In this document: positions 1 through 64,000 of the stretch, piece after piece
How the letters are laid out: the number at the start of each line of letters is the position of its first letter
Position numbering within the stretch: the stretch's first letter is position 1
NCBI GenBank assembly: GCA_022826905.1
Contig: JAJDUA010000040.1
Location: 1 to 64,000, forward strand
DNA: 64,000 nucleotides
Source of the DNA: Candidatus Dadabacteria bacterium
GTDB taxonomy: Bacteria > Desulfobacterota_D > UBA1144 > Nemesobacterales > Nemesobacteraceae
Direction: 5' to 3'
The notes under the pieces: model-generated
What the model was told of the DNA's origin: nothing
The model's input: only the letters and a program-made list of their open reading frames with translations
Database searches by the model: none
Position numbers and translations under genes: made by a program

Positions 1-474
1 GAGCATGTGGTCAAACTGTCTTCTGCCTATGGTGACCTCAAGTTTCCTCATCCTGGTAAAATCCGAGATGCCCAGGTGTCCCGCTTCCTTGTTCTGACGG
101 AATATGACCTCTTTATCGGGGCCGTTTTCGGCTCTCCAGGCCTTTATACGCCTCTCAAGGGTGCGTCGAACCCCCGGGTCGAGCTTGGGATTGGTGCGCA
201 GAAGCTCATAATACACCGCAGAAGACCTTATTCCGGGAGAACTCCGGAGAATAGGGAGCACCTGAGGCTCCCAGATGCCTTCAAGAGGGTCCCGACGACG
301 TCTGCCTCGGGGGGTTTTCTTCTCTGCGGGGGCTTGGGACCCCTTTTTGATTCGGAAACCTGTTTTTCGGCTGAAGCCCGACTTGGCGGCAGCAACTTCT
401 ACTGAGAGTTTTTCTTCGGTGATGAGTTTCATGAATTTCCTCCTTTGTTCATCGGTTATGTGTTGACCCGGCAT
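1..474 (-). CDS. istA: IS21-family transposase IstA, N-terminal part (runs off the left edge)
   Basis: The minus strand has an open frame of 158 codons from an ATG at 474 to the window edge, with no stop. It begins MPGQHITDEQ, a start often seen in IstA proteins. A helix-turn-helix-like stretch follows (VAAAKSGFSRKTGFRIKKG, about residues 27-45). A basic RGRRRRDP segment comes next, and then the family's WRAENGPDKEVIFRQ and GISDFT motifs at about residues 118-143. IstA is the DDE transposase and works with the IstB ATPase. The catalytic core and istB are outside the window. The start has a reasonable upstream purine stretch. Recognition of the family is confident; completeness of the gene is unknown. 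Confidence 0.85.
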   Translation of the reverse strand, partial: MPGQHITDEQRRKFMKLITEEKLSVEVAAAKSGFSRKTGFRIKKGSQAPAEKKTPRGRRRRDPLEGIWEPQVLPILRSSPGIRSSAVYYELLRTNPKLDPGVRRTLERRIKAWRAENGPDKEVIFRQNKEAGHLGISDFTRMRKLEVTIGRRQFDHML

Positions 475-552
475 TGATACCTCCTGTTCAAAGAAAATGA
501 ACAGGTGGTTTTACCAGATCAGCTATGAACACTGAAAGAAATTCTTTCCCAG

Positions 553-609
553 GGAAGGTGTCTGAAACTCCAGTCGGGCTACGCCCTCCTTCCGTTTCAG
601 ACACCTTCC
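553..609. repeat. Perfect 16-bp inverted repeat upstream of istA
   Basis: GGAAGGTGTCTGAAAC at 553-568 is repeated exactly in inverse at 594-609, giving a strong hairpin. The 25-base spacer itself contains a short GGGC/GCCC inverted repeat. It lies inside the IS end, between the terminus and the istA start. It may act as a transcription block that protects the transposase gene from read-through, or as a transposase-binding site. No T-run follows on either strand, so a simple intrinsic terminator is less likely. Confidence 0.6.
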
Positions 610-659
610 TCAGAGTGTCATCTAGATTGTCGCGCTAGTGCAAAGTTGATTGACGCGCT

Positions 660-878
660 AGACTGATCCCCGATTCCGACCCTAGCCGTGCCGCCAAGAA
701 CATACTGCTCATGCTCGGCGCCGCTTGTATGAGCGGGAATGCCGCCCCCGGGTTCAATTACAAGCTTTCTCATAGAGAAATTAGGGCCCTCATCGAGACC
801 TATCAGCATCTGTCTTGAAACACCGCTTCCCGACTCCAAAACCTCGCTTTCAATATCGTCAACATTTTTCACATGCAT
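660..878 (-). pseudogene. Cupin-domain protein, truncated by the IS21-type element
   Basis: A minus-strand frame starts at ATG 878, preceded by a GGAGGTG ribosome site. It encodes about 72 residues of a small cupin. The run EPGGGIPAHTSGAEHEQYVL at about residues 42-61 is the metal-binding cupin motif 1. Here the first usual His is kept (AH), a second position is Ser, and a His-Glu pair follows. After GIGDQ the frame passes into the IS end and stops at 618, so the second half of the barrel and cupin motif 2 are missing. Small cupins of this type bind a metal and often sense or modify small molecules; the specific role is unknown. Confidence 0.7.
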
Positions 879-1042
879 GCGCTTTCACCTCCGATCAGCA
901 ACGATTTCTAAACCTATTCTACAGCCTTCTCACCATCTATAAACAGTATTTATAAATCAACCGTTAAGACAGCATGTGCCGTTTGTTTAAAGCGGGTGAA
1001 GTCATTCTTAACAAAAAAAAGCTTTAGCCTTGGATAATCTCG

Positions 1043-1162
1043 TCCCGATCGGGAGTATTCTTTCCTGAAATCCCCTTTAATATTTAAAATAACCCTGAAA
1101 GGGATGATTTTATTGCATTTACTTTGTTTAATGATAAAATAAACCCGAAAGGGGTGATTTAT
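1043..1162 (+). promoter_or_regulatory. hipBA promoter with paired 27-bp operator repeats
   Basis: Two near-identical units start at 1086 and 1136, exactly 50 bp apart. Each reads AAAATAA followed by a CCC-GAAA-GGG type palindrome (1093-1103 and 1144-1154) and GATGATT or GGTGATT. Between them lies a plausible sigma-70 promoter: TTGCAT at 1113-1118, a 16-bp spacer, and TAAAAT at 1135-1140. The second unit covers the predicted start of transcription and the hipB ribosome site (GGGGTGA). A perfect palindrome, TCCCGATCGGGA, lies further upstream at 1043-1054. HipB family proteins bind paired operators and repress their own operon, so these are the expected binding sites. Confidence 0.6.
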
Positions 1163-1385
1163 GGAATTACTTATCAACAACATTAGACAACTTGGCGAGA
1201 TCATGCGCAAAGTCAGAAAAGATCAGGGACTAACACAGGAACAGCTTGCGGCCGCCTGCGGAGTCGGAACAAGATTCGTTCGCGAGCTTGAACGGGGAAA
1301 GGAATCATGCCACTTCGGCAAGTCCTTGAAAGTGGTAAGGATGCTGGGCATGGAAATTTCAATTAAAGGGCACAGGAACCTATGA
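1161..1385 (+). CDS. hipB: HipB-type antitoxin, XRE-family helix-turn-helix
   Basis: The 74-residue protein carries a classic XRE helix-turn-helix at about residues 14-50 (LGEIMRKVRKDQGLTQEQLA, then VGTRFVRELERGK). It ends with a short strand region, MEISIKGH. It overlaps the next gene by 4 bp (ATGA), the usual coupling of antitoxin and HipA kinase. In this family the small protein dimerises, binds operator palindromes and holds HipA inactive. The start has a GGGGTGA site just upstream, and that site is part of the second operator repeat, so repression would block both transcription and ribosome access. Length and context fit HipB well. Confidence 0.88.
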   Translation: MELLINNIRQLGEIMRKVRKDQGLTQEQLAAACGVGTRFVRELERGKESCHFGKSLKVVRMLGMEISIKGHRNL

Positions 1386-2653
1386 ACCGGATTCTCGATG
1401 TCTATCTGCATGGAATCTATGCGGGCAGACTCTTCTCGCTCAGTGGTTCTGCCGAGCTGCTGTTCTCCTATGATGCCAAATACCTAGAGGCAGACCATCC
1501 TGCATTGTCCGTATCTCTTCCTCTGGGGGAAGGGACTTATGAAGGAAACGAGGTAAAGGCTTTTTTTTCAGGATTTCTGCCCGATGATATCGTGCGGCAC
1601 AGGCTGGCCAGGTATCTGGGAATTTCCGAAGGGAACGTTTTCGCCCTGCTAGAAGCCGTAGGCGGTGAGTGCGCAGGAGCCGTATCTCTATATTCCCATG
1701 GCGTAAAGCCCTCTGAAGAAAGTGAAGGGACCCTAGAAATCCTTGATGAAAGGAAACTGAGCGAGATTCTGAGGCTCCTTGAACAACGACCGCTGCTTGC
1801 GGACTACGACGGATTACGCATGTCGCTTGCCGGAGCTCAGGACAAAATCGCCGTAAGGGTAAAAGACGGAGAAATCGCCCTTACGAAAGGCTCTGTTCCA
1901 ACAACACATATCCTGAAGCCCGCGATCGGAGATTTAAAAGATACCGTGCAGAATGAACTGTTCTGCATGCGCCTTGCCCAAATGGTCGGAATTGAAGCGC
2001 CGGAAGTTGAAGCGGGATGGTCATCAAATGACGCGCCTTACCTGCTCGTAGAACGCTACGACCGAGTAACGGACAAGGAAGGTCTTACAAAAAGGCTGCA
2101 CCAGGAAGACTTCTGCCAGGCCCTGGGTATCGCCCCGGAAATCAGATATGAACGCGAAGGAGGACCCGGCATATCCCGCTGTATGGATGTGCTGAGAGAA
2201 CAAAGCCTAAGACCTGCCGCGGATCAACTCGATTTTCTGAAAAAAGTGATATTCAACTACCTGATCGCCAACGCGGACGCGCACGCAAAGAACTTCTCAC
2301 TTCTCTACAGGGCAAGAAAACCCGAACTTGCCCCGTCCTACGATCTGCTGAGCACGGCCGTTTATCCGCAACTGTCAATGAAAATGGCTATGAAGATCGG
2401 CAAGAAATACGATCCGGAAAAGATATTTCCAAGCCACTGGCGGCGACTTGTTCCCGATACCGCGGTTGCCAGAAAGAATCTCGAGGAACTGCTTCTTACC
2501 ACCGCCCGAAACTGCCTTGAGAACGCTCCTGCGCTCAGAGACTCTCTCGAAAAGGAAGTGGGAAAGTCCCCGATCTTCGCGGATATATGCTCCGTTATAG
2601 AAAAACGCGCAAAGCTCATTGAAAAGCAGGTCAAAAACAACCCCGACCGTTAA
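1382..2653 (+). CDS. hipA: HipA-type serine/threonine kinase toxin
   Basis: At 423 residues this is close to the usual HipA length of about 440. The N-terminal 100 residues match the HipA N1 domain (VYLHGIYAGRL, then PLGEGTY and FFSGFLPDD). The kinase core has the family signature MSLAGAQDKIAV at about residues 147-158. The catalytic loop NADAHAKNFSLL (about 296-307) holds the catalytic Asp and the metal-binding Asn. A DFG-like position follows in YDLLST. HipA kinases phosphorylate glutamyl-tRNA synthetase or other targets and cause growth arrest and persistence. All key residues are present, so it is probably active. It is the second gene of the hipBA operon. Confidence 0.9.
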   Translation: MNRILDVYLHGIYAGRLFSLSGSAELLFSYDAKYLEADHPALSVSLPLGEGTYEGNEVKAFFSGFLPDDIVRHRLARYLGISEGNVFALLEAVGGECAGAVSLYSHGVKPSEESEGTLEILDERKLSEILRLLEQRPLLADYDGLRMSLAGAQDKIAVRVKDGEIALTKGSVPTTHILKPAIGDLKDTVQNELFCMRLAQMVGIEAPEVEAGWSSNDAPYLLVERYDRVTDKEGLTKRLHQEDFCQALGIAPEIRYEREGGPGISRCMDVLREQSLRPAADQLDFLKKVIFNYLIANADAHAKNFSLLYRARKPELAPSYDLLSTAVYPQLSMKMAMKIGKKYDPEKIFPSHWRRLVPDTAVARKNLEELLLTTARNCLENAPALRDSLEKEVGKSPIFADICSVIEKRAKLIEKQVKNNPDR

Positions 2654-2804
2654 AAAGACATCGCGGCCGAAATTCCACCGGCCTGAATATTGCGCTGTTT
2701 TCACCTGATACGCAACGAATTTCACCATCCCGCATTTCTAAAAAACCCGTTTTTGTGTAGATTGATTAGACCGGACCGCAACGGTTCATCTGTTTGGAGA
2801 ATAA

Positions 2805-2910
<106 letters not shown>

Positions 2911-2919
2911 TTAAAAAAT

Positions 2920-4611
2920 ATGGCTTATAGAGTACTCGCCCGCAAGTGGCGCCCCCAGACTTTCGAAGACCTGATAGGTCAGGAATTCCCCGCCGTTACC
3001 CTAAGAAACTCAATCGAGTCAGGGAAAATAGCCCACGCGCTTCTTTTCGCCGGACCGAGAGGTACGGGAAAGACATCCACGGCGAGAATCGTCGCCAAGG
3101 CCGTAAACTGCGAGACAAAAGACGGGGACAAGTACCCCTGCTCAACCGACCAGTGCTCAATCTGCAAGGGAATATCAGAGGGAAAATCCCTTGACGTGCA
3201 GGAAATCGATGCCGCGTCGCACACGGGCGTGGCCGACGTTCGCGAAATCATAGAGAGCGTTAAATACTCCCCGGCTTCCGCGAGAAAAAAAGTCTACATA
3301 ATCGACGAAGTGCACATGCTCTCCCAGTCGGCCTTTAACGCCCTTCTTAAAATAATGGAGGAGCCCCCGGAGCACGCGATTTTCATACTGGCGACCACGG
3401 AAGCCCACAAGGTTCCCCCGACCATCATGTCCCGCTGCCAGAGATACGACTTCAAGAAAATACCCGTCGAGAAAATAAAGGAATCTCTTGAGAAGATAAC
3501 GAAGGCGGAGGGGATAAAGATCGACACGGAAACCCTCTACCTGATCGCAAGGGAATCTGAGGGAAGCATGAGGGACTCGCTGAGCCTGCTTGACCAGCTG
3601 ACCGTGTCCTTTGAAGACAGAATAAACCACAAGGATGTGATAAACCTGCTAGGCATACCGGATAACGAGTCGCTTAGAAGCATCCTAAGAGCCGTTTTCG
3701 CCAAGGAACCGGCAAAATGCGTGGAGCTCGTGCGAAACGCCGCGTCAAAGGGGATAAGCCCGAGGAGAATGGCTCAGGACATCATCTACATGATGAGGAA
3801 CCTGCTCTACCTCAAGATCTGCGGCAAGGATTTTGTTTCTGACCTCTCCCCTGATGAAAAAGACGAACTTTCAGAACTGGTGAAAAATGAATCCACGGAA
3901 ACCGTGGAGCTCCTTTTTAACGTAATAATCGATGGAGGAGAGAAAATACGCAGTTCCTTTTACCCGGAAATAGTGCTTGAGCTTGCACTTGTAAAAATGA
4001 GCACCGTCGGAAAAGTCGAAAAGATAGACGACATTCTGAAAAGGCTTGAGAAAATCTCGCCTCAGGGTTCCGGCACGGAGAGAACGCCGGGGGCCCCGGG
4101 AGGGCAGAGGAAAACCGCAGGGCGCAGCCCCGAGAAACGGGAAGACAAACCCGAGGAGAAAGAGAGCAAGGATGTTGAAGAAAAAGACACGGGCAAAAAC
4201 GAAAAACCGGTAAAGGAAACGCCTGCATCTGGGGGCGGGGAACAAGTCTCGGGCGGCGGTCCCGAGAAGCAGGAGGTCGTAGACTTTGTGTACGGCAAAG
4301 ACAAGTTCTTAGCAAGAAAGCTTGCCCAGGCACACCTCCTTGAAGTAAACGGAAACCTAGTAAGCATAAAGTTTCTTAAAAACGGCATAAATCATGAAAA
4401 AGAGCTTAAAAAATCAAGCAAATTAAGAGAGATACTAAAGGAAATGCTCGGCGTTGAGAGAGTAAGGCTCGATATCGATACCATAAACGACGAGGGAATT
4501 AACGGGACCAGCAGAGCCTCGAGAAAGCCTGATCCCGCGGAAGACGAAATAGTGAACTACGCAATCCGGCAGTTTGACGCCAGCGTGATAAAAAGAAAAA
4601 ATTTAAGCTAG
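2920..4611 (+). CDS. dnaX: DNA polymerase III subunits gamma/tau
   Basis: This 563-residue protein is the clamp-loader ATPase of the replisome. The Walker A motif GPRGTGKTS lies at about residues 45-53. The zinc-binding cysteine cluster occurs between residues 64 and 82, followed by Walker B (VYIIDEVHML) and the sensor motif MEEPPEHAIFILATTE. A low-complexity Lys/Glu/Gly linker runs from about 385 to 450, ahead of a C-terminal domain that resembles the tau polymerase-binding region. The gene starts only 10 bases past the SRP RNA and has no visible Shine-Dalgarno site, so it may depend on read-through and processing of the RNA transcript. It is followed by ybaB and recR on the same strand. Confidence 0.95.
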   Translation: MAYRVLARKWRPQTFEDLIGQEFPAVTLRNSIESGKIAHALLFAGPRGTGKTSTARIVAKAVNCETKDGDKYPCSTDQCSICKGISEGKSLDVQEIDAASHTGVADVREIIESVKYSPASARKKVYIIDEVHMLSQSAFNALLKIMEEPPEHAIFILATTEAHKVPPTIMSRCQRYDFKKIPVEKIKESLEKITKAEGIKIDTETLYLIARESEGSMRDSLSLLDQLTVSFEDRINHKDVINLLGIPDNESLRSILRAVFAKEPAKCVELVRNAASKGISPRRMAQDIIYMMRNLLYLKICGKDFVSDLSPDEKDELSELVKNESTETVELLFNVIIDGGEKIRSSFYPEIVLELALVKMSTVGKVEKIDDILKRLEKISPQGSGTERTPGAPGGQRKTAGRSPEKREDKPEEKESKDVEEKDTGKNEKPVKETPASGGGEQVSGGGPEKQEVVDFVYGKDKFLARKLAQAHLLEVNGNLVSIKFLKNGINHEKELKKSSKLREILKEMLGVERVRLDIDTINDEGINGTSRASRKPDPAEDEIVNYAIRQFDASVIKRKNLS

Positions 4612-4621
4612 GAGTGAAAAA

Positions 4622-4945
4622 ATGAAATTAGGCGGAAACATGAAAAACATCATGAAGCAGATGGGGAAGATGAAGGAGCAGATGGAGCGCCTTCAGAACG
4701 AAGCCGGGGAAAAAACCGTGGAAGCTTCTTCCGGGGGCGGGATGGTCACGGTTACCGCAAAAGCAAAGGGAGAGATAGTATCAATAGCCATAGAGCCCGA
4801 AATAATAAGCGAAACCGACATTGAGATGCTCCAGGACCTGGTGACCGCCGCCGTAAACGAGGCCCTTTACAAGGGACAGGAACTTATGAAAGACGAGGTC
4901 TCTCGCTTCACCGCCGGCATGGGACTTCCGCCAGGGCTTATCTGA
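4622..4945 (+). CDS. ybaB: Nucleoid-associated protein, YbaB/EbfC family
   Basis: The 107-residue protein has the YbaB pattern. A Met/Gln/Lys-rich helix comes first (MKNIMKQMGKMKEQMERLQN). Then come the GGGMVTVTAKAKGEI strand region and a C-terminal helix ending AGMGLPPG. The family forms DNA-binding dimers that bridge or protect the nucleoid. An AGGAGTG site just upstream supports the start at 4622, with a second possible ATG seven codons on. It lies between dnaX and recR, its usual place, with 10 bp before and 1 bp after, so the three are surely one operon. Confidence 0.95.
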   Translation: MKLGGNMKNIMKQMGKMKEQMERLQNEAGEKTVEASSGGGMVTVTAKAKGEIVSIAIEPEIISETDIEMLQDLVTAAVNEALYKGQELMKDEVSRFTAGMGLPPGLI

Positions 4946-4946
4946 G

Positions 4947-5552
4947 ATGCAAAGAACCGGCCTTCCCGAGCCGATCTCAAGACTAATAGAAGAGCTTTCC
5001 AAGCTTCCAGGAATCGGCGAGAAAAACGCAACACGCCTTGCATTTCACATATTCCGATCATCAGAAGGCTATGCGCGCAATCTATCAAGCGCAATAATCA
5101 GAACTAAATCCGACGTAAGGATGTGCAGCACGTGTTTTAACTTCACGGAAAAGGATCCATGCGCGATCTGCTCGGATCTCTCAAGAGATCCGCAGGTCCT
5201 CTGCGTCGTCGAAGAACCCCTTGACCTGCTGGCGATAGAGAGAAGCGGGGAGTTCCGGGGACAATACCACGTCCTCCACGGGGTAATTTCCCCCCTTGAA
5301 GGCGTGGGCCCGGAAGACCTTCGTATAAAAGAGCTCCTAGCAAGGACGGAACGCGAGGATATAAGAGAAATAATAATCGCGACCGGAACGAATGTTGAAG
5401 GCGAAGCCACCGCGGTTTACCTTTCAAGAACCATAAAACCCCTCGGGATCAGAACCTCGAGAATAGCCTACGGAATACCCGTCGGCGGAGACATAGAGTT
5501 CATAGACGAACTCACGCTCGGCAAGGCGCTTCGGGACAGAAAAGAGATGTAA
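4947..5552 (+). CDS. recR: Recombination mediator RecR
   Basis: At 201 residues the protein is full length for RecR. The helix-hairpin-helix region LSKLPGIGEKNATRLAFHI is at about residues 16-34. The four-cysteine zinc finger CSTCFNFTEKDPCAIC follows at about 56-71. The Toprim domain begins LCVVEEPLDLLAIE at about 82-95, and the C-terminal Walker-B-like GGDIEFIDE is near 185. RecR works with RecF/RecO to load RecA on gapped DNA. It starts one base after the ybaB stop. A convergent cstA gene ends 10 bp past its stop, with no clear terminator between them. Confidence 0.95.
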   Translation: MQRTGLPEPISRLIEELSKLPGIGEKNATRLAFHIFRSSEGYARNLSSAIIRTKSDVRMCSTCFNFTEKDPCAICSDLSRDPQVLCVVEEPLDLLAIERSGEFRGQYHVLHGVISPLEGVGPEDLRIKELLARTEREDIREIIIATGTNVEGEATAVYLSRTIKPLGIRTSRIAYGIPVGGDIEFIDELTLGKALRDRKEM

Positions 5553-5561
5553 CCCAGCGTC

Positions 5562-7217
5562 TCAGCCGTCGCCCGTGGTTTTCCTCGACACGACTGCGGC
5601 CTCAAGAATCAGCCATACGGCAAGAATGAGCATTATCGCCGAGAGGCTGAAAAGAAGCGTGTTATGCAGAAAATACTTAAGGTTGTAAAATATGGAGGCA
5701 GTAGTCATGGCCACCAGGAAAATCATCGGCACTAGCGTGTAGATAAACGGTTTCTTCGATCTTCTTAGATAAAGAGTAATAAGAAGCAGCGTTATTCCGG
5801 CTATCAGCTGGTTTGTAGCACCGAAAAGAGGCCAGAGCAGAAACCCGCCCGAACCCGGCCCCTTGCCAGGGACCTGCGCGAAAAGAGCAAGAGCAAGCGG
5901 AGGCACGATGGCGAAAAACGCCCCGATATACCTGTTTTTAAGAGCCTTGATTCCATATGCCTCCCCGAGTTCGCCTATAACGATCCTCTGTATCCTGGCC
6001 CCGGTATCAAGGGAAGTCGCCGCGAAACTTATCACTATCACGCTTATAAGGGTGGTTCCCAGCACCTCGGGGATATGGATTGAGGTAAGAAAGCTCGAAG
6101 TCCCCATGACGAAATTCGATATGCCGCCACTTGACGCCGATTCCCATGAATGATAGTGCTCAAGCCATTCACTGCGCTCTATCCCGGCCGCGACCGCGAG
6201 AGTCGCTATCATGGCTAGCGTGCCCTCCCCCAGCATGCCACCGTAACCCACGAACCTTGAGTGCGACATCCTGTCAAGCTGCTTTGAGGTGGTTCCGCTT
6301 GCGACAAGACCGTGGAACCCGCTTACCGCCCCGCACGCAACGGTTATGAAAAGAAACGGAAGCACGGGAAGCCCGTCGGCAGCAAAGTTAATGGCCGGGG
6401 CCTGCATCTCGGGATGAGCCACCATTATCCCCGTTATAAGTATCGCGAGACCTACGAAGAGATGGATTCCGTTTATGTAGTCCCTGGGCTGAAGAAGCAC
6501 CCACACGGGAAGAACAGAGGCCACGAAGGAGTAAACCATTAGGATGATTACCCACGTCACCACCTGGCTTCCCATTACCTCGGGGATGGTCAGGGGAAAT
6601 TTGGTGCCCGCCCAGATCATGAAGTAAAGAAGCCCAAGCGCGATTACTGATGGCCAAAGAATGGGAACGTTCTTCCTGTAGAAGAGAAATCCGATAACAA
6701 GCGCCACCAGTATCTGGAAGTTCACCGGAAGCACGCTCGCAGGAAAATTTACGAAAAGAACCGCAATTGCGTAGGCAAAAACGGCTATCACGAAAAAGAC
6801 CAGAAAGCAGACTATGAGAAGAAAAAGAGTTCTTCCCCTCGGGCTTATGAATATTCCGGCGAGGTCCCCGACGGATCTTCCCCTGTTTCTTGCCGAGATA
6901 ACCAGAGCGCCGAAATCATGAACGGCCCCGATGAAAATCGTTCCGAACACAACCCAGATAATTGCCGGAACCCAGCCCCAGAACACGGCTATGGCCGGCC
7001 CTATTATCGGTGCGGCACCCGCTATGGACGCGAAATGATGGCCGAAAAGAACGTGTCTGCCGGCAGGGACGTAATCCACGCCGTCTCGCAACTGGTGAGC
7101 AGGAGTAGGCTCCCCGTCTCTTACTCCGTAGACCTTCTCGGAGATAAACTTCGAGTAATACCTGTACCCGACCAGGTAAAGAGCTATTACGACTATCGCT
7201 ATTACGGCTGCGTTCAT
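5562..7217 (-). CDS. cstA: Carbon starvation protein CstA family peptide/pyruvate transporter
   Basis: This 551-residue multi-pass membrane protein matches the CstA family. It begins with a transmembrane helix and the conserved YYSKFISEKVYG. The signature HHFASIAGAAPIIGPAIAV follows at about residues 60-78, then HDFGALVISARNRGRS near 105. Later it has the CGAVSGFHGLVASGTTSKQL block at about 290-309 and GATNQLIAG near 470. Family members import peptides or pyruvate during carbon limitation. It is shorter than the E. coli protein (about 700 residues) and so belongs to the compact form. GGGAACTT upstream may be the ribosome site. It faces recR and follows the ABC-F gene on the same strand. Confidence 0.92.
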   Translation of the reverse strand: MNAAVIAIVVIALYLVGYRYYSKFISEKVYGVRDGEPTPAHQLRDGVDYVPAGRHVLFGHHFASIAGAAPIIGPAIAVFWGWVPAIIWVVFGTIFIGAVHDFGALVISARNRGRSVGDLAGIFISPRGRTLFLLIVCFLVFFVIAVFAYAIAVLFVNFPASVLPVNFQILVALVIGFLFYRKNVPILWPSVIALGLLYFMIWAGTKFPLTIPEVMGSQVVTWVIILMVYSFVASVLPVWVLLQPRDYINGIHLFVGLAILITGIMVAHPEMQAPAINFAADGLPVLPFLFITVACGAVSGFHGLVASGTTSKQLDRMSHSRFVGYGGMLGEGTLAMIATLAVAAGIERSEWLEHYHSWESASSGGISNFVMGTSSFLTSIHIPEVLGTTLISVIVISFAATSLDTGARIQRIVIGELGEAYGIKALKNRYIGAFFAIVPPLALALFAQVPGKGPGSGGFLLWPLFGATNQLIAGITLLLITLYLRRSKKPFIYTLVPMIFLVAMTTASIFYNLKYFLHNTLLFSLSAIMLILAVWLILEAAVVSRKTTGDG

Positions 7218-7295
7218 CCAAAGTTCCCTTAAATCAGATAATCGCGGGTTTCATCATTATAAAGAAAAATCCGAAGGACTGAAACTTGACCATTC

Positions 7296-9182
7296 TCAAC
7301 TTAAATTCTCGCGCATATGCTCGCTCACGTCATGCCACCTGCCGTAAAGAGCAGAGAGTTTCACCTCAAGTTCACCGAGCTGCCTTGTTTTTTCTTCCCA
7401 ATCAGTGCCTTGGGAGGAAGTCTCGGGATTCGCAAGAAACCTTTCCACCTCCTCTTTTTCAGCCTCGCATTCCAATATCCTGCTCTCGAGATCCAAAAGG
7501 GCGTTTTCCATCTGTTTTTTCGAAAGAAGCATCCAGTTCTCCATGTTCTCTATGCCCTTTTCGCGAAGTTCCCTGTAAAGCCTGTTGCGCTGCTCTGCCT
7601 CTAGGGCTTTTACGGTTTTTTTCTTAGGTTTCTCGTTTTGCATCTCGACGGGCATCTGCTGCTCATCTGAGTCACGGGCTTTTTTCTCGAGAAATTCCGA
7701 GTAATTGCCTATAAAGGTCTCTACCCCTCCCCCTTCCACGGACCATATCCTGTTTACTAGGCTGTCAATGAAATACCTGTCGTGGCTTATCAGCAGAAAA
7801 GTACCGGAATACTCCGCGAGGGCACGGCCAAGCACCTCCCTTGAGGCCATGTCAAGGTGGTTTGTAGGCTCGTCGAGAACCAGGAAATTGGAACGGGAAA
7901 CCAGAATCTTTAGAAGCGAGAGGCGGCTTTTCTCGCCACCCGAGAGAACCGAGACCTTCTTGGTTATATCGGAAGCACCGAAAAGAAATGAGCCCAGGAG
8001 CGTTCTTGCCTCGGTCTGGGAAAAAAGAGGATAAGCCCCGATGAACTCTTCGTAAACCGTGTTCCGCGGATTAAGCATCTCGTCCTGGTTCTGTGCGTAG
8101 TAGCCTAGAGTTACGTTGTGGCCGAGGCGACTTTGGCCGGAGAAACTCTCCACACCGGCAATCATTTTGCAGAGAGTGGTCTTCCCCTCACCGTTTTTCC
8201 CGGTAACAGCTATCCTGTCCCCTCTTTCAACGCGAAGCGCGGGGGAGTTTCGAAAAACTACATTTCCCGCCCCGCCGGGGGTTTCATACTCCTTTGAGAA
8301 ATCGCTTATCTCATACACCACGCGTCCCGCACGCTCGGGGGCGGGAAAATCAAACTCAAGGGTTCTTCGGGTCTCCGGGGACGGGGTTTCGGGCTCCATT
8401 TTCTCAAGCATTTTTATCCTGCTCTGCACCTGCCTTGCCTTTGAAGCCTTGTACCTGAAGCGTTCTATGAAACGGCGCTGCGCCCGGAGCTTTCTCTCCT
8501 GGTTTTTAGCAGTCGCCTCGGCGACCGCGGCAATTTGCTCTTTTCTCTCAAGGTAGGAGGAATAATCGCCCCGAAACTCCCTTATCACCCCGCCTTCAAG
8601 CTCCGCTATCGTGTCAACCATGCGGTCAAGGAGGTATTTGTCGTGAGATACCAAGACCACGGTTCCGCGGTAGTTTCCAAGGTACCCCTCAAGCCACTCT
8701 ATGCTTTTTATGTCAAGATGGTTGGTCGGCTCGTCGAGGAGAAGAACCTGAGGTTCCAGAAGAAGTATTCTCGCAAGCTCAACCCGCATTTTCCAGCCGC
8801 CCGAAAGAGAAGAGACCTTATGGGAGAGCTGTTCCCCCGTAAAACCCAGTCCGAAAAGGATTTTCTCGGCTTCGTGGACGGGTTTTTCTGAACCGTCCTC
8901 GCCTTCGCCGCGATCGCCCGCGCGGGCCGCCGAGAGCACCGTAAGATCACCCGTTTCCAGGTCCATTATCTGCGGCAGATAGCCCACGGTCAGCGCGGAG
9001 GGGACGGAAGCCTGTCCCTTTTCCGGTTCCATGAGTCCCATCACGATCTCAAGCAGAGTGGTTTTACCCGAGCCGTTCGGACCTACAAGACCGTATTTTC
9101 TTCCCTTTTTTATACTCCACTCAAGGCTCCGGAAAAGCTCCTTACCAACGAAGGAATGACATATGCCTGACAGACTGATCAT
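7296..9182 (-). CDS. ABC-F family ATPase (Uup/YheS-like, ribosome-associated)
   Basis: The 628-residue protein has two ABC ATPase domains and no membrane span. The first has Walker A GPNGSGKTT near residue 34 and the LSGGWKMRVELAR signature near 125. The second has Walker A GKNGEGKTT near 328 and LSGGEKSRLSLLK near 428. Between them lies the charged ABC-F linker with the RRFIERFRYKASKARQVQSR stretch typical of the P-site-tRNA-interacting motif. The C-terminal 130 residues are a Lys/Glu-rich coiled coil like that of Uup. ABC-F proteins act on ribosomes to relieve stalling or give antibiotic resistance; which role applies here cannot be told. Confidence 0.9.
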   Translation of the reverse strand: MISLSGICHSFVGKELFRSLEWSIKKGRKYGLVGPNGSGKTTLLEIVMGLMEPEKGQASVPSALTVGYLPQIMDLETGDLTVLSAARAGDRGEGEDGSEKPVHEAEKILFGLGFTGEQLSHKVSSLSGGWKMRVELARILLLEPQVLLLDEPTNHLDIKSIEWLEGYLGNYRGTVVLVSHDKYLLDRMVDTIAELEGGVIREFRGDYSSYLERKEQIAAVAEATAKNQERKLRAQRRFIERFRYKASKARQVQSRIKMLEKMEPETPSPETRRTLEFDFPAPERAGRVVYEISDFSKEYETPGGAGNVVFRNSPALRVERGDRIAVTGKNGEGKTTLCKMIAGVESFSGQSRLGHNVTLGYYAQNQDEMLNPRNTVYEEFIGAYPLFSQTEARTLLGSFLFGASDITKKVSVLSGGEKSRLSLLKILVSRSNFLVLDEPTNHLDMASREVLGRALAEYSGTFLLISHDRYFIDSLVNRIWSVEGGGVETFIGNYSEFLEKKARDSDEQQMPVEMQNEKPKKKTVKALEAEQRNRLYRELREKGIENMENWMLLSKKQMENALLDLESRILECEAEKEEVERFLANPETSSQGTDWEEKTRQLGELEVKLSALYGRWHDVSEHMRENLS

Positions 9183-9183
9183 C

Positions 9184-9309
9184 TCAACAGAAATAAAACA
9201 AACCCAACGCTATTTTCAGTGATACCGGTCTTGTCCCCCGGTTGCGAGTATGGAAAAAACCTAAACCGGAATGCAGCAATGTAATTGCGGATATGTCAGC
9301 AAAGATCAT
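9184..9309 (-). pseudogene. Possible remnant of a PIN-domain (VapC-type) toxin
   Basis: The minus strand has an ATG at 9309 that overlaps the stop of the Phd-type antitoxin in a TAATG junction, exactly where the toxin gene should begin. The short frame opens MIFADISAITLLHSG, close to the usual VapC start M-I-x-x-D-T-S-A-I/L. It then turns into unlike sequence and stops after 41 residues, just before the ABC-F start codon. The first catalytic Asp (residue 5) would be kept and all later ones lost. This reads as a toxin gene cut down by deletion; a chance match remains possible because only about nine residues carry the signal. Confidence 0.45.
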
Positions 9310-9566
9310 TAAGGTAATCCGGTATCATCATCGTATAGGAAGTTATCGGCTTCTGCCGCAGAAACGCCGCTTAAACGCTTGGTCTTGGACCTTGCTGCTA
9401 TCCTCTGAATTGCGGACAGTTTTTCGGCAGGGCTCTTTTTGGCAGCAAAGGGTCTTATTTCAGCCACGGGCCTGCCGTGCTTCGTAAGGATTACCTGTTC
9501 GCCCGCCAAGGCCGCATTTACCAGAGCGGATAATTTCGCCTTCGCTTCACTAATAGATATTTTCAT
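9309..9566 (-). CDS. Antitoxin of the Phd/YefM family
   Basis: The 85-residue protein opens MKISISEAKAKLSALVNAAL, then EQVILTKHGRPVAEIRPF, the complete Phd/YefM fold. A disordered C-terminal tail of about 40 residues would wrap the toxin. A GAGGGGGA ribosome site lies just upstream. The N-terminal half of such proteins binds operator palindromes and the tail neutralises the toxin. Its expected partner is reduced to a fragment (9184-9309), so this antitoxin appears to be an orphan. It could still silence related toxins elsewhere or repress its own promoter. Confidence 0.85.
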   Translation of the reverse strand: MKISISEAKAKLSALVNAALAGEQVILTKHGRPVAEIRPFAAKKSPAEKLSAIQRIAARSKTKRLSGVSAAEADNFLYDDDTGLP

Positions 9567-9586
9567 TATGTCCCCCTCTCATACAG

Positions 9587-9600
9587 GCTATCATTATAGC
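9587..9600 (-). promoter_or_regulatory. Palindromic operator over the antitoxin -10 element
   Basis: On the minus strand the sequence GCTATAATGATAGC is a 5-4-5 inverted repeat. It contains TATAAT (9593-9598), a perfect -10 hexamer 20 to 30 bases before the antitoxin start. Phd/YefM proteins repress by binding short palindromes at their own promoters, so this is a fitting operator. No good -35 element was found at the right spacing. Confidence 0.5.
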
Positions 9601-9755
9601 TCATAACGGCTGAAATCAGATACTACAACAGTTAAATGCGTGTTCCAGATCACAGGCAATCACACGGTATGACAACAACAAGTCCATGAGGTAGTTTTCT
9701 AACCGGAGGCCACTGTTTAGAAGCATACTGAGGTTTCACTTGCCGGTTGCAAACC

Positions 9756-10949
9756 ATGAAAGCACGAAAAGAACTATCCAGAAAACAAACTTCATTCCAG
9801 ATATGCCATTCCATAACCGAGGTCGAAAAAAAAGAATACGACTCCATCCAGCCCGATAACAACCCCTTTTTCGAGTTTGATTTTCTCTTCGCTCTCGAGA
9901 AATCCGGATGCGTAGGTCCCGGCACCGGATGGGAACCGCGCCATCTTCTGCTGCGCGAAGGGAAAAAGCTCATCGGGGCGGTTACGTTCTATCTGAAAAC
10001 CGATTCCTACGGCGAGTACATATTCGACTGGCAGTGGGCGAGGGCCTATCAGGACGCGGGGCTGAAATACTACCCCAAGGTGGTCGCAGGGGTGCCGTTT
10101 ACCCCGACAACCGGTCCGAGAATAATCGTTCGCAAAGACTATGATTACGAAACGTGCGCGCAGGAACTTGCAAAGAAACTGGTTGAGATATGTTCCCTTA
10201 AGAGCCTCTCTTCAATACATTTTCTATTCGTAACAAAAGAGGAACAGGAACTGCTTTCCGGCTGCGGATTTCTCTCAAGACTCACCCACCAGTACCACTG
10301 GCATAACTCGGGCTACCTCTGTTTCGATGACTTTCTCGGAGATCTCCGCTCGGGGAGAAGAAAACAGATAAAGAAGGAAAAACGCCGCCTCAGCGATCTG
10401 GGCGTTGAGGTCTCGGTCCTCGAGAAAGAACAGATACGACGCGAGCACATAGATTTCATCTGGGAATTCTATGTGAATACTAATTCAAGAAAATGGGGGA
10501 ACGCCTACCTTAACAGGGAGTTTTTCGACCTAGTGTTCGAGACGTACAGGGAAAAAACCGTGCTTGTGATCGCGCGAATAGATGGCCGTCCTATCGGCGG
10601 CACAATCAACTTCAGAAAAGGCGACAAGCTCTACGGCAGGTACTGGGGATGCAATGTCGAGGTGCCGTACCTTCATTTTGAGTGCTGTTACTACAGACCC
10701 ATAGAGTTTGCCATAGACAACGGAATAAATGTCTTCGAGGCCGGCGCGCAGGGAGAGCACAAGTTCCTCCGCGGTTTTGAAGCAGTACCGGTTTACAGTT
10801 CCCACCTGTTTTTCAATCCCGGGGCGCAAAACTCCATAGACAACTTCCTTCGGGGGGAAAGACCCTACATGCGCTCGCTTATCTCAGAGTACAACAGACA
10901 CTCCCCGCTTAAGCGGGCCCGCGGTGGCAAACCGGAAAAAATCATATAA
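9756..10949 (+). CDS. COG3146-type GNAT-fold acyltransferase (peptidogalycan biosynthesis/FemAB-like)
   Basis: This protein of about 397 residues matches the family once named DUF482 or COG3146. Typical stretches are NPFFEFDFLFALEKSGCVG, then GWEPRHLLLREGKKLIGAV, then the aromatic-rich EYIFDWQWARAYQ and GVPFTPTTGPRI. A late GNAT-like segment follows: GGTINFRKGDKLYGRYWGCN and HFECCYYRPIEFAI, then EAGAQGEHKFLRGF. Family members are predicted acyl- or aminoacyl-transferases of the FemAB/GNAT type; no substrate is established. I chose ATG 9756 over the in-frame TTG at 9747. There is no obvious Shine-Dalgarno site. clpS follows 10 bp after its stop. Confidence 0.82.
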   Translation: MKARKELSRKQTSFQICHSITEVEKKEYDSIQPDNNPFFEFDFLFALEKSGCVGPGTGWEPRHLLLREGKKLIGAVTFYLKTDSYGEYIFDWQWARAYQDAGLKYYPKVVAGVPFTPTTGPRIIVRKDYDYETCAQELAKKLVEICSLKSLSSIHFLFVTKEEQELLSGCGFLSRLTHQYHWHNSGYLCFDDFLGDLRSGRRKQIKKEKRRLSDLGVEVSVLEKEQIRREHIDFIWEFYVNTNSRKWGNAYLNREFFDLVFETYREKTVLVIARIDGRPIGGTINFRKGDKLYGRYWGCNVEVPYLHFECCYYRPIEFAIDNGINVFEAGAQGEHKFLRGFEAVPVYSSHLFFNPGAQNSIDNFLRGERPYMRSLISEYNRHSPLKRARGGKPEKII

Positions 10950-10959
10950 AATATTTTTC

Positions 10960-11295
10960 ATGTCTGAGCGCGAGAATCCGACCCATACTAAGGATCCCCA
11001 GCAGGTCGTCAGGGAGGATATCCGGGTAAAAAGGCCGGATATGTATATGATAGTCCTGCTGAACGACGACTACACCCCGAGGGATTTCGTAGTCTGGGTT
11101 CTCATGAAGGTGTTCTTCAAAAATGAAAACGACAGCAGAAACATAATGCTTGAAGCTCACACCAAGGGAAAAAGCGTCGTCGACTGCTATACCTACGACA
11201 TAGCTACCACGAAGATAAAACAGGTAAAAGACCTGGCGGAGAAATACGAGCATCCGCTGAAATGCATACTTGAAGTTCAAAAGGCGGGGAGTTGA
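10960..11295 (+). CDS. clpS: ATP-dependent Clp protease adaptor ClpS
   Basis: The 111-residue protein has a charged, flexible N-terminal tail of about 30 residues and then the ClpS core. The core reads MYMIVLLNDDYTPRDFVVWV, IMLEAHTKGKSVV and IATTKIKQV. The Asn-Asp-Asp of the core and the His of EAHTKG correspond to the residues that hold the N-terminal residue of N-degron substrates. ClpS delivers such substrates to ClpA. ATG 10960 is preferred because the longer frame from 10924 overlaps the previous gene. clpA begins one base after its stop, so the two are translated together. Confidence 0.95.
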   Translation: MSERENPTHTKDPQQVVREDIRVKRPDMYMIVLLNDDYTPRDFVVWVLMKVFFKNENDSRNIMLEAHTKGKSVVDCYTYDIATTKIKQVKDLAEKYEHPLKCILEVQKAGS

Positions 11296-11296
11296 C

Positions 11297-13552
11297 ATGG
11301 TAGCATCAGAAGAACTCGAAAAAACCCTTTACCGGGCCTACCAGCAGGCAAAAGACCGCAAGCACGAGTTCATCACCCCGGAGCATATACTCCTTGAACT
11401 CACAAGGGACAAAGTCGCCGCGGAAGTGCTGATAGAATGTGATGTCGACACCGGGCTTCTCGCAAATGATCTTGAGGAGCATCTCACCAAGAACGTATCC
11501 TCCATCGACTCTCCTCATCTTCCCGAACCGACCTACTCCGAGGGAAGCAAGTACATCTTCAGGGTGGCTTCAATGCATGCCGAAAGCGCGGAAAGAAAAG
11601 AAATAACGGGGGCTAACATACTGGTTGCCATGTTCAGGGTCCCCGAATCACACGCCGTATACTTCCTCAATCGCCAGGGACTTACCCGCTTTGCCGTTAT
11701 AAAGCATATATCCCATGGAAAAGGCGAGGGAGCCGAGGAACATGAGGAAAAACCCGCAACCACCAAGGAGCAGCAGAAGGAAACAAAAAAGGCCGAGACC
11801 AAAAACCCACTTCAGCTTTACTGCACGGACCTCATGGAAAAAGCCCAGAACGGAAGCATCGATCCCCTCATAGGAAGAGAAAAAGAGGTCCAGAGGATAA
11901 TCCACATTCTCGGCAAGAGAAAGAAAAACAATCCCGTGCTCGTCGGGGACGCGGGGGTGGGAAAAACGGCGATCGTTGAAGGAGTGGCTCACCGCGTGGT
12001 TTCAGGAGAAGTTCCCGAAGCGATGAAAAACCTCAAGATACACCTTCTGAACATCGGGACCCTTACTGCCGGAACCAAATACAGGGGAGACTTTGAGGAA
12101 AGACTGAACGCAGTCATAGACGAAACCAAGAAGGATCCGGACAACGTGCTTTTCATAGACGAGATCCACACGGTCATAGGAGCCGGAGCGGTCTCCGGCG
12201 GAAGCCTTGACGCATCCAACATGCTAAAGCCCGCCCTTGCCGGAGGAGACATAAAATGCATAGGAACGACAACGATTAAGGAATACAGGATCATCTTCGA
12301 GAAGGACCACGCGCTCTCAAGAAGATTCCAGAGAATAACCGTGGATGAGCCGTCGGTTGAGGACTGCGGAAAAATCCTGTTCGGACTTAAGCGCCATTAC
12401 GAAAAGTACCACAACGTCAAATACTCCCGGGGAGCGATAAGGGCGTGCATAGAGCTCTCAGACAAGTACATAATGGACAGAAAGCTTCCGGACAAGGCGA
12501 TTGACATCATGGACGAGGCAGGAGCCGCGGTGAAGCTCCGCAACCCCGATCCCGAGATAACCAGACAGGTAAAAGTGTCCGACATGGAAAAGCTGGTGGC
12601 GAAGGTCGCGAAAATACCAACCAAATCGGTAAAAGTCGAGGACCGAAACCTGCTCCACGACCTCGGAGACAACCTCAAGCAATTCATCTACGCCCAGGAC
12701 GAAGCCATAGACAAGCTGGTAAACGCCATACAGATGTCGCGCGCCGGCATAAGCGAACCGGAAAAGCCCGTGGGCTCCTTCATGTTTTCGGGACCGACCG
12801 GGGTCGGCAAGACGGAACTCGCGAAAAAGCTCGCAGAGCTTCTGGGAGTCGAATTCGTACGCTTCGACATGAGCGAATACATGGAAAAACACACCGTTTC
12901 CCGTCTCATAGGCTCGCCGCCGGGATACGTAGGCTATGAGACGGGAGGGCAGCTCACCGAGGCCATATACAAATCTCCCCACTGCGTCCTTCTGCTCGAT
13001 GAAATCGAAAAGGCGCACGAGGACATATACAACATCCTGCTTCAGGTAATGGATCACGCGACGCTTACGGATTCAAACGGGAGAAAGGTGGATTTCCGCC
13101 AGGTAATTCTGATTCTGACAACTAACACCGGCTCGAGGGAAAGCATGAACAGAAACGTCGGGTTTGCGAAAAAAGAGTTTGAAGACAAAAGCCCGGAAGC
13201 CATAGACAGGTACTTCTCTCCGGAATTCAGAAACAGGATGAATGAAATCATCAGGTTTAACCCTCTTGATATAAAAATAGTGGAGAGAATAGTTGACAAG
13301 ATGATCGGAGAGCTTCAGCAGAGGCTCGTCCCGAAAAAAGTAACGATCAGTCTTACGCCGGAAGCGAGGCTTTTTCTCGCGCGCAAGGGCTACGATCCCC
13401 AGCTCGGCGCAAGACCGGTGCAGAGAGTAATAAACTCCGAGGTGGCGGAAAAACTTTCAAAGGAAATCCTCTTTGGTGAACTCTCAGGCGGCGGAAAGGC
13501 GATTTTATCCCTTGAAGATGAACAGATAGTCCTTCGGGCGGAAGCAGACTGA
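11297..13552 (+). CDS. clpA: ATP-dependent Clp protease ATP-binding subunit ClpA
   Basis: The protein is about 751 residues, the usual ClpA size. The Clp N-domain repeats occupy residues 1-140 (FITPEHILLELTRD). A Lys/Glu linker follows, then AAA domain 1 with Walker A GDAGVGKTA near residue 218 and VLFIDEIHTVIGAG. AAA domain 2 has Walker A GPTGVGKTE near 499 and the LIGSPPGYVGYE pore loop, then LLLDEIEKAH. ClpA unfolds substrates for ClpP and takes N-degron cargo from ClpS. The start at 11297 has GGGGAG just upstream; a longer frame from 11270 would overlap clpS. No ClpP gene lies in the window. Confidence 0.96.
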   Translation: MVASEELEKTLYRAYQQAKDRKHEFITPEHILLELTRDKVAAEVLIECDVDTGLLANDLEEHLTKNVSSIDSPHLPEPTYSEGSKYIFRVASMHAESAERKEITGANILVAMFRVPESHAVYFLNRQGLTRFAVIKHISHGKGEGAEEHEEKPATTKEQQKETKKAETKNPLQLYCTDLMEKAQNGSIDPLIGREKEVQRIIHILGKRKKNNPVLVGDAGVGKTAIVEGVAHRVVSGEVPEAMKNLKIHLLNIGTLTAGTKYRGDFEERLNAVIDETKKDPDNVLFIDEIHTVIGAGAVSGGSLDASNMLKPALAGGDIKCIGTTTIKEYRIIFEKDHALSRRFQRITVDEPSVEDCGKILFGLKRHYEKYHNVKYSRGAIRACIELSDKYIMDRKLPDKAIDIMDEAGAAVKLRNPDPEITRQVKVSDMEKLVAKVAKIPTKSVKVEDRNLLHDLGDNLKQFIYAQDEAIDKLVNAIQMSRAGISEPEKPVGSFMFSGPTGVGKTELAKKLAELLGVEFVRFDMSEYMEKHTVSRLIGSPPGYVGYETGGQLTEAIYKSPHCVLLLDEIEKAHEDIYNILLQVMDHATLTDSNGRKVDFRQVILILTTNTGSRESMNRNVGFAKKEFEDKSPEAIDRYFSPEFRNRMNEIIRFNPLDIKIVERIVDKMIGELQQRLVPKKVTISLTPEARLFLARKGYDPQLGARPVQRVINSEVAEKLSKEILFGELSGGGKAILSLEDEQIVLRAEAD

Positions 13553-13598
13553 ACTTCTCCCGGAGCGTACCCCGCGGCGGCGCGCGGCAAGAAAACCC

Positions 13599-14621
13599 AT
13601 GATCTCCATACGTGAAACTGCCAACAAAATGGTCCAGTACGTGCTTCCCGAACACTCGAACAACCACGGGACCCTGCACGGCGGAATACTTATGGACTGG
13701 ATTATGCTCACGGGCAGCATCACGTCTTTTAAGTTCACAAACGGGCCCGCGGTCCTCGGAGCCACAGACAGCATAGATTTTCTTAACCCCGTAAAGATCG
13801 GGGAGATAGTAGTCCTTGAAAGCTGGGTTGAGTACGCGGGAACCTCGTCCATTGAAGTTGCGGTACGCGTGCACTCAGAAGATGGGGAGACCGATGAGAA
13901 AAAGCTTATAACCCTCTCCTATATGGCCTTTGTCGCCGTGGACGAAAACGTAAAGCCTAGAAAGATAGAAACAAGCCTAAGCGCGTCCAGCACGGTTGAA
14001 CGGGAACTCATAGACCGGGCAGAGGAAAGGAAGGCGCAAAGGCTACCGGAAATAAAAAAAAGGCAAAGAAACGTCTCCAACGTAGCGGATGAGACAGAAA
14101 ATTCGAGGCTTACTTTCAATACCACCAAGATGGTACTCCCAGAAGACGCCTTCTACGGAAAATTCATGTCCGTAGGAAAGCTCATGAAATACATCGACGA
14201 GAGCGCCGCCATTTTGGCGAAAAGGTTTTCCAAGGGTGTTCTGGTCACGGGGTCCCTTGACGATCTTTTTTTCTATTCCCCGCTTGATGTCGGGAATCTG
14301 ATCGAATTCAAGGCGGGCATCACCCATGTGGGAACAAGGTCTCTTGAGCTGGCGATCAAGGTTGATTCGTATGATACCAAGAGCGGAGAGTCCTCCCACG
14401 CGTGTACGGCGTTTCTCACCTACGTAAAAGTCGACGAAGCCGGAAACCCCGTCCCGGTCCCCGAGTTCACTCCTGAAACTCCCTACGAAATCCGTCTCTG
14501 GAAAGAAGCGGAAAAAAGAAAGGTAAAGAGAAGAGCAAGGGTAGAGAGAGCCAAGAGTCTTGCCGATGACTACCTGAACGAATACAAAAAAGTAACCTCA
14601 AGATCAAACAAAAAGAGTTGA
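13599..14621 (+). CDS. Acyl-CoA thioesterase with two hotdog domains
   Basis: The protein of 340 residues holds two tandem hotdog folds of the YciA/ACOT type. The first has HSNNHGTLHGGILMDWIMLTG near residues 19-39 and then ATDSIDFLNPVKIGE. The second starts near 175 with a weaker version (YGKFMSVGKLMKYIDESAAI) and LDDLFFYSPLDVGNLIEF. In the first domain the Asn and His of NNHGTLHGG match the usual active-site region. The second lacks the HGG motif and is likely structural or regulatory. Double-hotdog enzymes hydrolyse acyl-CoA to free acid and CoA. The C-terminus is strongly basic (KRKVKRRARVERAKS). It follows clpA by 46 bp. Confidence 0.88.
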   Translation: MISIRETANKMVQYVLPEHSNNHGTLHGGILMDWIMLTGSITSFKFTNGPAVLGATDSIDFLNPVKIGEIVVLESWVEYAGTSSIEVAVRVHSEDGETDEKKLITLSYMAFVAVDENVKPRKIETSLSASSTVERELIDRAEERKAQRLPEIKKRQRNVSNVADETENSRLTFNTTKMVLPEDAFYGKFMSVGKLMKYIDESAAILAKRFSKGVLVTGSLDDLFFYSPLDVGNLIEFKAGITHVGTRSLELAIKVDSYDTKSGESSHACTAFLTYVKVDEAGNPVPVPEFTPETPYEIRLWKEAEKRKVKRRARVERAKSLADDYLNEYKKVTSRSNKKS

Positions 14622-14697
14622 TTGCACCTAAATGCAAAATCTATGCAGGTTCCTGAATCTCTCATGAAGTTGGTTAGACAACACTGCTATTTCTTCT

Positions 14698-14726
14698 TTG
14701 TTTAAGTAAGCTTACAATAGTACAAT
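14698..14726 (+). promoter_or_regulatory. Promoter of the DUF262 gene with a palindrome in the spacer
   Basis: TTGTTT at 14698-14703 and TACAAT at 14721-14726 are separated by an ideal 17 bp. The spacer holds a perfect 10-bp palindrome, GTAAGCTTAC, at 14706-14715. A repressor bound there would block the polymerase. The predicted start of transcription is about 18 bp before the ATG, and a GAGG site precedes it. Confidence 0.5.
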
Positions 14727-14750
14727 TATTAGCGCATAAAGAGGCTTGTG

Positions 14751-16460
14751 ATGGCAAAAACAAATGTGTTGAATACCCGTACAATCAACTATATGGAATT
14801 AATAGGTAACGGCAAATCATACAATGTACCACCATATCAACGCGACTATTCTTGGTCAGAAGAGCAGTGGGAAGATCTGTGGAATGATATCGTCGAACTG
14901 AGATCTAACGCACAAGACCACCACTACATGGGAGCCTTAGTAATCGAAGGAAAAACCGACCGTGAATTCTTGGTCATTGACGGTCAGCAGCGATTAGCAA
15001 CGTTGAGTCTGTTTGCGCTTGCTGTAATCAGCAAATTGAACACTATGGCCGATCAGGAAATTGATGCTGATGCCAACAAAGAACGTGCGCAACAGCTTCG
15101 CAATCGCTTCATCGGAGAAAAAGACCCTGCATCGCTTACCGAGAGTACCCGACTCCTGCTAAACGATACAGATAACGACTTCTATCAAGACTATCTGGTT
15201 CAGCTGAAGAAACCACATAACCCAAGAAAACTCCCAAAGTCGAATAGCCTGCTCTGGAAATGTTTTCTCTACTTTACAGAACGGCTTGACGAGTTGGAGG
15301 ATTTGGAAACCGATGGAGAAGCCGTGGCAGGTATCCTGTCCGAGACCGTAGCGCGGCAGTTGCTGTTCATTCTTATAACAGTAGATGACGAACTGAACGC
15401 GTATACAGTTTTTGAGACTCTCAATGCACGCGGTCTTGAGCTTACAACAACAGATCTGCTCAAGAATTATCTGTTCTCGTTGGTAAAAGTTCGCACCGAC
15501 CTGAAGGCTCTCCAGCGCCGATGGGCAAAGCTGATCGCAACCGTAGACCAGACACGGTTCGCAGAATTCCTGCGCTACCACATGCTCTGCAAGCAGCGTG
15601 AGGTTCGTAGCCAGCGCCTCTTCAAGCTAGTGCGAGACAAAACAAAGACGCAGGAAGATGTCTTTGCGCTTCTTGATGAACTGGAAAGCAGAGCAGAGTT
15701 GTTCGCGGCGGTCTCAGACCCGAATCATGGTTATTGGATGGAATTACCCGACGCAAGACCATATATACGTGAACTTAGCCTTTTCCGAGTACGTCAGATG
15801 GTACCGCTTGTGTTCGCTACGTGGGAATCTTTTTCAGAAGAGGATTTTGTAAGAGTGCTCAAGCTCTTAAGCGTCATTTCGTTTCGCTATAACGTGATCA
15901 GCAGCCTCAACACCAATGTGCTTGAACGCGTCTATCCGCATGCCGCAAGAGCAGTTATAGCTGGAGATGCAACATCTCCGGCAGATGTGTTTGAACTCAT
16001 AAAACCAATTTACGTAGAAGACGAAAAAATGCACCAGGACTTCTCTCTTCTTGTGATCAACCCCCGTGGTCAGAAGAAGAAACTGGCAAAATACATTCTC
16101 GCGCGACTTGAACAGGATGCTAGCGGACATTCTTGTGACTTTGAAACAGACCCTGGAACAGTTGAACATATCCTGCCGGAAAATCCGATGGAAATATGGG
16201 ATGAAACTTTCCCACCCGGTCTTCAGGAAACCTCAATGTATCGCCTCGGCAATCTAACTCTTCTTGAATCCTCGGCCAATAAAGAAATTAGAAATGCTGC
16301 GTATGATGAAAAAATTGACACGTATAAAAATAGCACATATGCATTAACCAAAGAGATTCCAGAAATTGCACCCGAGGAATGGACACCTGAGCTCGTGAAC
16401 AAACGCCAGCAGCAACTTGCGGCAAGGGCCACGCATTTGTGGAGATCAGATTTTACCTGA
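14751..16460 (+). CDS. DUF262/DUF1524 protein (GmrSD-like, probable DNA-targeting defence nuclease)
   Basis: The 569-residue protein begins with a DUF262 (ParB-like) domain. The motif YNVPPYQRDYSWSEEQWEDL is near residues 24-43 and LVIDGQQRLATLSLF near 80-94. The middle is helical. The C-terminal third carries DUF1524, an HNH-type nuclease region, with VEHILPENPME near residue 470 followed by YRLGNLTLLESSANKEI. This pairing is the layout of the single-chain GmrSD type IV restriction family, which cuts modified DNA in an NTP-dependent way, and of related standalone defence proteins. The gene is more AT-rich than its neighbours and has its own promoter, which suggests acquisition. No methylase or second subunit lies nearby. 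Confidence 0.85.
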   Translation: MAKTNVLNTRTINYMELIGNGKSYNVPPYQRDYSWSEEQWEDLWNDIVELRSNAQDHHYMGALVIEGKTDREFLVIDGQQRLATLSLFALAVISKLNTMADQEIDADANKERAQQLRNRFIGEKDPASLTESTRLLLNDTDNDFYQDYLVQLKKPHNPRKLPKSNSLLWKCFLYFTERLDELEDLETDGEAVAGILSETVARQLLFILITVDDELNAYTVFETLNARGLELTTTDLLKNYLFSLVKVRTDLKALQRRWAKLIATVDQTRFAEFLRYHMLCKQREVRSQRLFKLVRDKTKTQEDVFALLDELESRAELFAAVSDPNHGYWMELPDARPYIRELSLFRVRQMVPLVFATWESFSEEDFVRVLKLLSVISFRYNVISSLNTNVLERVYPHAARAVIAGDATSPADVFELIKPIYVEDEKMHQDFSLLVINPRGQKKKLAKYILARLEQDASGHSCDFETDPGTVEHILPENPMEIWDETFPPGLQETSMYRLGNLTLLESSANKEIRNAAYDEKIDTYKNSTYALTKEIPEIAPEEWTPELVNKRQQQLAARATHLWRSDFT

Positions 16461-16553
16461 AACCGTAGCCGGTTTAGACAGTCACTCGTTCTCCATTGAA
16501 ACGCGAATAATTTTTTCTTAAATCTCTCTATAAACATCTCCTGCACAATCAGA

Positions 16554-17369
16554 ATGAAAAAAGAAAGAAAAGACCAGGCAATAGGAATTTTTGATTCGGG
16601 AATAGGAGGACTTACGGTTTCAAAGGAGATAATGAATCTTCTTTGCGGGGAGAATATCGTATATCTCGGCGATACGGCAAGAGTCCCTTACGGAACGAAA
16701 TCCCAAAGAACCGTAAGAAAATACGTTGAGAGCACCACTAATTTCCTTCTATCAAAAGACATAAAGCTTCTGGTCGTGGCGTGTAACACCGCGTCTGCCT
16801 ACGCTATAGAAATGCTGAAAGAGAATCTTGAAATTCCCGTTGTGGGAGTAGTGGAACCGGGAGCCAAGAAAGCCTCGGAACTCACCGTTAACGGAAAAAT
16901 AGGAGTAATAGGAACCCAGGCTACTATAAAAAGCGGCTCCTACGAGAAAAAACTGCGGGAAATCTGCTCTTCTCCGATCGAGATACTCTCAAGACCCTGC
17001 CCGCTTTTCGTTCCGCTTGCAGAAGAAGGATGGGAAGATGACGAAACCGCCGTCCTCATAGCCGAAAAATATCTTGGAGATCTTAGGAAGTCCGGAATAG
17101 ACGTGTTGATACTAGGCTGCACACACTACCCTATTCTTAAAAACACCATCGCCGGGGTTATGGGAGAAGGGATAAGTCTCGTCGACTCAGCTGAAGAGAC
17201 CGCGAAGCAGACCGGAAACATACTAAGATCCCAGGGGCTGCTAAGAGAAAACGGCAAGGCGCGGGAGATGTCCTTTTACCTTACCGACGATTCGGAAACC
17301 TTCACCTCAATCGCATCCAGGTTCCTCGGAAGACCCATGGAAAAAACGGAAGTCGTCGATATAGTGTGA
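16554..17369 (+). CDS. murI: Glutamate racemase
   Basis: The protein has 271 residues, the usual MurI length. It shows GIFDSGIGGLTV at about residues 11-22, GDTARVPYGTKS near 43, the first catalytic cysteine in VVACNTASAYA near 80, and the second in ILGCTHYPIL near 190. MurI converts L-glutamate to D-glutamate for peptidoglycan. The start ATG has no strong Shine-Dalgarno site (CACAATCAG upstream). It converges on etfA, whose stop is 10 bp away, with no terminator visible between them. Confidence 0.96.
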   Translation: MKKERKDQAIGIFDSGIGGLTVSKEIMNLLCGENIVYLGDTARVPYGTKSQRTVRKYVESTTNFLLSKDIKLLVVACNTASAYAIEMLKENLEIPVVGVVEPGAKKASELTVNGKIGVIGTQATIKSGSYEKKLREICSSPIEILSRPCPLFVPLAEEGWEDDETAVLIAEKYLGDLRKSGIDVLILGCTHYPILKNTIAGVMGEGISLVDSAEETAKQTGNILRSQGLLRENGKAREMSFYLTDDSETFTSIASRFLGRPMEKTEVVDIV

Positions 17370-17378
17370 CGGGTTCCG

Positions 17379-18362
17379 TTACTCGGACAAGGCTTTTTTG
17401 AGCTCTTCTGTAAGCGGGGGAAGAACCTGAAAAAGATCTCCGCAGATTCCATAATCGGATTTCGCGAAAATCGGGGCTTCCGGATCCTTGTTTATGGAAA
17501 CTATCACCTTCGATGAACCCATGCCGGAGAAATGCTGTACAGAACCGGATATGGCAACCGCAACGTAAAGCACGGGAGACACCGCCTTTCCGGTCTGGCC
17601 GACCTGCATGTCATATGGGCAGTATCCCGCGTCGACCGCTGCCCTTGTCGCTCCCGCGGCCGCGCCAAGCAGGTCCGCGAGATCGTATATGTGATTGAAA
17701 TTTTCCTCGCTTGCTAGACCCCTGCCGCCGGAAACCACCCTCTCGGCCTCGGTAAGCTCCGGTCGGTCGGATTCCTTGGTCTTCATCTCAAGTACCTTGA
17801 TCCTTATATCGGCATCCGTAATCCCGGCATCTTCGTTCACCACCTGCCCCGCACCGGCTGACCCTTCCTCCTTAAAGGAATTGGGCCTTACGGTGGCGAT
17901 CATCGCGCTTCCGTCGCCGTTGAACTCCTGTGTGGATATCGCCCTGCTAGAGTGTGAATACCTTTTTATCCTAAGCCTTCCATCGTCGGTCATGCCTATA
18001 TCCACGCAGTCCATGGCAAGCCCAGAGCCCACTCCAGAAGCCACTCTGGGAATGTAATCCTCGGCGAAAGCCGTATTTCCTGAGAGCACAACCGCGGGAG
18101 AGTGCTTCTTTATAAGTTCGCAAAGGGCTTTCACGTAACCGTCGGGATTAAAATCCCTGAGATTGGGATTGTCGACCACGTAAATTTTCTCGGCCCCGTA
18201 GCCCGCAAGTTCGGAAGCCCTGTCCGAAACGCCGCTTCCGAGCAGCACTGCGCAGACAGAACCCCCAAGTTTTCTTCTGGCCTCGGAAAGAACCTCAAAC
18301 GTCACCTTTCTTATCTGTCCGTCAGCCTTTATATCAGCAACAACCCAGATTTCACTACTCAT
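17379..18362 (-). CDS. etfA: Electron transfer flavoprotein subunit alpha
   Basis: The 327-residue protein has the EtfA N-terminal half (VWVVADIK-like start, VLSGNTAFAEDYIPRVAS). The C-terminal FAD-binding domain reads VVSGGRGLASEENFNHIYDL at about 214-233, then GATRAAVDAGYCPYDMQVGQ and GKAVSPVLYVAVAISGSVQHF, and INKDPEAPIFAKSDYGI. Together with EtfB it accepts electrons from acyl-CoA dehydrogenases and passes them to the quinone pool. It lies 55 bp downstream of etfB on the same strand, in the usual order. The two genes should form one operon. Confidence 0.96.
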   Translation of the reverse strand: MSSEIWVVADIKADGQIRKVTFEVLSEARRKLGGSVCAVLLGSGVSDRASELAGYGAEKIYVVDNPNLRDFNPDGYVKALCELIKKHSPAVVLSGNTAFAEDYIPRVASGVGSGLAMDCVDIGMTDDGRLRIKRYSHSSRAISTQEFNGDGSAMIATVRPNSFKEEGSAGAGQVVNEDAGITDADIRIKVLEMKTKESDRPELTEAERVVSGGRGLASEENFNHIYDLADLLGAAAGATRAAVDAGYCPYDMQVGQTGKAVSPVLYVAVAISGSVQHFSGMGSSKVIVSINKDPEAPIFAKSDYGICGDLFQVLPPLTEELKKALSE

Positions 18363-18417
18363 TTAATTCAAGCCTCCTAGCGATACTTCCTGTTAAAGCA
18401 ATCCCGGATGTCCCGGA

Positions 18418-19260
18418 TCATATGACCTTCGCGTCATCTCTCAAAAGCTTAACGAGTTCCCTTGCGGACTCGGCAATCTCGTCCCCCTTGACCGTAGTCT
18501 CGTCGCTTCCCTTTATGATTCTCAGCTTTCTCTGAACTTCGGGAACTTCAAGACTCACTGTTTTTATTTTCGCCCCTGATTTGCCCACGGCATCCCTGCT
18601 GATACCGAGAGAGCCGAAATCCACGTCGTCCAGGGAAACTGTTTTCATCGGTTTTCTCTTCGCTTTCATTATATTGGGAACAGACGCGTAGCGGGGCTCG
18701 TTCATAGCGTCGGGACAGGTTATAAGGGCCGGGAGAGAAACCTCGACGGAAACGCTTCCGCCATCGATCTCTTTCTGGCAGACCAGCTTTTTCTCGTCCG
18801 GCTTTACGTCAATCACCTTGCTTACAAGCGCAAGGTGCGCAATTCCAAGTTCCTCGGCTATCTGTATGCCCACCTGCACGGATTCCTCGTCAATTATCTT
18901 CATTCCCGTGAAAATCAGATCCACCCCCTCGACATTTCCAAGTTCCGACGCGACTAGTTTCGAAATGACAAGAGAATCCACGGTCTCTCCGAGAGCCTCA
19001 TCCGAAATATGCACCGCGGAATCGGCGCCCATCGCAAGCCCCTGAAGCAACGCCTGCGAGGCGCGTTGCGGGCCCGCTGTGATCAGAACAACTTCGCCCC
19101 CGTATGCTTCCTTGGTCCTTATGGCTTCCTCAACGGCGAACTCGTCATAAGGATTCATGATCCATTTCATGCCTTCTGCGTCTATGGAATCGCCGGAGGA
19201 ACCGACCTTTATCCTCGCTTCGGTGTCCTGCGTCTGTGTTATAAAAACCACTATCTTCAC
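18418..19260 (-). CDS. etfB: Electron transfer flavoprotein subunit beta
   Basis: The 280-residue protein has the EtfB pattern: MKIVVFITQTQDTEARIKV at the start, WIMNPYDEFAVEEAIRTKEA at about residues 34-53, then GADSAVHISDEALG and DLIFTGMKIIDEESVQVGIQ. The last third has PALITCPDAMNEPRYASVPN and a basic MKAKRKPMKTV, then a C-terminal arm. It binds AMP and the alpha subunit. The partner etfA follows. A GGAGGTAGTATCAG leader lies just upstream of the start. Confidence 0.96.
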   Translation of the reverse strand: MKIVVFITQTQDTEARIKVGSSGDSIDAEGMKWIMNPYDEFAVEEAIRTKEAYGGEVVLITAGPQRASQALLQGLAMGADSAVHISDEALGETVDSLVISKLVASELGNVEGVDLIFTGMKIIDEESVQVGIQIAEELGIAHLALVSKVIDVKPDEKKLVCQKEIDGGSVSVEVSLPALITCPDAMNEPRYASVPNIMKAKRKPMKTVSLDDVDFGSLGISRDAVGKSGAKIKTVSLEVPEVQRKLRIIKGSDETTVKGDEIAESARELVKLLRDDAKVI

Positions 19261-19304
19261 CTGATACTACCTCCATGCTGGACTGATTTAATAGAGATGA
19301 AAAT

Positions 19305-19336
19305 CTAAAAAAAAGGAGCGGGAAAGCTCACTCCTT
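19305..19336 (-). terminator. Intrinsic terminator on the minus strand
   Basis: Read on the minus strand, GGAGTG, an 8-base loop and CGCTCC form a 6-bp stem with one G-T pair. The stem is followed by a run of eight T. It lies 150 bp past the stop of the binding-protein gene at 19483 and just before etfB, so it would end that transcript and insulate etfBA. Confidence 0.6.
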
Positions 19337-19482
19337 GCTAGGGGTATCATTATAAATACTAGGGAGTTGCTGTCAAGAATCGCAAACCTCCCTGCAGATA
19401 GTCATCCTCCGGAGAAAAACCCGACTTCCATCCGCACTGCGTGCGCCCGGAATCATCGTTGTTCCGAGACTCAGGATCGCTG

Positions 19483-21393
19483 CTATAGATCGGTTCGATA
19501 AAGGTAGCGGATATCCCAAAGCCCGTACAACGTGGGTGTCGTGTTGCCGAAGACGTTTCGGAGCGCCCTCAGCCGTTCCGGACTTGTCGTGTAGACAAGC
19601 GGCACGTTCTCGGCAGCGATTTCCTGGGCACGATGGTAGAGCGCCACTCGTTCGCTGCGATCCAGCTCTTGGCTCGCCCTCACGTAAAGGCGGTCTATTT
19701 CGGCTTCCCAGTCCGTTGCCGGCTGCGGCTGATTCGGATACCAAAGGTGCAGATTCTCACTGCTGTGCCAGAGGACAATTCCGGAATACGGATCCGTTCC
19801 GCCTCCGAAACCCATGACCATAGCTTCCCAGTCATAGGAACGTGTCAACTGGGAGACGAGTTCGCGGAACTCGACCAGCCTGAAATCCGCCTTGACGCCG
19901 ATCTCCTCGAGACCCTGCTGGACGATCATCCCAACCCTTTCACGTACGCTGTTTTGGGTGTTGGTTACAAGCGAGAACGCGATCATATTGCCCGCGTCGT
20001 CCTCGCGGATCCCGTCCCCGTCAGAATCAACCCAGCCGAGGCTATCGAGGATGCGGTTGGCTTCAGCGATATCGTACTCGTACCGTCGCACGTCGGGATT
20101 GTGGAAATCGCCCGCGGACGGACTGATCGAGGACCACTGCGGGTAGCCGAGACCGTGATGTACGTCGCGTATGATCGCCTCTTTATCAACAATGTGCGCG
20201 ACAGCCCGACGGAACTGAGTATTCCGGAACCACTTAAGCTTGTCGGCCGCTACATACGGCTCCATTGTATCCGGGTTTTCGCCAAGATTCATGTTAAAAG
20301 TCAGAAACGTCGACCCTAAGGCTGGGCCCCTTCTGTAGATCGTGAAATTTCCCTCCGCCTGCAGCGGTTCGAGCTCCGCAAACTCCTTGCCCAGCACGTC
20401 ATGACTATCTGAATCTCCGTCCTTGAACCTGACGAGTTCGGTCTCTAGATCCGGGACGATAAGGTGAACGATTCTGTCCAGGTACGGTAAGCTGCCGCCC
20501 GCGCCATCCTTGAGCCAGTAGTTCGGGTTGCGGCTCAGGACCACGTGTTCTTTGGGGACATAGCGCTCTATGATAAAAGGACCGGTGCCCACAACTTCGG
20601 CCGGGTCCGTGTCGATGTCCCATACCTCGTTGAAAGTGCCGTCGTCCACGTACGGTTCCAGAATGTGCTTGGGATAAATAGCGGTACCCATGGAGCGTAG
20701 GAAAGGAGCGAACGGTACCGGTAAAACGCACTGTACTGTATAGTCGTCAAGCACCGTAACGGTCATCCTCGCTTCCGTCCAAGTTCCGGTAGCCTCGTCA
20801 AGAAACCGGAAGTTGAATGTCGCCCGGTCGCTGGAGCCTATTTCCTCGTTGTAGATGATGCGGTTGAATGTGAACTCCACATCATGCGCCGTAAAAGGTA
20901 TTCCGTCGTGCCACGTCACGTCCTTGCGCAGGGAGAAGGTCCAGGTCAGGCCGTCATCCGAATGGGTCCAGGACTCGGCCAGTGATGGTTCGATTCCGTC
21001 AGTGAGCCAGGAGATCTCGGTCAGGCCCTCGAAGAGATACCCCAGGACTTCTGTCGACCCGGAATCATCCGCAAGAGCAAGGTTCAGGGTAAGCGGTTCT
21101 GCAGTGGTCGCGATCGTCAGGACCCCGCCGGTCTCCCCAATCGTGTACTCAAACGCCTCGGCATTTTTTCTGAGCTGATCGGCGATGCTGCCCGGATCGT
21201 CGCTGTCGTTGAAGCAGGCAAGCAGCATCAATGTTACGAAAACGGTAAAAAGAATGCCAACCTGACTGCATGACTTCCGCCATCGCCTTTGCGGGTAAGA
21301 AGTACAACCCCCTCTAAGTTCACGATATGAAGAATTGTCGGTGCCGATATAACCTTGTGAATTTCGCCGGTGCAACATGGCTGCCATCTCCAT
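19483..21393 (-). CDS. ABC transporter substrate-binding lipoprotein, family 5 (peptide/nickel type)
   Basis: The protein has up to 636 residues. A basic N-terminus is followed by VGILFTVFVTLMLLAC, a hydrophobic segment ending in a lipobox, with the acylated Cys near residue 59. The mature part is a family-5 binding protein: SLAESWTHSDDGLTWTFSLR near 147, VTWHDGIPFTAHDVEFTFNR near 169, and VGTGPFIIERY near 268. A DSDGDGIRED loop near 473 may bind calcium. The long basic leader before the membrane segment is unusual, so the true start may be internal. Such proteins deliver peptides or other solutes to an ABC importer, but no permease or ATPase genes are beside it. It stands alone, with its own terminator. 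Confidence 0.85.
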   Translation of the reverse strand: MEMAAMLHRRNSQGYIGTDNSSYRELRGGCTSYPQRRWRKSCSQVGILFTVFVTLMLLACFNDSDDPGSIADQLRKNAEAFEYTIGETGGVLTIATTAEPLTLNLALADDSGSTEVLGYLFEGLTEISWLTDGIEPSLAESWTHSDDGLTWTFSLRKDVTWHDGIPFTAHDVEFTFNRIIYNEEIGSSDRATFNFRFLDEATGTWTEARMTVTVLDDYTVQCVLPVPFAPFLRSMGTAIYPKHILEPYVDDGTFNEVWDIDTDPAEVVGTGPFIIERYVPKEHVVLSRNPNYWLKDGAGGSLPYLDRIVHLIVPDLETELVRFKDGDSDSHDVLGKEFAELEPLQAEGNFTIYRRGPALGSTFLTFNMNLGENPDTMEPYVAADKLKWFRNTQFRRAVAHIVDKEAIIRDVHHGLGYPQWSSISPSAGDFHNPDVRRYEYDIAEANRILDSLGWVDSDGDGIREDDAGNMIAFSLVTNTQNSVRERVGMIVQQGLEEIGVKADFRLVEFRELVSQLTRSYDWEAMVMGFGGGTDPYSGIVLWHSSENLHLWYPNQPQPATDWEAEIDRLYVRASQELDRSERVALYHRAQEIAAENVPLVYTTSPERLRALRNVFGNTTPTLYGLWDIRYLYRTDL

Positions 21394-21405
21394 TGCTTAA
21401 AAAGT

Positions 21406-21460
21406 TTGATCTTTTTTCAAAGATGCCCTACTCTATTGAGTAAAAATTCTCAATAGAGTA
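21406..21460 (+). promoter_or_regulatory. Promoter with a 12-bp perfect inverted repeat over the -10 and start region
   Basis: TTGATC at 21406-21411 and TACTCT at 21429-21434 lie 17 bp apart. A perfect inverted repeat, TACTCTATTGAG at 21429-21440 and its inverse at 21449-21460, begins on the -10 element and runs to 8 bases before the ATG of the ATPase gene. It could be a repressor site, or a hairpin at the start of the mRNA that hides the ribosome site. No Shine-Dalgarno sequence is visible. Confidence 0.45.
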
Positions 21461-21467
21461 AAAATCC

Positions 21468-22736
21468 ATGGAAACATATATACGCCCTATAATATCAGAT
21501 GTCATCAGATACCTGAACCAAGAACCGAGATTCATCACAATTGTTACCGGACCTCGCCAGTCAGGCAAAACCACCCTTATTCTACAAGCACTGGACCAAG
21601 TAGAGATACGCAGTCTGTATCTACTTGTAGGCGAACCGAATTTAGCCCCGTCCCATCTGTCATCCGATACCGAGCGAGGGTCTGCCACCACATCAGATAA
21701 AAACAATATTATCAGCGAGGAAAAAGACTCAATGTGGCTCATAAGGAAATGGGAACAGGCCAGGAGAGAGGCCCGGCGTTTGGAGCAAGGATTTATTTTA
21801 GTGCTTGATGAAATTCAGAAAATACCCAACTGGTCCGAAACGGTTAAGGGTCTATGGGACGCAGACAGGCGAAATGATTGTCCTCTGCGCGTTGTTCTTC
21901 TGGGTTCCGCACCACTTATTATGCAGACTGGTCTGACGGAAAGTCTTGCCGGACGTTTTTTTCCCATCCGCCTAACCCACTGGTCGTTTACGGAAATGTC
22001 CTCCGGGTTTGATTTCGACCTTCAGAGTTACATCTATTTCGGAGGCTACCCCGGTGTCGCACCGCTGGTTCACAGGCAAGAAGACTGGCAGCGGTATGTT
22101 TCCGGCGCCCTGATTGAACCTAACATCGAGCGAGACATTCTTTCGTTGCGGCGCGTAGACAAACCGGCTTTACTGAAAAGACTGTTTCAACTGAGTGCCC
22201 AGTATTCGGGACAGATACTCTCATACAACAAAATGCTTGGTCAGCTAAAAGATGCCGGAAATACAACTACCTTGGCCCACTACCTAGGCCTGCTTTCAAA
22301 AGCCGGTCTTATTACTGGTCTTGAGAAGTACTCAGGCGCCAGTCTCCGCAGCAGAGCGTCAAGTCCAAAACTTAACGTGCTGAATACGGCGCTTATGTCC
22401 GCTTGTTCTGAATACACGTTTGAGGAAGCAAAGGCGGACCGGAGTTTCTGGGGACGGCTTGTCGAGAGTGCCATAGGCGCCCACCTCTTTAACACCGGAA
22501 TACAGGATAATATCAGCGTTTATTACTGGAGAGATAAAAACCATGAGGTGGATTTTGTTATTAAACGCGGCCCTAAGGTCGCCGCTTTTGAAGTCAAAAG
22601 CGGAGTGCGAAAGGCAAATATAAGCGGACTGAAGGAGTTTGAGAAACGGTTTAAACCCAAAAGCCGCCTATTGGTCGGCGAAGGTGGAATTCCTGTTGAA
22701 GAATTTTTGTCGGTCCCCGCAAGGGATTGGCTTTAA
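21468..22736 (+). CDS. AAA ATPase with C-terminal DUF4143 domain
   Basis: The 422-residue protein has an AAA_14-type ATPase at the N-terminus: Walker A TGPRQSGKTTLI at about residues 25-36 and Walker B FILVLDEIQKIPNWSE near 106. LRVVLLGSAPLIM follows near 143, then SLAGRFFPIRLTHWSFTEM. The C-terminal DUF4143 domain ends with EVDFVIKRGPKVAAFEVKSG near 360-379, a PD-(D/E)xK-like Asp...ExK pattern. Proteins of this kind are common in scattered, mobile positions across bacteria; their biological role is not established. The gene stands alone with its own promoter and inverted repeat. Nothing nearby suggests a partner. Confidence 0.85.
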   Translation: METYIRPIISDVIRYLNQEPRFITIVTGPRQSGKTTLILQALDQVEIRSLYLLVGEPNLAPSHLSSDTERGSATTSDKNNIISEEKDSMWLIRKWEQARREARRLEQGFILVLDEIQKIPNWSETVKGLWDADRRNDCPLRVVLLGSAPLIMQTGLTESLAGRFFPIRLTHWSFTEMSSGFDFDLQSYIYFGGYPGVAPLVHRQEDWQRYVSGALIEPNIERDILSLRRVDKPALLKRLFQLSAQYSGQILSYNKMLGQLKDAGNTTTLAHYLGLLSKAGLITGLEKYSGASLRSRASSPKLNVLNTALMSACSEYTFEEAKADRSFWGRLVESAIGAHLFNTGIQDNISVYYWRDKNHEVDFVIKRGPKVAAFEVKSGVRKANISGLKEFEKRFKPKSRLLVGEGGIPVEEFLSVPARDWL

Positions 22737-22955
22737 AGTTTACGGATTATTCTCCCTCTCCTCTTTTTCCACGCCCCTGCCCGGCATGCTTCCCGCAGCC
22801 ATCCAGTTTTTTCCTGTCTGGATTTTTTCTTCTTTTGCGTACAATATATTGGGAATTACATGTATCTAGGCATTGCTTTTTCCGTCGCTTTTCGGATCAC
22901 TTAATTTCTGGTTTTTCGTTTTTTGAATGATTTCGGGAAAAAGGAGATTCCATAG

Positions 22956-23408
22956 ATGAAAATTGCTATTGGAAGTGATGAAAAAAACGCCCTGACCGAT
23001 GAGGTAATAGAGGAGCTTCGCAAAAGAGACATGGAAGTTGAGCTCTTCGGACCACTCGCGGACGAGAATGTGGAATGGGCCGAGGTCGCAGAGCAGGTGG
23101 CCGAGAGGGTTTCTAAAAAAGAGTGCGACCAGGGAATCCTGTTCTGCTCGACGGGAACGGGGGTAAGCATTGCCGCAAACAAGGTCCCCGGAATCCGGGC
23201 GGCTCTGTGCACGGACTCAAAAACGGCCTCGGGAGCGCGCAAGTGGAACGACGCAAACATACTCGCCATGAGCCTGCGTCTGATATCCCCAGACGTAGCC
23301 AGGGAAATCCTCGACGCCTGGTTCCAGAGTGAACCTGAACCTTCGGAAAGGGAGAACATAGAAAAAGTGGCCGGAATCGAATCGAAGTACCGCAACCGGA
23401 CGGACTGA
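22956..23408 (+). CDS. RpiB/LacA/LacB-family sugar-phosphate isomerase homologue (divergent)
   Basis: The 150-residue protein has the RpiB fold and length: MKIAIGSDEKNAL start, then DQGILFCSTGTGVSIAANK at about residues 58-76, VPGIRAALCTDSKTA, and NDANILAMSLRLISPDVARE. RpiB interconverts ribose-5-phosphate and ribulose-5-phosphate. Here the usual Asp-His pair after GSD is replaced by EK, and the catalytic His of the CHD motif is Thr (CTD). The active-site Cys before the TGTG loop is kept. Substrate and activity are therefore uncertain. A GGAG site precedes the start. asd begins 7 bp downstream, so it probably leads the asd-dapA operon. Confidence 0.8.
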   Translation: MKIAIGSDEKNALTDEVIEELRKRDMEVELFGPLADENVEWAEVAEQVAERVSKKECDQGILFCSTGTGVSIAANKVPGIRAALCTDSKTASGARKWNDANILAMSLRLISPDVAREILDAWFQSEPEPSERENIEKVAGIESKYRNRTD

Positions 23409-23415
23409 TCAGAAA

Positions 23416-24447
23416 ATGGAAAGAAAGGAAAAATACAACGTGGCGATAGCAGGAGCCACGGGCGCCGTGGGACAAGAGATGATGCAGATACTCGAGGAGA
23501 GAAATTTCCCCGTGGGAGAACTGCGCCTTCTCGCTTCTGAGCGCTCCCAAGGGAGAAGATACAGTTTCTGCGGAAGGAAGATAACCGTTTCGGTGCTGGG
23601 CGATGACTCCTTTCGTGGCATAGACATAGCTCTTTTTTCCGCTGGCTCCGAAAGAAGCAGAAAATACGCAGACTGTGCCGTCGCAAGCGGGGCGGTGGTT
23701 ATCGACAACAGTTCGGCATTCAGGATGGATCCCGAAATTCCCTTGGTAGTACCTGAGATAAACGCCCAGGCGACCGCGCTTCACGAAAAGAAAGGAATAG
23801 TTGCCAACCCCAACTGCACGACCGCGGTGGCCGTCATGGCGCTTAAGCCCATTCATGACGTATCAAGAATAAAAAGGGTGGTAGCGACGAGCTTTCAGGC
23901 GGTCTCGGGAGCGGGGGCCGGCGGGATAGCGGAGCTTGAAAACCAGGTGCGAAGCTGGTCCGAGAACAAAGAGCCCCCGCAGGAAACAAACACGTTTCCC
24001 CACCAGATAGCCTTTAACGTGATCCCTCATATAGACTCCTTTACGGAGAGCGGCTACACGAAGGAAGAAATGAAGCTTCACAACGAAACGCGCAAGATAC
24101 TGGGGGATGACTCCATAGTCCTCACGGCGACGACCGTGAGGGTTCCGGTTTTCCGGTCCCACTCGGTTTCACTTAATCTGGAAACGGAAAAAAAAGTGAC
24201 TGTCGAGGAGGCAAGGGAGGCAATCAGAAATTTTCCCGGGGTCTCGCTCTTTGACGACCCGGAGAATTCTGACTACCCGATGCCGGTTGAAAGCTCCGGG
24301 AAAGACGACTGCTTTATCGGAAGAATCAGGGAGGACTACACGGTCAAAAACGGTCTTTCCCTGTGGGTAAGCGGAGACCAGTTAAGGAAGGGCGCGGCTC
24401 TTAACGCAGTGCAGATAGCGGAGCTTCTGGTCAGAAACCATGTCTGA
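23416..24447 (+). CDS. asd: Aspartate-semialdehyde dehydrogenase
   Basis: The 343-residue protein has the NAD(P)-binding loop VAIAGATGAVGQEM near residues 9-22. VVIDNSSAFRMDPEIPLVVP lies near 94, and the catalytic cysteine is in VANPNCTTAVAVMAL near 134. The substrate-binding region is FQAVSGAGAGGIAEL, and the closing motif is SLWVSGDQLRKGAALNAVQI. The enzyme makes aspartate semialdehyde for lysine, diaminopimelate, threonine and methionine. It overlaps the next gene by 8 bp, and dapA follows that, so these genes supply diaminopimelate together. Confidence 0.96.
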   Translation: MERKEKYNVAIAGATGAVGQEMMQILEERNFPVGELRLLASERSQGRRYSFCGRKITVSVLGDDSFRGIDIALFSAGSERSRKYADCAVASGAVVIDNSSAFRMDPEIPLVVPEINAQATALHEKKGIVANPNCTTAVAVMALKPIHDVSRIKRVVATSFQAVSGAGAGGIAELENQVRSWSENKEPPQETNTFPHQIAFNVIPHIDSFTESGYTKEEMKLHNETRKILGDDSIVLTATTVRVPVFRSHSVSLNLETEKKVTVEEAREAIRNFPGVSLFDDPENSDYPMPVESSGKDDCFIGRIREDYTVKNGLSLWVSGDQLRKGAALNAVQIAELLVRNHV

Positions 24448-24967
24448 GAGAGGTGTTTTGAAAAAGCTTTCGGATTTTTTCCTTGCGCCACCAAGGATCG
24501 ACTCCGATGAACTGAAGGAACTGCTCGGGGAAGACGATTCCGTGCTGCTCACGGTTCAGACCCTCAGCTGTACTTACAAACCGAGGGCGTGGATAGACAG
24601 AAACACTTTTTTCAGAAGCATACTGATGCTTACGAAGAAAAGGGTCCTGATACTTAAAAACAGTTCCAAAGCGAACGTTCTCAGGGACATAGAGCTTGAC
24701 ACCATAACGCATCACAAGTTCGGTTCCACCAGAAGCAAGGGACTCAAGTTTGAAATAAAAACGGTTGACGCGGAAGACTCGATAATGTTTCACCAGCAGT
24801 ACAGCAAAGAGTTTGAGGAGCTCTCGGGGAAATTTGAAGAGGTGATGGCCGAGGCCATCGAACTCTCCTCCGGGACCGGGGAGACTTTCTTCTGCATGCA
24901 CTGCGGAGCAAGGATTCCCGCCGCGAGCGTCTTCTGTTCTTCCTGCGGTAAAAAAGTTAAGGTATAG
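24440..24967 (+). CDS. Hypothetical protein with PH-like domain and C-terminal zinc ribbon
   Basis: The 175-residue protein is not one I can name. Residues 20-140 look like a bacterial PH-type domain: FFRSILMLTKKRVLILKN near 54, then LRDIELDTITHHKFGSTRSK and FEIKTVDAEDSIMF. This resembles the YokE/bPH group that binds lipids or proteins. The end is a four-cysteine zinc ribbon, CMHCGARIPAASVFCSSCGK, at about residues 152-171. It starts inside the last codons of asd and precedes dapA by 27 bp, so it is co-transcribed with the diaminopimelate genes, although nothing suggests an enzymatic role there. Confidence 0.72.
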   Translation: MSERGVLKKLSDFFLAPPRIDSDELKELLGEDDSVLLTVQTLSCTYKPRAWIDRNTFFRSILMLTKKRVLILKNSSKANVLRDIELDTITHHKFGSTRSKGLKFEIKTVDAEDSIMFHQQYSKEFEELSGKFEEVMAEAIELSSGTGETFFCMHCGARIPAASVFCSSCGKKVKV

Positions 24968-24994
24968 CAGAGCCTTTCGGGACGGAGAAATATA

Positions 24995-25870
24995 TTGATA
25001 CACGGTTCAATAGTAGCGATAGTGACGCCGTTTAAAGACGGCGCCGTTGACTACGAAAAGCTAGAAGAGTTAATAGAGTTCCACATAGAAAGCGGAACCC
25101 ACGGCATAGTTCCGGTCGGAACTACGGGAGAATCCCCCACCCTCTCTCACGCTGAGCATGAAGAAGTAATAAAATTCACCGTGGATACGGTAAAGAAAAG
25201 AGTTCCCGTGGTCGCGGGCACCGGGTCAAACAGTACAGAAGAAGCCCTGCGACTCACGAAATTCGCGGAGCGGGCCGATGCGGACGCGGCTCTGGTGGTG
25301 ACTCCTTACTACAACAAGCCGACCCAGGAAGGTGTCTATCGCCATTTCCGCACAATTGCCGACAAGACATCCGTTCCCCTGATACTCTATAACGTGCCGG
25401 GGCGCACGGTCGTAAACATAGAGCCGGAAACCGTGGAGAGACTTTTTTGCGACTGTGAGAGCATAATCGGCATCAAGGAAGCCTCGGGCTCGCTTGAGCA
25501 GGCAAGCAGAATCATTTTTCTCTGCGGAGAGGATCTGATTCTTCTCTCGGGGGACGACGCGGTTAACTATCCCCTTTTAGCAGTCGGAGGCAAGGGTTTT
25601 ATAAGCGTAACGGCAAATATAGCTCCCCAAGACGTATCGGAAATGTACAACTCCTTTGCAAGGGGGGAGATTGAGAGGGCCAGAGAGCTTCACTACCTCC
25701 TTCTCCCGCTTAACAGAGTTCTCTTCGTGGAATCAAACCCGATACCCGTAAAGGCCGCTCTTGCTGTGATGGGGAAAATAAACCCCGAGATAAGAGCCCC
25801 TCTTTATGAGCTTTCAGGAGAAAACCTCGAGAGACTGAAAAGGGAACTTGAGAACTACGGGCTCACGTAA
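24995..25870 (+). CDS. dapA: 4-hydroxy-tetrahydrodipicolinate synthase
   Basis: The 291-residue protein matches DapA over its whole length. It opens GSIVAIVTPFKDGAVDYEKL, with GTTGESPTLSHAEHEEVI near residues 43-60 and VTPYYNKPTQEGVYRHF near 101. The active-site Tyr is in VPLILYNVPGRTVVNIEPE, and the Schiff-base Lys is in IIGIKEASGSLEQAS near 161. It condenses pyruvate and aspartate semialdehyde. The start codon is TTG (24995), chosen because GGACGGAG lies just upstream and the family begins at this point; no nearby ATG fits. rnhB follows by 8 bp. Confidence 0.96.
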   Translation: MIHGSIVAIVTPFKDGAVDYEKLEELIEFHIESGTHGIVPVGTTGESPTLSHAEHEEVIKFTVDTVKKRVPVVAGTGSNSTEEALRLTKFAERADADAALVVTPYYNKPTQEGVYRHFRTIADKTSVPLILYNVPGRTVVNIEPETVERLFCDCESIIGIKEASGSLEQASRIIFLCGEDLILLSGDDAVNYPLLAVGGKGFISVTANIAPQDVSEMYNSFARGEIERARELHYLLLPLNRVLFVESNPIPVKAALAVMGKINPEIRAPLYELSGENLERLKRELENYGLT

Positions 25871-25878
25871 CACGGAAA

Positions 25879-26481
25879 TTGTCTGAATCCAACTGCTTTT
25901 TACAAACTGAAGATGGAATCTCAGTATCCGGGAAAATCGTGGCCGGCGTTGATGAAGCCGGAAGAGGATGTCTGGCCGGGCCGGTCGTGGCGGGGGCCGT
26001 AATACTTGATGAGAACCGGCCTATTCACGGACTCAGGGATTCAAAGGCGCTTTCCGAAAAAAGGCGCAATGAGCTTTTCGAGCAGATCCGGGAAAAGGCC
26101 CTAGCTTACTCGTTCGGGATAATCGGGGCTGGGGAGATTGACCGCATAAACATCCTGCAGGCGGCGCTTTTGGCAATGGAAAAAGCCGTTTTGGCCCTGG
26201 GGAAAAAACCGGACTGCATTCTCATAGACGGCAACTCGAAGACTTCTCTCCCCATCCGGCAAAAAGCGATAATAAAAGGTGACTCAAAGTGCGCGTCAAT
26301 AGCAGCCGCTTCAATTGTCGCGAAGGTGACAAGAGACCGCATCATGACCGAGATTGAAAGCGAATATCCCGGATACGGCTTCTCTCGCCACAAAGGTTAT
26401 CCCACAAAAGAACACCTCGGTGCCCTGCGAAATCTGGGGCCTTGTCCGATACATAGAAAATCCTTTAAAGGTGTCTTATAA
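25879..26481 (+). CDS. rnhB: Ribonuclease HII
   Basis: The 200-residue protein has the RNase HII core: VAGVDEAGRGCLAGPVVAGA near residues 22-41 with the Asp-Glu pair, then RDSKALSEKRRNEL, a conserved Asp in ILIDGN near 115, and KCASIAAASIVAKVTRD with a further catalytic Asp. The closing stretch is YGFSRHKGYPTKEHL. It removes ribonucleotides from DNA. The start appears to be TTG at 25879. The first 16 residues extend past the usual start, so a later start is possible, but no ATG or GTG is better placed. It is the last gene before the separate merR promoter. Confidence 0.95.
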   Translation: MSESNCFLQTEDGISVSGKIVAGVDEAGRGCLAGPVVAGAVILDENRPIHGLRDSKALSEKRRNELFEQIREKALAYSFGIIGAGEIDRINILQAALLAMEKAVLALGKKPDCILIDGNSKTSLPIRQKAIIKGDSKCASIAAASIVAKVTRDRIMTEIESEYPGYGFSRHKGYPTKEHLGALRNLGPCPIHRKSFKGVL

Positions 26482-26501
26482 CTGATTGACATAATTATAT
26501 C

Positions 26502-26531
26502 TTGACTTTTTCCCGCTATTGAAATGATAAT
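26502..26531 (+). promoter_or_regulatory. Promoter of the merR-type gene, likely giving a leaderless mRNA
   Basis: TTGACT at 26502-26507 and GATAAT at 26526-26531 are separated by 18 bp. The ATG of the next gene begins at 26538, seven bases after the -10 element, where transcription should start. There is no room for a Shine-Dalgarno site. The mRNA would thus begin at or next to its start codon. Confidence 0.55.
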
Positions 26532-26537
26532 ATAAGT

Positions 26538-26888
26538 ATGTCTGGAATGCTCTCAGATTTGTCTCTACCGGACAAGCTTTATTTCAAGATAGGAGAAGTA
26601 AGCGAGATCATAGGAGTGAAGCCCTATGTTCTCAGATACTGGGAAACCGAGTTCAAAGAGGTAAGGCCTATCAGGAGGAAGTCCCAGAGACTTTACGACA
26701 AGGACACGATTTATCTCTTCCACAAGATAAAGCACCTGCTCCACGATCAGAAGTTCACCATAGCGGGGGTTCAGAAAAGACTCAGGGATGAGAAAAGCGG
26801 AAGCGGAAATATATCCCCCATTTATTCGGACAAAGCGCTGTTGCGCGAAATTCTAGATGAGTTAAAATCCCTGAAGCAGGATCTCTGA
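26538..26888 (+). CDS. MerR-family transcriptional regulator
   Basis: The 116-residue protein has a winged helix-turn-helix of the MerR type: LYFKIGEVSEIIGVKPYVLR at about residues 14-33, YWETEFKEVRPIRRKSQRLY near 34-53, and DTIYLFHKIKHLLHDQKFTI. The C-terminal 25 residues form a short helix, DKALLREILDELKSLKQDL, for dimerisation. There are no cysteines, so it is not a metal-sensing member. This short form is found next to ihfA or cell-division genes in many bacteria and its ligand is unknown. It lies just upstream of two tRNA-Pro genes. A scrap of its 3' end is repeated between those tRNAs. Confidence 0.88.
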   Translation: MSGMLSDLSLPDKLYFKIGEVSEIIGVKPYVLRYWETEFKEVRPIRRKSQRLYDKDTIYLFHKIKHLLHDQKFTIAGVQKRLRDEKSGSGNISPIYSDKALLREILDELKSLKQDL

Positions 26889-26938
26889 ACGGGCCGCTTC
26901 GCGTCCTGTTCGCCTCTGATCCGGTTTCGTGTTAAATA

Positions 26939-27014
26939 CGGGGTGTGGCGCAGTTGGTAGCGCACCGGTCTGGGGGACCGGGGGTCACCGGTTCAAGTCC
27001 GGTCACCCCGACCA
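26939..27014 (+). tRNA. tRNA-Pro (anticodon GGG)
   Basis: A full cloverleaf of 76 nt including an encoded CCA. The acceptor arm CGGGGTG pairs with CACCCCG. The anticodon loop CTGGGGG between CCGGT and ACCGG gives anticodon GGG. The T arm is CCGGTTCAAGTCCGG. A discriminator A precedes CCA. It shares most of its sequence with the second tRNA-Pro 198 bp downstream. Confidence 0.97.
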
Positions 27015-27085
27015 AATCAAACCCACAAGTCAGTTCCCAAGGCAAGTTCCACTGTCCATCCGACTCTCTGAGTGCGCCGGGATTG

Positions 27086-27118
27086 GCTGTTGCGAGAAAT
27101 CCCTGATGGGTTAAAATC
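27086..27118 (+). repeat. Duplicated scrap of the merR 3' end between the two tRNA-Pro genes
   Basis: The 33 bp at 27086-27118 match 26837-26869, inside the merR gene, with only a few differences. Translated in the same frame they read LLREIPDGLKS against LLREILDELKS in the regulator. The copy sits 19 bp before the second tRNA-Pro, whereas the original sits about 70 bp before the first. This fits a tandem duplication of merR-end plus tRNA followed by a deletion. Confidence 0.6.
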
Positions 27119-27136
27119 TAGCCGGAACTTTTTATT

Positions 27137-27213
27137 CGGGGTGTAGCGCAGCTTGGTAGCGCACCGGCTTCGGGAGCCGGGGGTCACCGGTTCAAATCCG
27201 GTCACCCCGACCA
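27137..27213 (+). tRNA. tRNA-Pro (anticodon CGG)
   Basis: A full cloverleaf of 77 nt with encoded CCA. The acceptor arm CGGGGTG pairs with CACCCCG. The anticodon loop TTCGGGA between CCGGC and GCCGG gives anticodon CGG. The D and T arms are nearly identical to the tRNA-Pro(GGG) upstream. surE begins 10 bp after the CCA end. Confidence 0.97.
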
Positions 27214-27222
27214 TTCCCAAGC

Positions 27223-27984
27223 ATGGAAACTAAAAAAATACTGCTCTCAAACGATGACGGAGTGAACTCAGAAGGTCTGAAAGCTCTAAGAGAATCCCTC
27301 GCCCACTTGGGAGAGGTCTACACCGTGGCCCCTGACCGCGACCAGAGCGCCTCAAGCCACTCGCTCAATCTCATGAGACCTCTTAGAATAGAGGAAATTT
27401 CAGAGAGAATATTCTCCGTGGACGGAACTCCAACAGACTGCGTGAATCTCGCCGTGAATGGAATTCTGGGCAAGAGGAAACCTGATCTCGTAGTCTCCGG
27501 AATAAACATGGCCGCCAACCTAGGAGATGACATAACGTATTCGGGGACTGTAAGCGCTGCTATAGAAGCAACCCTCATGAAAATCCCCGCAATAGCGGTA
27601 TCGCTCGCGGCGAAAAAAGACTTTCTGTTCTCCACCGCCGCCCACTACTCAAGGGTGGCCGCAGAATTCGTTCTTAAAGCCGGTCTCCCGGAGAACACCC
27701 TGCTCAATGTGAACGTGCCTAACCTCCCCCTCAAAGAAGTAAAGGGAATACGGGTTACGCGCCAGGGCAAGAGGGTTTACGAGGCCCCGATAGTAGAGAA
27801 TACGGATCCCAGGGGGAAAAAGTATTACTGGATAGGCGGAAATGAGCTTGATTCCCTGAGAATTGAAAACTCCGACATAGTGTCCGTTCTTGAAGGTTAT
27901 GTTTCCATAACCCCGATAAAGCTTGATATGACGGATTACGGGTACCTCGAAGAACTCAGGGAACAATTAGAGAACCATGTTTAA
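27223..27984 (+). CDS. surE: 5'/3'-nucleotidase SurE
   Basis: The 253-residue protein has the SurE signatures ILLSNDDGVNSEGLKALRES near residues 6-25 with the metal-binding Asp-Asp, VAPDRDQSASSHSL, DGTPTDCVNLAV, and DLVVSGINMAANLGDDITYS near 89-108 with a metal-binding Asn, then GTVSAAIEA. It removes phosphate from nucleoside monophosphates. The start is 10 bp past the tRNA-Pro, with no Shine-Dalgarno site, so it may be translated from the processed tRNA transcript. It overlaps the next gene by 8 bp. Confidence 0.96.
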   Translation: METKKILLSNDDGVNSEGLKALRESLAHLGEVYTVAPDRDQSASSHSLNLMRPLRIEEISERIFSVDGTPTDCVNLAVNGILGKRKPDLVVSGINMAANLGDDITYSGTVSAAIEATLMKIPAIAVSLAAKKDFLFSTAAHYSRVAAEFVLKAGLPENTLLNVNVPNLPLKEVKGIRVTRQGKRVYEAPIVENTDPRGKKYYWIGGNELDSLRIENSDIVSVLEGYVSITPIKLDMTDYGYLEELREQLENHV

Positions 27985-28558
27985 AAGCCTCTACGAATGG
28001 GTTCTGGGCTGGGCGGACAGAAAGCATGGCCCCTTCGCGCTCTCCCTGGTTTCCTTCACGGAAGCGTCTTTTTTCCCAATACCCCCTGATCCGCTTCTCA
28101 TGGCGCTTTGCCTCGGAAATCCCAGGAAGTCATACCGCTTCGCTTTTTACTGCTCCGTTTTTTCCATACTGGGAGCGGCGGCCGGGTATCTAATAGGATA
28201 CTGGGTTTGGGAGCTTGTCGGCGGGTTCTTCCTCTCTCACGTAATAACCGCAGAGGCTTTCGCCACCGTAAGTGGTAAATACTCAGAGAGCGCTTTCGTA
28301 GCCGTTCTGGCCGGAGCTTTCACTCCCATACCCTTTAAGGCGTTTACCGTGACGGGCGGGGTCTTCAAGGTTAATTTCCTGACCTTTATCGCCGCATGCG
28401 CGGTGGGAAGAACAGCCAGATTCGCGATAGTTGCATGCCTTCTCTCGATTTTCGGAGCGAGAGTAAAATTGCTTATCGACAAATATTTCAACATATTTAC
28501 GGTTATATTTTTCATACTGCTTTTGGTTGGAGTATTACTTCTAAAGAAGCTGGGATGA
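27977..28558 (+). CDS. YqaA-family membrane protein (SNARE-associated/DedA-like)
   Basis: The 193-residue protein has about five membrane segments. The YqaA pattern is clear: FALSLVSFTEASFFPIPPDP near residues 21-40, YLIGYWVWELVGG near 74, and AVLAGAFTPIPFKAFTVTGG near 110-129, then VGRTARFAIVACLLSIFG. This is a VTT-type half-transporter fold, related to the DedA proteins that handle lipids or protons; no substrate is proven for YqaA. It overlaps surE by 8 bp and is translated with it. Confidence 0.88.
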   Translation: MFKSLYEWVLGWADRKHGPFALSLVSFTEASFFPIPPDPLLMALCLGNPRKSYRFAFYCSVFSILGAAAGYLIGYWVWELVGGFFLSHVITAEAFATVSGKYSESAFVAVLAGAFTPIPFKAFTVTGGVFKVNFLTFIAACAVGRTARFAIVACLLSIFGARVKLLIDKYFNIFTVIFFILLLVGVLLLKKLG

Positions 28559-28683
28559 AGTGTCTGGAAGAAGTTTCGCGGACATGCGGACATGGAAAGC
28601 GATTTGTTGGGACGTAACTTGCTACATAAAAGCATATATGTTTCATAGAAACCCGGTTTCAAACCGTATCACACTTACAGATC

Positions 28684-29712
28684 ATGAGTGCTAGAAAAGT
28701 CGTTTTAATACCAGGAGACGGTATCGGTCCAGAGATTGCCGAAGCGACAAAGAATGTCATCACGGCTTCCGGGGCCAAGATCGAATGGGTCATAAGAGGA
28801 GCCGGCGTATCGGCTATCGAGAAATACCGGGAAGTCCTGCCGGAAGTCACTCTGGACGCCATTAGGGAACACAAAGTCGCGCTTAAGGGCCCATGCACAA
28901 CCCCCATAGGAGAAGGGTTTTCATCGGTAAACGTAGAACTGAGAAAAAAACTTGACCTGTACGCGGCCGTAAGGCCGGTACGGAGCGTTGAAGGCGTAAA
29001 AACAAGGTTCTCCGACGTTAACATAGTCATTGTGCGCGAGAACACCGAAGGTCTTTACAGCGGCGTTGAGAACACGGTTTCTCCCGGGGTGGTGATGAGC
29101 ATGAAAGTCGCAACCGAGAGAGCGTGCGAGCGAATCGCGAGATGGGGTTTTGAGTACGCAAGAAAAAGAAACAGAAAGAAGGTAACGGTGTTTCACAAGG
29201 CCAATATAATGAAGATCACCGACGGTCTTTTTATCAGCAAGGCAAGGGAGGCAAGCGAGCAGTACCCGGATATAGAGTACGAAGAGTACATCATAGACGC
29301 GGGATGCATGAGACTGGTCCAGGATCCGGGCATGTTTGACACGCTGCTGCTTGAAAACCTCTATGGTGACGTGATGAGCGACCTCTGCGCCGGCCTTGTC
29401 GGAGGACTCGGCGTTGTCCCCGGCGCCAACATAGGAGATGAATACTCGGTCTTTGAAGCGGTGCATGGGTCCGCGCCGGATATAGCGGGACTCGAAATAG
29501 CAAATCCGCTCGCTCTAATAATGTCAGCGGTAATGATGCTCAGGTATCTGGCCGATTCAGAAGGAAGAGAGGACATGAGAGAAGCTGCCGACAAGATAAA
29601 AACAGCTTACAACATAGCTCTTTCAAACGGCGACAAGACCCGGGATCTTGGAGGCAATCTCAAAACGGCCGACTTTGCCAGGGTTCTTATACAGAATATA
29701 CTGAAAATATAG
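28684..29712 (+). CDS. Isocitrate/isopropylmalate dehydrogenase family protein, probably NAD-isocitrate dehydrogenase
   Basis: The 342-residue protein is a beta-decarboxylating dehydrogenase: [20 protein letters not shown] near residues 6-25, [20 protein letters not shown] near 67, and [20 protein letters not shown] near 115. The last is the phosphate/substrate loop of isocitrate and homoisocitrate enzymes rather than LeuB. The catalytic Lys lies in [12 protein letters not shown] near 180. The metal site is in [20 protein letters not shown] near 227, and the NAD loop is [19 protein letters not shown]. The length suits the short NAD-dependent isocitrate dehydrogenase. No other TCA genes lie nearby. 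The start ATG lacks a Shine-Dalgarno site. Confidence 0.88.
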
Positions 29713-29752
29713 AAGGCCTGCCTACCGCGCGGCAAAACACTGGTAAACCCCG

Positions 29753-30646
29753 ATGAACAGGAACAAAAAGGTCCCTTTCCCGGTTTTTCTTCTGATCTCA
29801 GCCGTGCTGAATCTGATACTGATTCAGTTTCTTTTTTCAGAGATACTGCCCGACCCCGAAAGTCTCAAGGATCCGATTGAAAGAACATACATAGAGCTTA
29901 TCGAGATACCAGTTAAAGAGACTGAACCCCCTGACAAGCCGTCAAGACTCGCCGACAAGTCTCACAGGGCGGAGAAAGAGACCACGATAGACGACACGAC
30001 GAAACTCTCAAGGTCTGCTCCCCAACCGACAAAGAAAAGCACTGTGCAAAGAAAACCCGCGGGAGCTATCCAACCCGGAGAACAGGAAAAGAGCGCAGAG
30101 AGGTTCTCTCCCGAAAAAGACCGGATCGCCATGATACCCGAAGGAGAAAAAAATAAACCTGAAAAAAGAAAAGCCAGTCCCGATCAAACGCCCGGGAGCA
30201 ACCCGAGTGCCTCCGCTTCACAGATGGTCAATCCCAAGATAGCGGACGTTCCTTTCGACTACAATACAGAAGAGCAGCTTCTTGGAACCAAAGACGTCGA
30301 GAAGGAAATCACCGTTGATCTCAACACGACGGAATACAAGTACATCTCATATTTCACGAAACTGAAAGAGAGAATCTACCAGGTCTGGAAGTACCCCAAG
30401 GAATCACAGGCAAGAAGGGAACAGGGAAACGTGCGGATCGTTTTCACGCTCAGAAAGGACGGATACCTTGAGAACGTAAGAATAATCCGGCCCTCCGGTT
30501 TCGAGAACTTGGACAGGGAAGTGCTTCGGACGATAAGGGTGGCTTCCCCCTACAACCCCTTTCCCGAGAGCTGGGAGGAAGAAAAGTTAAAAATACCAGC
30601 CACTTTCGATTACAAGCTTCCGAAATGGGTAAGGTACTACAACTGA
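29753..30646 (+). CDS. TonB-like energy transducer
   Basis: The 297-residue protein has one N-terminal membrane segment (FPVFLLISAVLNLILIQFLF, about residues 8-27). A long Pro/Lys/Glu-rich periplasmic linker follows to about 190, then a TonB C-terminal domain: LKERIYQVWKYPKESQARRE near 204, GNVRIVFTLRKDGYLENVRI near 225, then LDREVLRTIRVASPYNPFPE. TonB carries proton-motive energy to outer-membrane receptors; short versions also serve TolA-like roles. No ExbB or ExbD gene is adjacent, so it must borrow them from elsewhere. It converges on purM, 10 bp away. Confidence 0.85.
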   Translation: MNRNKKVPFPVFLLISAVLNLILIQFLFSEILPDPESLKDPIERTYIELIEIPVKETEPPDKPSRLADKSHRAEKETTIDDTTKLSRSAPQPTKKSTVQRKPAGAIQPGEQEKSAERFSPEKDRIAMIPEGEKNKPEKRKASPDQTPGSNPSASASQMVNPKIADVPFDYNTEEQLLGTKDVEKEITVDLNTTEYKYISYFTKLKERIYQVWKYPKESQARREQGNVRIVFTLRKDGYLENVRIIRPSGFENLDREVLRTIRVASPYNPFPESWEEEKLKIPATFDYKLPKWVRYYN

Positions 30647-30656
30647 CCGCGCGCTC

Positions 30657-31700
30657 TCAGAGAATGCGGACCTTGGAGCCGGTGGTGCCTGTTTCATTTA
30701 TCTCGCCGACAAGGTAAGCCGCTTCCGATAGGTCCTGTGCGAAGGACAAAGCTTCTTCGGCTTGCTCCCGCGGCAGCACCGCTATCATTCCCATCCCGCA
30801 GTTAAACGTCGAGTACATCTCGTCGCGGCTTATGTTCCCGGTTTTCATTATCAGGTCAAAAATGGGAGAGGTAGTCCAACTCCCTCTATTAATTGCCGCA
30901 AAAAGTCCGTCAGGAATTACTCTTGAGAGGTTTCCTGGGATCCCGCCGCCCGTCACGTGGGCAAGGGCTTTTACGTCAAATTCCGCGCAGAGCCCTAGAA
31001 TGGCTTTCGAGTATATAACCGTGGGTGTGAGAAGCTCCTCCCCAAGGGTTTTCGAGAAACTTCGGGGCTTTGAATCGATGGAGTAGCCTCCGATATCAAA
31101 AAGTACCTTTCTCGCAAGCGAGTAGCCGTTTGAATGAAGACCGCTTGAAGCAAGCCCGATTACCGCGTCGCCGGGCCTTACCCCGGCACCGTCAATATAA
31201 AGATCTTTTTCCACCACTCCGACACAGAAACCCGCAAGATCAAATTCCCCCTCGGCGTAGAATCCGGGCATTTCAGCCGTCTCGCCCCCGATAAGTACGC
31301 ACTCCGCCTGAACACATCCCTCGCAGATACCCTTTACCACCTCGGCCGCCTGCTCGGAGTCAAGTTTCGAGGTAGCTAGGTAGTCAAGAAAAAACAGGGG
31401 CTTAGCGCCACAGGTAATCACGTCGTTAACGCTCATGGCTACCAAGTCTATACCTATCGTATCAAATTTGCGCGCGGAAAAAGCTGTTTTGAGTTTCGTG
31501 CCGACGCCGTCTGTGGCCGATACAAGCAAGGGCTCGCGGAAAGCATCCGTATTAAGCGGAAAAGCGCCCGCAAAACCCCCGAGCGGGCTTACTTTGCTTT
31601 CGCCGTAGGTCGATTCGACTAGAGGTTTTATAAGCCGCACGAACCTCTCGCCTTCTTCCACGTCAACACCGGCGTCTTTGTAGGTAATCTTTTCCGACAC
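30657..31700 (-). CDS. purM: Phosphoribosylformylglycinamidine cyclo-ligase
   Basis: The 347-residue protein is full length for PurM: ITYKDAGVDVEEGERFV at the start, GGFAGAFPLN near residue 42, LLVSATDGVGTKLKTAF near 58, and DLVAMSVNDVITCGAKPLFF near 84 with the metal and ATP residues. LIGGETAEMPGFY is near 136, VIGLASSGLHSNGYSLAR near 176, and ALAHVTGGGIPGNLSRV near 245. It closes the imidazole ring in purine synthesis. It is followed on the minus strand by the TonB-like gene in convergent orientation, and the cyclophilin gene lies 17 bp upstream, so the pair are probably co-transcribed. Confidence 0.96.
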   Translation of the reverse strand: MSEKITYKDAGVDVEEGERFVRLIKPLVESTYGESKVSPLGGFAGAFPLNTDAFREPLLVSATDGVGTKLKTAFSARKFDTIGIDLVAMSVNDVITCGAKPLFFLDYLATSKLDSEQAAEVVKGICEGCVQAECVLIGGETAEMPGFYAEGEFDLAGFCVGVVEKDLYIDGAGVRPGDAVIGLASSGLHSNGYSLARKVLFDIGGYSIDSKPRSFSKTLGEELLTPTVIYSKAILGLCAEFDVKALAHVTGGGIPGNLSRVIPDGLFAAINRGSWTTSPIFDLIMKTGNISRDEMYSTFNCGMGMIAVLPREQAEEALSFAQDLSEAAYLVGEINETGTTGSKVRIL

Positions 31701-31717
31701 GAAAAAGAGACCGTCCG

Positions 31718-32332
31718 TTAATTGACGACTTTCATGGACAAAATAGACACCGTCTCGACGGGAACATCTCCCGGTCTGGTCTGAACAGCGGCGATTTTGT
31801 CAACAATTTCGATTCCCTCAACCACTTTTCCGAACACCGCATAACCGAAATCGCGCGCACCGTGGTCAAGAAAAGAATTATCTCTGTGGTTTATAAAAAA
31901 CTGCGACGTCGCGGAATCCACAACCGCGGTCCTAGCCATCGCTATGGTGCCGCGTTCATTCTTAAGGCCGTTATCGGCTTCGTTCTTTATGGGATCCTTG
32001 GTCGGCTTCTGCTTCATGTCCGCGGTCATGCCGCCGCCCTGTATCATGAAATTATTTATTACCCTGTGAAATATGGTGCCGTCGAAAAACCCTTCCTCCA
32101 CGTAGGAAAGAAAATTCGCTACCGTGATCGGCGCCTGTTCCTCATATAGTTCAAGTTTTATGTCGCCCAGCGAAGTTGAAATCAGAACCATTGGTTTTCT
32201 CCTTTCTTTCTTGCCGCTCGATTTAGCGGACGTATTTTTGTTATTACTGGAATCGGAATTAGAGTACCCGTCACCGGGAAAAGCAATCAAAGCGAAAATA
32301 AAGCATAGAGCGAAAACAACTGCGTTTTTCAT
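31718..32332 (-). CDS. Peptidyl-prolyl cis-trans isomerase, cyclophilin type, exported
   Basis: The protein has about 204 residues from the chosen start. It opens [20 protein letters not shown], a signal peptide, followed by a Ser/Asn/Lys linker. The cyclophilin domain shows [34 protein letters not shown] with the catalytic Arg and the Phe-Met-Gln triad, then [20 protein letters not shown], and [19 protein letters not shown]. It catalyses proline isomerisation in the periplasm. I prefer the ATG at 32332 over one at 32383 because AGAGG lies just upstream and the signal peptide then begins properly. Confidence 0.93.
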
Positions 32333-32441
32333 TGGCAACCTCTGAATCGTAGATTTAAGAAGAAATGGAATTCGTTCTATCAAAAACAGGCGGTAAAAAG
32401 TTCCTCAGACACTGTGAGCTTTCTTCTTCCCGTCGCCCGTA

Positions 32442-32470
32442 AGGATAGCACAAAGAAGTGAAACAGTGAA
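32442..32470 (-). promoter_or_regulatory. Possible promoter for the cyclophilin-purM pair
   Basis: On the minus strand TTCACT (32465-32470) and TATCCT (32442-32447) are 17 bp apart, about 100 bp before the cyclophilin start. Both hexamers are imperfect. The rest of the 261-bp divergent gap (32333-32593) shows no RNA gene or riboswitch that I recognise. Confidence 0.33.
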
Positions 32471-32593
32471 CTTTTATTTCCCTGCCCAAGCAAGCAAAAG
32501 AGGCAGCGCCGTGTTTACAGCGTCCCCAGCTAAAGGGATAATTACCCGTGCGCTTTACAACCCCGCGCGAACACCAAAAAACGGAGACAAACA

Positions 32594-33526
32594 ATGGGCA
32601 GACCCGAATTCGGAGTAATGCTGAGGCAGCAGAAAATAGATTTTGAGGACATAAAGGCCGCGGCGCAGTTATGCGACTCGACCGGATATGATTCCGTTTG
32701 GTTCTACGATCATGTTCTAGGTCAGGGAATAATCGGTATCGACATCTATGAACCCTGGACTTTAATGTCCGCACTCTCGACAGTAACGGAGAACGTTAAG
32801 CTCGGAACGATGGTGCTCTGCAACCCATTCAGGTACCCTCCCCTGCTTGCCAAGATGGCTTCAACTCTTGACGTGATAAGCAACGGACGCCTGGAATTCG
32901 CAGTAGGGGCCGGATGGTTTGAAGAGGAATTTCGCGCTTACGGATATTCCTTCCCTTCAACGAAAGAAAGAATAGAGATGCTGAGAGAAGCGGTCACGAT
33001 ACTCAAACTGATGTGGACCGATGAAACCGCATCTTTTTCGGGCAAACATTACAAAGTGGAAAATGCGCTTTGCAATCCCAAGCCCGTTCAGCGTCCCCAC
33101 ATTCCCGTATGCATCGGAGGTTCTGGAGAAAAATTCCTCTTAAGAGCAGTGGCGGAACTCGCCGATGAATGGAACTGTCCCGCGACAAGCGCAATTGAAT
33201 TTGACCGTAAGTACTCGACACTCCGTAAGCACTGCGAGGAAGTCGGGAGAGACATAGAAGATATAACGATATCCCAGCAGACCGTCTGCGTTCTGGTTGA
33301 GGACAGAAAAGATCTCCCAGAAAAACTCGAAAAAGCCCAGAGACGCTACGGATTCTTCGGAGACATAGAAAAACTCGGGATCGTGGGAACCCCGGAAGAC
33401 TGCGTAGGAAAGATCAACGCGGATATGGAAAAGGGAATATCCAAATACACGATTTTCTTCTCCGACGTGATGAATCCCAAGACCATAGAGCTTTTCGCGA
33501 AGGAAGTAATACCCGAATTCAGATAA
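32594..33526 (+). CDS. LLM-class (luciferase-like) flavin- or F420-dependent oxidoreductase
   Basis: The 310-residue protein is a luciferase-like TIM barrel. It shows FEDIKAAAQLCDSTGYDSVW near residues 18-37, YEPWTLMSALSTVTENVKLG near 53, and NPFRYPPLLAKMASTLDVIS near 78. GRLEFAVGAGWFEEEFRAYG is near 100, and VCIGGSGEKFLLRAVAELAD is near 173. The GxGW and phosphate-binding G-G-S-G loops fit F420-dependent members, but FMN cannot be excluded. The substrate is unknown and the neighbours do not help. It is monocistronic, with GGAG-like GACAAACA upstream. Downstream lies the metal cluster with its own promoter. Confidence 0.87.
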   Translation: MGRPEFGVMLRQQKIDFEDIKAAAQLCDSTGYDSVWFYDHVLGQGIIGIDIYEPWTLMSALSTVTENVKLGTMVLCNPFRYPPLLAKMASTLDVISNGRLEFAVGAGWFEEEFRAYGYSFPSTKERIEMLREAVTILKLMWTDETASFSGKHYKVENALCNPKPVQRPHIPVCIGGSGEKFLLRAVAELADEWNCPATSAIEFDRKYSTLRKHCEEVGRDIEDITISQQTVCVLVEDRKDLPEKLEKAQRRYGFFGDIEKLGIVGTPEDCVGKINADMEKGISKYTIFFSDVMNPKTIELFAKEVIPEFR

Positions 33527-33606
33527 AGATTAGGTTGTTGGAGTTCTTCACTGATTTGCAGCCTCTCCTGCGCAATCTTCTTCTTTTGAACCTCTGCTAT
33601 TGAAGT

Positions 33607-33633
33607 TTGAACTAAAAGTGAATAATGTATAAT
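33607..33633 (+). promoter_or_regulatory. Possible promoter of the metal-handling cluster
   Basis: A perfect TATAAT at 33628-33633 lies 15 bp before the start of the first gene. The best -35, TTGAAC at 33607-33612, is at a short 15-bp spacing. No clear dyad of MerR type was found, although non-ideal spacing would suit an activator. Confidence 0.38.
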
Positions 33634-33648
33634 TAGGATGTGGACACT

Positions 33649-33990
33649 ATGAAGACAGCATTGCTACTGGCAACATGCATCGCATTGTTTTTTACCGGCG
33701 GTGTGGCAAACGCTCTCTCCACATGTCCAATGAACATGGAGAAGGCTTCAGCCGAAATGCAGATGGACGCCGGCATGGACATGCCTTGCCATGAAACAAA
33801 AGATTCGGAAGATCGAAGCTCCGAACAATGCGATGACTGTGACTGCCAGCATTGTGTCCAGATAAACGCATTGCCGCTTGAAGAATTAAAAGATCTTCAC
33901 GGGGGATCTGCTGTCGGAATTCTTGCCGATCAGCTTCTGTCCTCCCGCCAGATCGAAACTCTTTTCCGACCTCCAAAACACCTCTCCTGA
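33649..33990 (+). CDS. Small secreted Cys/His/Met-rich protein (DUF2946-like), probable metal binding
   Basis: The 113-residue protein has a signal peptide (MKTALLLATCIALFFTGGVA). The mature part is rich in Met, His, Cys and acid groups: CPMNMEKASAEMQMDAGMDM at about residues 25-44, then PCHETK and CDDCDCQHCVQINALP near 63-78. This pattern of a Met/His stretch followed by CxxCxCxxC resembles DUF2946-type small periplasmic proteins found beside copper or mercury genes. It leads a four-gene cluster: this protein, a barrel, an HMA domain and a MerT-like protein. AGGATG lies just upstream of the start. Similar small H/C proteins occur in the zinc locus at 54770 and 56851. Confidence 0.72.
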   Translation: MKTALLLATCIALFFTGGVANALSTCPMNMEKASAEMQMDAGMDMPCHETKDSEDRSSEQCDDCDCQHCVQINALPLEELKDLHGGSAVGILADQLLSSRQIETLFRPPKHLS

Positions 33991-34069
33991 GCAAACTCGC
34001 GCGCGTCCGCGCGCTATAAATAGCTTCGCCTCGGCGTCGCCAATCCATAATCGATACTCAGGAGGAAAT

Positions 34070-34717
34070 ATGAAATTAAGAGTTTTCACTTTATGCTGCG
34101 TGATCCTGATGGGATACGCCCCTCAGTCACTGTCTCGTCCGGTTTCATATCCGGGCGGCTGGACGGTCATGCAAAAAAACGACAAGAACGCGCATTCTCT
34201 TCACGTTCATTATTCGCCGACGGCCAAGTATTCGATAGGATACAGAACCGAATACTGGCGCGAGGAGGAGTGGCAGTTCCACGGCGTACAGTTCAACTAT
34301 CTGGTGAAGCGCCATAATGCGCCGGAATCACAGGCAAATTTTTATCTTAAAAGCGGTCTCGGGATGGCCTACGGCGATCTCGGAGTGCCCGACGGCGAAC
34401 CCCAACCCGCCGCCTTTGCCGATATCGCCCTTGACTGGGAAACTCGGCGGTACTTTACGAGTTATGAGAACCGCGTCTACTACGCTGAAGAGATAGCGAA
34501 GTTCTTCAGACAGAAAGCGCGGGTGGGAATCGCCCCTTATATCGGGGACTACGGCGATATCCACACTTGGTTCATGCTGCAAGTTGACCATATCACGGGA
34601 GAGAGAGATAACATCTTGTTTACGCCTTTTGTACGGTTTTTTAAGAACGAGTATCTCGCTGAGGTCGGAATCAGCGACAAAGGTGGGATTTTGTTCAATT
34701 TAATAATAAGATTTTAA
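34070..34717 (+). CDS. Predicted outer-membrane beta-barrel protein of the metal cluster
   Basis: The 215-residue protein has a short signal peptide (MKLRVFTLCCVILMGYAPQS) and alternating aromatic/polar strands, such as YSIGYRTEYWREEEWQFHGV, FYLKSGLGMAYGDL and YFTSYENRVYYAEEI. It ends in a hydrophobic strand with a terminal aromatic, ILFNLIIRF, as expected for a BAM substrate. I know no specific function. The start has a perfect AGGAGG site at 34060-34065. An upstream frame extension from 33923 overlaps the previous gene and is rejected. It could be a narrow metal-permeable channel. Confidence 0.7.
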   Translation: MKLRVFTLCCVILMGYAPQSLSRPVSYPGGWTVMQKNDKNAHSLHVHYSPTAKYSIGYRTEYWREEEWQFHGVQFNYLVKRHNAPESQANFYLKSGLGMAYGDLGVPDGEPQPAAFADIALDWETRRYFTSYENRVYYAEEIAKFFRQKARVGIAPYIGDYGDIHTWFMLQVDHITGERDNILFTPFVRFFKNEYLAEVGISDKGGILFNLIIRF

Positions 34718-34727
34718 GGAGAAAACT

Positions 34728-35111
34728 ATGAAAATATCAATCACAGCAATTCTTTTTATGACACTTTTTTTCGCGTTCCAAAGCCATGCGCAACATGGAG
34801 AACATGAACATAACCATGAAGGTCAGGTGGTGGAATCCCCTGCCGCTTCAAACGACATGGAAAACGTCTCATGTGAAGATACCATCAACATGGAGGTCAG
34901 CGGGCTTGTGTGCGATTTCTGCGCCCGTTCCCTAGAAAAAGTCTTCCTAAAACGGGGCGATGTTGCGGAAATCAAGGTTGATCTCGGCAAAAGCTCCGTA
35001 GTGATCGCTATGAAACCCGGACTGACCATTGACGACGCAACGCTTACGAAACTTATCACGGACTCAGGGTATAACGTGAGCGCAATTCACAGGGGGTGCA
35101 AGCATGGATAA
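34728..35111 (+). CDS. Periplasmic heavy-metal-associated (HMA) domain protein
   Basis: The 127-residue protein has a signal peptide ending in SHA and a His-rich start to the mature chain (QHGEHEHNHEG, about residues 22-32). An HMA domain follows: INMEVSGLVCDFCARSLEKV near 53-72, with the GLVCDFC form of the MxCxxC metal site, then VAEIKVDLGKSSVVIAMKPG. It resembles MerP and CopZ and would pass a soft metal ion across the periplasm to the membrane partner encoded next, which it overlaps by 8 bp. An AAGGAG site precedes the start. Confidence 0.87.
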   Translation: MKISITAILFMTLFFAFQSHAQHGEHEHNHEGQVVESPAASNDMENVSCEDTINMEVSGLVCDFCARSLEKVFLKRGDVAEIKVDLGKSSVVIAMKPGLTIDDATLTKLITDSGYNVSAIHRGCKHG

Positions 35112-35499
35112 CACAAATTCCGGCTATGGGGTGAAGCAAACGCTTCTTCCCTCGCTCAGTCTGCTTACATCCGCTGGAACGTTGGTGTGCTGCGCCCTTC
35201 CCGCATTATTGGTGACGATCGGCGCCGGCGCGGTCCTAGCGGGAATCGTAGGAACCGCACCCTGGCTTATTGCGTTGTCAGAATACAAGATCTGGACGTT
35301 TGGAATCTCAGGCGCAATGCTCCTAATTGCCGGAGTCGCGCTCTGGAGGGCAAGAAATGCACCCTGCCCGATTGACCCGGCGCAGGCAATGGCATGTGCC
35401 AGATTACGGAGGACAAGCGTCTGGATATACTGGCTGTCAGTGCTTTTATGGTGCGTAGGTTTTTTCTTCGCCTTTTTAGCGGTGAGGGTGTTTTACTGA
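35104..35499 (+). CDS. MerT-like inner-membrane metal transport protein
   Basis: The 131-residue protein has about three membrane helices. The first carries VCCALPALLVTIGAG near residues 28-42, with a vicinal Cys pair as in MerT. The loop between helices 2 and 3 holds further cysteines (CPIDPAQAMACARL near 83-96), where MerT also binds mercury. It overlaps the HMA gene by 8 bp, the MerT/MerP pairing in reverse order. No MerA, MerR or P-type ATPase gene is in the window, so the metal could be mercury or copper. This is the last gene of the cluster. Confidence 0.75.
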   Translation: MDNTNSGYGVKQTLLPSLSLLTSAGTLVCCALPALLVTIGAGAVLAGIVGTAPWLIALSEYKIWTFGISGAMLLIAGVALWRARNAPCPIDPAQAMACARLRRTSVWIYWLSVLLWCVGFFFAFLAVRVFY

Positions 35500-35566
35500 C
35501 CCTGTAAAAAGCATCTCGGATCTCATTTCGCTTCCTATGGTCGGAAGTTCAAGATTGTCTCCGAGT

Positions 35567-35788
35567 TCAAGTTCTGCTCCGCTCTTTCCTTATAAGCGAG
35601 ACGATTTCTTTTGTGGATATGTCTGCTTTTACGGAAGGAACGTCCAGAGGAGAAACGGGAACGCGTTCCGACACCAGCGCGTATGTCCTGCCGTCTCTTC
35701 TGCGTATCAACACCTTTCCAGCTTGGTCAGCTTTATCAGGCAAACTTGAAAGCTTCTGTCTGGCCTGCGAATACGTATAGACTTCCAT
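35567..35788 (-). CDS. Orphan antitoxin, Phd/YefM family
   Basis: The 73-residue protein reads MEVYTYSQARQKLSSLPDKA at the start and GKVLIRRRDGRTYALVSERV next, a form seen in many Phd/YefM antitoxins. The C-terminal 25 residues are short and charged. A good GGAGG site lies 7 bases before the ATG. No toxin frame follows: the 70 bp downstream show no RelE, Doc or PIN start. It is the second orphan antitoxin of this family in the window. Confidence 0.82.
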   Translation of the reverse strand: MEVYTYSQARQKLSSLPDKADQAGKVLIRRRDGRTYALVSERVPVSPLDVPSVKADISTKEIVSLIRKERSRT

Positions 35789-35910
35789 CGTTATGCCTCC
35801 ATGTCCAAGAGATTGATTCTGAACTTCCGCGCCGTACTTCTCATTTTCAGATTCAGTGTCAGCAAGGGTACATGATTCCGAGAGCAGTACGCAAAATGAA
35901 GACTCCTGAA

Positions 35911-36261
35911 TCAGGAACCTCCCTGTTCATCAAGGGACTCGAGAACCATCTCGGCGAACTCACCCGCAAACTCTCTCATCCTGTTCGATATCCGCTCCTG
36001 CGACGTGGCCCTTTCATAAGTATCGGCCATTCTCATCATCGTATAGTAAAAATGGTAGTTCATCTCTCCCACTTCCATTTTCTTGGTCCAGAGATCTATT
36101 ACCAGAGATTCCTTCTTCTCGGCATCCCACATGGATAGGAAAGCTGCCTCGCAGCGCTTTTCTCCCGGTTCCTCGGATTGGGAAGCCTCCCAGAAAAGCT
36201 CTTCGGGAACATTGCCGTCCCCCAGTACTACCTTCAGTTTTATTTCGGCGTCTTTGGACAT
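35911..36261 (-). CDS. gldC: GldC-family protein
   Basis: The 116-residue protein matches the GldC family: MSKDAEIKLKVVLGDGNVPE at the start, EAAFLSMWDAEKKESLVIDL near residue 38, WTKKMEVGEMNYHFYYTMMR near 58, then MADTYERATSQERISNRMRE. In Bacteroidetes GldC is a small soluble protein linked to gliding, but homologues occur in non-gliding bacteria and its molecular role is unknown. AAGGAG precedes the ATG. It stands downstream of the act operon, on the same strand, after about 150 bp that hold nothing recognised. Confidence 0.82.
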   Translation of the reverse strand: MSKDAEIKLKVVLGDGNVPEELFWEASQSEEPGEKRCEAAFLSMWDAEKKESLVIDLWTKKMEVGEMNYHFYYTMMRMADTYERATSQERISNRMREFAGEFAEMVLESLDEQGGS

Positions 36262-36416
36262 GGAGAACTCCTTGGAAGATTTTTATAAAAAAACCGAAAA
36301 ACTGTGCTGAAATCATATTCAGCTTTAAGGCATCTCAAAATGATCAACAAGCTGTATCATTTCAAAGAACAGCAAGTTTATGATTCCAACAACTTCGGGT
36401 GATTGAATAAAGGGCA

Positions 36417-36617
36417 TCACGCACTTGCCCCTTTTTGAATAACTGGAATCCAAGTTTTTAACGCATTAACTTTTTCCATCGTATAATCTTTGGCAAATGC
36501 ATAGTTCTCATCCTTCAGGACTTGCCCCATATACGCTTGAGAATACGGAGCCGAAACTAGCATTGCAGCTAACAATAAAGAATGAATGATGCTTTGTCGA
36601 ATCTTGTTCAAATGCAA
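36417..36617 (-). CDS. Small exported hypothetical protein
   Basis: A 66-residue frame begins at a TTG (36617). A hydrophobic start (IRQSIIHSLLLAAMLVSAPY) ends in a plausible signal peptidase site (SQA-Y), and about 37 residues follow (MGQVLKDENYAFAKDYTMEK and beyond). There is no Shine-Dalgarno site. It is AT-rich compared with the act genes upstream, so it may be a late addition or a fragment of a longer exported protein. I recognise no family. Confidence 0.35.
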   Translation of the reverse strand: MHLNKIRQSIIHSLLLAAMLVSAPYSQAYMGQVLKDENYAFAKDYTMEKVNALKTWIPVIQKGASA

Positions 36618-36635
36618 CCAAAGGAAAGGTTGGAA

Positions 36636-36785
36636 CTACCAGGGAAGCTTACCCATCAAGGGAGCTATCTTGGTGCCGAAAAGCGCGACGGTCGCCACTA
36701 TTCCTATGAAGGCCGCGACGCCGAGGGCCACCTTTACGGCGACAAAGAGTGTCAGCTTGTCAAGCTGTTCGGGGGTGAGTTTCAT
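36636..36785 (-). CDS. Small single-span membrane protein after actF
   Basis: The 49-residue protein has one membrane helix (LFVAVKVALGVAAFIGIVAT, about residues 13-32) and a short soluble N-terminus, MKLTPEQLDK. Its ATG follows the actF stop by one base, and an AGGAGGAGG site lies inside the last codons of actF. Tight coupling suggests a small accessory subunit of alternative complex III or of the oxidase it serves, comparable with the small extra subunits seen in some act operons. Sequence similarity could not be tested. Confidence 0.62.
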   Translation of the reverse strand: MKLTPEQLDKLTLFVAVKVALGVAAFIGIVATVALFGTKIAPLMGKLPW

Positions 36786-36786
36786 A

Positions 36787-37965
36787 TTAATGTCCTCCTC
36801 CTTTTGACTTGCCGTCAAAGTAAGGATCGCCGAAAGGTATTACCGGGAACCTGTTTATGAAAAGAAGAAATGTCGCTATGAATCCCGCGAGGAAACCGAG
36901 AGTGATCAGAAAGTGATTTATGCTGAAAACCAGATCGTCGGTTAGCGACGGGATAACCAGAAGGAACTTGTCCATCCAGAGACCGGAGAAAGAAACCGTG
37001 GCGATAAAGACTACTATCGGGGTAACTATTTTGTGCGTGCGGGGCAGCAGGGAAACAAAAGGAAATATGAAGCAGCATGTGAGAATAGCCCAGGCAAACG
37101 ACCGGAAAGGCTCGTCCACAACCCTTTTTATGACAAACCCGGTCTCCTCAGGCATGTTCGCGTACCAGATCGTAAGGAGCTGGGAAAACATGAGATAAAC
37201 CCAGAAAAGGGAAAAGCCCTGAAGTATCTTTCCCATGTCCCAGTAATGATGAACAGACAGGTAGTCGTCAAGTCCCAGGTAACGCTTGAGGGGAACCGAA
37301 AGTATTATCGTCGCCCCTATGGCGGCTATCAGGCTTCCCATGAAATAATAGGGACCGAAAAGAGTGCTGAACCAGTGAGGGTCAAGCGACATCATGAAAT
37401 CCCAGGCGAACAGGGAGAAAACAATGGCGTAAACCCCGATCACGGCCGGGGCAAGCTTCTTTAACTTCACGATGTTTTCCCTGCCGTCGAGATCCTGACG
37501 TATGGATGTTTTCAGGTAGAAGTAATTGAGCACTAAAAGTCCCGCGAAACCTATCACGTTTCTCGCCATTACGAAATTTATGTTAAGCCATATGTCCTTG
37601 GGACTGTGATAGTGGTGATGGGCGTAGGGAAGAACAAATTCCTTTCCGATGAAAAGAACCAGCAGGAGCACTAGGGAGACCACCGTGAAACTGGCGAACC
37701 CTTCGCTTATGCGAAGAAGCCCCCTGCCCCACCTGGCGTTTGTTATCCTGAGTATACAGGAGAACACAAGCCCGCCCTGCGCGACTCCCGTCCAGAAAAG
37801 AAAATTCACCAGGAAAAGCTGCCATACTTCCTCGGCGTTCTCTCCCCTGGCGTTAACAATGAAAGCCCCCGCGCCCAAAACCGCGAGAGCGAGAAAGACC
37901 TTGAACACCCAGCCGGGTATCTGGTTTCTCTTTGCGAGTATCTCCTGGTTTACGGACTGATCCAT
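36787..37965 (-). CDS. actF: Alternative complex III subunit ActF (quinol:cytochrome c oxidoreductase membrane subunit)
   Basis: The 392-residue protein has about ten membrane helices and the NrfD/ActF pattern: FLFWTGVAQGGLVFSCILRI near residues 54-73, WGRGLLRISEGFASFTVVSL near 78, PYAHHHYHSPKDIWLNINFV near 112, and FAWDFMMSLDPHWFSTLFGP near 166. It is the sixth gene of the act set, after actE with a 4-bp gap. With ActC it forms the membrane part that oxidises quinol. The NQIPGWVF start is cytoplasmic. Confidence 0.92.
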   Translation of the reverse strand: MDQSVNQEILAKRNQIPGWVFKVFLALAVLGAGAFIVNARGENAEEVWQLFLVNFLFWTGVAQGGLVFSCILRITNARWGRGLLRISEGFASFTVVSLVLLLVLFIGKEFVLPYAHHHYHSPKDIWLNINFVMARNVIGFAGLLVLNYFYLKTSIRQDLDGRENIVKLKKLAPAVIGVYAIVFSLFAWDFMMSLDPHWFSTLFGPYYFMGSLIAAIGATIILSVPLKRYLGLDDYLSVHHYWDMGKILQGFSLFWVYLMFSQLLTIWYANMPEETGFVIKRVVDEPFRSFAWAILTCCFIFPFVSLLPRTHKIVTPIVVFIATVSFSGLWMDKFLLVIPSLTDDLVFSINHFLITLGFLAGFIATFLLFINRFPVIPFGDPYFDGKSKGGGH

Positions 37966-37969
37966 TTTT

Positions 37970-38551
37970 CTACTGATTCTCCTTTGCAGAACCCGGGTTC
38001 TGAAGCTTTCTCACATAATTGACCACGTGCCACGCGTCCCGCTCCGATATGTTCTCGCTGTAAGAAGGCATCATAACCTTGCCCCCGTAGCGTATATAGG
38101 CGTAGATGTAACCGTCGGTTCTCTGCGCGACGGCGGGCGTGGTAAGGTTGACGGGATAGAAACCGAGCCCTTTCTTTATTATGATTCCGTCGCCCGCTCC
38201 TCCGGGACCGTGACACACGGCACATTGCTCACCGTAAATCTTCTCTCCCCTGGCAATCGACTTGTCGTTTCCGGGAACCGGCCCCTTTTTTATCTGCTCG
38301 ACCTTGTTCCTGTCTTCAAGCTTGGTTTTCCCGCCGTCTGTGGAAATCGAGTTGCGCGGGAAAATCACGGGTTCCTCGTAGGGCTTGATCGAGTCCTGAG
38401 ACCACATGTCCCACGACCACGGAAGCGAGTGGGCGGAAGAAAGGGAAAGCGCAGCCGCGAAAGCGACCGCCGCGCACACCTTCAACCCCCCGGAAAAACT
38501 GAAATTCCGGTCTCCCCCTAGGACTATTCGAAAAAACTTTCTATGCTTCAT
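37970..38551 (-). CDS. actE: Alternative complex III subunit ActE, monoheme cytochrome c
   Basis: The 193-residue protein has an N-terminal membrane or signal segment (LKVCAAVAFAAALSLSSAHS near residues 23-42). The mature part begins WDMWSQDSIKPYEEPVIFP, with MWSQ as in ActE. One c-type heme site, CAVCHGPGGAGDG, lies near residue 110, and a Met ligand lies in GGKVMMPSYSENIS near 158. It is the electron exit carrier of the complex. It overlaps actD by 11 bp. The ATG at 38551 is preferred over the TTG one codon upstream. Confidence 0.93.
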   Translation of the reverse strand: MKHRKFFRIVLGGDRNFSFSGGLKVCAAVAFAAALSLSSAHSLPWSWDMWSQDSIKPYEEPVIFPRNSISTDGGKTKLEDRNKVEQIKKGPVPGNDKSIARGEKIYGEQCAVCHGPGGAGDGIIIKKGLGFYPVNLTTPAVAQRTDGYIYAYIRYGGKVMMPSYSENISERDAWHVVNYVRKLQNPGSAKENQ

Positions 38552-39047
38552 CAAACTTGATCTCTTCAGCTCCGGTAGAATTCAAAATCGCCTCGACCGC
38601 ACCTACTTTCTCCTTCTCGCATACAACCGCGACGCCGAACTTGTCATCCGAGAAACGCTCGTCATAAAGCCTCACGGGGGTTCTCTGTCTTATAAGGGAA
38701 TTTATTATCAGTCCCAGAAAGGTTGAGAGTGCTCCGAAAAGCACCGTAAGCTCAAAAACGATCACCATGTAGGGAATTATCGAGACTATTGGCTTGGCAC
38801 TCACAGCTATTGGCCAGGAACTTGAGGTGAGAACCGTAAAACCGATTCCGCAGGTCGCTCCCAGCAGTCCTCCGAAGAGCGTGAAAAAACGCACCGGACT
38901 CTCAGGCGCATCAACCGCCGCCTCAATCTCGTGGTCCGGAAACGGGGAGAACACCCTCATGTCTCCATAACCCGCCTCCTTGAGTTTTTCTACGGCCGAA
39001 AGAACCGAATCCTGGTATGAGTAAATTCCGACTACGCCCTGGCTCAT
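38541..39047 (-). CDS. actD: Alternative complex III subunit ActD (DUF3341)
   Basis: The 168-residue protein fits DUF3341. The first 45 residues form a soluble ferredoxin-like unit (VVGIYSYQDSVLSAVEKLKE, then DMRVFSPFPDHEIEAA). Two membrane helices follow, near 55-75 (FTLFGGLLGATCGIGFTVLT) and 90-115. The C-terminal half is soluble (FGVAVVCEKEKVGAVEAILN). Its place between actC and actE is the standard one. ActD is structural and carries no cofactor. Confidence 0.93.
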   Translation of the reverse strand: MSQGVVGIYSYQDSVLSAVEKLKEAGYGDMRVFSPFPDHEIEAAVDAPESPVRFFTLFGGLLGATCGIGFTVLTSSSWPIAVSAKPIVSIIPYMVIVFELTVLFGALSTFLGLIINSLIRQRTPVRLYDERFSDDKFGVAVVCEKEKVGAVEAILNSTGAEEIKFDEA

Positions 39048-39053
39048 TTCCTT

Positions 39054-40385
39054 CTAACCTCCTTTCTTCGGCACCGGAAGTATTTCCTTCATCTCCGCTA
39101 TGGAGACTGCCGGAAGAGTTTTCACGAACAGCAGGAAGAACATGAAGAACCACGCGAAACTTCCGATAGTTATGCCGGCCTCGACAAACGATATCTTGTA
39201 TATGCCCCACGCACCCGGTTCAAAATCCCTGGAAAGGGATATGACGATAATATTGAAGCGTTCAAACCACATTCCTATGTTTATCAGTATGGAAATGATG
39301 AAAAGGGCCTTTATGTTCTTTCTCACCTTCTCCCACCACAGCGATATCGGAACGACGCAGTTACATATAACCATCGTCCAGTAGAAAAGCGCGTACTCTC
39401 CAGTTGCCCTGTAAACGAACTGTCCCCACTCATAAGGACTTCCGCTGTACCACGCCATGAAGAATTCCGCAGCGTACGCGTAGCCGACTATGCAGGAAGT
39501 AAGAATTATGAGTTTCGCCATGCCGTCGTAGTTATCGAGGGTGATGTAGTCCTCGAGATGGAAGATCTTTCTTATCGGTATGGTAAGGGTGATAACCATT
39601 GCGAGTCCCGAGAAAATAGCTCCCGCAACGAAGTACGGCGGGAATATTGTGGTGTGCCATCCGGGAACGTTACCCATCGCGAAGTCCCAGGACACAACGC
39701 TGTGAACCGAGAGAACAAGAGGCGTGGCGAGGGCAGCAAAATAAAGATAGGCCCTTGTATAGTGAAGCCATTCCCTGTTTGACCCCTTCCATCCGAAGGA
39801 AAGAACGGAGTATATGATCTTTCTCGGAACCTCCTTCACCTTGTCCCTTATTGCCGCTATGTCGGGAATCATTCCGATCACGAAAAACAGCGAACTTACC
39901 GTAAGATAAGTACTTACCGCGAACACGTCCCAGACAAGCGGCGACTTGAAGTTTATCCACAGCTCCCTTGAATTGGGATAAGGGATTAGCCACAGGAAGT
40001 TCCACGGTCTTCCGAGGTGAATTATGGGGAAAAGTCCTGCCGTTAAAACCGCAAAAACTGTCATAGCCTCGGCGATTCTGTATATTGACATCCTGAACCT
40101 AGCGCGGAACAGATAAAGTATGGCCGAGATAAGTGTCCCGGAGTGCGCTATTCCAACCCAGAAAACGAAATCGGTTATGTAGACTCCCCAGAAAACCGGG
40201 TGACGGTAGCCGGCGACTCCAAGCCCCGTAGCTACCTGATAGAAAAAGCACATGGCGCCGAGACCCACGAGCGCCACCGTGGGAAGGAAAAGAGCCCACC
40301 ACTTCTTGGACGGCTTGTCGACCATCCTGACTACATCTTCAGTTATTCTGGCGTAAGTTAAAGGTGTCTGCTGCGTCTGGCTCAT
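39054..40385 (-). CDS. actC: Alternative complex III subunit ActC (NrfD/PsrC-like membrane subunit)
   Basis: The 443-residue protein has about ten helices. Typical NrfD/PsrC stretches are YITDFVFWVGIAHSGTLISA near residues 69-88, FRMSIYRIAEAMTVFAVLTA near 97, HLGRPWNFLWLIPYPNSREL near 123, and SVHSVVSWDFAMGNVPGWHT near 223. The quinol site lies near these loops. Its start overlaps the actB stop (TAATG), so the two are translated together. It pairs with ActF in the membrane. Confidence 0.95.
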   Translation of the reverse strand: MSQTQQTPLTYARITEDVVRMVDKPSKKWWALFLPTVALVGLGAMCFFYQVATGLGVAGYRHPVFWGVYITDFVFWVGIAHSGTLISAILYLFRARFRMSIYRIAEAMTVFAVLTAGLFPIIHLGRPWNFLWLIPYPNSRELWINFKSPLVWDVFAVSTYLTVSSLFFVIGMIPDIAAIRDKVKEVPRKIIYSVLSFGWKGSNREWLHYTRAYLYFAALATPLVLSVHSVVSWDFAMGNVPGWHTTIFPPYFVAGAIFSGLAMVITLTIPIRKIFHLEDYITLDNYDGMAKLIILTSCIVGYAYAAEFFMAWYSGSPYEWGQFVYRATGEYALFYWTMVICNCVVPISLWWEKVRKNIKALFIISILINIGMWFERFNIIVISLSRDFEPGAWGIYKISFVEAGITIGSFAWFFMFFLLFVKTLPAVSIAEMKEILPVPKKGG

Positions 40386-43324
40386 TACACTCTTTCCTGT
40401 TTGACTTTCTTAAGATAGGTAATCGCGGGCTTGGTGTTTACCACTTCCAAAACCTTGTAGCCCCTATCGTCCTCAGAGAGCACCGCCGCCTCGCTTTTGT
40501 CGTCAAGAAGGTTGCCGAACACTATTGCGTCGCTTGGACAAGCCTGCTCGCAGGCCGTTAGAACCTCTCTGTCGTGAAGAAGCCTTCCTTCATCCTTGGC
40601 GAGGTCCTTGCCGTGATTTATTCTCTGAACGCAGAAGGTGCATTTTTCCATTACACCCTTGGACCTTACGGTCACATCGGGATTGAGCTGCCAGTTAAGC
40701 GGCTCGGGGAACTTGTAGGTATACCAGTTAAACCTTCTTACCTTGTATGTGCAGTTGTTCGCACAGTACCTTGTGCCCACGCAGCGGTTGTATATCATGC
40801 CGTTTAGCCCCTCGTGATTGTGGTAAGTCGCGAAAACAGGGCATACAGGCTCGCAGGGGGCGTTTCCGCACTGCTGGCAGAGCATGGGCAGAAACCTCAC
40901 ATCAAGGCTTCCATCGCTGTTTTTCTCAAAGAATCTCTCTATGCGGATCCAGTTCATCTCGCGGCGCTTTGCGATCTGCTTCTTGCCTACGAAGGGAATG
41001 TTGTTCTCCGCGGAACATGCGGTCACGCAAGCCCCGCACCCGGTACACTTGTTAAGATCTATGGCCATTCCCCATCTGTATTTTGAGTATTCCTTTTCCG
41101 GGTAAAAGTCAGGATGCTTCGAGTGATCCGCCCCATGGGCGCCGTTATGATGGCCAATCTGGTCAAGGGCTACGGTCTTGGCGACGTGGCGGTCTCCCTG
41201 GCTCTTTGTGTACTGTGTCCTTACAAGCAGGTCTCTTTTTCTGAGCGATGAAACGTTCGCCTTGGTTGAAAGCAGCGAGGGTCCCCCTGAAAGTGTGTCG
41301 GTAGCCGCCGGCAGCAGGGTAAAGGGATTCATCCCTCTTCCCTTCGCATACCTTCCGTAGGAAGTGTGTCCCTGCCCAATTGGAATGGCAATCGTATCAG
41401 GCCTTATTCCCTCATAGACGAAAACCTGCACCTCGAAACTCCCCCCCGGGGTATCAACTTTCACGTAAGAACCGTCTTCAAGGCCCATTTTGGCCGCGAC
41501 CGCGGAGTTTATCTCAAGCCATGAGTCCCACACAGAAGTGGTAAGAGCATCGGGAAGTTCCTGAAGCCACGGTTTGTTCGCTCCCCTTCCGTCAAGAAAT
41601 CTGTGGGACGGGTAAGCGATCAGGTGGAAATCCCCTTCTCCGCGGAACTGCGGATCGCGGAAAGAAACGGAGCTTACCCTGGATGAAAGAGCTACGTTGA
41701 CGGGCGCGGGAGTGGTTGTCAGTGAACCTTTTACAAGAAGTTTTTCCCAGAACTTCTCGAAACTCGTTCCCGGAGAGAGGATTTCTGCCCTCTTCTTCCA
41801 GGCGCTTCTCAGGTAGTCGTAGTATTTTTTCTCTGCAAACGTGTTCTTGAGCGCCTCTACATTCTTTGAAACGGAGATCAGCGTATCGCCCGCGGATTTG
41901 GTATTGAAAACTGGCCTCATGACGGGCTGAGTGATGCCGGTCACGCTCTTTTTCGGGCTGTAGTCCCCCCAGCTCTCAAAAGAGGTACTTTCGGGAAGTA
42001 CGAGATGCGCCTTCTCGGAAGTCTCATCAAGGAATGAAGAGAGGCTTAAGACAAAAGGCACTTTTTCAAGAGCCTCGGCAACTTTCAGTTCCCCGGGAAG
42101 CGTGAAAACCGGGTTTACGTTATGGACGATGAGAATTTCCACCTTGCCCGACCTCATTTCCTCCACCAGCTTCTTCATGTCGCTGAAGGTGCTCGCATCC
42201 GAGATTGAAAGAGGGTCCGAGAAATCAACCGTCTTGCCGATGTTCCCGGCAAGGTAGTTCAGTATGTTTACGGCAACCATGGTCTCGGTGGCATTCGAGC
42301 CCGTGTTGGCTGCTCCGCCCCCTATAGCCAAGCTTTTTGAGGTCGAGAAGTCCCGGGCGATTTTCTTTATGGTGTCGGCGGACACGTCGGTGAGCGCCGC
42401 AACTTTTTCGGGCGTGTAGCGCGAAACCATTCTGGCTATCGGCCCCGAGGCAACCTTGTTAAGGCCTTTCGAGATCATAACGTTGGCGATCCCGAGAGCG
42501 ATATATTGCTCTGTGCCCGGTTTCGCCGCAACCCACGTATCTGCGTTTGAAGCAGTCATTCCGGAGCGCGGCTCTATATGAATGATCTGGCCGGTTTTTC
42601 CGTGATCTATATCTCTTAGCTTTGAATACCCTATGGAGTTTGAAACCGCAGAAAGCCACGTTTCAAGATAATCGGCCCCGAATGAAAGAAGGTAGTCCGC
42701 TTTGTCTATCCTGTAGGAAGGGATCTCGTCTCTTCCGAAAACAATTGAATTCGCCTTTCTTATGGGCTCATGGGAGAAAGTCTCGTAAACGTAGTGCTTT
42801 CCTCCCAGAGGTCTCAGGAATTCCGCCACGAACTTCGAGTAAGTTCCCGAAACGTTGTTGCTCAGATAGACGATCTTCCCCGAACCGAGAGAATTTAACT
42901 TTTCCGCGAGTATTTCTTCGCCCCGGTCCCAGCCTATGGGCTCAAGTCTCTGCGTTTCAGTATTATATCTGAGCGGGGAACGGACCCTGTCGGGATTGTA
43001 AAGACCCTGTAGGGAAGCCTGGCCCATGGCGCATGTCTTTCCCTTGTTTATAGGGTTTTCGGGGTTGCCTTCAACCTTGATGGCGCGTCCCTCACGGTTT
43101 TTCACCACGAGACCACAGCCCGAAGAGCACTCCCTGCAGGTCGTCGCGTAGAACTTTGGTACTCCTGGAATGACATTCTCAGGAGGAATAACGTAAGGAA
43201 TTATCTGCTCCACTGGCTCCGAACAGCTTCCGGCAACGGCTGCAGTACCGCCGGCTACACCGAGGACTTTCAGAAAATCTCTTCTCTTCATGCCGTTTTT
43301 TTCTTTATTTTCTTTCCCAGACAT
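40385..43324 (-). CDS. actB: Alternative complex III subunit ActB (molybdopterin-like and iron-sulfur domains)
   Basis: The protein has about 979 residues. A twin-arginine leader, MKRRDFLKVLGVAGGTAAVA, comes near the start. A molybdopterin-oxidoreductase-like domain without an evident cofactor site (CRECSSGCGLVVKN near 60) runs to about 750. The C-terminal part is a four-cluster ferredoxin: CTGCGACVTACSAENNIPF, CQQCGNAPCEPVCPV, then CANNC, CTFC and CEQACPSDAIVFG. It is the periplasmic electron path of the complex. I place the start at 43324 because GGAGGGG lies just before it; a frame from 43360 would overlap actA. Confidence 0.95.
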   Translation of the reverse strand: MSGKENKEKNGMKRRDFLKVLGVAGGTAAVAGSCSEPVEQIIPYVIPPENVIPGVPKFYATTCRECSSGCGLVVKNREGRAIKVEGNPENPINKGKTCAMGQASLQGLYNPDRVRSPLRYNTETQRLEPIGWDRGEEILAEKLNSLGSGKIVYLSNNVSGTYSKFVAEFLRPLGGKHYVYETFSHEPIRKANSIVFGRDEIPSYRIDKADYLLSFGADYLETWLSAVSNSIGYSKLRDIDHGKTGQIIHIEPRSGMTASNADTWVAAKPGTEQYIALGIANVMISKGLNKVASGPIARMVSRYTPEKVAALTDVSADTIKKIARDFSTSKSLAIGGGAANTGSNATETMVAVNILNYLAGNIGKTVDFSDPLSISDASTFSDMKKLVEEMRSGKVEILIVHNVNPVFTLPGELKVAEALEKVPFVLSLSSFLDETSEKAHLVLPESTSFESWGDYSPKKSVTGITQPVMRPVFNTKSAGDTLISVSKNVEALKNTFAEKKYYDYLRSAWKKRAEILSPGTSFEKFWEKLLVKGSLTTTPAPVNVALSSRVSSVSFRDPQFRGEGDFHLIAYPSHRFLDGRGANKPWLQELPDALTTSVWDSWLEINSAVAAKMGLEDGSYVKVDTPGGSFEVQVFVYEGIRPDTIAIPIGQGHTSYGRYAKGRGMNPFTLLPAATDTLSGGPSLLSTKANVSSLRKRDLLVRTQYTKSQGDRHVAKTVALDQIGHHNGAHGADHSKHPDFYPEKEYSKYRWGMAIDLNKCTGCGACVTACSAENNIPFVGKKQIAKRREMNWIRIERFFEKNSDGSLDVRFLPMLCQQCGNAPCEPVCPVFATYHNHEGLNGMIYNRCVGTRYCANNCTYKVRRFNWYTYKFPEPLNWQLNPDVTVRSKGVMEKCTFCVQRINHGKDLAKDEGRLLHDREVLTACEQACPSDAIVFGNLLDDKSEAAVLSEDDRGYKVLEVVNTKPAITYLKKVKQERV

Positions 43325-43338
43325 ATATCCCCTCCGGC

Positions 43339-43941
43339 CTAGTAATGGCAGGTCAGACAATCCTTGAGTTCGGTTTTATGTTCCTCGTTGTCGGCATTTT
43401 CTTCATGACACGATATGCAGAACCCCATCGTCAGGTCTTCTGCCTTGTGCACCACGTCCATTTTCTCGACTTCTCCATGGCAGGTGCTGCACTCAAATCC
43501 GCGCTTTATATGCCTTTTATGGTTGAAATGCACAAACTCCGGCATTCCCGAGGAGTTCGTGCCGTACATTCCGGTAACCTTTACCCACGGTATCGGTTCC
43601 TGTCTGCTCCAGTAACCCTTTACCTTGTTTATCTCTTCTCTTATGTTGATCGTCTGGCCCCCCTGAGTTGTGTACTCAACGTCCCTTCCGGCAACGTAGG
43701 AATGACATCCCATGCACTTCTGCACCGAGGGAATACCGGGGTGGGGAGAAACCTCCGTGTAACTGTGGCAGGTCTGACATTGTATCTGGTTGTCACCTGC
43801 GTGTATCTTGTGGCTGAAAAGAACGGGCTGGGCCGGCCCCTTGTCTCTGCTCTCGGCAGTTTCCGCATGCAGGTAAAAACCCGCCATCACAAGCAAAACA
43901 GTTATAGCAATAGGCAGAAATCTCTGTCTCTCTCTCTTCAT
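43339..43941 (-). CDS. actA: Alternative complex III subunit ActA, pentaheme cytochrome c
   Basis: The 200-residue protein has an N-terminal membrane anchor or signal (RFLPIAITVLLVMAGFYLHA) and five c-type heme sites: CQTCH near 56, CMGCH near 77, CSTCH near 152, CISCH near 176 and CLTCH near 195. Five hemes is the number known for ActA. It is the first gene of actABCDEF and lies directly behind a strong promoter. It relays electrons from ActB to ActE or to a terminal oxidase. Confidence 0.94.
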   Translation of the reverse strand: MKRERQRFLPIAITVLLVMAGFYLHAETAESRDKGPAQPVLFSHKIHAGDNQIQCQTCHSYTEVSPHPGIPSVQKCMGCHSYVAGRDVEYTTQGGQTINIREEINKVKGYWSRQEPIPWVKVTGMYGTNSSGMPEFVHFNHKRHIKRGFECSTCHGEVEKMDVVHKAEDLTMGFCISCHEENADNEEHKTELKDCLTCHY

Positions 43942-43998
43942 CTTAAAACTTGCTTAAAAACGGGTTTATTAATCAGGAAGCAAATTAATGGGGTAGTA

Positions 43999-44026
43999 TT
44001 ATTAGCAAGTTCTTCAAATCTGTCAA
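43999..44026 (-). promoter_or_regulatory. Promoter of the act operon
   Basis: On the minus strand a perfect TTGACA (44021-44026) and TAATAA (43999-44004) are 16 bp apart. The predicted 5' leader is about 50 bases before the actA ATG. This is the best consensus promoter in the window and suits strong housekeeping expression of a respiratory complex. Confidence 0.65.
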
Positions 44027-44105
44027 GAATTCAGAAACCGCTTTGGAAAAACCACAAAACTCTAAAGAAAAAAGCCGGTGACGACTGTTTGCGGCTCGGA
44101 AAAAA

Positions 44106-44864
44106 TCACCGCCGTACTTGCCGAGAAAGTTCTTCTAAAAAGGCCTCTGATGAGAATTTCCCACCGAAAAGCGGGGAAAAACATCTCTCCCCAATACCCT
44201 TGAGTCCCGAGAAGGAGCCGCCTTCGACATCAAGCCCCGGGAAACGGGGTATCACCCCGAGTATGTCCACGGAAAAGACATCCCTCAAGACGGCCGGGTT
44301 GGTCGCTGAAGCCACATCCGCGGGCTCCGGGAACCCGTTTATCACTACCCCGAGCACCTGCGCGCCCCTTTGCCTCGCGTACTCAAGTGAAAGGGCGGTA
44401 TGGTTAAGGGTGCCAAGTCCCGGGCGCGCAACTATGACCATCGGGGCATCAAGATCAACGGCAAGGTCAGCCATCATGTAGCTGCCGGTAACGGGCACGC
44501 AGAGACCTCCCGCGCCTTCAACGAGGGTTACGTCGTTTCGGGATATATAATCCCGCGTATACTCTATTATGTCCTGAAGAGGAATATCAACCCCTTCAAT
44601 CCCGGCGGCGCGATAGGGAGAGAGGGGAGCTTTCAGGCGACAGGGAGAAACCTCGGACAGCACGCAGTCTCTTCCCAGGAACCCGTAAATGAATTCAGCG
44701 TCGCTCAGACCCTCGAGTTCCGTTCCAGTCTGAAACGGCTTTATTACCCCGGTCACAACACCTTTTTCGGAGAGAAGAGCCGCAAGCGCCGCGGTGACCG
44801 CGGTTTTCCCCACTCCCGTGTCGGTACCAGCTATGAAAACGGCTTTGGGAAGATCCTTCATCAA
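44106..44864 (-). CDS. bioD: ATP-dependent dethiobiotin synthetase
   Basis: The 252-residue protein has the BioD P-loop AVFIAGTDTGVGKTAVTAAL near residues 8-27, then GVVTGVIKPFQTG near 34. The VEGAGGLCVPV motif near 115 binds substrate, and VIVARPGLGTLNHTALSLEY lies near 142. It closes the ureido ring of biotin from diaminopelargonic acid. No other bio gene is in the window. It is followed by the act promoter region and preceded by bcp with 16 bp, so it probably ends the bcp transcript. Confidence 0.94.
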   Translation of the reverse strand: MMKDLPKAVFIAGTDTGVGKTAVTAALAALLSEKGVVTGVIKPFQTGTELEGLSDAEFIYGFLGRDCVLSEVSPCRLKAPLSPYRAAGIEGVDIPLQDIIEYTRDYISRNDVTLVEGAGGLCVPVTGSYMMADLAVDLDAPMVIVARPGLGTLNHTALSLEYARQRGAQVLGVVINGFPEPADVASATNPAVLRDVFSVDILGVIPRFPGLDVEGGSFSGLKGIGERCFSPLFGGKFSSEAFLEELSRQVRR

Positions 44865-44880
44865 ATTCGCGGCAGGAAAA

Positions 44881-45339
44881 CTACAAACCCAGTTCTCTTA
44901 CCTTCTCGGTTACCTCTTCAGCGTGAGAGGAGGTCTTCACCTTGTTCCAGATATGGGCTATCCTGCCGCCTTTTTCTATAAGGAAAGTGACCCTGCGGGC
45001 GCTATCGAACTTGCTTTTTACCCCGTATAGATTCACTATCTCCCTGCTTTTGTCGCTAAGCAACGGGAAATTGAGTGAAAACTTGTTTCTGAAGTTTTCG
45101 TGGGACTTAACCCCGTCTGTGCTTACCCCCAAAACCTGCACTCCGAGGGACATAAGCTCGGCTTCCGCATCGCGAAGCGAGCAGGCTTCCTTAGTACAGC
45201 CCGGAGTGTTGTCCCTGGGATAGAAGTAAAGCGCCACGGTCCCTTTCGAATAAAAGTCGCTCAGCCTTACCTTCTCCGCCCCGTAGGTTTCGGCTTCAAA
45301 ATCAGGAGCCTGGCTCCCTATCTCAAGATTTTCTCCCAT
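44881..45339 (-). CDS. bcp: Thioredoxin-dependent peroxiredoxin, Bcp/PrxQ type (copy 1)
   Basis: The 152-residue protein has the Bcp active site YPRDNTPGCTKEACSLRD at about residues 41-58. The peroxidatic Cys is in PGCT and the resolving Cys lies five residues on. It opens GSQAPDFEAETYGAEKVRLS, with VQVLGVSTDGVKSHENFRNK and FPLLSDKSREIVNLYGVKSK following. It reduces peroxides using thioredoxin. I chose ATG 45339 because GAGG lies 7 bases before it. A second, very similar copy lies 1.1 kb away (46033-46497). Confidence 0.94.
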   Translation of the reverse strand: MGENLEIGSQAPDFEAETYGAEKVRLSDFYSKGTVALYFYPRDNTPGCTKEACSLRDAEAELMSLGVQVLGVSTDGVKSHENFRNKFSLNFPLLSDKSREIVNLYGVKSKFDSARRVTFLIEKGGRIAHIWNKVKTSSHAEEVTEKVRELGL

Positions 45340-45378
45340 TTCTAACCTCACTTGGTCACGACGGCAAAGCGCGGGGAA

Positions 45379-45702
45379 TCAGAACATCCCCAGGCTTTCC
45401 TTCGCCGCTTCACTCATCTTTCCCGGATCCCAGGGAGGATCCCACACGATCTCGATGTTCACCTCCGAGACCCCGTCAAGCTCCTCGACAAGGTACTTGG
45501 CCTCGGCAACTATCTGCGTTGCGGCGGGACATCCGGGAGACGTCATAGTCATATCGATATTCACCTGGGAACCTTCTATGGCAACACTATAGACAAGCCC
45601 CAGATTAACTATATCTATCGGTATCTCGGGATCGTATATATCGCCGAGAACCTCCATCACGTCATCTTCGGTAACTTCGGATTTTTCAGTCGTCTCGTTC
45701 AT
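45379..45702 (-). CDS. MIP18/PaaD-like (DUF59) iron-sulfur assembly protein
   Basis: The 107-residue protein matches the DUF59 family: EDDVMEVLGDIYDPEIPIDI near residues 12-31, VNLGLVYSVAIEGSQVNIDM near 32, and TMTSPGCPAATQIVAEAKYL near 52, with the conserved Cys. WDPPWDPGKMSEAAKESLG closes it. In SUF loci this type (SufT) helps load iron-sulfur clusters. No suf genes are next to it; it lies among the peroxiredoxin genes, which suits oxidative-stress repair. Confidence 0.9.
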   Translation of the reverse strand: MNETTEKSEVTEDDVMEVLGDIYDPEIPIDIVNLGLVYSVAIEGSQVNIDMTMTSPGCPAATQIVAEAKYLVEELDGVSEVNIEIVWDPPWDPGKMSEAAKESLGMF

Positions 45703-45729
45703 CGAAAAAAGGCCTTTCCTTAAAAAATA

Positions 45730-45999
45730 TCATTCCTCAGATTGCAACTCAACACCGCACTCGGGGCAGAAGGCATCAGACTCTCCGTATTCGTAGTATT
45801 CATTACAGTAAGAACAGAGCTTTACCTTGGGCCTCGTGATGAGCCATAGCGGCAGAAACAGTATGAGGACAAAAAACACGCCGAGGAACCACAAGAAAGC
45901 TTTCCCTGTGGTTTTGCCTCTGTTTTTCGCATCCGTATAAACCCAGAAAGCCGCTATAAACGCGATCGCCAGTCCAAGAAACTGCATGGTAATCTCCAT
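45730..45999 (-). CDS. Small membrane protein with C-terminal zinc ribbon
   Basis: The 89-residue protein has two membrane helices (MQFLGLAIAFIAAFWVYTDA near residues 5-24, and AFLWFLGVFFVLILFLPLWL near 34-53). A four-cysteine zinc ribbon follows, CSYCNEYYEYGESDAFCPEC, near 62-81. It resembles small membrane zinc-ribbon proteins of unknown role; the ribbon would face the cytoplasm. It lies between the DUF59 gene and the second bcp. Confidence 0.72.
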   Translation of the reverse strand: MEITMQFLGLAIAFIAAFWVYTDAKNRGKTTGKAFLWFLGVFFVLILFLPLWLITRPKVKLCSYCNEYYEYGESDAFCPECGVELQSEE

Positions 46000-46032
46000 C
46001 CCCTATCGAAAATTATATACTTTGTTCACCGT

Positions 46033-46497
46033 TCAAAGACCTAGTTCTTTTACCTTGCTGAGTATCTCTTCGGCATGGGACGAGGACTCAACCTTACCCC
46101 AAATATACGCTATCCTGCCACCTTTCTCTATAAGGAAGGTGGTCCTGCGAGCAACGAAGGGGAGGAACTTCCATCTTGCTCCGTACAGATCCACTATCTC
46201 CCTGCTTTTGTCGCTAAGCAGAGGGAAATTGAGTGAAAACTTGTCTCTGAACTTCTCGTGGGACTTTACCCCGTCTGTGCTTACCCCCAAAACCTGCACT
46301 CCAAGAGACGCAAGCTGCTCCTCCGCATCGCGAAGCGAACAAGCCTCCCTGATACAGCCCGTAGTGTTGTCCCTGGGATAGAAGTAAAGCGCCACGGTCC
46401 CTTTGGAATAAAAGTCGCTCAGCCTTATCTTCTCCGCTCCGTAGGTTTCGGCTTCAAAATCAGGGGCCTGGCTTCCTATCTCAAGATTTCTCCCCAT
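46033..46497 (-). CDS. bcp: Thioredoxin-dependent peroxiredoxin, Bcp/PrxQ type (copy 2)
   Basis: The 154-residue protein is a close paralogue of the bcp at 44881. Both the opening GSQAPDFEAETYGAEK and the stretch GVQVLGVSTDGVKSHE are identical, and the DNA is nearly the same over long runs. The active site differs: DNTTGCIREACSLRD in place of DNTPGCTKEACSLRD. The normally fixed Pro and Thr around the peroxidatic Cys are thus Thr and Ile, while both cysteines are kept. This may slow peroxide reduction or alter substrate choice. It appears to be a recent duplication. Confidence 0.93.
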   Translation of the reverse strand: MGRNLEIGSQAPDFEAETYGAEKIRLSDFYSKGTVALYFYPRDNTTGCIREACSLRDAEEQLASLGVQVLGVSTDGVKSHEKFRDKFSLNFPLLSDKSREIVDLYGARWKFLPFVARRTTFLIEKGGRIAYIWGKVESSSHAEEILSKVKELGL

Positions 46498-46551
46498 AAC
46501 TGTTCCTTATTTTTACAAAATCTCTGGTGAATTATTTATATAACTGCCCCT

Positions 46552-47064
46552 CTACCCTATTGACTTTATCGCCTCCAGCGCCGCATCGTAATCCGGTTCG
46601 TTCACTATGTCTCCAACGTACTCAACGTGCTCAATAACGTTATCAGGACCCACAACGAAAATCGCGCGGGCAAGAAGCCTGTTCTCCTTTATAAGCACCC
46701 CGTAGGCCTCGCCGAAAGAAGCGTACTGGTAATCTGACGCCGTCCCTACCCTTTCCACTCCTGCAGCTGCGCAGTAGCGACTCTGCGCGAACGGAAGGTC
46801 CATGCTCACCGTTATTATCTGAACCGAGTCAGAAAGCGCCGCCGCTTCCTCGTTAAACCTCCTGATCTGAACATCGCAAACCGGCGTATCCACCGAAACC
46901 ACCACGTTGAAAACCTTCACATCATTACCGAAATTCTCAAGGCTTATCTCGCTTCCCAGGTTTTCCACGCACCTGAAATCAGGCGCCTGATCACCTTTTT
47001 TCAGTTCAGGGCCGATAAGAGTAAGCGGGTTGCCTTTCATCGTTACCGCATCGTCTCTTTCCAT
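46552..47064 (-). CDS. tpx: Thiol peroxidase (2-Cys, Tpx type)
   Basis: The 170-residue protein is full-length Tpx: VTMKGNPLTLIGPELKKGDQ at about residues 8-27, APDFRCVENLGSEISLENF, the peroxidatic Cys in VVSVDTPVCDVQIRRF near 60, the resolving Cys in SRYCAAAGVERVGTASDY near 95, and FGEAYGVLIKENRLLARAIF. It reduces lipid and alkyl peroxides with thioredoxin. With the two bcp copies it makes three peroxidase genes within about 2.2 kb. Confidence 0.95.
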   Translation of the reverse strand: MERDDAVTMKGNPLTLIGPELKKGDQAPDFRCVENLGSEISLENFGNDVKVFNVVVSVDTPVCDVQIRRFNEEAAALSDSVQIITVSMDLPFAQSRYCAAAGVERVGTASDYQYASFGEAYGVLIKENRLLARAIFVVGPDNVIEHVEYVGDIVNEPDYDAALEAIKSIG

Positions 47065-47079
47065 CTGTCTTTTTCCTCC

Positions 47080-47424
47080 TCAAAGTTGTTTTTCTTCAAT
47101 TTCAAGATTTATTTTCTTAGCCGTTACATTCGCATCATAAATGGATATCCCTGCAATGAAAAGCGTCGCAAGAGAATACCCCGCAACAAGAGTAAATGTA
47201 GAGCGGGGAACATCTTCAAGCGTCTGGGTATCCGCAAACTCAAGGAAAACCTCAAGCGGTTCGCGCGAGAGGACGTTTACTATGATTACAAGGGCAAATA
47301 TCGAGATGGCCTTAGCAAATTGCCCGTTGTACAGCTGCCCCAGTCCCGGGAAAAAAAGGGAAAGCAGAACTGCCAGCCAGGGTTTTTTTCTTCCTTCTCT
47401 CCTCATGCTCCACAAAAACTCCAT
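47080..47424 (-). CDS. Small TM2-like membrane protein
   Basis: The 114-residue protein has a basic start (SMRREGRKKPW) and two or three membrane helices. The first carries LAVLLSLFFPGLGQLYNGQF near residues 16-35, the PGxGQxYNG hairpin typical of TM2 and related small membrane proteins. The function is unknown. Its ATG overlaps the trpC stop (TGATG), so it is translationally coupled to trpC, which is odd given no link to tryptophan synthesis. Confidence 0.75.
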   Translation of the reverse strand: MEFLWSMRREGRKKPWLAVLLSLFFPGLGQLYNGQFAKAISIFALVIIVNVLSREPLEVFLEFADTQTLEDVPRSTFTLVAGYSLATLFIAGISIYDANVTAKKINLEIEEKQL

Positions 47425-48197
47425 CAGCAAAGAAAACCGCGGAGAGCCTCCCCGGGGCTTTCAGCTTTCATAAACGTTTCTCCTATAAGAAAAGTGTCTA
47501 TGCCGCAGGCCATAAGTCCTTCCATATCCTTAACCGACGATATGCCGCTTTCGCTTATTATGATTTTCCCTTCAGGCACCATGGCGGAAAGCCTCTTTGA
47601 TACGTTAAGCGAAACGTCGAATGTCCGAAGATCCCTGTTATTTATGCCGATTATTTCGCTTCCCGCCAACAAAGCGGTCTCCAGTTCCTCCTCGCCGTGC
47701 ACCTCAACGATGCAGCTCATCCCCAAGGAACGTGCGAGAGAAAGATATTCCTCTATCTGTCCGCGGTTCAATACTGCGACTATAAGAAGCACGAGGTCAG
47801 CCCCGTGGCACCTTGCCTCATAGACCTGGTATGGGTCTATGGTGAAATCCTTTCTCAGAATAGGAAGCGCCGAGTGGGTTCTTATATCGGAGAGATAGGA
47901 GATATCGCCTCCGAAGAACTTGCGGTCGGTAAGAACCGAAAGCGCAAAAGCCCCCGAGGCTTCATATTCCCGTGCAATAGAGAAATGATCGAAATCATCC
48001 CTTATGACGCCTTTGGAGGGAGAAGCCCGCTTTATTTCCGATATTATTTTCACCCCGGGGGTCTTTGCGTGAAGAGCGGCAAAATCAATTGCCGGGGAAC
48101 GGTCCGCGACGGCGGACACGAGTTCTCCGAGAGGAAGCTTTTTTCTCGCTTCATCCAGTTCCTGCCTTTTATACGCAACTATGTCCTCAAGAATCAT
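47424..48197 (-). CDS. trpC: Indole-3-glycerol phosphate synthase
   Basis: The 257-residue protein shows MILEDIVAYKRQELDEARKK at the start. The conserved VKIISEIKRASPSKGVIRDD near residue 52 holds the catalytic Lys. FGGDISYLSDIRTHSALPIL is near 95, then RKDFTIDPYQVYEARCHGAD and LAGSEIIGINNRDLRTFDVS near 172. It closes the indole ring. The start at 48197 overlaps trpD by 11 bp; a frame from 48245 would overlap more and lacks support. trpF, trpB and trpA are not in the window. Confidence 0.95.
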   Translation of the reverse strand: MILEDIVAYKRQELDEARKKLPLGELVSAVADRSPAIDFAALHAKTPGVKIISEIKRASPSKGVIRDDFDHFSIAREYEASGAFALSVLTDRKFFGGDISYLSDIRTHSALPILRKDFTIDPYQVYEARCHGADLVLLIVAVLNRGQIEEYLSLARSLGMSCIVEVHGEEELETALLAGSEIIGINNRDLRTFDVSLNVSKRLSAMVPEGKIIISESGISSVKDMEGLMACGIDTFLIGETFMKAESPGEALRGFLC

Positions 48198-49221
48198 TCG
48201 GCTGGTTCCGGTTGGTAATTTCAACGAGCATCTCAAGCTTTCCAAGCGCCGCCCCGCTTAAAAGAGAATCTTTTGCCAGAACAAGAGCTTCCGCAAGGCT
48301 CGCCGCCTTGCCCGAAACGTATATGGCCGCCATCGCGTTTAGCAGACTCGCGTCTGTTTTCGCACCGTTCTCCCCTCCTCTCAGCACAGAGAGTGTTACC
48401 TCCGCGTTCTCAGCCGCACTCACTCCGCCCCTTAGCTCTTCATGTGAGCTGGGTTTTACGGCAAAAGCTTCAGGGCGCAGGTCGTACTCGCTGATTTCGC
48501 CGTCGCGAAGTTCAGCCACTTTCGTGCTCCCCGTAACGGTTATCTCGTCCACGCACCCTTCACCGTGAACCACCATGACCTTTTGCGAACCCAGGTTCTT
48601 AAGCACTTCGGCAACGGGAACGAGAAGCTGCGGTGAGTAGACTCCCATAACCTGATTTCTCACTCCCGCGGGATTTACCACGGGACCTATCAAGTTAAAA
48701 ACAGTCCTTATTCCGAGTTCCTTTCTGCACTTTGCTACATTTCTCATGGCGGGATGATATACGGGAGCGAAAAGAAAAGCTATGCCCGCTTCCGAAAGAC
48801 ATTTCTGCGCGAGAGACGAGGGAATGCCTATTTTCACTCCAAGCGCTTCCAGTACGTCCGCGCTTCCGACCGGACTTGAAACTGACCTGTTTCCGTGTTT
48901 TGCGACCGTGACTCCGGCTCCGGAGACTATGAAGGCAGCAGTCGTGGATATGTTAAACGTCCCGCTTCCGTCACCGCCGGTTCCGCAGAGGTCCACCGCT
49001 GTTTCCCGTTCGCAGTCTATCTTCTCGGCTTTGCCCAGAAGAGCCTTCGCCACGCCGGTTATCTCGGAAACGGTCTCCCCCTTCATGCGAAGCGCCGTAA
49101 GAAAAGCGGCCATCTGGCTTTCGGGAAGTTCTCCCTCCATCATAAGGTCAAAGACCGCGGTCACTTCCCTCTCCGAGAGGTCCCCGCCTTCCACAAGCTT
49201 CGAGATCACATCAGTTATCAT
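48187..49221 (-). CDS. trpD: Anthranilate phosphoribosyltransferase
   Basis: The 344-residue protein matches TrpD: GDLSEREVTAVFDLMMEGEL near residue 14, VDLCGTGGDGSGTFNISTTA near 73 with the phosphoribosyl-binding glycine loop, VAKHGNRSVSSPVGSADVLE near 102, and FLFAPVYHPAMRNVAKCRKE near 141. RTVFNLIGPVVNPAGVRNQV follows. It joins anthranilate to PRPP. The start at 49221 overlaps the nusB stop by 11 bp, and the gene overlaps trpC by 11 bp. This gives an unbroken nusB-trpD-trpC chain. Confidence 0.96.
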   Translation of the reverse strand: MITDVISKLVEGGDLSEREVTAVFDLMMEGELPESQMAAFLTALRMKGETVSEITGVAKALLGKAEKIDCERETAVDLCGTGGDGSGTFNISTTAAFIVSGAGVTVAKHGNRSVSSPVGSADVLEALGVKIGIPSSLAQKCLSEAGIAFLFAPVYHPAMRNVAKCRKELGIRTVFNLIGPVVNPAGVRNQVMGVYSPQLLVPVAEVLKNLGSQKVMVVHGEGCVDEITVTGSTKVAELRDGEISEYDLRPEAFAVKPSSHEELRGGVSAAENAEVTLSVLRGGENGAKTDASLLNAMAAIYVSGKAASLAEALVLAKDSLLSGAALGKLEMLVEITNRNQPNDS

Positions 49222-49666
49222 CGCTGACCCCGTCCTTTTCCATGTTTTTTCCGATCTTATCAAGAATGCCGTTTACAAACGCCGCGGAGGTCTCAGACCC
49301 GAACTCCTTGGCCACCTCGATCGCCTCGTTTATAGTAACAGGCAGGGGTATATCGCTCAAGAAAGCGATTTCGTAAACCGAGAGGCGCAGGATGTTCCTG
49401 TCTATCGGGGACATTCTTGACACCTTCCAGTGCTCAGAATATCTGTTTAGGATGCCGTCTATGGCATCTGCATTCTCCATAACTCCCCGGCAGAGCATAA
49501 ACGCGAATTCAAGCATTTCGCCGTCCGCCGCTTCATGATGAAGTGAACAGAAAGATTTAAAATTGGAACGGAGTGTAGACGAGTGCGGGGAACCGCCCCC
49601 GGAGGCTGAATCAACCTGATAGAGAAACTGAAGGGCGGTCTTTCTTGATAACCTTCTCTTTCCCAT
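49211..49666 (-). CDS. nusB: Transcription antitermination factor NusB
   Basis: The 151-residue protein is all helical and has NusB features: RRLSRKTALQFLYQVDSASG at residues 3-22, FAFMLCRGVMENADAIDGIL, the WKVSRMSPIDRNILRLSVYE motif near 90, and VTINEAIEVAKEFGSETSAA near 118, ending in FVNGILDKI. It binds boxA RNA with NusE in rRNA antitermination. It follows ribH by 8 bp, a very common arrangement. Confidence 0.95.
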   Translation of the reverse strand: MGKRRLSRKTALQFLYQVDSASGGGSPHSSTLRSNFKSFCSLHHEAADGEMLEFAFMLCRGVMENADAIDGILNRYSEHWKVSRMSPIDRNILRLSVYEIAFLSDIPLPVTINEAIEVAKEFGSETSAAFVNGILDKIGKNMEKDGVSDDN

Positions 49667-49674
49667 CTGGTAGT

Positions 49675-50142
49675 CTAGGAAAGCGCTTTTACGAGGTTAA
49701 CCATCTCAAGCGCGCTGAGCGCGGCCTCGCTTCCCCTGTTCCCCGCCTTGACCCCCGCCCTTTCAATGGCCTGCTCGGTGGTTTCCGTGGTTATTATGCC
49801 GCAGCAAACTGGCACTCCGGTCTCAAGAGCCACCGCTGAGAGATCCTTTGTCACCTGCGAAGCGAGGAAATCAAAATGGGAAGTCTGCCCCCTTATTATG
49901 GCTCCAATCGCCACAACGGCATCGTATTTTCCTGAGAGAGCCGCCTTTTTCACCGCCAAAGGCACCTCGAAAGAGCCCGGCACCTTTATCACGTCTATCG
50001 CCTTCTCGCTCGCGCCGTGGCGAACGAGGGTGTCAACCGCCCCCTCCGTCATGGGGTTCGTAACGAAACTGTTAACCCTGCTTGACACTATAGCGAAGCG
50101 GAATTTGCCTGCGCTCAAATTTCCTTCTATCAGTCCACACAT
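49675..50142 (-). CDS. ribH: 6,7-dimethyl-8-ribityllumazine synthase
   Basis: The 155-residue protein has FAIVSSRVNSFVTNPMTEGA near residues 17-36, VPGSFEVPLAVKKAALSGKY near 55, AVVAIGAIIRGQTSHFDFLA near 76 with the catalytic His, and GVPVCCGIITTETTEQAIER near 108, then AGNRGSEAALSALEM. It makes the riboflavin precursor from the ribBA product. It lies 11 bp after ribBA. Confidence 0.96.
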   Translation of the reverse strand: MCGLIEGNLSAGKFRFAIVSSRVNSFVTNPMTEGAVDTLVRHGASEKAIDVIKVPGSFEVPLAVKKAALSGKYDAVVAIGAIIRGQTSHFDFLASQVTKDLSAVALETGVPVCCGIITTETTEQAIERAGVKAGNRGSEAALSALEMVNLVKALS

Positions 50143-50153
50143 TTGCTTCCCTC

Positions 50154-51353
50154 TTATTTTGATATGGAAAGAATATTACCGTAATCCGCGCTTTTTCCCA
50201 TTGCAATTTCCTTTTCCGTGTAATCCGAGATGTCTATGGGAACGCTCCCGACCATTCTGAGCCCGAATCCCTCAAGCCCCTTTACCTTTATAGGGTTGTT
50301 AGTGAGAAGCCTTATGTCGCGCACTCCAAGATCCCTGAGTATCTGGGCCCCCACTCCGTAATGCCTGAGCTCGGCCTTGAGTTCCTGTCTCTCCGGAACA
50401 AGGGCGGGCGTATCCTTTATTTTTCCGTTTGAATAGCGCTTTATCTTTTTCGCGAATCCCCCGTTGCTTGACTCCTGGTTTATGTAGACGAGGACCCCAG
50501 AGCCGTTTGCATCTATCATCTTGAGGGACTGGGTAAGCTTCGCCCTGCTGTGGCAGTAAAGCGAACCGAAAATATCGCTTATGGCGCAGTCAGAGTGCAC
50601 CCTTACGAGTGTTCCCTTCTCGGGGCTGAGTTCCCCTTTCACAAAGGCCATGTGCTGAAGGCCGTCTATCTCATTCTCAAAAGCGATGGCGCGGAAAACC
50701 CCGTACTCGGTAGGCACTTCCGCCTCGGCCACCCTGCGCACGAAACTTTCCTTGCCTATCCTGTACCTTATGAGATCGGCTATAGTGGCGATCTTTATGC
50801 CGTGCTTTTTCGAGAAAGCCATCAGATCCTCAAGACGCGCCATGTCGCCGTTTTCCTTCATTATCTCGCAGATAACCGACGCCGGGTGGAAACCCGCCAG
50901 CCTTGATATGTCGACTGAGCCTTCCGTGTGGCCGGCGCGGACAAGCACCCCTCCCTTTTTCGCTATGAGCGGAAAAATATGCCCGGGACGCACAAAATCC
51001 TCAGGTCTTGAATCCTGGGATATCGCCTGTCTTATAGTTGAGGCCCTGTCATGGGTCGATATGCCTGTCGTAACTCCCTTTTTCGCATCTATGGGAACGG
51101 TGAAAGCAGTGTGTTCGGGGGCTTCGTTGTACTCGGGCTTTATGGGCTGAAGAGCCAGGCGGTTTGCGTCTTCCTGAGTAAGAGAGAGACAGATAAGACC
51201 GCGGCCGTGAGTGGCCATGAAATTGATCATTTCCGCGGTAGCATTTTCGGCGGGTATGACGAAATCCCCCTCGTTCTCCCTGTCTTCGTCATCGACCAGT
51301 ATTACGAGGTTGCCCTGTTTTACGTCATCAATAATTTCTTCGATGGAGTTCAT
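50154..51353 (-). CDS. ribBA: RibBA: active-looking DHBP synthase fused to a degenerate GTP cyclohydrolase II domain
   Basis: The 399-residue protein has a RibB half with all usual motifs: ILVDDEDRENEGDFVIPAE near residues 18-36, THGRGLICLSL, TTGISTHDRASTIRQAI near 116, and RPGHIFPLIAKKGGVLVRAG with HTEGSVD. The RibA half (from about 205) keeps HSDC and the first Cys of the usual CDC pair (LYCHS). The third zinc Cys is Ser, and the conserved QEGRGIG loop reads QESSNGG. It should therefore make DHBP but probably not open GTP. The tail is intact (ILRDLGVRDIRLLTNNPIKV). Another GTP cyclohydrolase II would be needed elsewhere. No FMN riboswitch was seen upstream. Confidence 0.9.
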   Translation of the reverse strand: MNSIEEIIDDVKQGNLVILVDDEDRENEGDFVIPAENATAEMINFMATHGRGLICLSLTQEDANRLALQPIKPEYNEAPEHTAFTVPIDAKKGVTTGISTHDRASTIRQAISQDSRPEDFVRPGHIFPLIAKKGGVLVRAGHTEGSVDISRLAGFHPASVICEIMKENGDMARLEDLMAFSKKHGIKIATIADLIRYRIGKESFVRRVAEAEVPTEYGVFRAIAFENEIDGLQHMAFVKGELSPEKGTLVRVHSDCAISDIFGSLYCHSRAKLTQSLKMIDANGSGVLVYINQESSNGGFAKKIKRYSNGKIKDTPALVPERQELKAELRHYGVGAQILRDLGVRDIRLLTNNPIKVKGLEGFGLRMVGSVPIDISDYTEKEIAMGKSADYGNILSISK

Positions 51354-51432
51354 TTTTTGATATAATCTCCCGTCGCAAAAACACTCTGAATAGAGAGAAT
51401 TTCCTTAAGCAGGATATAGAATAGACCGCGTT

Positions 51433-51493
51433 CCTGTCAACAGATATGCAGTTTTTACGTACGGAGAAGGCCTATCTTCTCCTTTGTCTCCTT
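51433..51493 (-). repeat. Displaced second copy of the trpS 3' end
   Basis: These 61 bp align without gaps to 53517-53577, the last codons and downstream flank of trpS, with about 49 identities. On the minus strand the copy still reads KETKEKIGLLRT and stop, against [12 protein letters not shown] and stop in trpS. The core GTTTTTACGTACGGA is identical. It lies between ribBA and the inserted AlbA_2/HATPase gene, so the insert is bracketed by two trpS ends. Confidence 0.75.
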
Positions 51494-51536
51494 CCCTGTC
51501 CGGGCACTGTCATCGCCTACCTTCCAGAGCGCTCCC

Positions 51537-53276
51537 TCACTGCTTGACCGAACGATACTCAACCAACGCGGACCGTCCGACAATATCAACAATGGTCACG
51601 GACAATTCGGAACCATACGCGTCGGTAAGTTTCATCGGCTTGCCCAGCCGGAAAGACACCGGTTGCTGCCTCCCCTCATCTATGGCGATATTGTCCGCAT
51701 ACAGATAAGTCCGGTCCGAGGTGTCGCGTTTAGGATTAAGCCTCCCACGCAGTCCGGGGAGATTTCCGGTGGCCTGAGGAAATATGGCAGAACCTCCATC
51801 CGAAAGCCGATTAACTTCCATCAGCAGACCGCCCCGATTCGGCATCCATTCTCTCTTCAGCCCCCCACCGCAGCCTGGAGCCGCAGCATAAACGGTCATC
51901 GGAAGATGTGTTGTGTATAGATTGAGTGCCGCTTCGCCAGCTTCGTTTGTCGTTGCCCGCTGCCAGGTCTTGTTCGGAAAGAGCGCCAATACATCGACTC
52001 CCGACAAAGGCTCCCCCTCCGAGTGCACCGTTACCGTGGAGTCAGAGGGACTCAGTTCGAGCTTCGCGGCAGGAATTTTCAGCACGAGGCTGGAACGATC
52101 AACAACCCTGTATTGCGGCAGGTTGCCGGTAGCTTCTTGGGTCTCCGTCTTGATAATGGATACGCCATCCCCTCGGCGTTCCATCAAGTATCGGCGATGG
52201 CTCGCTCCTGGAACATCGCCGACGGGAATTCGTCCGAACACAGAAGCAATCACTTCGTTGCGCGTCGCCTGGCTTGTGTCCATGCTTTCAATAGTCATCC
52301 CGTTGGGAAGCTGGCCGGGTGAGTCAATCTCAAGATGCCCATTGAACATTGACAATCGGATCCGGCGGGAAGACATGGAGTAATCACGGTGCGCGACCGC
52401 ATTCACCACCGCCTCGAACACGGCTGCGGCGCTGTATTGCGGGATATCTTCCCGCTCCGGCAATTTACGCGCCGCAACCCGCATGTTGCGCGCGACGAAC
52501 TTCACCGTGTCGGCGATCTGCAGAGGAAGCGGACCGACGATTTCCTGTGCATCCAATTGACCGGATGCGCGATCCTGTCCGCGGTAGTGCGTTGCCATAA
52601 TCGTGGCTTGTGGCAGCCACTCTTGCGGCGATTGGGTACAAAGCAACACCCCTGCGACTGTCGCGCGATATACACCGGCCTCATCCTGGGCCAGGAGCCT
52701 GAGATTCATCAATCCCCTGCGAGGATCATCCGCTCCAGCCACGCTGAGCAAAGGCTCCCACAGCCGCTCGCTGAGCGTCTCAAAGCCCGTATTGGGTACA
52801 ATTTGCTTGTCAAACCACAGGTAGCGACCCTGTGCTCGGTTCTGCGCCAGTCTCAGACGCTCATCGCCGTCCAGACGTCGCTTGGTCGCGCCGACACGGA
52901 TGAACACACGCCCATCCCGTTCGTAAACGGTGTCACCCCGCGGCACTTCGACGAGGACGAACGCGTCTCCGTCAAGTTCACGGTGATAAACGTTGATTCG
53001 CAGGGCAGGCTTCACCGCATCCGTGCTTACTTCAACCAGCAGACTGTTAACCGCAACCACCTGCTCCGTGGACATTCCCTGAAGCTTGCCTTCGTCAGTA
53101 ACGCCGCAAAGAAGCATGCCTCCTCCCGCGTTCGCAAAGGCAGCCATCTCATCCGCCAACTCATCCCGTCGAGGACTCGTCGGGCGGTTCCCATTGAACT
53201 CCATCTGTTTGAATTCCCAGGAACTATCCTCACCCAGACGCAGTTGTCGCCGGATTTCAGCGTCGCTTATGGTCAC
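51537..53276 (-). CDS. AlbA_2 (Schlafen-type) domain and HATPase protein inserted beside trpS
   Basis: The protein has 579 residues. The N-terminal AlbA_2 domain shows LGEDSSWEFKQMEF near 15-28, then LADEMAAFANAGGGMLLCGV near 41-60 and VFIRVGATKRRLDGDE near 124. The middle holds a GHKL-type ATPase: AAVFEAVVNAVAHRDYSMSS near 280-299 (the N box) and LEIDSPGQLPNGMT near 313. The last 180 residues look like beta-rich, carboxypeptidase-regulatory-like domains. AlbA_2/HATPase proteins are annotated as regulators, and Schlafen-type domains also occur in RNA-cutting defence proteins; its activity is not known. The start is GTG with GGAGG six bases upstream. Codon use is more GC- and Arg-rich than its neighbours. 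Confidence 0.82.
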   Translation of the reverse strand: MTISDAEIRRQLRLGEDSSWEFKQMEFNGNRPTSPRRDELADEMAAFANAGGGMLLCGVTDEGKLQGMSTEQVVAVNSLLVEVSTDAVKPALRINVYHRELDGDAFVLVEVPRGDTVYERDGRVFIRVGATKRRLDGDERLRLAQNRAQGRYLWFDKQIVPNTGFETLSERLWEPLLSVAGADDPRRGLMNLRLLAQDEAGVYRATVAGVLLCTQSPQEWLPQATIMATHYRGQDRASGQLDAQEIVGPLPLQIADTVKFVARNMRVAARKLPEREDIPQYSAAAVFEAVVNAVAHRDYSMSSRRIRLSMFNGHLEIDSPGQLPNGMTIESMDTSQATRNEVIASVFGRIPVGDVPGASHRRYLMERRGDGVSIIKTETQEATGNLPQYRVVDRSSLVLKIPAAKLELSPSDSTVTVHSEGEPLSGVDVLALFPNKTWQRATTNEAGEAALNLYTTHLPMTVYAAAPGCGGGLKREWMPNRGGLLMEVNRLSDGGSAIFPQATGNLPGLRGRLNPKRDTSDRTYLYADNIAIDEGRQQPVSFRLGKPMKLTDAYGSELSVTIVDIVGRSALVEYRSVKQ

Positions 53277-53353
53277 TGTTTACCTCCGAGACTCCCTAAA
53301 GTGGCATACTGTGCGCAACAGCCTTTTGTTAGCACTTGCCTTCATAAAGATTA

Positions 53354-53381
53354 ATTGTACCGCGGGAACAGAGCTTATCAA
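53354..53381 (-). promoter_or_regulatory. Promoter of the inserted AlbA_2/HATPase gene
   Basis: On the minus strand TTGATA (53376-53381) and TACAAT (53354-53359) lie 16 bp apart, giving a leader of about 70 bases before the GTG start. The insert thus carries its own promoter and does not rely on trpS transcription. Confidence 0.55.
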
Positions 53382-53538
53382 TACTTAAGTGGCTGAAATA
53401 TGTAAACAATTACTGCAGCAATTCAATTCAGAACAGGCATCCGGATTCAGCCGGAACATGAGCCAGTATCACATGATACCCTTCTCTTTTGAGCAGAGTG
53501 CGGGACAGATATCATCCCCGTCAACAGGCATCCGGTTT

Positions 53539-54540
53539 TTACGTACGGAAAAGACCAACCTTCTCCTTTATCTCTTCCATGTTCTCTTCGGCTATCCGTT
53601 TCGCCCTGAGGGTTCCCTCGCGGAGTATGTCCCTTACCTCGTCCGTCCTTTTTTCATACTGCGCCCTTTTTTCCCTGATGGGTTCAAGGAGAAGATTTAT
53701 GGCGCGAGCGAGTTTCTTCTTCACCTCTACATCCCCGACGTTTCCGGTCCTGTAGCGGTCCTTGAGGTCCTCTATCTCCCCGGTATCGTCATTGAAAAGA
53801 TCGTGGTAGATAAAAACCGGGTTACCTTCTACGGTGCCCGGTATGTCGGCCCTTATCCTCTTGGGGTCGGTATACATGCTTCTTACCTTGCGCTCAACTT
53901 CCTTTTCGCTGTCGCTTAGGTATATGCAGTTGTTAAGGCTCTTGCTCATCTTCCTGTTCCCGTCGGTGCCTACGAGGCGGGACGCTTCGCTGATGAGTGG
54001 TTCAGGCTCCCCGAAGTAATCGCCGTAGAGAAAGTTAAACCTCCTGGCAAGCTCCCTCGTGAGTTCCACGTGACTCAGCTGATCCTCGCCCACGGGAACC
54101 TTGGTCGCCCGGAACATCAGTATGTCGGCCGCCATCAGCACGGGGTATCCGAGAAGCCCGGCAGAGTAGTTGTCCCCCACTCCCATATCCTGAATTTTCT
54201 CCTTAAGGGTGGGGATTCTCTGGAGTCTCGGCACGGGACAAAGCATCGAGAGTATGGTAGAGAGTTCGGTTATCTGAGGCACTTGGGACTGGACATAAAA
54301 AACCGAGATCTCCGGGTCCATTCCCACAGAAAGCCAGTCGCACACCATTTCGATCGTGTTTTCCTCAACCTCAACAGCCCTGTCGTAATGCGTGGTCAGC
54401 ATGTGGAGGTTAGCGACCAGAAAAAAGCAGTCGTATTCGCTCTGAAACCTGATGCGGTTTTGAAGCGAACCCACAAGGTGTCCCAGATGGAGCTTCCCCG
54501 TCGGCCTGTCGCCGGTAACCAGAATAGGTCTTCCGCTCAC
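53539..54540 (-). CDS. trpS: Tryptophanyl-tRNA synthetase
   Basis: The 333-residue protein is a class I synthetase: [20 protein letters not shown] at residues 5-24 (HIGH-like HLGH), [20 protein letters not shown] near 147, and [20 protein letters not shown] near 180 (KMSKS). It charges tRNA-Trp. The start is GTG at 54540, chosen because GGAGG lies 5 bases before it and the family begins here; a longer frame from 54582 adds 14 unlike residues. Its 3' end and flank (53517-53577) are repeated at 51433-51493. It was probably directly upstream of ribBA before the insertion. Confidence 0.95.
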
Positions 54541-54738
54541 TTTAACCTCCAAAAATCGATGCGTGGCGGTAATGTTACTCAAACAGCTAAGATACTCAAC
54601 ATGAGGTATGGGATTAGGGGCCGTCGGCCCAGGCTATTGTCAGATTTCTGCAGGAAGTAAAATCCCGCCACGCCGAAACCAAAGACCTCTACAGACCCGA
54701 TTACATCATTGACACGGTACTTTCTCATAAGGTAAGTT

Positions 54739-54759
54739 AGATGATAATTTTTCTCATTT
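54739..54759 (+). promoter_or_regulatory. Fur/Zur-like operator, copy 1
   Basis: AGATGATAATTTTTCTCATTT is a 21-bp imperfect inverted repeat whose arms, ATGATAA and TTCTCAT, resemble Fur-superfamily boxes. It lies 11 bases before the small protein ATG. The second copy at 56820 is more symmetric. Given the zinc genes that follow, Zur is the likely regulator. It might also influence the divergent trpS gene. Confidence 0.55.
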
Positions 54760-54769
54760 ACCCATGCAG

Positions 54770-55054
54770 ATGAACAAAACATTTTCCTTATTGCTTACAA
54801 TCGCCTTTCTGGGGGCGCAGATGCTTTTCTTTGCCCATGCGGCCGAGTATGGTTCCCGGGAACATGAGCATGAGGGAGTTTCCTGCGAAATCTGCCTGAG
54901 CGCCAAGTATCAGGACTTCTCAAGTCCCGGCGCCACGAGTGAAGTCCGTGTTCTTCACCGTGCACGGCACGTCCCGCAGCCACCCGCTGACGTTATCGTC
55001 GTTCGGAACACTTGCGAAGCGGGAATTACCCGCGGACCTCCCCTTTCATCCTAA
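54770..55054 (+). CDS. Small secreted His/Cys metal-binding protein, zinc locus copy 1
   Basis: The 94-residue protein has a signal peptide (MNKTFSLLLTIAFLGAQMLF, then FAHA). The mature part has a short metal-site motif, REHEHEGVSCEICLSAKYQD, near residues 30-49: His-x-His, Cys-x-x-Cys. It continues with a basic linker, VRVLHRARHVPQPPAD. This is the style of DUF2946-like proteins. It is nearly identical to the copy at 56851. Its place under a Fur/Zur-like box, before a His-rich barrel, suggests a periplasmic zinc chaperone or sensor. The ATG at 54770 matches the start of copy 2; there is no Shine-Dalgarno site. Confidence 0.75.
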   Translation: MNKTFSLLLTIAFLGAQMLFFAHAAEYGSREHEHEGVSCEICLSAKYQDFSSPGATSEVRVLHRARHVPQPPADVIVVRNTCEAGITRGPPLSS

Positions 55055-55132
55055 AGCTGTAAACAGATTTTTTATTCCCCGCGCATACAGTGCGGGCAGC
55101 GGAATTTTCTTTTCAAACTTAAGGAGGAAAAA

Positions 55133-56641
55133 ATGAATATATTGCGTTTCGCGGTAATAACTGCGTTTTTTGCCGTCTTGCCGTTTTCTCATATCCCCGC
55201 TTTCGCCGCTTCTGATCAGCAGATAGAAGCTTTAAAGAAAGAAATACAGGAAATGAGGTCAGAATATGAGAACCGGATTTTAAAGATGGAGGAAAAACTT
55301 GCCGAGATGAAGACTGAGGCAATCGTGGATAGAACGAAAACGACTTACTCAAAGAGCAGAGACAGCGTCTACCCCGGCAGAGCCATTTACAACAGCACCC
55401 TTAATCCTTCAATCGGAGCGGTACTGGGCGGACGCTTCGCCGCATTCTCTTCTGACGAGGGCGAAATTCCAGGGTTTGTCCTGGGACACGAAGGAGAACG
55501 CGGAGCGGAAGGAATTTCCCTCGGGGAAACCGAACTTAATCTTTCAACAAGCGTTGACGATAAATTCTACGGCCACATAACCACGGCCCTTGCAGACCAT
55601 GGAGACGGGGTTGAGATAGAGCTTGAGGAGGCATACGTGGAAACCCTTCCAGGTCTCGGGCTTCCAACGGGAACGACGATAAGGATGGGACGCGCGTTCT
55701 GGACTTTTGGATACCTGAACGAGCATCACGCCCACGCTGACGATTTCGCCGACCGTTCCCTGCCTTACAGGGTGTACCTCGACAAGGGCTTTAATGATAC
55801 CGGAGCGCAGATTTCATACGTGCTTCCAACAGATCTCTATGTTGAGGCGGGAGGCGGTATTTTCCGCGGAGACGATTTCCCGTTTGCGGGAGCTGAGGGT
55901 AGCGACATAAACTCATTCAGCGCCTTCCTGCGGGTAGGCGGCGACATAGGAAATAATTCATCCTGGAGAATCGGAGGTTATTTCCTTGACGGAGAGGCAA
56001 GCGGTCGCGCCGGCAGACACGGACATGGACACGAAGACGAGCATGCCCACATGGATGATCACGACGATGACCACATGGATGATCATGATGATGACCACAT
56101 GGATGATCATGATGATGACCACGCGGATGAACACATGGATGACCACGATGATGAACACGCAGAGGAACATGGACATGAGGAGTTCTTCAGCGCCGGCATG
56201 TTTACGGGCGACACGAGGCTTTACTCGGTTGATTTTCGCTACGTTTGGGCCCCCACTGGAAACATCCGCCAAAAAGAGGTGCTTCTCCAGGGTGAGTATT
56301 TCTGGCGTGAAGAAGAAGGCTACTACACTCTTGAGGAAGGAGGCGAGGTCCACGAAGAGTACCTTGACGGAGGAAGCCACGGCTGGTATGCACAGGGGGT
56401 TTTCAAGTTCTCGCCGAAATGGAGAATCGGAACCCGCTATTCCCAGATCTACTCTCCTAAGGATTCAGGGATAGATCACGACCCCTACGCGGTAGCGGTC
56501 ATGGGAGACTGGTCAAACAGCGAATTCTCGCGCATACGTCTTCAGTACAACTACGAGAAACTGGGAGAGGACCTGAGCGACAACCAGATCCTGCTCCAGT
56601 ACATAATGAGCATAGGCGCACACGCCGCGCATAAATACTAA
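55133..56641 (+). CDS. Zinc-locus outer-membrane beta-barrel with His/Asp-rich repeat loop
   Basis: The 502-residue protein has a signal peptide identical over 27 residues to that of ZnuA at 57212. A coiled coil follows (QIEALKKEIQEMRSEYENRI, about residues 29-48), then a porin-like barrel (LGETELNLSTSVDDKFYGHI near 136). An exposed loop near residues 295-350 is built of HMDDHDDD units and more His/Asp/Glu, with about 20 His in 55 residues. The last strands end in ILLQYIMSIGAHAAHKY. It probably captures zinc at the surface and passes it inward, as ZnuD does by a different fold. An AGGAGG site and the shared leader precede it. Two terminators follow. Confidence 0.85.
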   Translation: MNILRFAVITAFFAVLPFSHIPAFAASDQQIEALKKEIQEMRSEYENRILKMEEKLAEMKTEAIVDRTKTTYSKSRDSVYPGRAIYNSTLNPSIGAVLGGRFAAFSSDEGEIPGFVLGHEGERGAEGISLGETELNLSTSVDDKFYGHITTALADHGDGVEIELEEAYVETLPGLGLPTGTTIRMGRAFWTFGYLNEHHAHADDFADRSLPYRVYLDKGFNDTGAQISYVLPTDLYVEAGGGIFRGDDFPFAGAEGSDINSFSAFLRVGGDIGNNSSWRIGGYFLDGEASGRAGRHGHGHEDEHAHMDDHDDDHMDDHDDDHMDDHDDDHADEHMDDHDDEHAEEHGHEEFFSAGMFTGDTRLYSVDFRYVWAPTGNIRQKEVLLQGEYFWREEEGYYTLEEGGEVHEEYLDGGSHGWYAQGVFKFSPKWRIGTRYSQIYSPKDSGIDHDPYAVAVMGDWSNSEFSRIRLQYNYEKLGEDLSDNQILLQYIMSIGAHAAHKY

Positions 56642-56649
56642 GAGCAACC

Positions 56650-56724
56650 GTAGCGTGAAACGCTACCTAGTTTTTCTCTCTACCCTCATGCCGGGGCTGC
56701 TTTTCGCGGCCCCGGCATATTTTT
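56650..56724 (+). terminator. Tandem intrinsic terminators after the zinc barrel gene
   Basis: The first has a 6-bp stem, GTAGCG and CGCTAC (56650-56666), and T5 at 56671-56675. The second has a perfect 10-bp stem, ATGCCGGGGC and GCCCCGGCAT (56688-56718), and T5 at 56720-56724. They end the first zinc unit and separate it from the second leader cassette. Confidence 0.85.
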
Positions 56725-56819
56725 CGGCAGCCGACCCAGGGAATCGGTGGAACTGACGGCCCGAAGTACATACACAAGTACATACATCATTGACACCGTA
56801 CTTTTTCGTGTGGTAGGCT

Positions 56820-56840
56820 AAATGATAATATTTCTCATTT
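56820..56840 (+). promoter_or_regulatory. Fur/Zur-like operator, copy 2
   Basis: AAATGATAATATTTCTCATTT is a 21-bp inverted repeat: AAATGA at one end and TCATTT at the other, with an AT-rich centre. It lies 10 bases before the small protein ATG. The fit to Fur-superfamily boxes and the adjoining zinc uptake genes point to Zur. Confidence 0.6.
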
Positions 56841-56850
56841 ACCCATACAG

Positions 56851-57135
56851 ATGAGCAGAACATTTTCCTTATCGCTTACAATCGCCTTTTTGGGGGCGCA
56901 GATGCTTTTCTTTGCCCATGCGGCCGAGTGCAGTTCCCGGGAACACGAGCATGAGGGAATTGCCTGCGAGATATGCCTGAGCGCCAAGTATCAGGACTTC
57001 TCAAGTCCCGGCGCCACGAGTGAAGCCCGTGTTCTTCACCGCGCACGGCACGTCCCGCAGCCACTCGCTGACGCTGTCGTCGTTCGGGACACTTGCGAAG
57101 CGGGGATTACCCGCGGACCTCCCATCCCATCCTGA
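56851..57135 (+). CDS. Small secreted His/Cys metal-binding protein, zinc locus copy 2
   Basis: The 94-residue protein is a near twin of the one at 54770: signal peptide MSRTFSLSLTIAFLGAQMLF, then REHEHEGIACEICLSAKYQD and VVRDTCEAGITRGPPIPS. Differences are scattered and conservative, and the His-x-His and Cys-x-x-Cys motif is fixed. The mature part has an extra Cys near its start (AECSS). It precedes znuA by 76 bp and is surely co-transcribed with it. Confidence 0.75.
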   Translation: MSRTFSLSLTIAFLGAQMLFFAHAAECSSREHEHEGIACEICLSAKYQDFSSPGATSEARVLHRARHVPQPLADAVVVRDTCEAGITRGPPIPS

Positions 57136-57211
57136 TCTGTAAAAAGACTTTTTATTCCCCGCACATACGTGCGGGCAGCGGAATTTTCTTTTCAAACTTA
57201 AGGAGGAAAAA

Positions 57212-58123
57212 ATGAATATATTGCGTTTCGCGGTAATAACTGCGTTTTTTGCCGTCTTGCCGTTTTCTCATATCCCCGCTTTCGCCGCTTCTTACCAGAA
57301 GGTAAAAGTATTTGCCTGCGAACCGGAATGGGCGGCACTGGCCCAAGAAATCGGCGGTGACAAGGTGGAAGCGTTTTCAGCCACCTCGGCCACACAGAAT
57401 CCACACTACATAAGGGCACGCCCAAGCCTGATATCCAAAGTGCGCAAAGCCGATCTGCTGATCTGCTCGGGCGCAAGTCTTGAGGTAGGCTGGCTTCCGG
57501 TTCTGCTCAAGAAGGCAAGTTCTGATCTCCAGCCCGGCTCCCCCGGTTACCTTATGGCTGCAAATCTGGTCACCATGCTCGAAGTACCAGTTGTGGTCGA
57601 CCGCAGCATGGGAGATATACATCCGGAAGGCAATCCCCACTTGCACCTGAATCCGTACAACCTGATAATTGTAGGCGAAGTGCTTGCCGATCGCCTTTCG
57701 GAAATCGACCCTGGGACCGCCTCTTCTTACAAAAACCGATTCCAGGATTTTTCATCACGCATGCAAAAGGCCATCTCCCGGTGGGAATCCGAGGCCGCCG
57801 AGCTTAAAGGGAAGCAGGTGGTGGTTCATCACAAATCGTTTAGTTATCTGATTGACTGGCTCGGAATGAAAGGAGTGGGGGCGCTTGAACCGAAACCCGG
57901 AATTCCCCCCACAGCTTCTCACCTGAAGAATCTGCTGCAGCAGTTAAGAAACAGCCCGGCGGATGTGATTATCCGTACCCCTTACGATCCGGCTGGCGCG
58001 AGTGAATGGTTCTCGGAGAAAACCGGGACAAGGGCAGTCGTGCTTCCTTACACCATTGGCGGTGACAGTAAGAGCGGCGACCTGTTCGCGCTGTTTGACA
58101 GGATTATAGCTTTGTTAAAATAG
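57212..58123 (+). CDS. znuA: Zinc ABC transporter substrate-binding protein ZnuA type
   Basis: The 303-residue protein has the signal peptide MNILRFAVITAFFAVLPFSH and an A-1 type (cluster 9) binding fold. Typical parts are KVFACEPEWAALAQEIGGDK near residues 32-51, NPHYIRARPSLISKVRKADL near 68 with a metal His, GNPHLHLNPYNLIIVGEVLA near 138 with two His, and VVHHKSFSYLIDWLGMKGVG near 205 with another. It lacks the long His-rich loop of E. coli ZnuA; the separate small His/Cys protein may stand in for it. znuB follows after 7 bp. Confidence 0.92.
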   Translation: MNILRFAVITAFFAVLPFSHIPAFAASYQKVKVFACEPEWAALAQEIGGDKVEAFSATSATQNPHYIRARPSLISKVRKADLLICSGASLEVGWLPVLLKKASSDLQPGSPGYLMAANLVTMLEVPVVVDRSMGDIHPEGNPHLHLNPYNLIIVGEVLADRLSEIDPGTASSYKNRFQDFSSRMQKAISRWESEAAELKGKQVVVHHKSFSYLIDWLGMKGVGALEPKPGIPPTASHLKNLLQQLRNSPADVIIRTPYDPAGASEWFSEKTGTRAVVLPYTIGGDSKSGDLFALFDRIIALLK

Positions 58124-58130
58124 ACATATA

Positions 58131-58892
58131 ATGTTAAGTGGTGAACTTCTGGAAATCATCGGGCCGGCAGTGGCTGCCGGCCTCATGATTGCGCTTACCC
58201 ACGCTCCCTTGGGCATCGAGGTGCTGCGCCGCGGCATCATCTTTATTGATCTTGCGGTGGCGCAGATTGCGGGACTCGGGCTTGTGGTCGGCAACATGTT
58301 TATCCATGATCCTTCTCCGTTGCTGATCCAGTTCATGGCTCTTAGCTGCGCGGTCGCGGCAGGGCTGTTTTTCCGCAAGGTGGAAACGGCGATGCCCGAG
58401 CGACAGGAAGCGGTCATAGGGTGCACTTTCGTACTTGCCGCATCGCTAGCGCTTCTGCTGCTGGCCGACCACCCCCACGGCGGAGAAGAGGTAAAGCACC
58501 TGCTTTCGGGACAGATGCTGTTTGTGACATGGACAGACGTGGCGAAACACTCGCCCATTTACGCGTTGATACTGCTGGTCTGGTTCTTCAGACCCGAGGT
58601 GCGGAACAACATTGGATTTTACCTGCTCTTCGCCCTTGCCATCACTTCATCGGTTCAGCTGGTCGGCGTCTATGTAGTCTTTGCGAGCCTCATACTGCCG
58701 GCTCTGGCCGCCGTACGCGTTAGACAGCCTCATCTTGTCGCATGGCTCTGCGGGGTGGTGGCGCTTCTGTCAGGCATCGCCTTCGCCGTAGCGTTCGATA
58801 TGCCCGCCGGACCGATTATTATCCTGTCATACACCGCGACGGCCCTGACTATACGAGGGGTCAGGATGGCAAACCGGGATCAGAAAACTTAG
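58131..58892 (+). CDS. znuB: Zinc ABC transporter permease ZnuB type
   Basis: The 253-residue protein has about seven helices of the ABC-3 family: LTHAPLGIEVLRRGIIFIDL near residues 22-41, AVAQIAGLGLVVGNMFIHDP near 42, the LLSGQMLFVTW stretch near 122, and VGVYVVFASLILPALAAVRV near 178. Metal is handed to it by ZnuA. The ATP-hydrolysing ZnuC is missing from this locus, which is unusual, so an ATPase from elsewhere must serve. The gene ends 89 bp before the AT-rich flavoprotein pair. Confidence 0.9.
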   Translation: MLSGELLEIIGPAVAAGLMIALTHAPLGIEVLRRGIIFIDLAVAQIAGLGLVVGNMFIHDPSPLLIQFMALSCAVAAGLFFRKVETAMPERQEAVIGCTFVLAASLALLLLADHPHGGEEVKHLLSGQMLFVTWTDVAKHSPIYALILLVWFFRPEVRNNIGFYLLFALAITSSVQLVGVYVVFASLILPALAAVRVRQPHLVAWLCGVVALLSGIAFAVAFDMPAGPIIILSYTATALTIRGVRMANRDQKT

Positions 58893-58981
58893 AGTTTGCT
58901 GTGCGCGCTCTGGCAAGCACTTTGTGAACCAATACGATGCTCTATATATTGTTAACCAAATCCTTATAGGAGGTCAGAGAG

Positions 58982-60100
58982 ATGAAGCGATTTGATGTTG
59001 TTGTGGTTGGGGCCGGTCCGGCAGGGATAGGGGTTACTTCCATACTTAAGGATTTGGGTATAAAGCGAATGATTATTCTTGAGAGAGAAGAAGTCGGCGC
59101 GTCTTTCGATAAATGGCCGAAGGAAATGCAACTCATAACCCCTTCATTTACAACTAACTTTTATGGTCATCTTGACCTTAATGCGGTTATATCCGGGACT
59201 TCACCAGCATATATGCTTCGAAAGGAACACCCTACCGGCAAGGAGTATGCGCGGTATTTAAGAGACGTATCAGAATATTTTGATTTGCCGGTTGTTGAAC
59301 ATGTAAATGTAGAGAAGGTGATTCGCTCTAAAGGCTCTTTTAAGATTCATATTACTGAAGGAAAGCCGCTAGAGTCTCGCTTTTTGATTTGGGCGGGCGG
59401 AGAATTTCAGTATCCGAATACAAATTCTGTTCCAGGTGCTGAATTGTGTCTGCATAACAGCCGAGTGAAAAGCTGGGAACATGTTAAAGGCGATGAAATT
59501 TATATTATCGGCGGTTACGAGAGCGGCATTGATGCAGCCATCCATTTAAGCCGATTGGGCAAGAAGGTTCGTGTATTAGACCGCGATGGGCGTTGGAGTA
59601 AACAAACAACTGACCCGAGTGAAAACCTGTCGCCTTTTACGTTGGAGAGGTTGAGGCAAGAAATAATTTACAACAGGATTGAGCTTGTTAGTGAATCCAC
59701 GGTCAGGGAAATAAGGTTGGAGCAGGACAAGTATCTGATTTATGTCAGAGGCAAATCATCACCTTATCAAAGTGCCACACCACCCATTTTGGCGACAGGA
59801 TTTAAAAGTAGTTTGGTGCTCATTAAAGAGTTGTTTGATTGGGAGAAGGATAAAGATTATTGTTTGCTGAATGAGCATGATGAATCAACCAAAACTCCCG
59901 GATTGTTTCTCGTTGGCCCACAAGTTCGTCATGACGATCTTTCTTTTTGCTTTATTTATAAGTACCGGCAGAGGTTTGGTGTTGTCGCTAATGCGATTGG
60001 AAAACGATTGAGCATGGATACAACACTGCTTGAGTCATATCGTAATGAAGGTCTCTACCTGGATGATCTGAGCTGCTGCGGAGAAGAGTGTGTTTGCTGA
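58982..60100 (+). CDS. FAD/NAD(P)-binding oxidoreductase (thioredoxin-reductase-like) with Cys-rich tail
   Basis: The 372-residue protein has FAD-binding GAGPAGIGVTSILKDLG near residues 11-27 and a second nucleotide fold, IYIIGGYESGIDAAIHLSRL near 176-195. It resembles YpdA/bacillithiol-disulfide-reductase-like enzymes, but lacks an obvious CxxC redox pair in the core. The C-terminus is SCCGEECVC, five cysteines in nine residues, which may form a redox or metal site. The gene is AT-rich compared with the zinc genes, with a strong AGGAGG site. It overlaps a small membrane protein gene by TGATG. The role is unknown. Confidence 0.82.
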   Translation: MKRFDVVVVGAGPAGIGVTSILKDLGIKRMIILEREEVGASFDKWPKEMQLITPSFTTNFYGHLDLNAVISGTSPAYMLRKEHPTGKEYARYLRDVSEYFDLPVVEHVNVEKVIRSKGSFKIHITEGKPLESRFLIWAGGEFQYPNTNSVPGAELCLHNSRVKSWEHVKGDEIYIIGGYESGIDAAIHLSRLGKKVRVLDRDGRWSKQTTDPSENLSPFTLERLRQEIIYNRIELVSESTVREIRLEQDKYLIYVRGKSSPYQSATPPILATGFKSSLVLIKELFDWEKDKDYCLLNEHDESTKTPGLFLVGPQVRHDDLSFCFIYKYRQRFGVVANAIGKRLSMDTTLLESYRNEGLYLDDLSCCGEECVC

Positions 60101-60288
60101 TGCAAGAAGAATTAGTTCAGAAAAAAGTTAAGGCAAATATGAGCATACAATTGTTATGCCAATTGATTGCCAGTTTGTCTTGGTTCGCTTCCGTTATTGT
60201 TTACGGATCTTTTGAGCTGGGTGATTGCCTGCAATTGTTAGCTGCATCCGCATGGACTGCGTCTAATATTATGGGAATTATCTCATAA
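60100..60288 (+). CDS. Small membrane protein coupled to the flavoprotein
   Basis: The 62-residue protein has a charged start (MQEELVQKKVKANMSIQLLC) and about two short hydrophobic stretches (QLIASLSWFASVIVYGSF and LLAASAWTASNIMGI). The start ATG overlaps the stop of the flavoprotein (TGATG), so it is surely translated with it. I recognise no family. It could anchor the flavoprotein to the membrane or carry its electron acceptor. Confidence 0.62.
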   Translation: MQEELVQKKVKANMSIQLLCQLIASLSWFASVIVYGSFELGDCLQLLAASAWTASNIMGIIS

Positions 60289-60307
60289 GCCAGAGAGATG
60301 GAAACAG

Positions 60308-60463
60308 AAGGCCAGTGTCAGCAGAAGGGCTTCTGGCGAATACGATGCCTTTAAGTTTGGAACTCTTGAACAAAGACGCCGGTTGATGAACTTCGTATTT
60401 TCGGACATGGAGCTAAAGAGATTAACCCTTTGTTATACCTCGCCCCTTGAAAAAACTGTTTGA
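60308..60463 (+). pseudogene. Possible remnant of a serine-recombinase C-terminus
   Basis: An open frame without a start codon of its own codes for about 51 residues. The part FKFGTLEQRRRLMNFVFSDM is followed by ELKRLTLCYTSPLEKTV and stop. This looks like the last helices of large serine recombinases, in which an E-x-(K/R)-R motif precedes a strand pair and a final K-P-F-like turn. It lies between the AT-rich gene pair and tRNA-Arg, a common landing site. The match is by eye only. Confidence 0.38.
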
Positions 60464-60494
60464 TAGGTTCGTAAGTGCGTCTAATATTGAAGAA

Positions 60495-60571
60495 TGGCGC
60501 GCCCGGAGGGATTCGAACCCCCAACCTCTTGATCCGTAGTCAAGCGCTCTGTCCAGTTGGGCTACGGGCGC
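60495..60571 (-). tRNA. tRNA-Arg (anticodon ACG)
   Basis: A full cloverleaf of 77 nt with encoded CCA on the minus strand. The acceptor GCGCCCG pairs with CGGGCGC. The anticodon loop CTACGGA between CTTGA and TCAAG gives anticodon ACG, which is read as inosine-CG. The T arm is GGGGGTTCGAATCCCTC-like, with the TTCGAAT core. Confidence 0.97.
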
Positions 60572-60640
60572 GGAAAAGCAACGCTTCCTAATGGTTCCTG
60601 AGCTAGGTGGCGCAGTCAACCCGGAAAACGGCAGGAAGAA

Positions 60641-60668
60641 TTAACAATACGGATTTCTGTATTATAAT
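60641..60668 (+). promoter_or_regulatory. Promoter of the heme-oxygenase-fold gene
   Basis: TTAACA at 60641-60646 and a perfect TATAAT at 60663-60668 are 16 bp apart, 32 bases before the ATG at 60701. Confidence 0.6.
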
Positions 60669-60700
60669 AGTCGTTCTGAATTTTATTCTGGGAAAAACTA

Positions 60701-61321
60701 ATGGAAGAGCTTGAATCGCTTCTTGACATCGAAGTCGAAACCTATCTTCGCAGGGTGAAAGACAAAGAGGAGATAAAGGATCTTGTTTCAGGGAACCTCT
60801 CCCGGGAAACCTATGCAAGATTCCTGTTCACTTTTTATATAATCGAATTTCTGAGTCAGAGAGCAGTCAACATGGCAAGCATAAACACTAAAGACTCCAA
60901 TCCCTACCTAAGCAAAAGGTTTCATTCCTGCGCACAGGGAGAACTCGGACACGCCGAGATTGCCCTTCGTGATCTAAAGGATCTCGGAGAAAAGGAGATC
61001 AACCCTTTCTGCCTGGAGATCGTAAGGGAATACGACGAGTTCCTCCAGAACGCCGCCGAGCAGTTTCCTCTCGCAATACTCGGACATTCCTATCTGTTTG
61101 AAAACGTATCGGGGCTTCTTTTCCCCGAACTAGAGACAGTTCCCGACCCTTCAACGTTCATAGAGGTCCACGCCAAGGAAGATCCCGCGCACTCCCTGGC
61201 GATAAAGAAAACGGTAAGGAGAATCGAAAAAGATCTCGGCAAAGAAAAGATCGAAAAAATAGTCCAGTTCAGCAGGGAAAGCGGAGACTACCTGATGCGG
61301 CTATTTGACTCCCTCGCTTAA
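60701..61321 (+). CDS. Iron-containing redox enzyme family protein (heme-oxygenase-like fold)
   Basis: The 206-residue helical protein resembles the PqqC/TenA/CADD group. It shows NLSRETYARFLFTFYIIEFL near residues 32-51, HSCAQGELGHAEIALRDLKD near 75-94 with Glu and His as metal ligands, and EVHAKEDPAHSLAIKKTVRR near 155-174 with further Glu, Asp and His. Such a diiron set (HDO type) is seen in CADD-like oxygenases; others of this fold act on cofactors or thiamine. The exact reaction is unknown. It overlaps the convergent tag gene by 21 bp. Confidence 0.78.
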   Translation: MEELESLLDIEVETYLRRVKDKEEIKDLVSGNLSRETYARFLFTFYIIEFLSQRAVNMASINTKDSNPYLSKRFHSCAQGELGHAEIALRDLKDLGEKEINPFCLEIVREYDEFLQNAAEQFPLAILGHSYLFENVSGLLFPELETVPDPSTFIEVHAKEDPAHSLAIKKTVRRIEKDLGKEKIEKIVQFSRESGDYLMRLFDSLA

Positions 61322-61882
61322 ACCCAGAATCTCTTCGTAGCGAAAACACGAGACCAGATGATCGTTCACCACCCCCGTCGCCTGAAGATGGGAATAGACG
61401 ATAGTGGGACCCATGAAGCGGAAGCCTCGTTTCTTAAGATCGCGACTGACCGTCACTGAAAGTTCCGTCGAGGCCGGTATTTCCGACAATTCCTCCCAGG
61501 CGTTCGTAACCGGAACTCCGCCGGTAAATCCCCACAGGTAATCAGAGAAGCTTCCGAACTCATCCCGTATCTCAAGGAACCGCACGGCGTTGTTTATAGA
61601 AGCCTCTATTTTCTTTCGGTTGCGTATTATTCCGCTGTCCGACATGAGCTCCTGTATCTTTTCCTCTTCGTAGCGGGCAACTTTTTCTGGATCGAACCCG
61701 TCGTAAAGGCGCCTGTAGTTCTCCCTTTTGCGAAGAACCGTAAGCCAGCTTAGCCCTGCCTGGGCGGACTCGAGGACCAGAAACTCAAACTGCTTTTCGT
61801 CGGAGAAAACGGGAACTCCCCACTCGTTGTCGTGGTAAGCTCTCTCAATATCGGTTTTCTCGCACCAAGGACATCTTCGCAT
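61301..61882 (-). CDS. tag: DNA-3-methyladenine glycosylase I
   Basis: The 193-residue protein matches Tag: MRRCPWCEKTDIERAYHDNE at the start, with the first zinc Cys and a His, WGVPVFSDEKQFEFLVLESA near 21, and AGLSWLTVLRKRENYRRLYD near 42 with the catalytic-pocket Trp. Late zinc ligands lie in VNDHLVSCFRYEE near 171. It removes 3-methyladenine from alkylated DNA. It overlaps the end of the convergent heme-oxygenase-fold gene by 21 bp. Confidence 0.95.
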   Translation of the reverse strand: MRRCPWCEKTDIERAYHDNEWGVPVFSDEKQFEFLVLESAQAGLSWLTVLRKRENYRRLYDGFDPEKVARYEEEKIQELMSDSGIIRNRKKIEASINNAVRFLEIRDEFGSFSDYLWGFTGGVPVTNAWEELSEIPASTELSVTVSRDLKKRGFRFMGPTIVYSHLQATGVVNDHLVSCFRYEEILGLSEGVK

Positions 61883-61900
61883 TCCATCTACCTCTACGGT

Positions 61901-62932
61901 TCAAAGAAAAGCATTGAAGAGAAACCCGAAAAAAAACACTTGGGGAACAGCCACTACAGGGAGGAGCAGGGCCGTTTTTCTGCCTATGTTGGTCCAGAGA
62001 AGCCCGATCTCCGTATAGTCGGTCACAACCCCCGCCATCAAAAAGACGAATGGATTTCCGAATGCCTGAACCTTGTCGTAGATCTCAAACGCAATAACCG
62101 AACTTCCCTCGCTGCAGACCTCGATCACAGTGGCTCCCACAAGGGTGAGCAAAAGACCGCCGGCGTCCGGACCCAGATACCGCATGAAAAATTCCCCGGG
62201 CACGTATACGTCTACCAGGACCGCCGCTATAAGCCCGATTATAAGCCACCACAGAACCATGTTGGAAAGACTTAGACTTCCCCTGAGGACCCCCGGAACA
62301 CTTTCCCTCATGGAAAAACTTTTAATTTTCTCCCACTCGTATCCTTCCCCCGAGCCAGTGAAGTCGTTTTTCTCCACATAGCCGCCCCGCTCAAGTGCCT
62401 CGAAGATAAGGCCGGTAACAACAGCGATAAATCCCGCCGTGATTATGAACAGAACACCTTTCCACCCGAAAAAGCTTATTAGAAGAATGGTTACGGGAAA
62501 ATTAGCCCAGGGAGAAGCGAGCAGAAATGTTATCACAGCCGGGATGCTCGCCCCTTTTTTGTAGATCTGGATCGCTATGGCAAGTATTCCGTGGGAACAG
62601 GAAGACATTAGAAAACCTCCTGCAAGCGCGTAGAGAAGCGATGACTTGCCCGTTTTGCCAAGATATCTGTATATAAACCCCTGGGGAACGAAGTAATCTA
62701 TTGCCCCTCCCAGAAGAAAACCCAAAGCAAGCGGAATGGCGAGCAGTCGGAGATAGCCCAGAAGAGAAGCATTAAGGGCGGAGAGAGGCGGCAGGAAGGA
62801 AACGGCAATCAGGCACAGAAGCAACGCGAGAGAGATTTTAAGGTTTCGGCTGACTTGAAGCGGTTCCCCGGGAGAAGGAACATGGCAACATGAAGCCTGC
62901 TCGGTATCCGTGTTAGTTCCCGTATTTATCAC
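61901..62932 (-). CDS. UPF0718/YraQ-type permease (DUF318)
   Basis: The 343-residue protein has about eight helices and the DUF318 motifs: LGYLRLLAIPLALGFLLGGA near residues 54-73, LYALAGGFLMSSCSHGILAI near 100-119, ITFLLASPWANFPVTILLIS near 134-153, and VTDYTEIGLLWTNIG near 305. The conserved Cys in SSCSHG is present. Family members export metals or metalloids such as arsenic in some hosts, or act in thiol export; none is proved here. The start is GTG. A perfect 14-bp palindrome lies 38 bp upstream, in the divergent gap. Confidence 0.85.
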   Translation of the reverse strand: MINTGTNTDTEQASCCHVPSPGEPLQVSRNLKISLALLLCLIAVSFLPPLSALNASLLGYLRLLAIPLALGFLLGGAIDYFVPQGFIYRYLGKTGKSSLLYALAGGFLMSSCSHGILAIAIQIYKKGASIPAVITFLLASPWANFPVTILLISFFGWKGVLFIITAGFIAVVTGLIFEALERGGYVEKNDFTGSGEGYEWEKIKSFSMRESVPGVLRGSLSLSNMVLWWLIIGLIAAVLVDVYVPGEFFMRYLGPDAGGLLLTLVGATVIEVCSEGSSVIAFEIYDKVQAFGNPFVFLMAGVVTDYTEIGLLWTNIGRKTALLLPVVAVPQVFFFGFLFNAFL

Positions 62933-62969
62933 TGGACAACTCTCATTTATCCACTCTCACTCCCATACA

Positions 62970-62983
62970 GTATGATATCATAC
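62970..62983. promoter_or_regulatory. 14-bp perfect palindrome between divergent genes
   Basis: GTATGATATCATAC is fully symmetric and lies in the 105-bp gap between the permease (minus strand) and the lipoprotein gene (plus strand). It has the size and form of a dimeric repressor site of the ArsR, MarR or TetR type. Nothing shows which gene it controls. Confidence 0.5.
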
Positions 62984-63037
62984 ATTGGATAACACGGTTC
63001 CCGTTAATCCGAACTATATACCAGGAGGTTGTTCATC

Positions 63038-63682
63038 ATGTGGCTAAAAAATTCAGGCATTTTGTTTTTATCAGCAGCGTTACTGCTTATGGTTTCGTCT
63101 TGTGGAGGTGAAAAGAAGACAGAACCGATCAAGATGAGGGCATTTTTTCTCAGTATTGATGAGCAAGGTACGGTAGGGTGCGGATATGAGAACACCGACA
63201 TGTATCTAAAGGGAGATGCGTCTGCCGGAAAACTGGATTTGGAAATCATCTCCACGAGTCCTACTTTCCCCAACCTTAAATTCAGCTACAAGGGGACAAA
63301 GATCATCAAAGGCGAGGGTGAGCAGATCGAAGAGACCATTGTGGCATCCTATGTGACTGAAAGCGGCGATGGAAGCCGCACTGCCGGAACCTTTAATCTC
63401 CTTTCGAGGACCGATGATGAAATCGCTCCCGGGGCGACCATATTTACCGGTCACTGGGCCGGCAATGTCATCCGTCTCGAAGGCAACCCAATGGTCATGT
63501 GCCCGTACGTGCTTGTGCCGAGAGACACACTGGGTGTAGAGAGCTGCGGGAAGGACGTAACACAGATGTCCGCGGGACTCAGGAAATATTTTGCCGACAG
63601 CGCGGATAATCCGACCAAGGTTGAAGATTGCTACAGGCAGTTTGCCGATGAGGGGAAATTTTCCCCAACGGTATTTGAATAG
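63038..63682 (+). CDS. Lipoprotein of unknown function, tandem copy 1
   Basis: The 214-residue protein has a lipoprotein signal (MWLKNSGILFLSAALLLMVS then SC, with the acylated Cys near residue 22). The mature chain opens GGEKKTEPIKMRAFFLSIDE, and the motif VGCGYENTDMYLKGD follows near residue 48. Later cysteines (VMCPYVL, ESCGKD, EDCYRQF) suggest two or three disulfide bonds. No family is recognised. The start at 63038 is supported by AGGAGG at 63023-63028; a TTG at 63029 is rejected. A paralogue starts at 63832. Confidence 0.75.
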   Translation: MWLKNSGILFLSAALLLMVSSCGGEKKTEPIKMRAFFLSIDEQGTVGCGYENTDMYLKGDASAGKLDLEIISTSPTFPNLKFSYKGTKIIKGEGEQIEETIVASYVTESGDGSRTAGTFNLLSRTDDEIAPGATIFTGHWAGNVIRLEGNPMVMCPYVLVPRDTLGVESCGKDVTQMSAGLRKYFADSADNPTKVEDCYRQFADEGKFSPTVFE

Positions 63683-63831
63683 TAAGATTGTCACAGGCAT
63701 CGCGCTGCGGTCAGTCTTGGGGAAAAGGAAACGCTGGCTTATAAAAGACAGCACTTCAAATGCGCCGTGAGCGGTCTCTGTGCCGCCTGAATATTCGAGG
63801 AACTATATACGCTCTAAGGAGGTTGTTCATC

Positions 63832-64000
63832 ATGCAGTCAAAAAATTTCGGAGCTTTGCTTTTATCAGCGGTGTTCTGCATCGCGGGACTATTTCTGCTT
63901 TCATCCTGTGAAGATGTTGATGAAGCGGAACCGATGGAAATGAGAGGTTTCTTTCTCAGCATTAATGAGGAAGATGAAGTAGACTGCGGTTACGAGGATG
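63832..64000 (+). CDS. Lipoprotein of unknown function, tandem copy 2 (cut by window end)
   Basis: The first 56 codons of a second lipoprotein are visible. The signal part (MQSKNFGALLLSAVFCIAGL) ends in LLSSC, and the mature start includes EPMEMRGFFLSINEEDEVDC, then GYED. It aligns with the protein at 63038 (EPIKMRAFFLSIDE, GCGYEN). The leader DNA is shared too: GAACTATATA and AAGGAGGTTGTTCATC or CAGGAGGTTGTTCATC precede both. The gene is incomplete only because the window ends. Confidence 0.75.
   Translation, partial: MQSKNFGALLLSAVFCIAGLFLLSSCEDVDEAEPMEMRGFFLSINEEDEVDCGYED

Follow-up and report, generated by a model that had tools for sequence, protein, structure and literature searches.

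A duplicated leader with a predicted arrest uORF for zinc uptake, carried onto znuA together with a porin signal peptide in Candidatus Dadabacteria

We analysed 64,000 nucleotides (positions 1 to 64,000 of contig JAJDUA010000040.1, assembly GCA_022826905.1; the window) from a Candidatus Dadabacteria bacterium and report on a porin-znuA-znuB operon and the leaders of its first two genes, all features being on the forward (+) strand. The first gene (55133-56641) encodes an outer-membrane porin with an N-terminal coiled coil, a His/Asp-rich loop and a conserved NEHHxHADDF stretch, as assessed by AlphaFold2 modelling (pLDDT 80.7), Foldseek (OprP, E-value 1.4e-12) and alignment. The second, znuA (57212-58123), encodes a zinc-type ABC substrate-binding protein (PF01297, E-value 9e-39) for which AztC is the best NCBIfam model, with a score below the model cut-off. 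A His rather than a Glu as third metal ligand characterises zinc-type substrate-binding proteins (ZnuA/AztC), and here the third ligand is a His, i.e. VVHHKSFSYL puts a His opposite the Glu of a manganese-binding protein. The ABC-3 permease gene znuB (58131-58892; PF00950, E-value 7e-19) follows. The combination of a zinc-type binding protein and an ABC-3 permease is that of known ZnuA/AztC operons, from which the present one differs in having no adjacent ATPase gene, in including a porin gene and in being led by a predicted arrest uORF.

A block of about 510 bp is present twice, ahead of the porin gene (copy A, 54702-55213) and ahead of znuA (copy B, 56783-57292), and the two align end to end with 92% identity over 512 bp. 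The final 124 bp are identical (55090-55213 and 57169-57292; 124/124), and past codon 27 of both signal peptides there is not one further matching base. The original prediction had described such a repeat, with identity stopping at the end of the signal peptide and giving way to unrelated cargoes; all of this held, the cargoes being a porin-type barrel and a protein matching PF01297. Each copy comprises a TTGACA hexamer, a 21-bp near-palindrome, a small secreted HxHEG..CxxC ORF, a hairpin, AAGGAGG and a signal peptide. Since the same two-copy layout recurs in eight genomes of one Dadabacteria genus, an assembly artefact is ruled out as the source of the identical part. The block falls in repeat families D2, D3 and D5. 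Candidate third leader copies in genomes G007 and G008 turned out to be a degenerate fragment in one case and a chance match in the other. The original prediction did not include the RGPP motif, its complementarity to the SD, the remnant of the former ZnuA signal peptide between the two copies or the occurrence of uORF, porin and znuA well beyond this genus, all described below.

In copy A, the TTGACA hexamer (54709-54714), read from the sequence as the presumed -35 element of a predicted promoter, is followed by a near-palindromic operator-like box (54739-54759; AGATGATAATTTTTCTCATTT) and by a uORF of 96 residues (54764-55054; alternative ATG at 54770) with a signal peptide, HxHEG..CxxC and RGPP, at which translation is predicted to arrest. 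The RGPP codons CGC GGA CCT CCC (55031-55042) contain CCTCC, which is complementary to the porin Shine-Dalgarno (SD) sequence GGAGG (55123-55127) and pairs with it in the predicted fold; a hairpin (55077-55096) lies in the gap between uORF and porin gene, and the 27-codon porin signal peptide region (55133-55213) is identical to 57212-57292. The corresponding elements of copy B are the presumed -35 hexamer TTGACA (56790-56795, likewise read from the sequence), the operator-like box (56820-56840), a 94-residue uORF with predicted arrest (56851-57135), the RGPP codons (57112-57123), a hairpin between uORF and znuA (57157-57175), the znuA SD GGAGG (57202-57206) and the ZnuA signal peptide region (57212-57292). 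When the genome was searched for the near-palindrome AAATGATAATATTTCTCATTT with up to three mismatches, the boxes of copies A and B were the sole sites. Two Fur-family genes are present in the genome and the boxes may be under Zur control; upstream of the uORFs found outside Dadabacteria, Zur boxes were not enriched (8 seen vs 6 expected).

The RGPP motif is present in 22/22 leader copies, each time exactly 45 residues after CxxC, and in 20 of them three residues before the C-terminal end. Every uORF copy has a signal peptide and lies directly upstream of the porin gene or znuA. RGPP gave the most robust arrest among the variants tested in an earlier study (PMC12992588). In an alignment of 50 uORFs across phyla, R, P and P are invariant and H25 and C41 near-invariant, with little conservation across the mature domain, leaving RxPP as the sole invariant part. 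The small protein matched no family in Pfam or NCBIfam. Specifically, the DUF2946 profile (PF11162) matched 10 of the 50 aligned uORFs (two of which are the window's) at E≤0.1, with a best value of 1.7e-4, and the window copies had no match at E≤1. Because only the RxPP arrest motif is invariant across phyla, the small HxHEG..CxxC protein is probably a regulatory uORF and not the chaperone that had been proposed. A periplasmic zinc chaperone co-made with each cargo, the cassette having been copied for equal dosage and export, would fit the signal peptide, the His and Cys ligands and the position in the operon, but neither an invariance confined to the C-terminal R, P and P nor terminal codons that match the SD of their own locus, needless for a chaperone, is expected of it, and we regard it as very unlikely.

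The uORF might instead monitor protein export, with translocation pulling the stall free. Such a role is known for RAPP-like arrest peptides encoded upstream of sec/yidC genes, i.e. SecM, ApdA and ApdP, which share with the present uORFs export, a C-terminal RAPP-like motif and control of the next gene (PMC10987492), and all uORFs studied here have signal peptides. Metal ligands are, however, outside the design of these export monitors, whereas the mature part of the present uORFs has near-invariant His and Cys at a fixed Cys-RxPP distance and every locus has a metal-uptake cargo; an export monitor is thus unlikely, if less so than a chaperone.

Outside Dadabacteria, about 43 of 62 loci have a similar uORF ahead of the porin homologue, and in about a quarter of the loci the patterns used detected none; the porin gene lies upstream of znuA in 69/69 loci. 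Named strains with the leader include Methylophaga aminisulfidivorans and Thiohalobacter thiocyanaticus. No description of a zinc-uptake class of such uORFs came up in the literature found.

In these loci outside Dadabacteria the codons from RxPP to the stop are complementary to the porin's own SD. Anti-SD tetramers were enriched (29 vs 15), but as the same held for control pyrimidine tetramers, the region being generally pyrimidine-rich, this enrichment is not decisive and a comparison of own with swapped SD sequences was used in its place. Own pairs were predicted to be more stable than swapped ones (-11.2 vs -8.1 kcal/mol; 0/20,000 permutations, z -10), with no such effect in flanking control segments (p 0.41 and 0.99), and synonymous recodings of the RxPP-to-stop codons pair less well with the SD than the actual codons (p 1.7e-8). 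In the loci outside Dadabacteria the first Pro codon was not significantly biased to CCT (10 vs 6.6 expected). In the Dadabacteria leaders the SD is predicted to be mostly paired, i.e. hidden, and masking the region of a stalled ribosome made it more open in 17/22 copies, with little change in several; the window copies pair with the SD over only 5 bp (-9.1 kcal/mol), most relatives having a stronger pairing. The same pyrimidine richness could suit an arrest uORF acting via transcription termination by Rho more than via SD hiding, the route by which CruR works (PMC9426467). Complementarity directed at each locus's own SD and a distance from uORF to cargo that is mostly below 100 nt argue against this, and we consider it improbable, albeit the least so among the alternatives.

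Comparison within the genus provides insight into how znuA came by its leader. In five relatives the leader is present on the porin side alone and ZnuA has a signal peptide of its own, the region at 57212-57292 being missing from their znuA, and sequence comparison indicates that the leader was ancestrally ahead of the porin alone and is ancestral to the porin-znuA-znuB operon. Between the porin gene and copy B lies a fossil of the former znuA start (56642-56759), with a 33-codon ORF from GTG at 56655 (MKRYLVFLSTLMPGLLFAAPAYFSAAD...; stop at 56754-56756). Using blastn, the fossil matched the znuA 5' ends of single-copy relatives with E-values to 1e-12 (to 1e-38 in G006 and G009). The single-copy relatives and the fossil bear out the original prediction of a copied module, here made up of promoter, small ORF, untranslated region and secretion signal, that became attached to another cargo: by this evidence the leader was duplicated before znuA and the porin signal peptide replaced ZnuA's own, probably when a tandem duplication extended into znuA and a deletion then followed.

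Whether the copies later exchanged sequence was assessed mainly with trees. In the leader tree, the A copies of one clade and that of G012 group with B copies, and a single clade of B copies was rejected (p-AU 0.005), with the porin and znuAB trees as the comparison. A conversion test based on the longest identical run gave p<0.05 also in 21% of cross-genome control pairs, so the tree test carries the weight. These data argue for exchange between the copies in both directions, and since B copies on average resemble B orthologues more closely, it is patchy. The suggestion that gene conversion keeps the two leaders alike therefore stands for parts of them and not uniformly, and the nearest match of a copy is not in every case the other copy of its genome. 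A simple recent duplication in this lineage with no later exchange would account for the high identity inside the window genome, but two distinct clades of the genus have both copies and the shared fossil, and the B copies fail to group as a single clade; we judge it the least probable of the alternatives. The two signal peptides differ in G006, G010 and G012, so identical export of both cargoes, which had been expected from the shared signal peptide, is not required; the peptide was probably copied along with the leader since the control region immediately precedes it.

On the sequence evidence taken together, we favour, with a probability of roughly three in four, the reading that the block is a CruR/CutF-like arrest-uORF leader for zinc uptake, duplicated onto znuA, with copies that later exchanged sequence. 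A promoter with a repressor-type operator would give an mRNA starting with the small exported protein, which, still attached to the ribosome, would bind metal, most likely zinc, via H-x-H..C(xxC). When the metal is scarce the ribosome would stall on RGPP and cover the RGPP-to-stop codons, freeing the downstream SD so that the porin (A) or ZnuA (B) is made; when it is plentiful, binding would release the stall, the SD would be hidden again and uptake would fall. The duplication between the porin gene and znuA would have given the latter its own promoter, arrest switch and the porin's signal peptide.

Metal sensing by a nascent protein has, in the literature found, been shown for copper only, by CruR (PMC9426467) and CutF (PMC9973294), while nickel or cobalt sensors have been suggested from gene context. 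CruR (bp2923) of Bordetella pertussis is a DUF2946 copper uORF (PMC9426467) and, like the present one, small, exported and at the head of a metal-uptake operon that includes an outer-membrane protein, with 45 residues between CxxC and a RAPP-type motif and three residues to the end; both are expected to keep uptake on at scarce metal. It differs in serving copper and a TonB-dependent transporter rather than a porin-znuA zinc operon, in belonging to DUF2946, and in the proposed Rho termination, whereas the SD complementarity here points to SD exposure. CutF of the Rhodobacter capsulatus cutFOG operon (PMC9973294) is likewise a sensor that is exported and acts as a nascent chain; its C-terminal motif is rich in Pro, and a stem hides the next gene's SD, a trait that the present leaders share in prediction, with own-SD pairing exceeding the synonymous and swapped controls. 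The motif and cargo differ, and CutF turns a copper oxidase on with copper present, whereas here uptake is expected to be on at metal scarcity.

With somewhat better than even odds, the leader represents a broad, undescribed class of zinc-responsive nascent-chain sensors on porin-znuA operons in several phyla, which in Dadabacteria may have become a portable regulatory cassette that took over a second gene along with its secretion signal and was kept partly alike by gene conversion. If true, many bacteria would control zinc uptake at a further, post-transcriptional level through a conserved class linked to this metal, which would also account for small unannotated ORFs upstream of these porins. 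Because the RNA pairing is locus-specific, the switch can be tested directly in the named strains carrying the leader. Finally, the Dadabacteria case shows such a leader shifting in one piece onto another gene while the signal peptide that it displaced can still be seen, and so reveals how a regulatory uORF can spread.

Pairwise alignment confirmed the duplication reported in the original prediction. The blocks at 54702-55213 (copy A, ahead of the porin gene) and 56783-57292 (copy B, ahead of znuA) are 92% identical over their full length, and the final 124 bp are the same in both, with the match breaking off sharply past codon 27 of each signal peptide. The window genome is a 1.78-Mb draft in 69 contigs, and its closest named relatives are Candidatus Dadabacteria MAGs. 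The block is present in 13 of 13 same-genus relatives searched (G001 to G013; the window genome is apparently G000). Two copies in conserved order were found in eight of the 14 genus genomes (window genome counted) and the porin-side copy alone in five (G001, G004, G005, G007 and G008), while the G013 contig stops before znuA such that copy B is not assessable there. Since this two-copy layout recurs in independent assemblies, an assembly artefact, raised earlier as a possible source of the identity, is excluded. Beyond the genus, only a trivial 31-bp match was obtained among 101 genomes searched. Two further fragments were seen: a truncated upstream ORF (uORF) joined to a znuB fragment beside trpS on a second G005 contig (locus L135, 1971-2482; a rearrangement or a binning mixture), and a degenerate uORF fragment (HEHEGTTCEVC...) upstream of a haem-oxygenase-like gene in G008, away from the operon (locus L146, ~4400-4680, minus strand).

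All 22 genus copies of the small uORF encode a signal peptide followed by CxxC, exactly 45 residues and RGPP, most with HxHxG ahead of CxxC, and in 20 the stop lies three residues past RGPP. In G010_B and G012_A (suffixes denote the copy) the nearby stop is gone, leaving tails of 18 and 25 residues beyond RGPP; the constrained point is therefore RGPP and not the uORF end. RAPP-type motifs cause ribosome arrest, RGPP giving the most robust arrest among the variants tested (PMC12992588). In CruR, a copper-responsive uORF, CxxC and RAPP are likewise 45 residues apart and RAPP is three residues before the end (PMC9426467); in CutF the distance is similar, and an RNA stem hides the next Shine-Dalgarno (SD) sequence (PMC9973294). 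Given the arrest motif and this shared anatomy, we read the small gene as a putative CruR/CutF-like arrest uORF rather than the chaperone first proposed. Profile searches did not place the window copies in DUF2946, the profile of which matched 10 of 50 related uORFs weakly.

The uORF was also sought in 80 loci carrying the closest ZnuA relatives, chosen irrespective of uORF presence, with host labels that include alpha-, beta- and gammaproteobacteria, Desulfobulbaceae and Dadabacteria. A homologue of the window porin is encoded upstream of znuA in 69 of the 69 loci having at least 2.3 kb upstream, and a small ORF lies just 5' of the porin gene in approximately 43 of the 62 that come from outside Dadabacteria (counted pattern: R/Q-A/G/S-PP plus a few residues at the end, and a suitably spaced Cys); a further five have RDPP or another variant of the motif. 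R, P and P are invariant in 50 of 50 aligned uORFs, and H25 and C41 are conserved in at least 90%. Hence, an arrest-type uORF ahead of the porin is not peculiar to Dadabacteria. The window operon, which includes znuB (58131-58892), is without a nearby ABC ATPase gene; none was found within 3.2 kb downstream of znuA in 58 porin-znuA-znuB loci, and any ATPase signature appeared in only six of 57 longer loci, always on the other strand. An ArsP-type permease gene (61901-62932, minus strand; PF03773, E 5e-32) is located ~3 kb downstream of the operon.

In Dadabacteria the RGPP-to-stop codons hold CCTCC, often TCCTCCT, which is complementary to the downstream AAGGAGGA. In predicted folds of the 22 genus copies the SD is mostly paired (mean unpaired probability 0.10), and masking a stalled-ribosome footprint raised this mean to 0.33, with an increase in 17 copies. 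Moreover, the RxPP-to-stop segment was compared with synonymous recodings in 44 loci from outside Dadabacteria, and it pairs more strongly than they do with the SD region of the porin gene at the same locus (mean rank 0.16, Wilcoxon p 1.7e-8). When segments were swapped among 45 loci, one of them from Dadabacteria, pairing averaged -11.2 kcal/mol with the own SD region vs -8.1 with those of other loci, and 0 of 20,000 permutations reached the value observed for own pairs; control segments 15 codons upstream (p 0.41) or just past the stop (p 0.99) gave no signal. The pairs are locus-specific, e.g. CCTGTTCTG with CAGAACAGG in L100 and CCACCTTAA with TTAAGGTGG in L117 (both porin-znuA-znuB loci), and this cross-phylum test is stronger than the predicted Dadabacteria folds. 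During RAPP arrest two prolines sit in the P and A sites (PMC12992588), so a ribosome stalled at RxPP would cover the RxPP-to-stop segment, which would fit the needs of a switch where arrest frees the SD. In both window copies (55031-55054 and 57112-57135) the SD pairing is 5 bp and -9.1 kcal/mol, compared with about -12.5 in most relatives, and the switch may thus be looser there.

Several features point to zinc. The window binding protein matches ZnuA in profile searches, its best NCBIfam model being the zinc protein AztC, below the model cut-off, and in the alignment it has His at the position of Glu in a manganese-binding relative, His being the zinc-type residue for this ligand. Conserved His residues occur in the porin, NEHHxHADDF among them, as does a His/Asp-rich loop, and the predicted fold of the porin is porin-like (mean pLDDT 80.7; top Foldseek match OprP, E 1.4e-12). 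The loop (MDDHDDDH...) is encoded by a 12-bp tandem repeat at 56019-56174; single-copy relatives either lack this stretch or have less of it, and their porin match is interrupted at that point. Within the window genome, which encodes two Fur-family proteins, the operator-like box occurs at the two blocks alone, and it is a candidate Zur site; no Zur-box enrichment was found in the other loci.

Arrest uORFs have been described for copper (CruR, PMC9426467; CutF, PMC9973294), together with families linked to copper and TonB and with candidate families for nickel or cobalt. The accessible arrest-uORF literature, exclusive of supplementary tables and most subscription papers, holds no mention of a zinc-uptake operon, nor did we find there a report linking zinc to arrest peptides or to DUF2946. 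The window porin matches no Pfam family above cut-off, and gene-context surveys based on Pfam neighbours may for this reason have missed the zinc operon. We regard the putative zinc-uptake uORF as unreported in the sense of not found in the accessible literature.

The porin and znuA+znuB trees both recover {G000, G011, G002, G003}, {G001, G007, G008, G005} and a group of G006, G009, G010 and G012 (plus G013 in the porin tree); where assessable, copy B is carried by the first and last of these, and the second is without it. The block tree places all A copies from {G000, G011, G002, G003}, as well as G012_A, with B copies, and forcing the B copies into one clade is rejected (p-AU 0.005); conversely, the G000_B and G011_B leaders bear substitutions of the A copies in their own clade. 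Sequence has thus been exchanged between the copies in both directions, the 124-bp identity being the latest trace. For the uORF, the two copies of one genome are on average less alike (mean identity 0.83) than B orthologues are among themselves (0.88). The suggestion that gene conversion keeps the leaders alike holds for exchange as such, which is patchy.

Each of the five genomes with the porin-side copy alone has znuA close behind the porin gene, and the ZnuA signal peptide there is its own (e.g. MKRLLTFLSILLPGLLFVAPAFSFA in G008). Remains of this old znuA leader lie between the porin gene and copy B in all eight two-copy genomes, in the window as a 33-codon ORF starting with GTG at 56655 (MKRYLVFLSTLMPGLLFAAPAYFSAADPGNRWN); in G006 and G009 the remnant is longer and takes in codons of mature ZnuA (tblastn, residues 25 to ~50; blastn, E to 1e-38). 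The simplest path would be a tandem duplication that reached into znuA, followed by a deletion that left mature ZnuA in frame behind the second porin leader. The proposal that a module was copied to a different cargo stands for promoter, uORF and signal peptide, though a chaperone is unlikely to be part of it. Prior to the duplication znuA was a downstream gene of the porin operon; thereafter it had a promoter to itself, a putative arrest switch of its own and the signal peptide of the porin.
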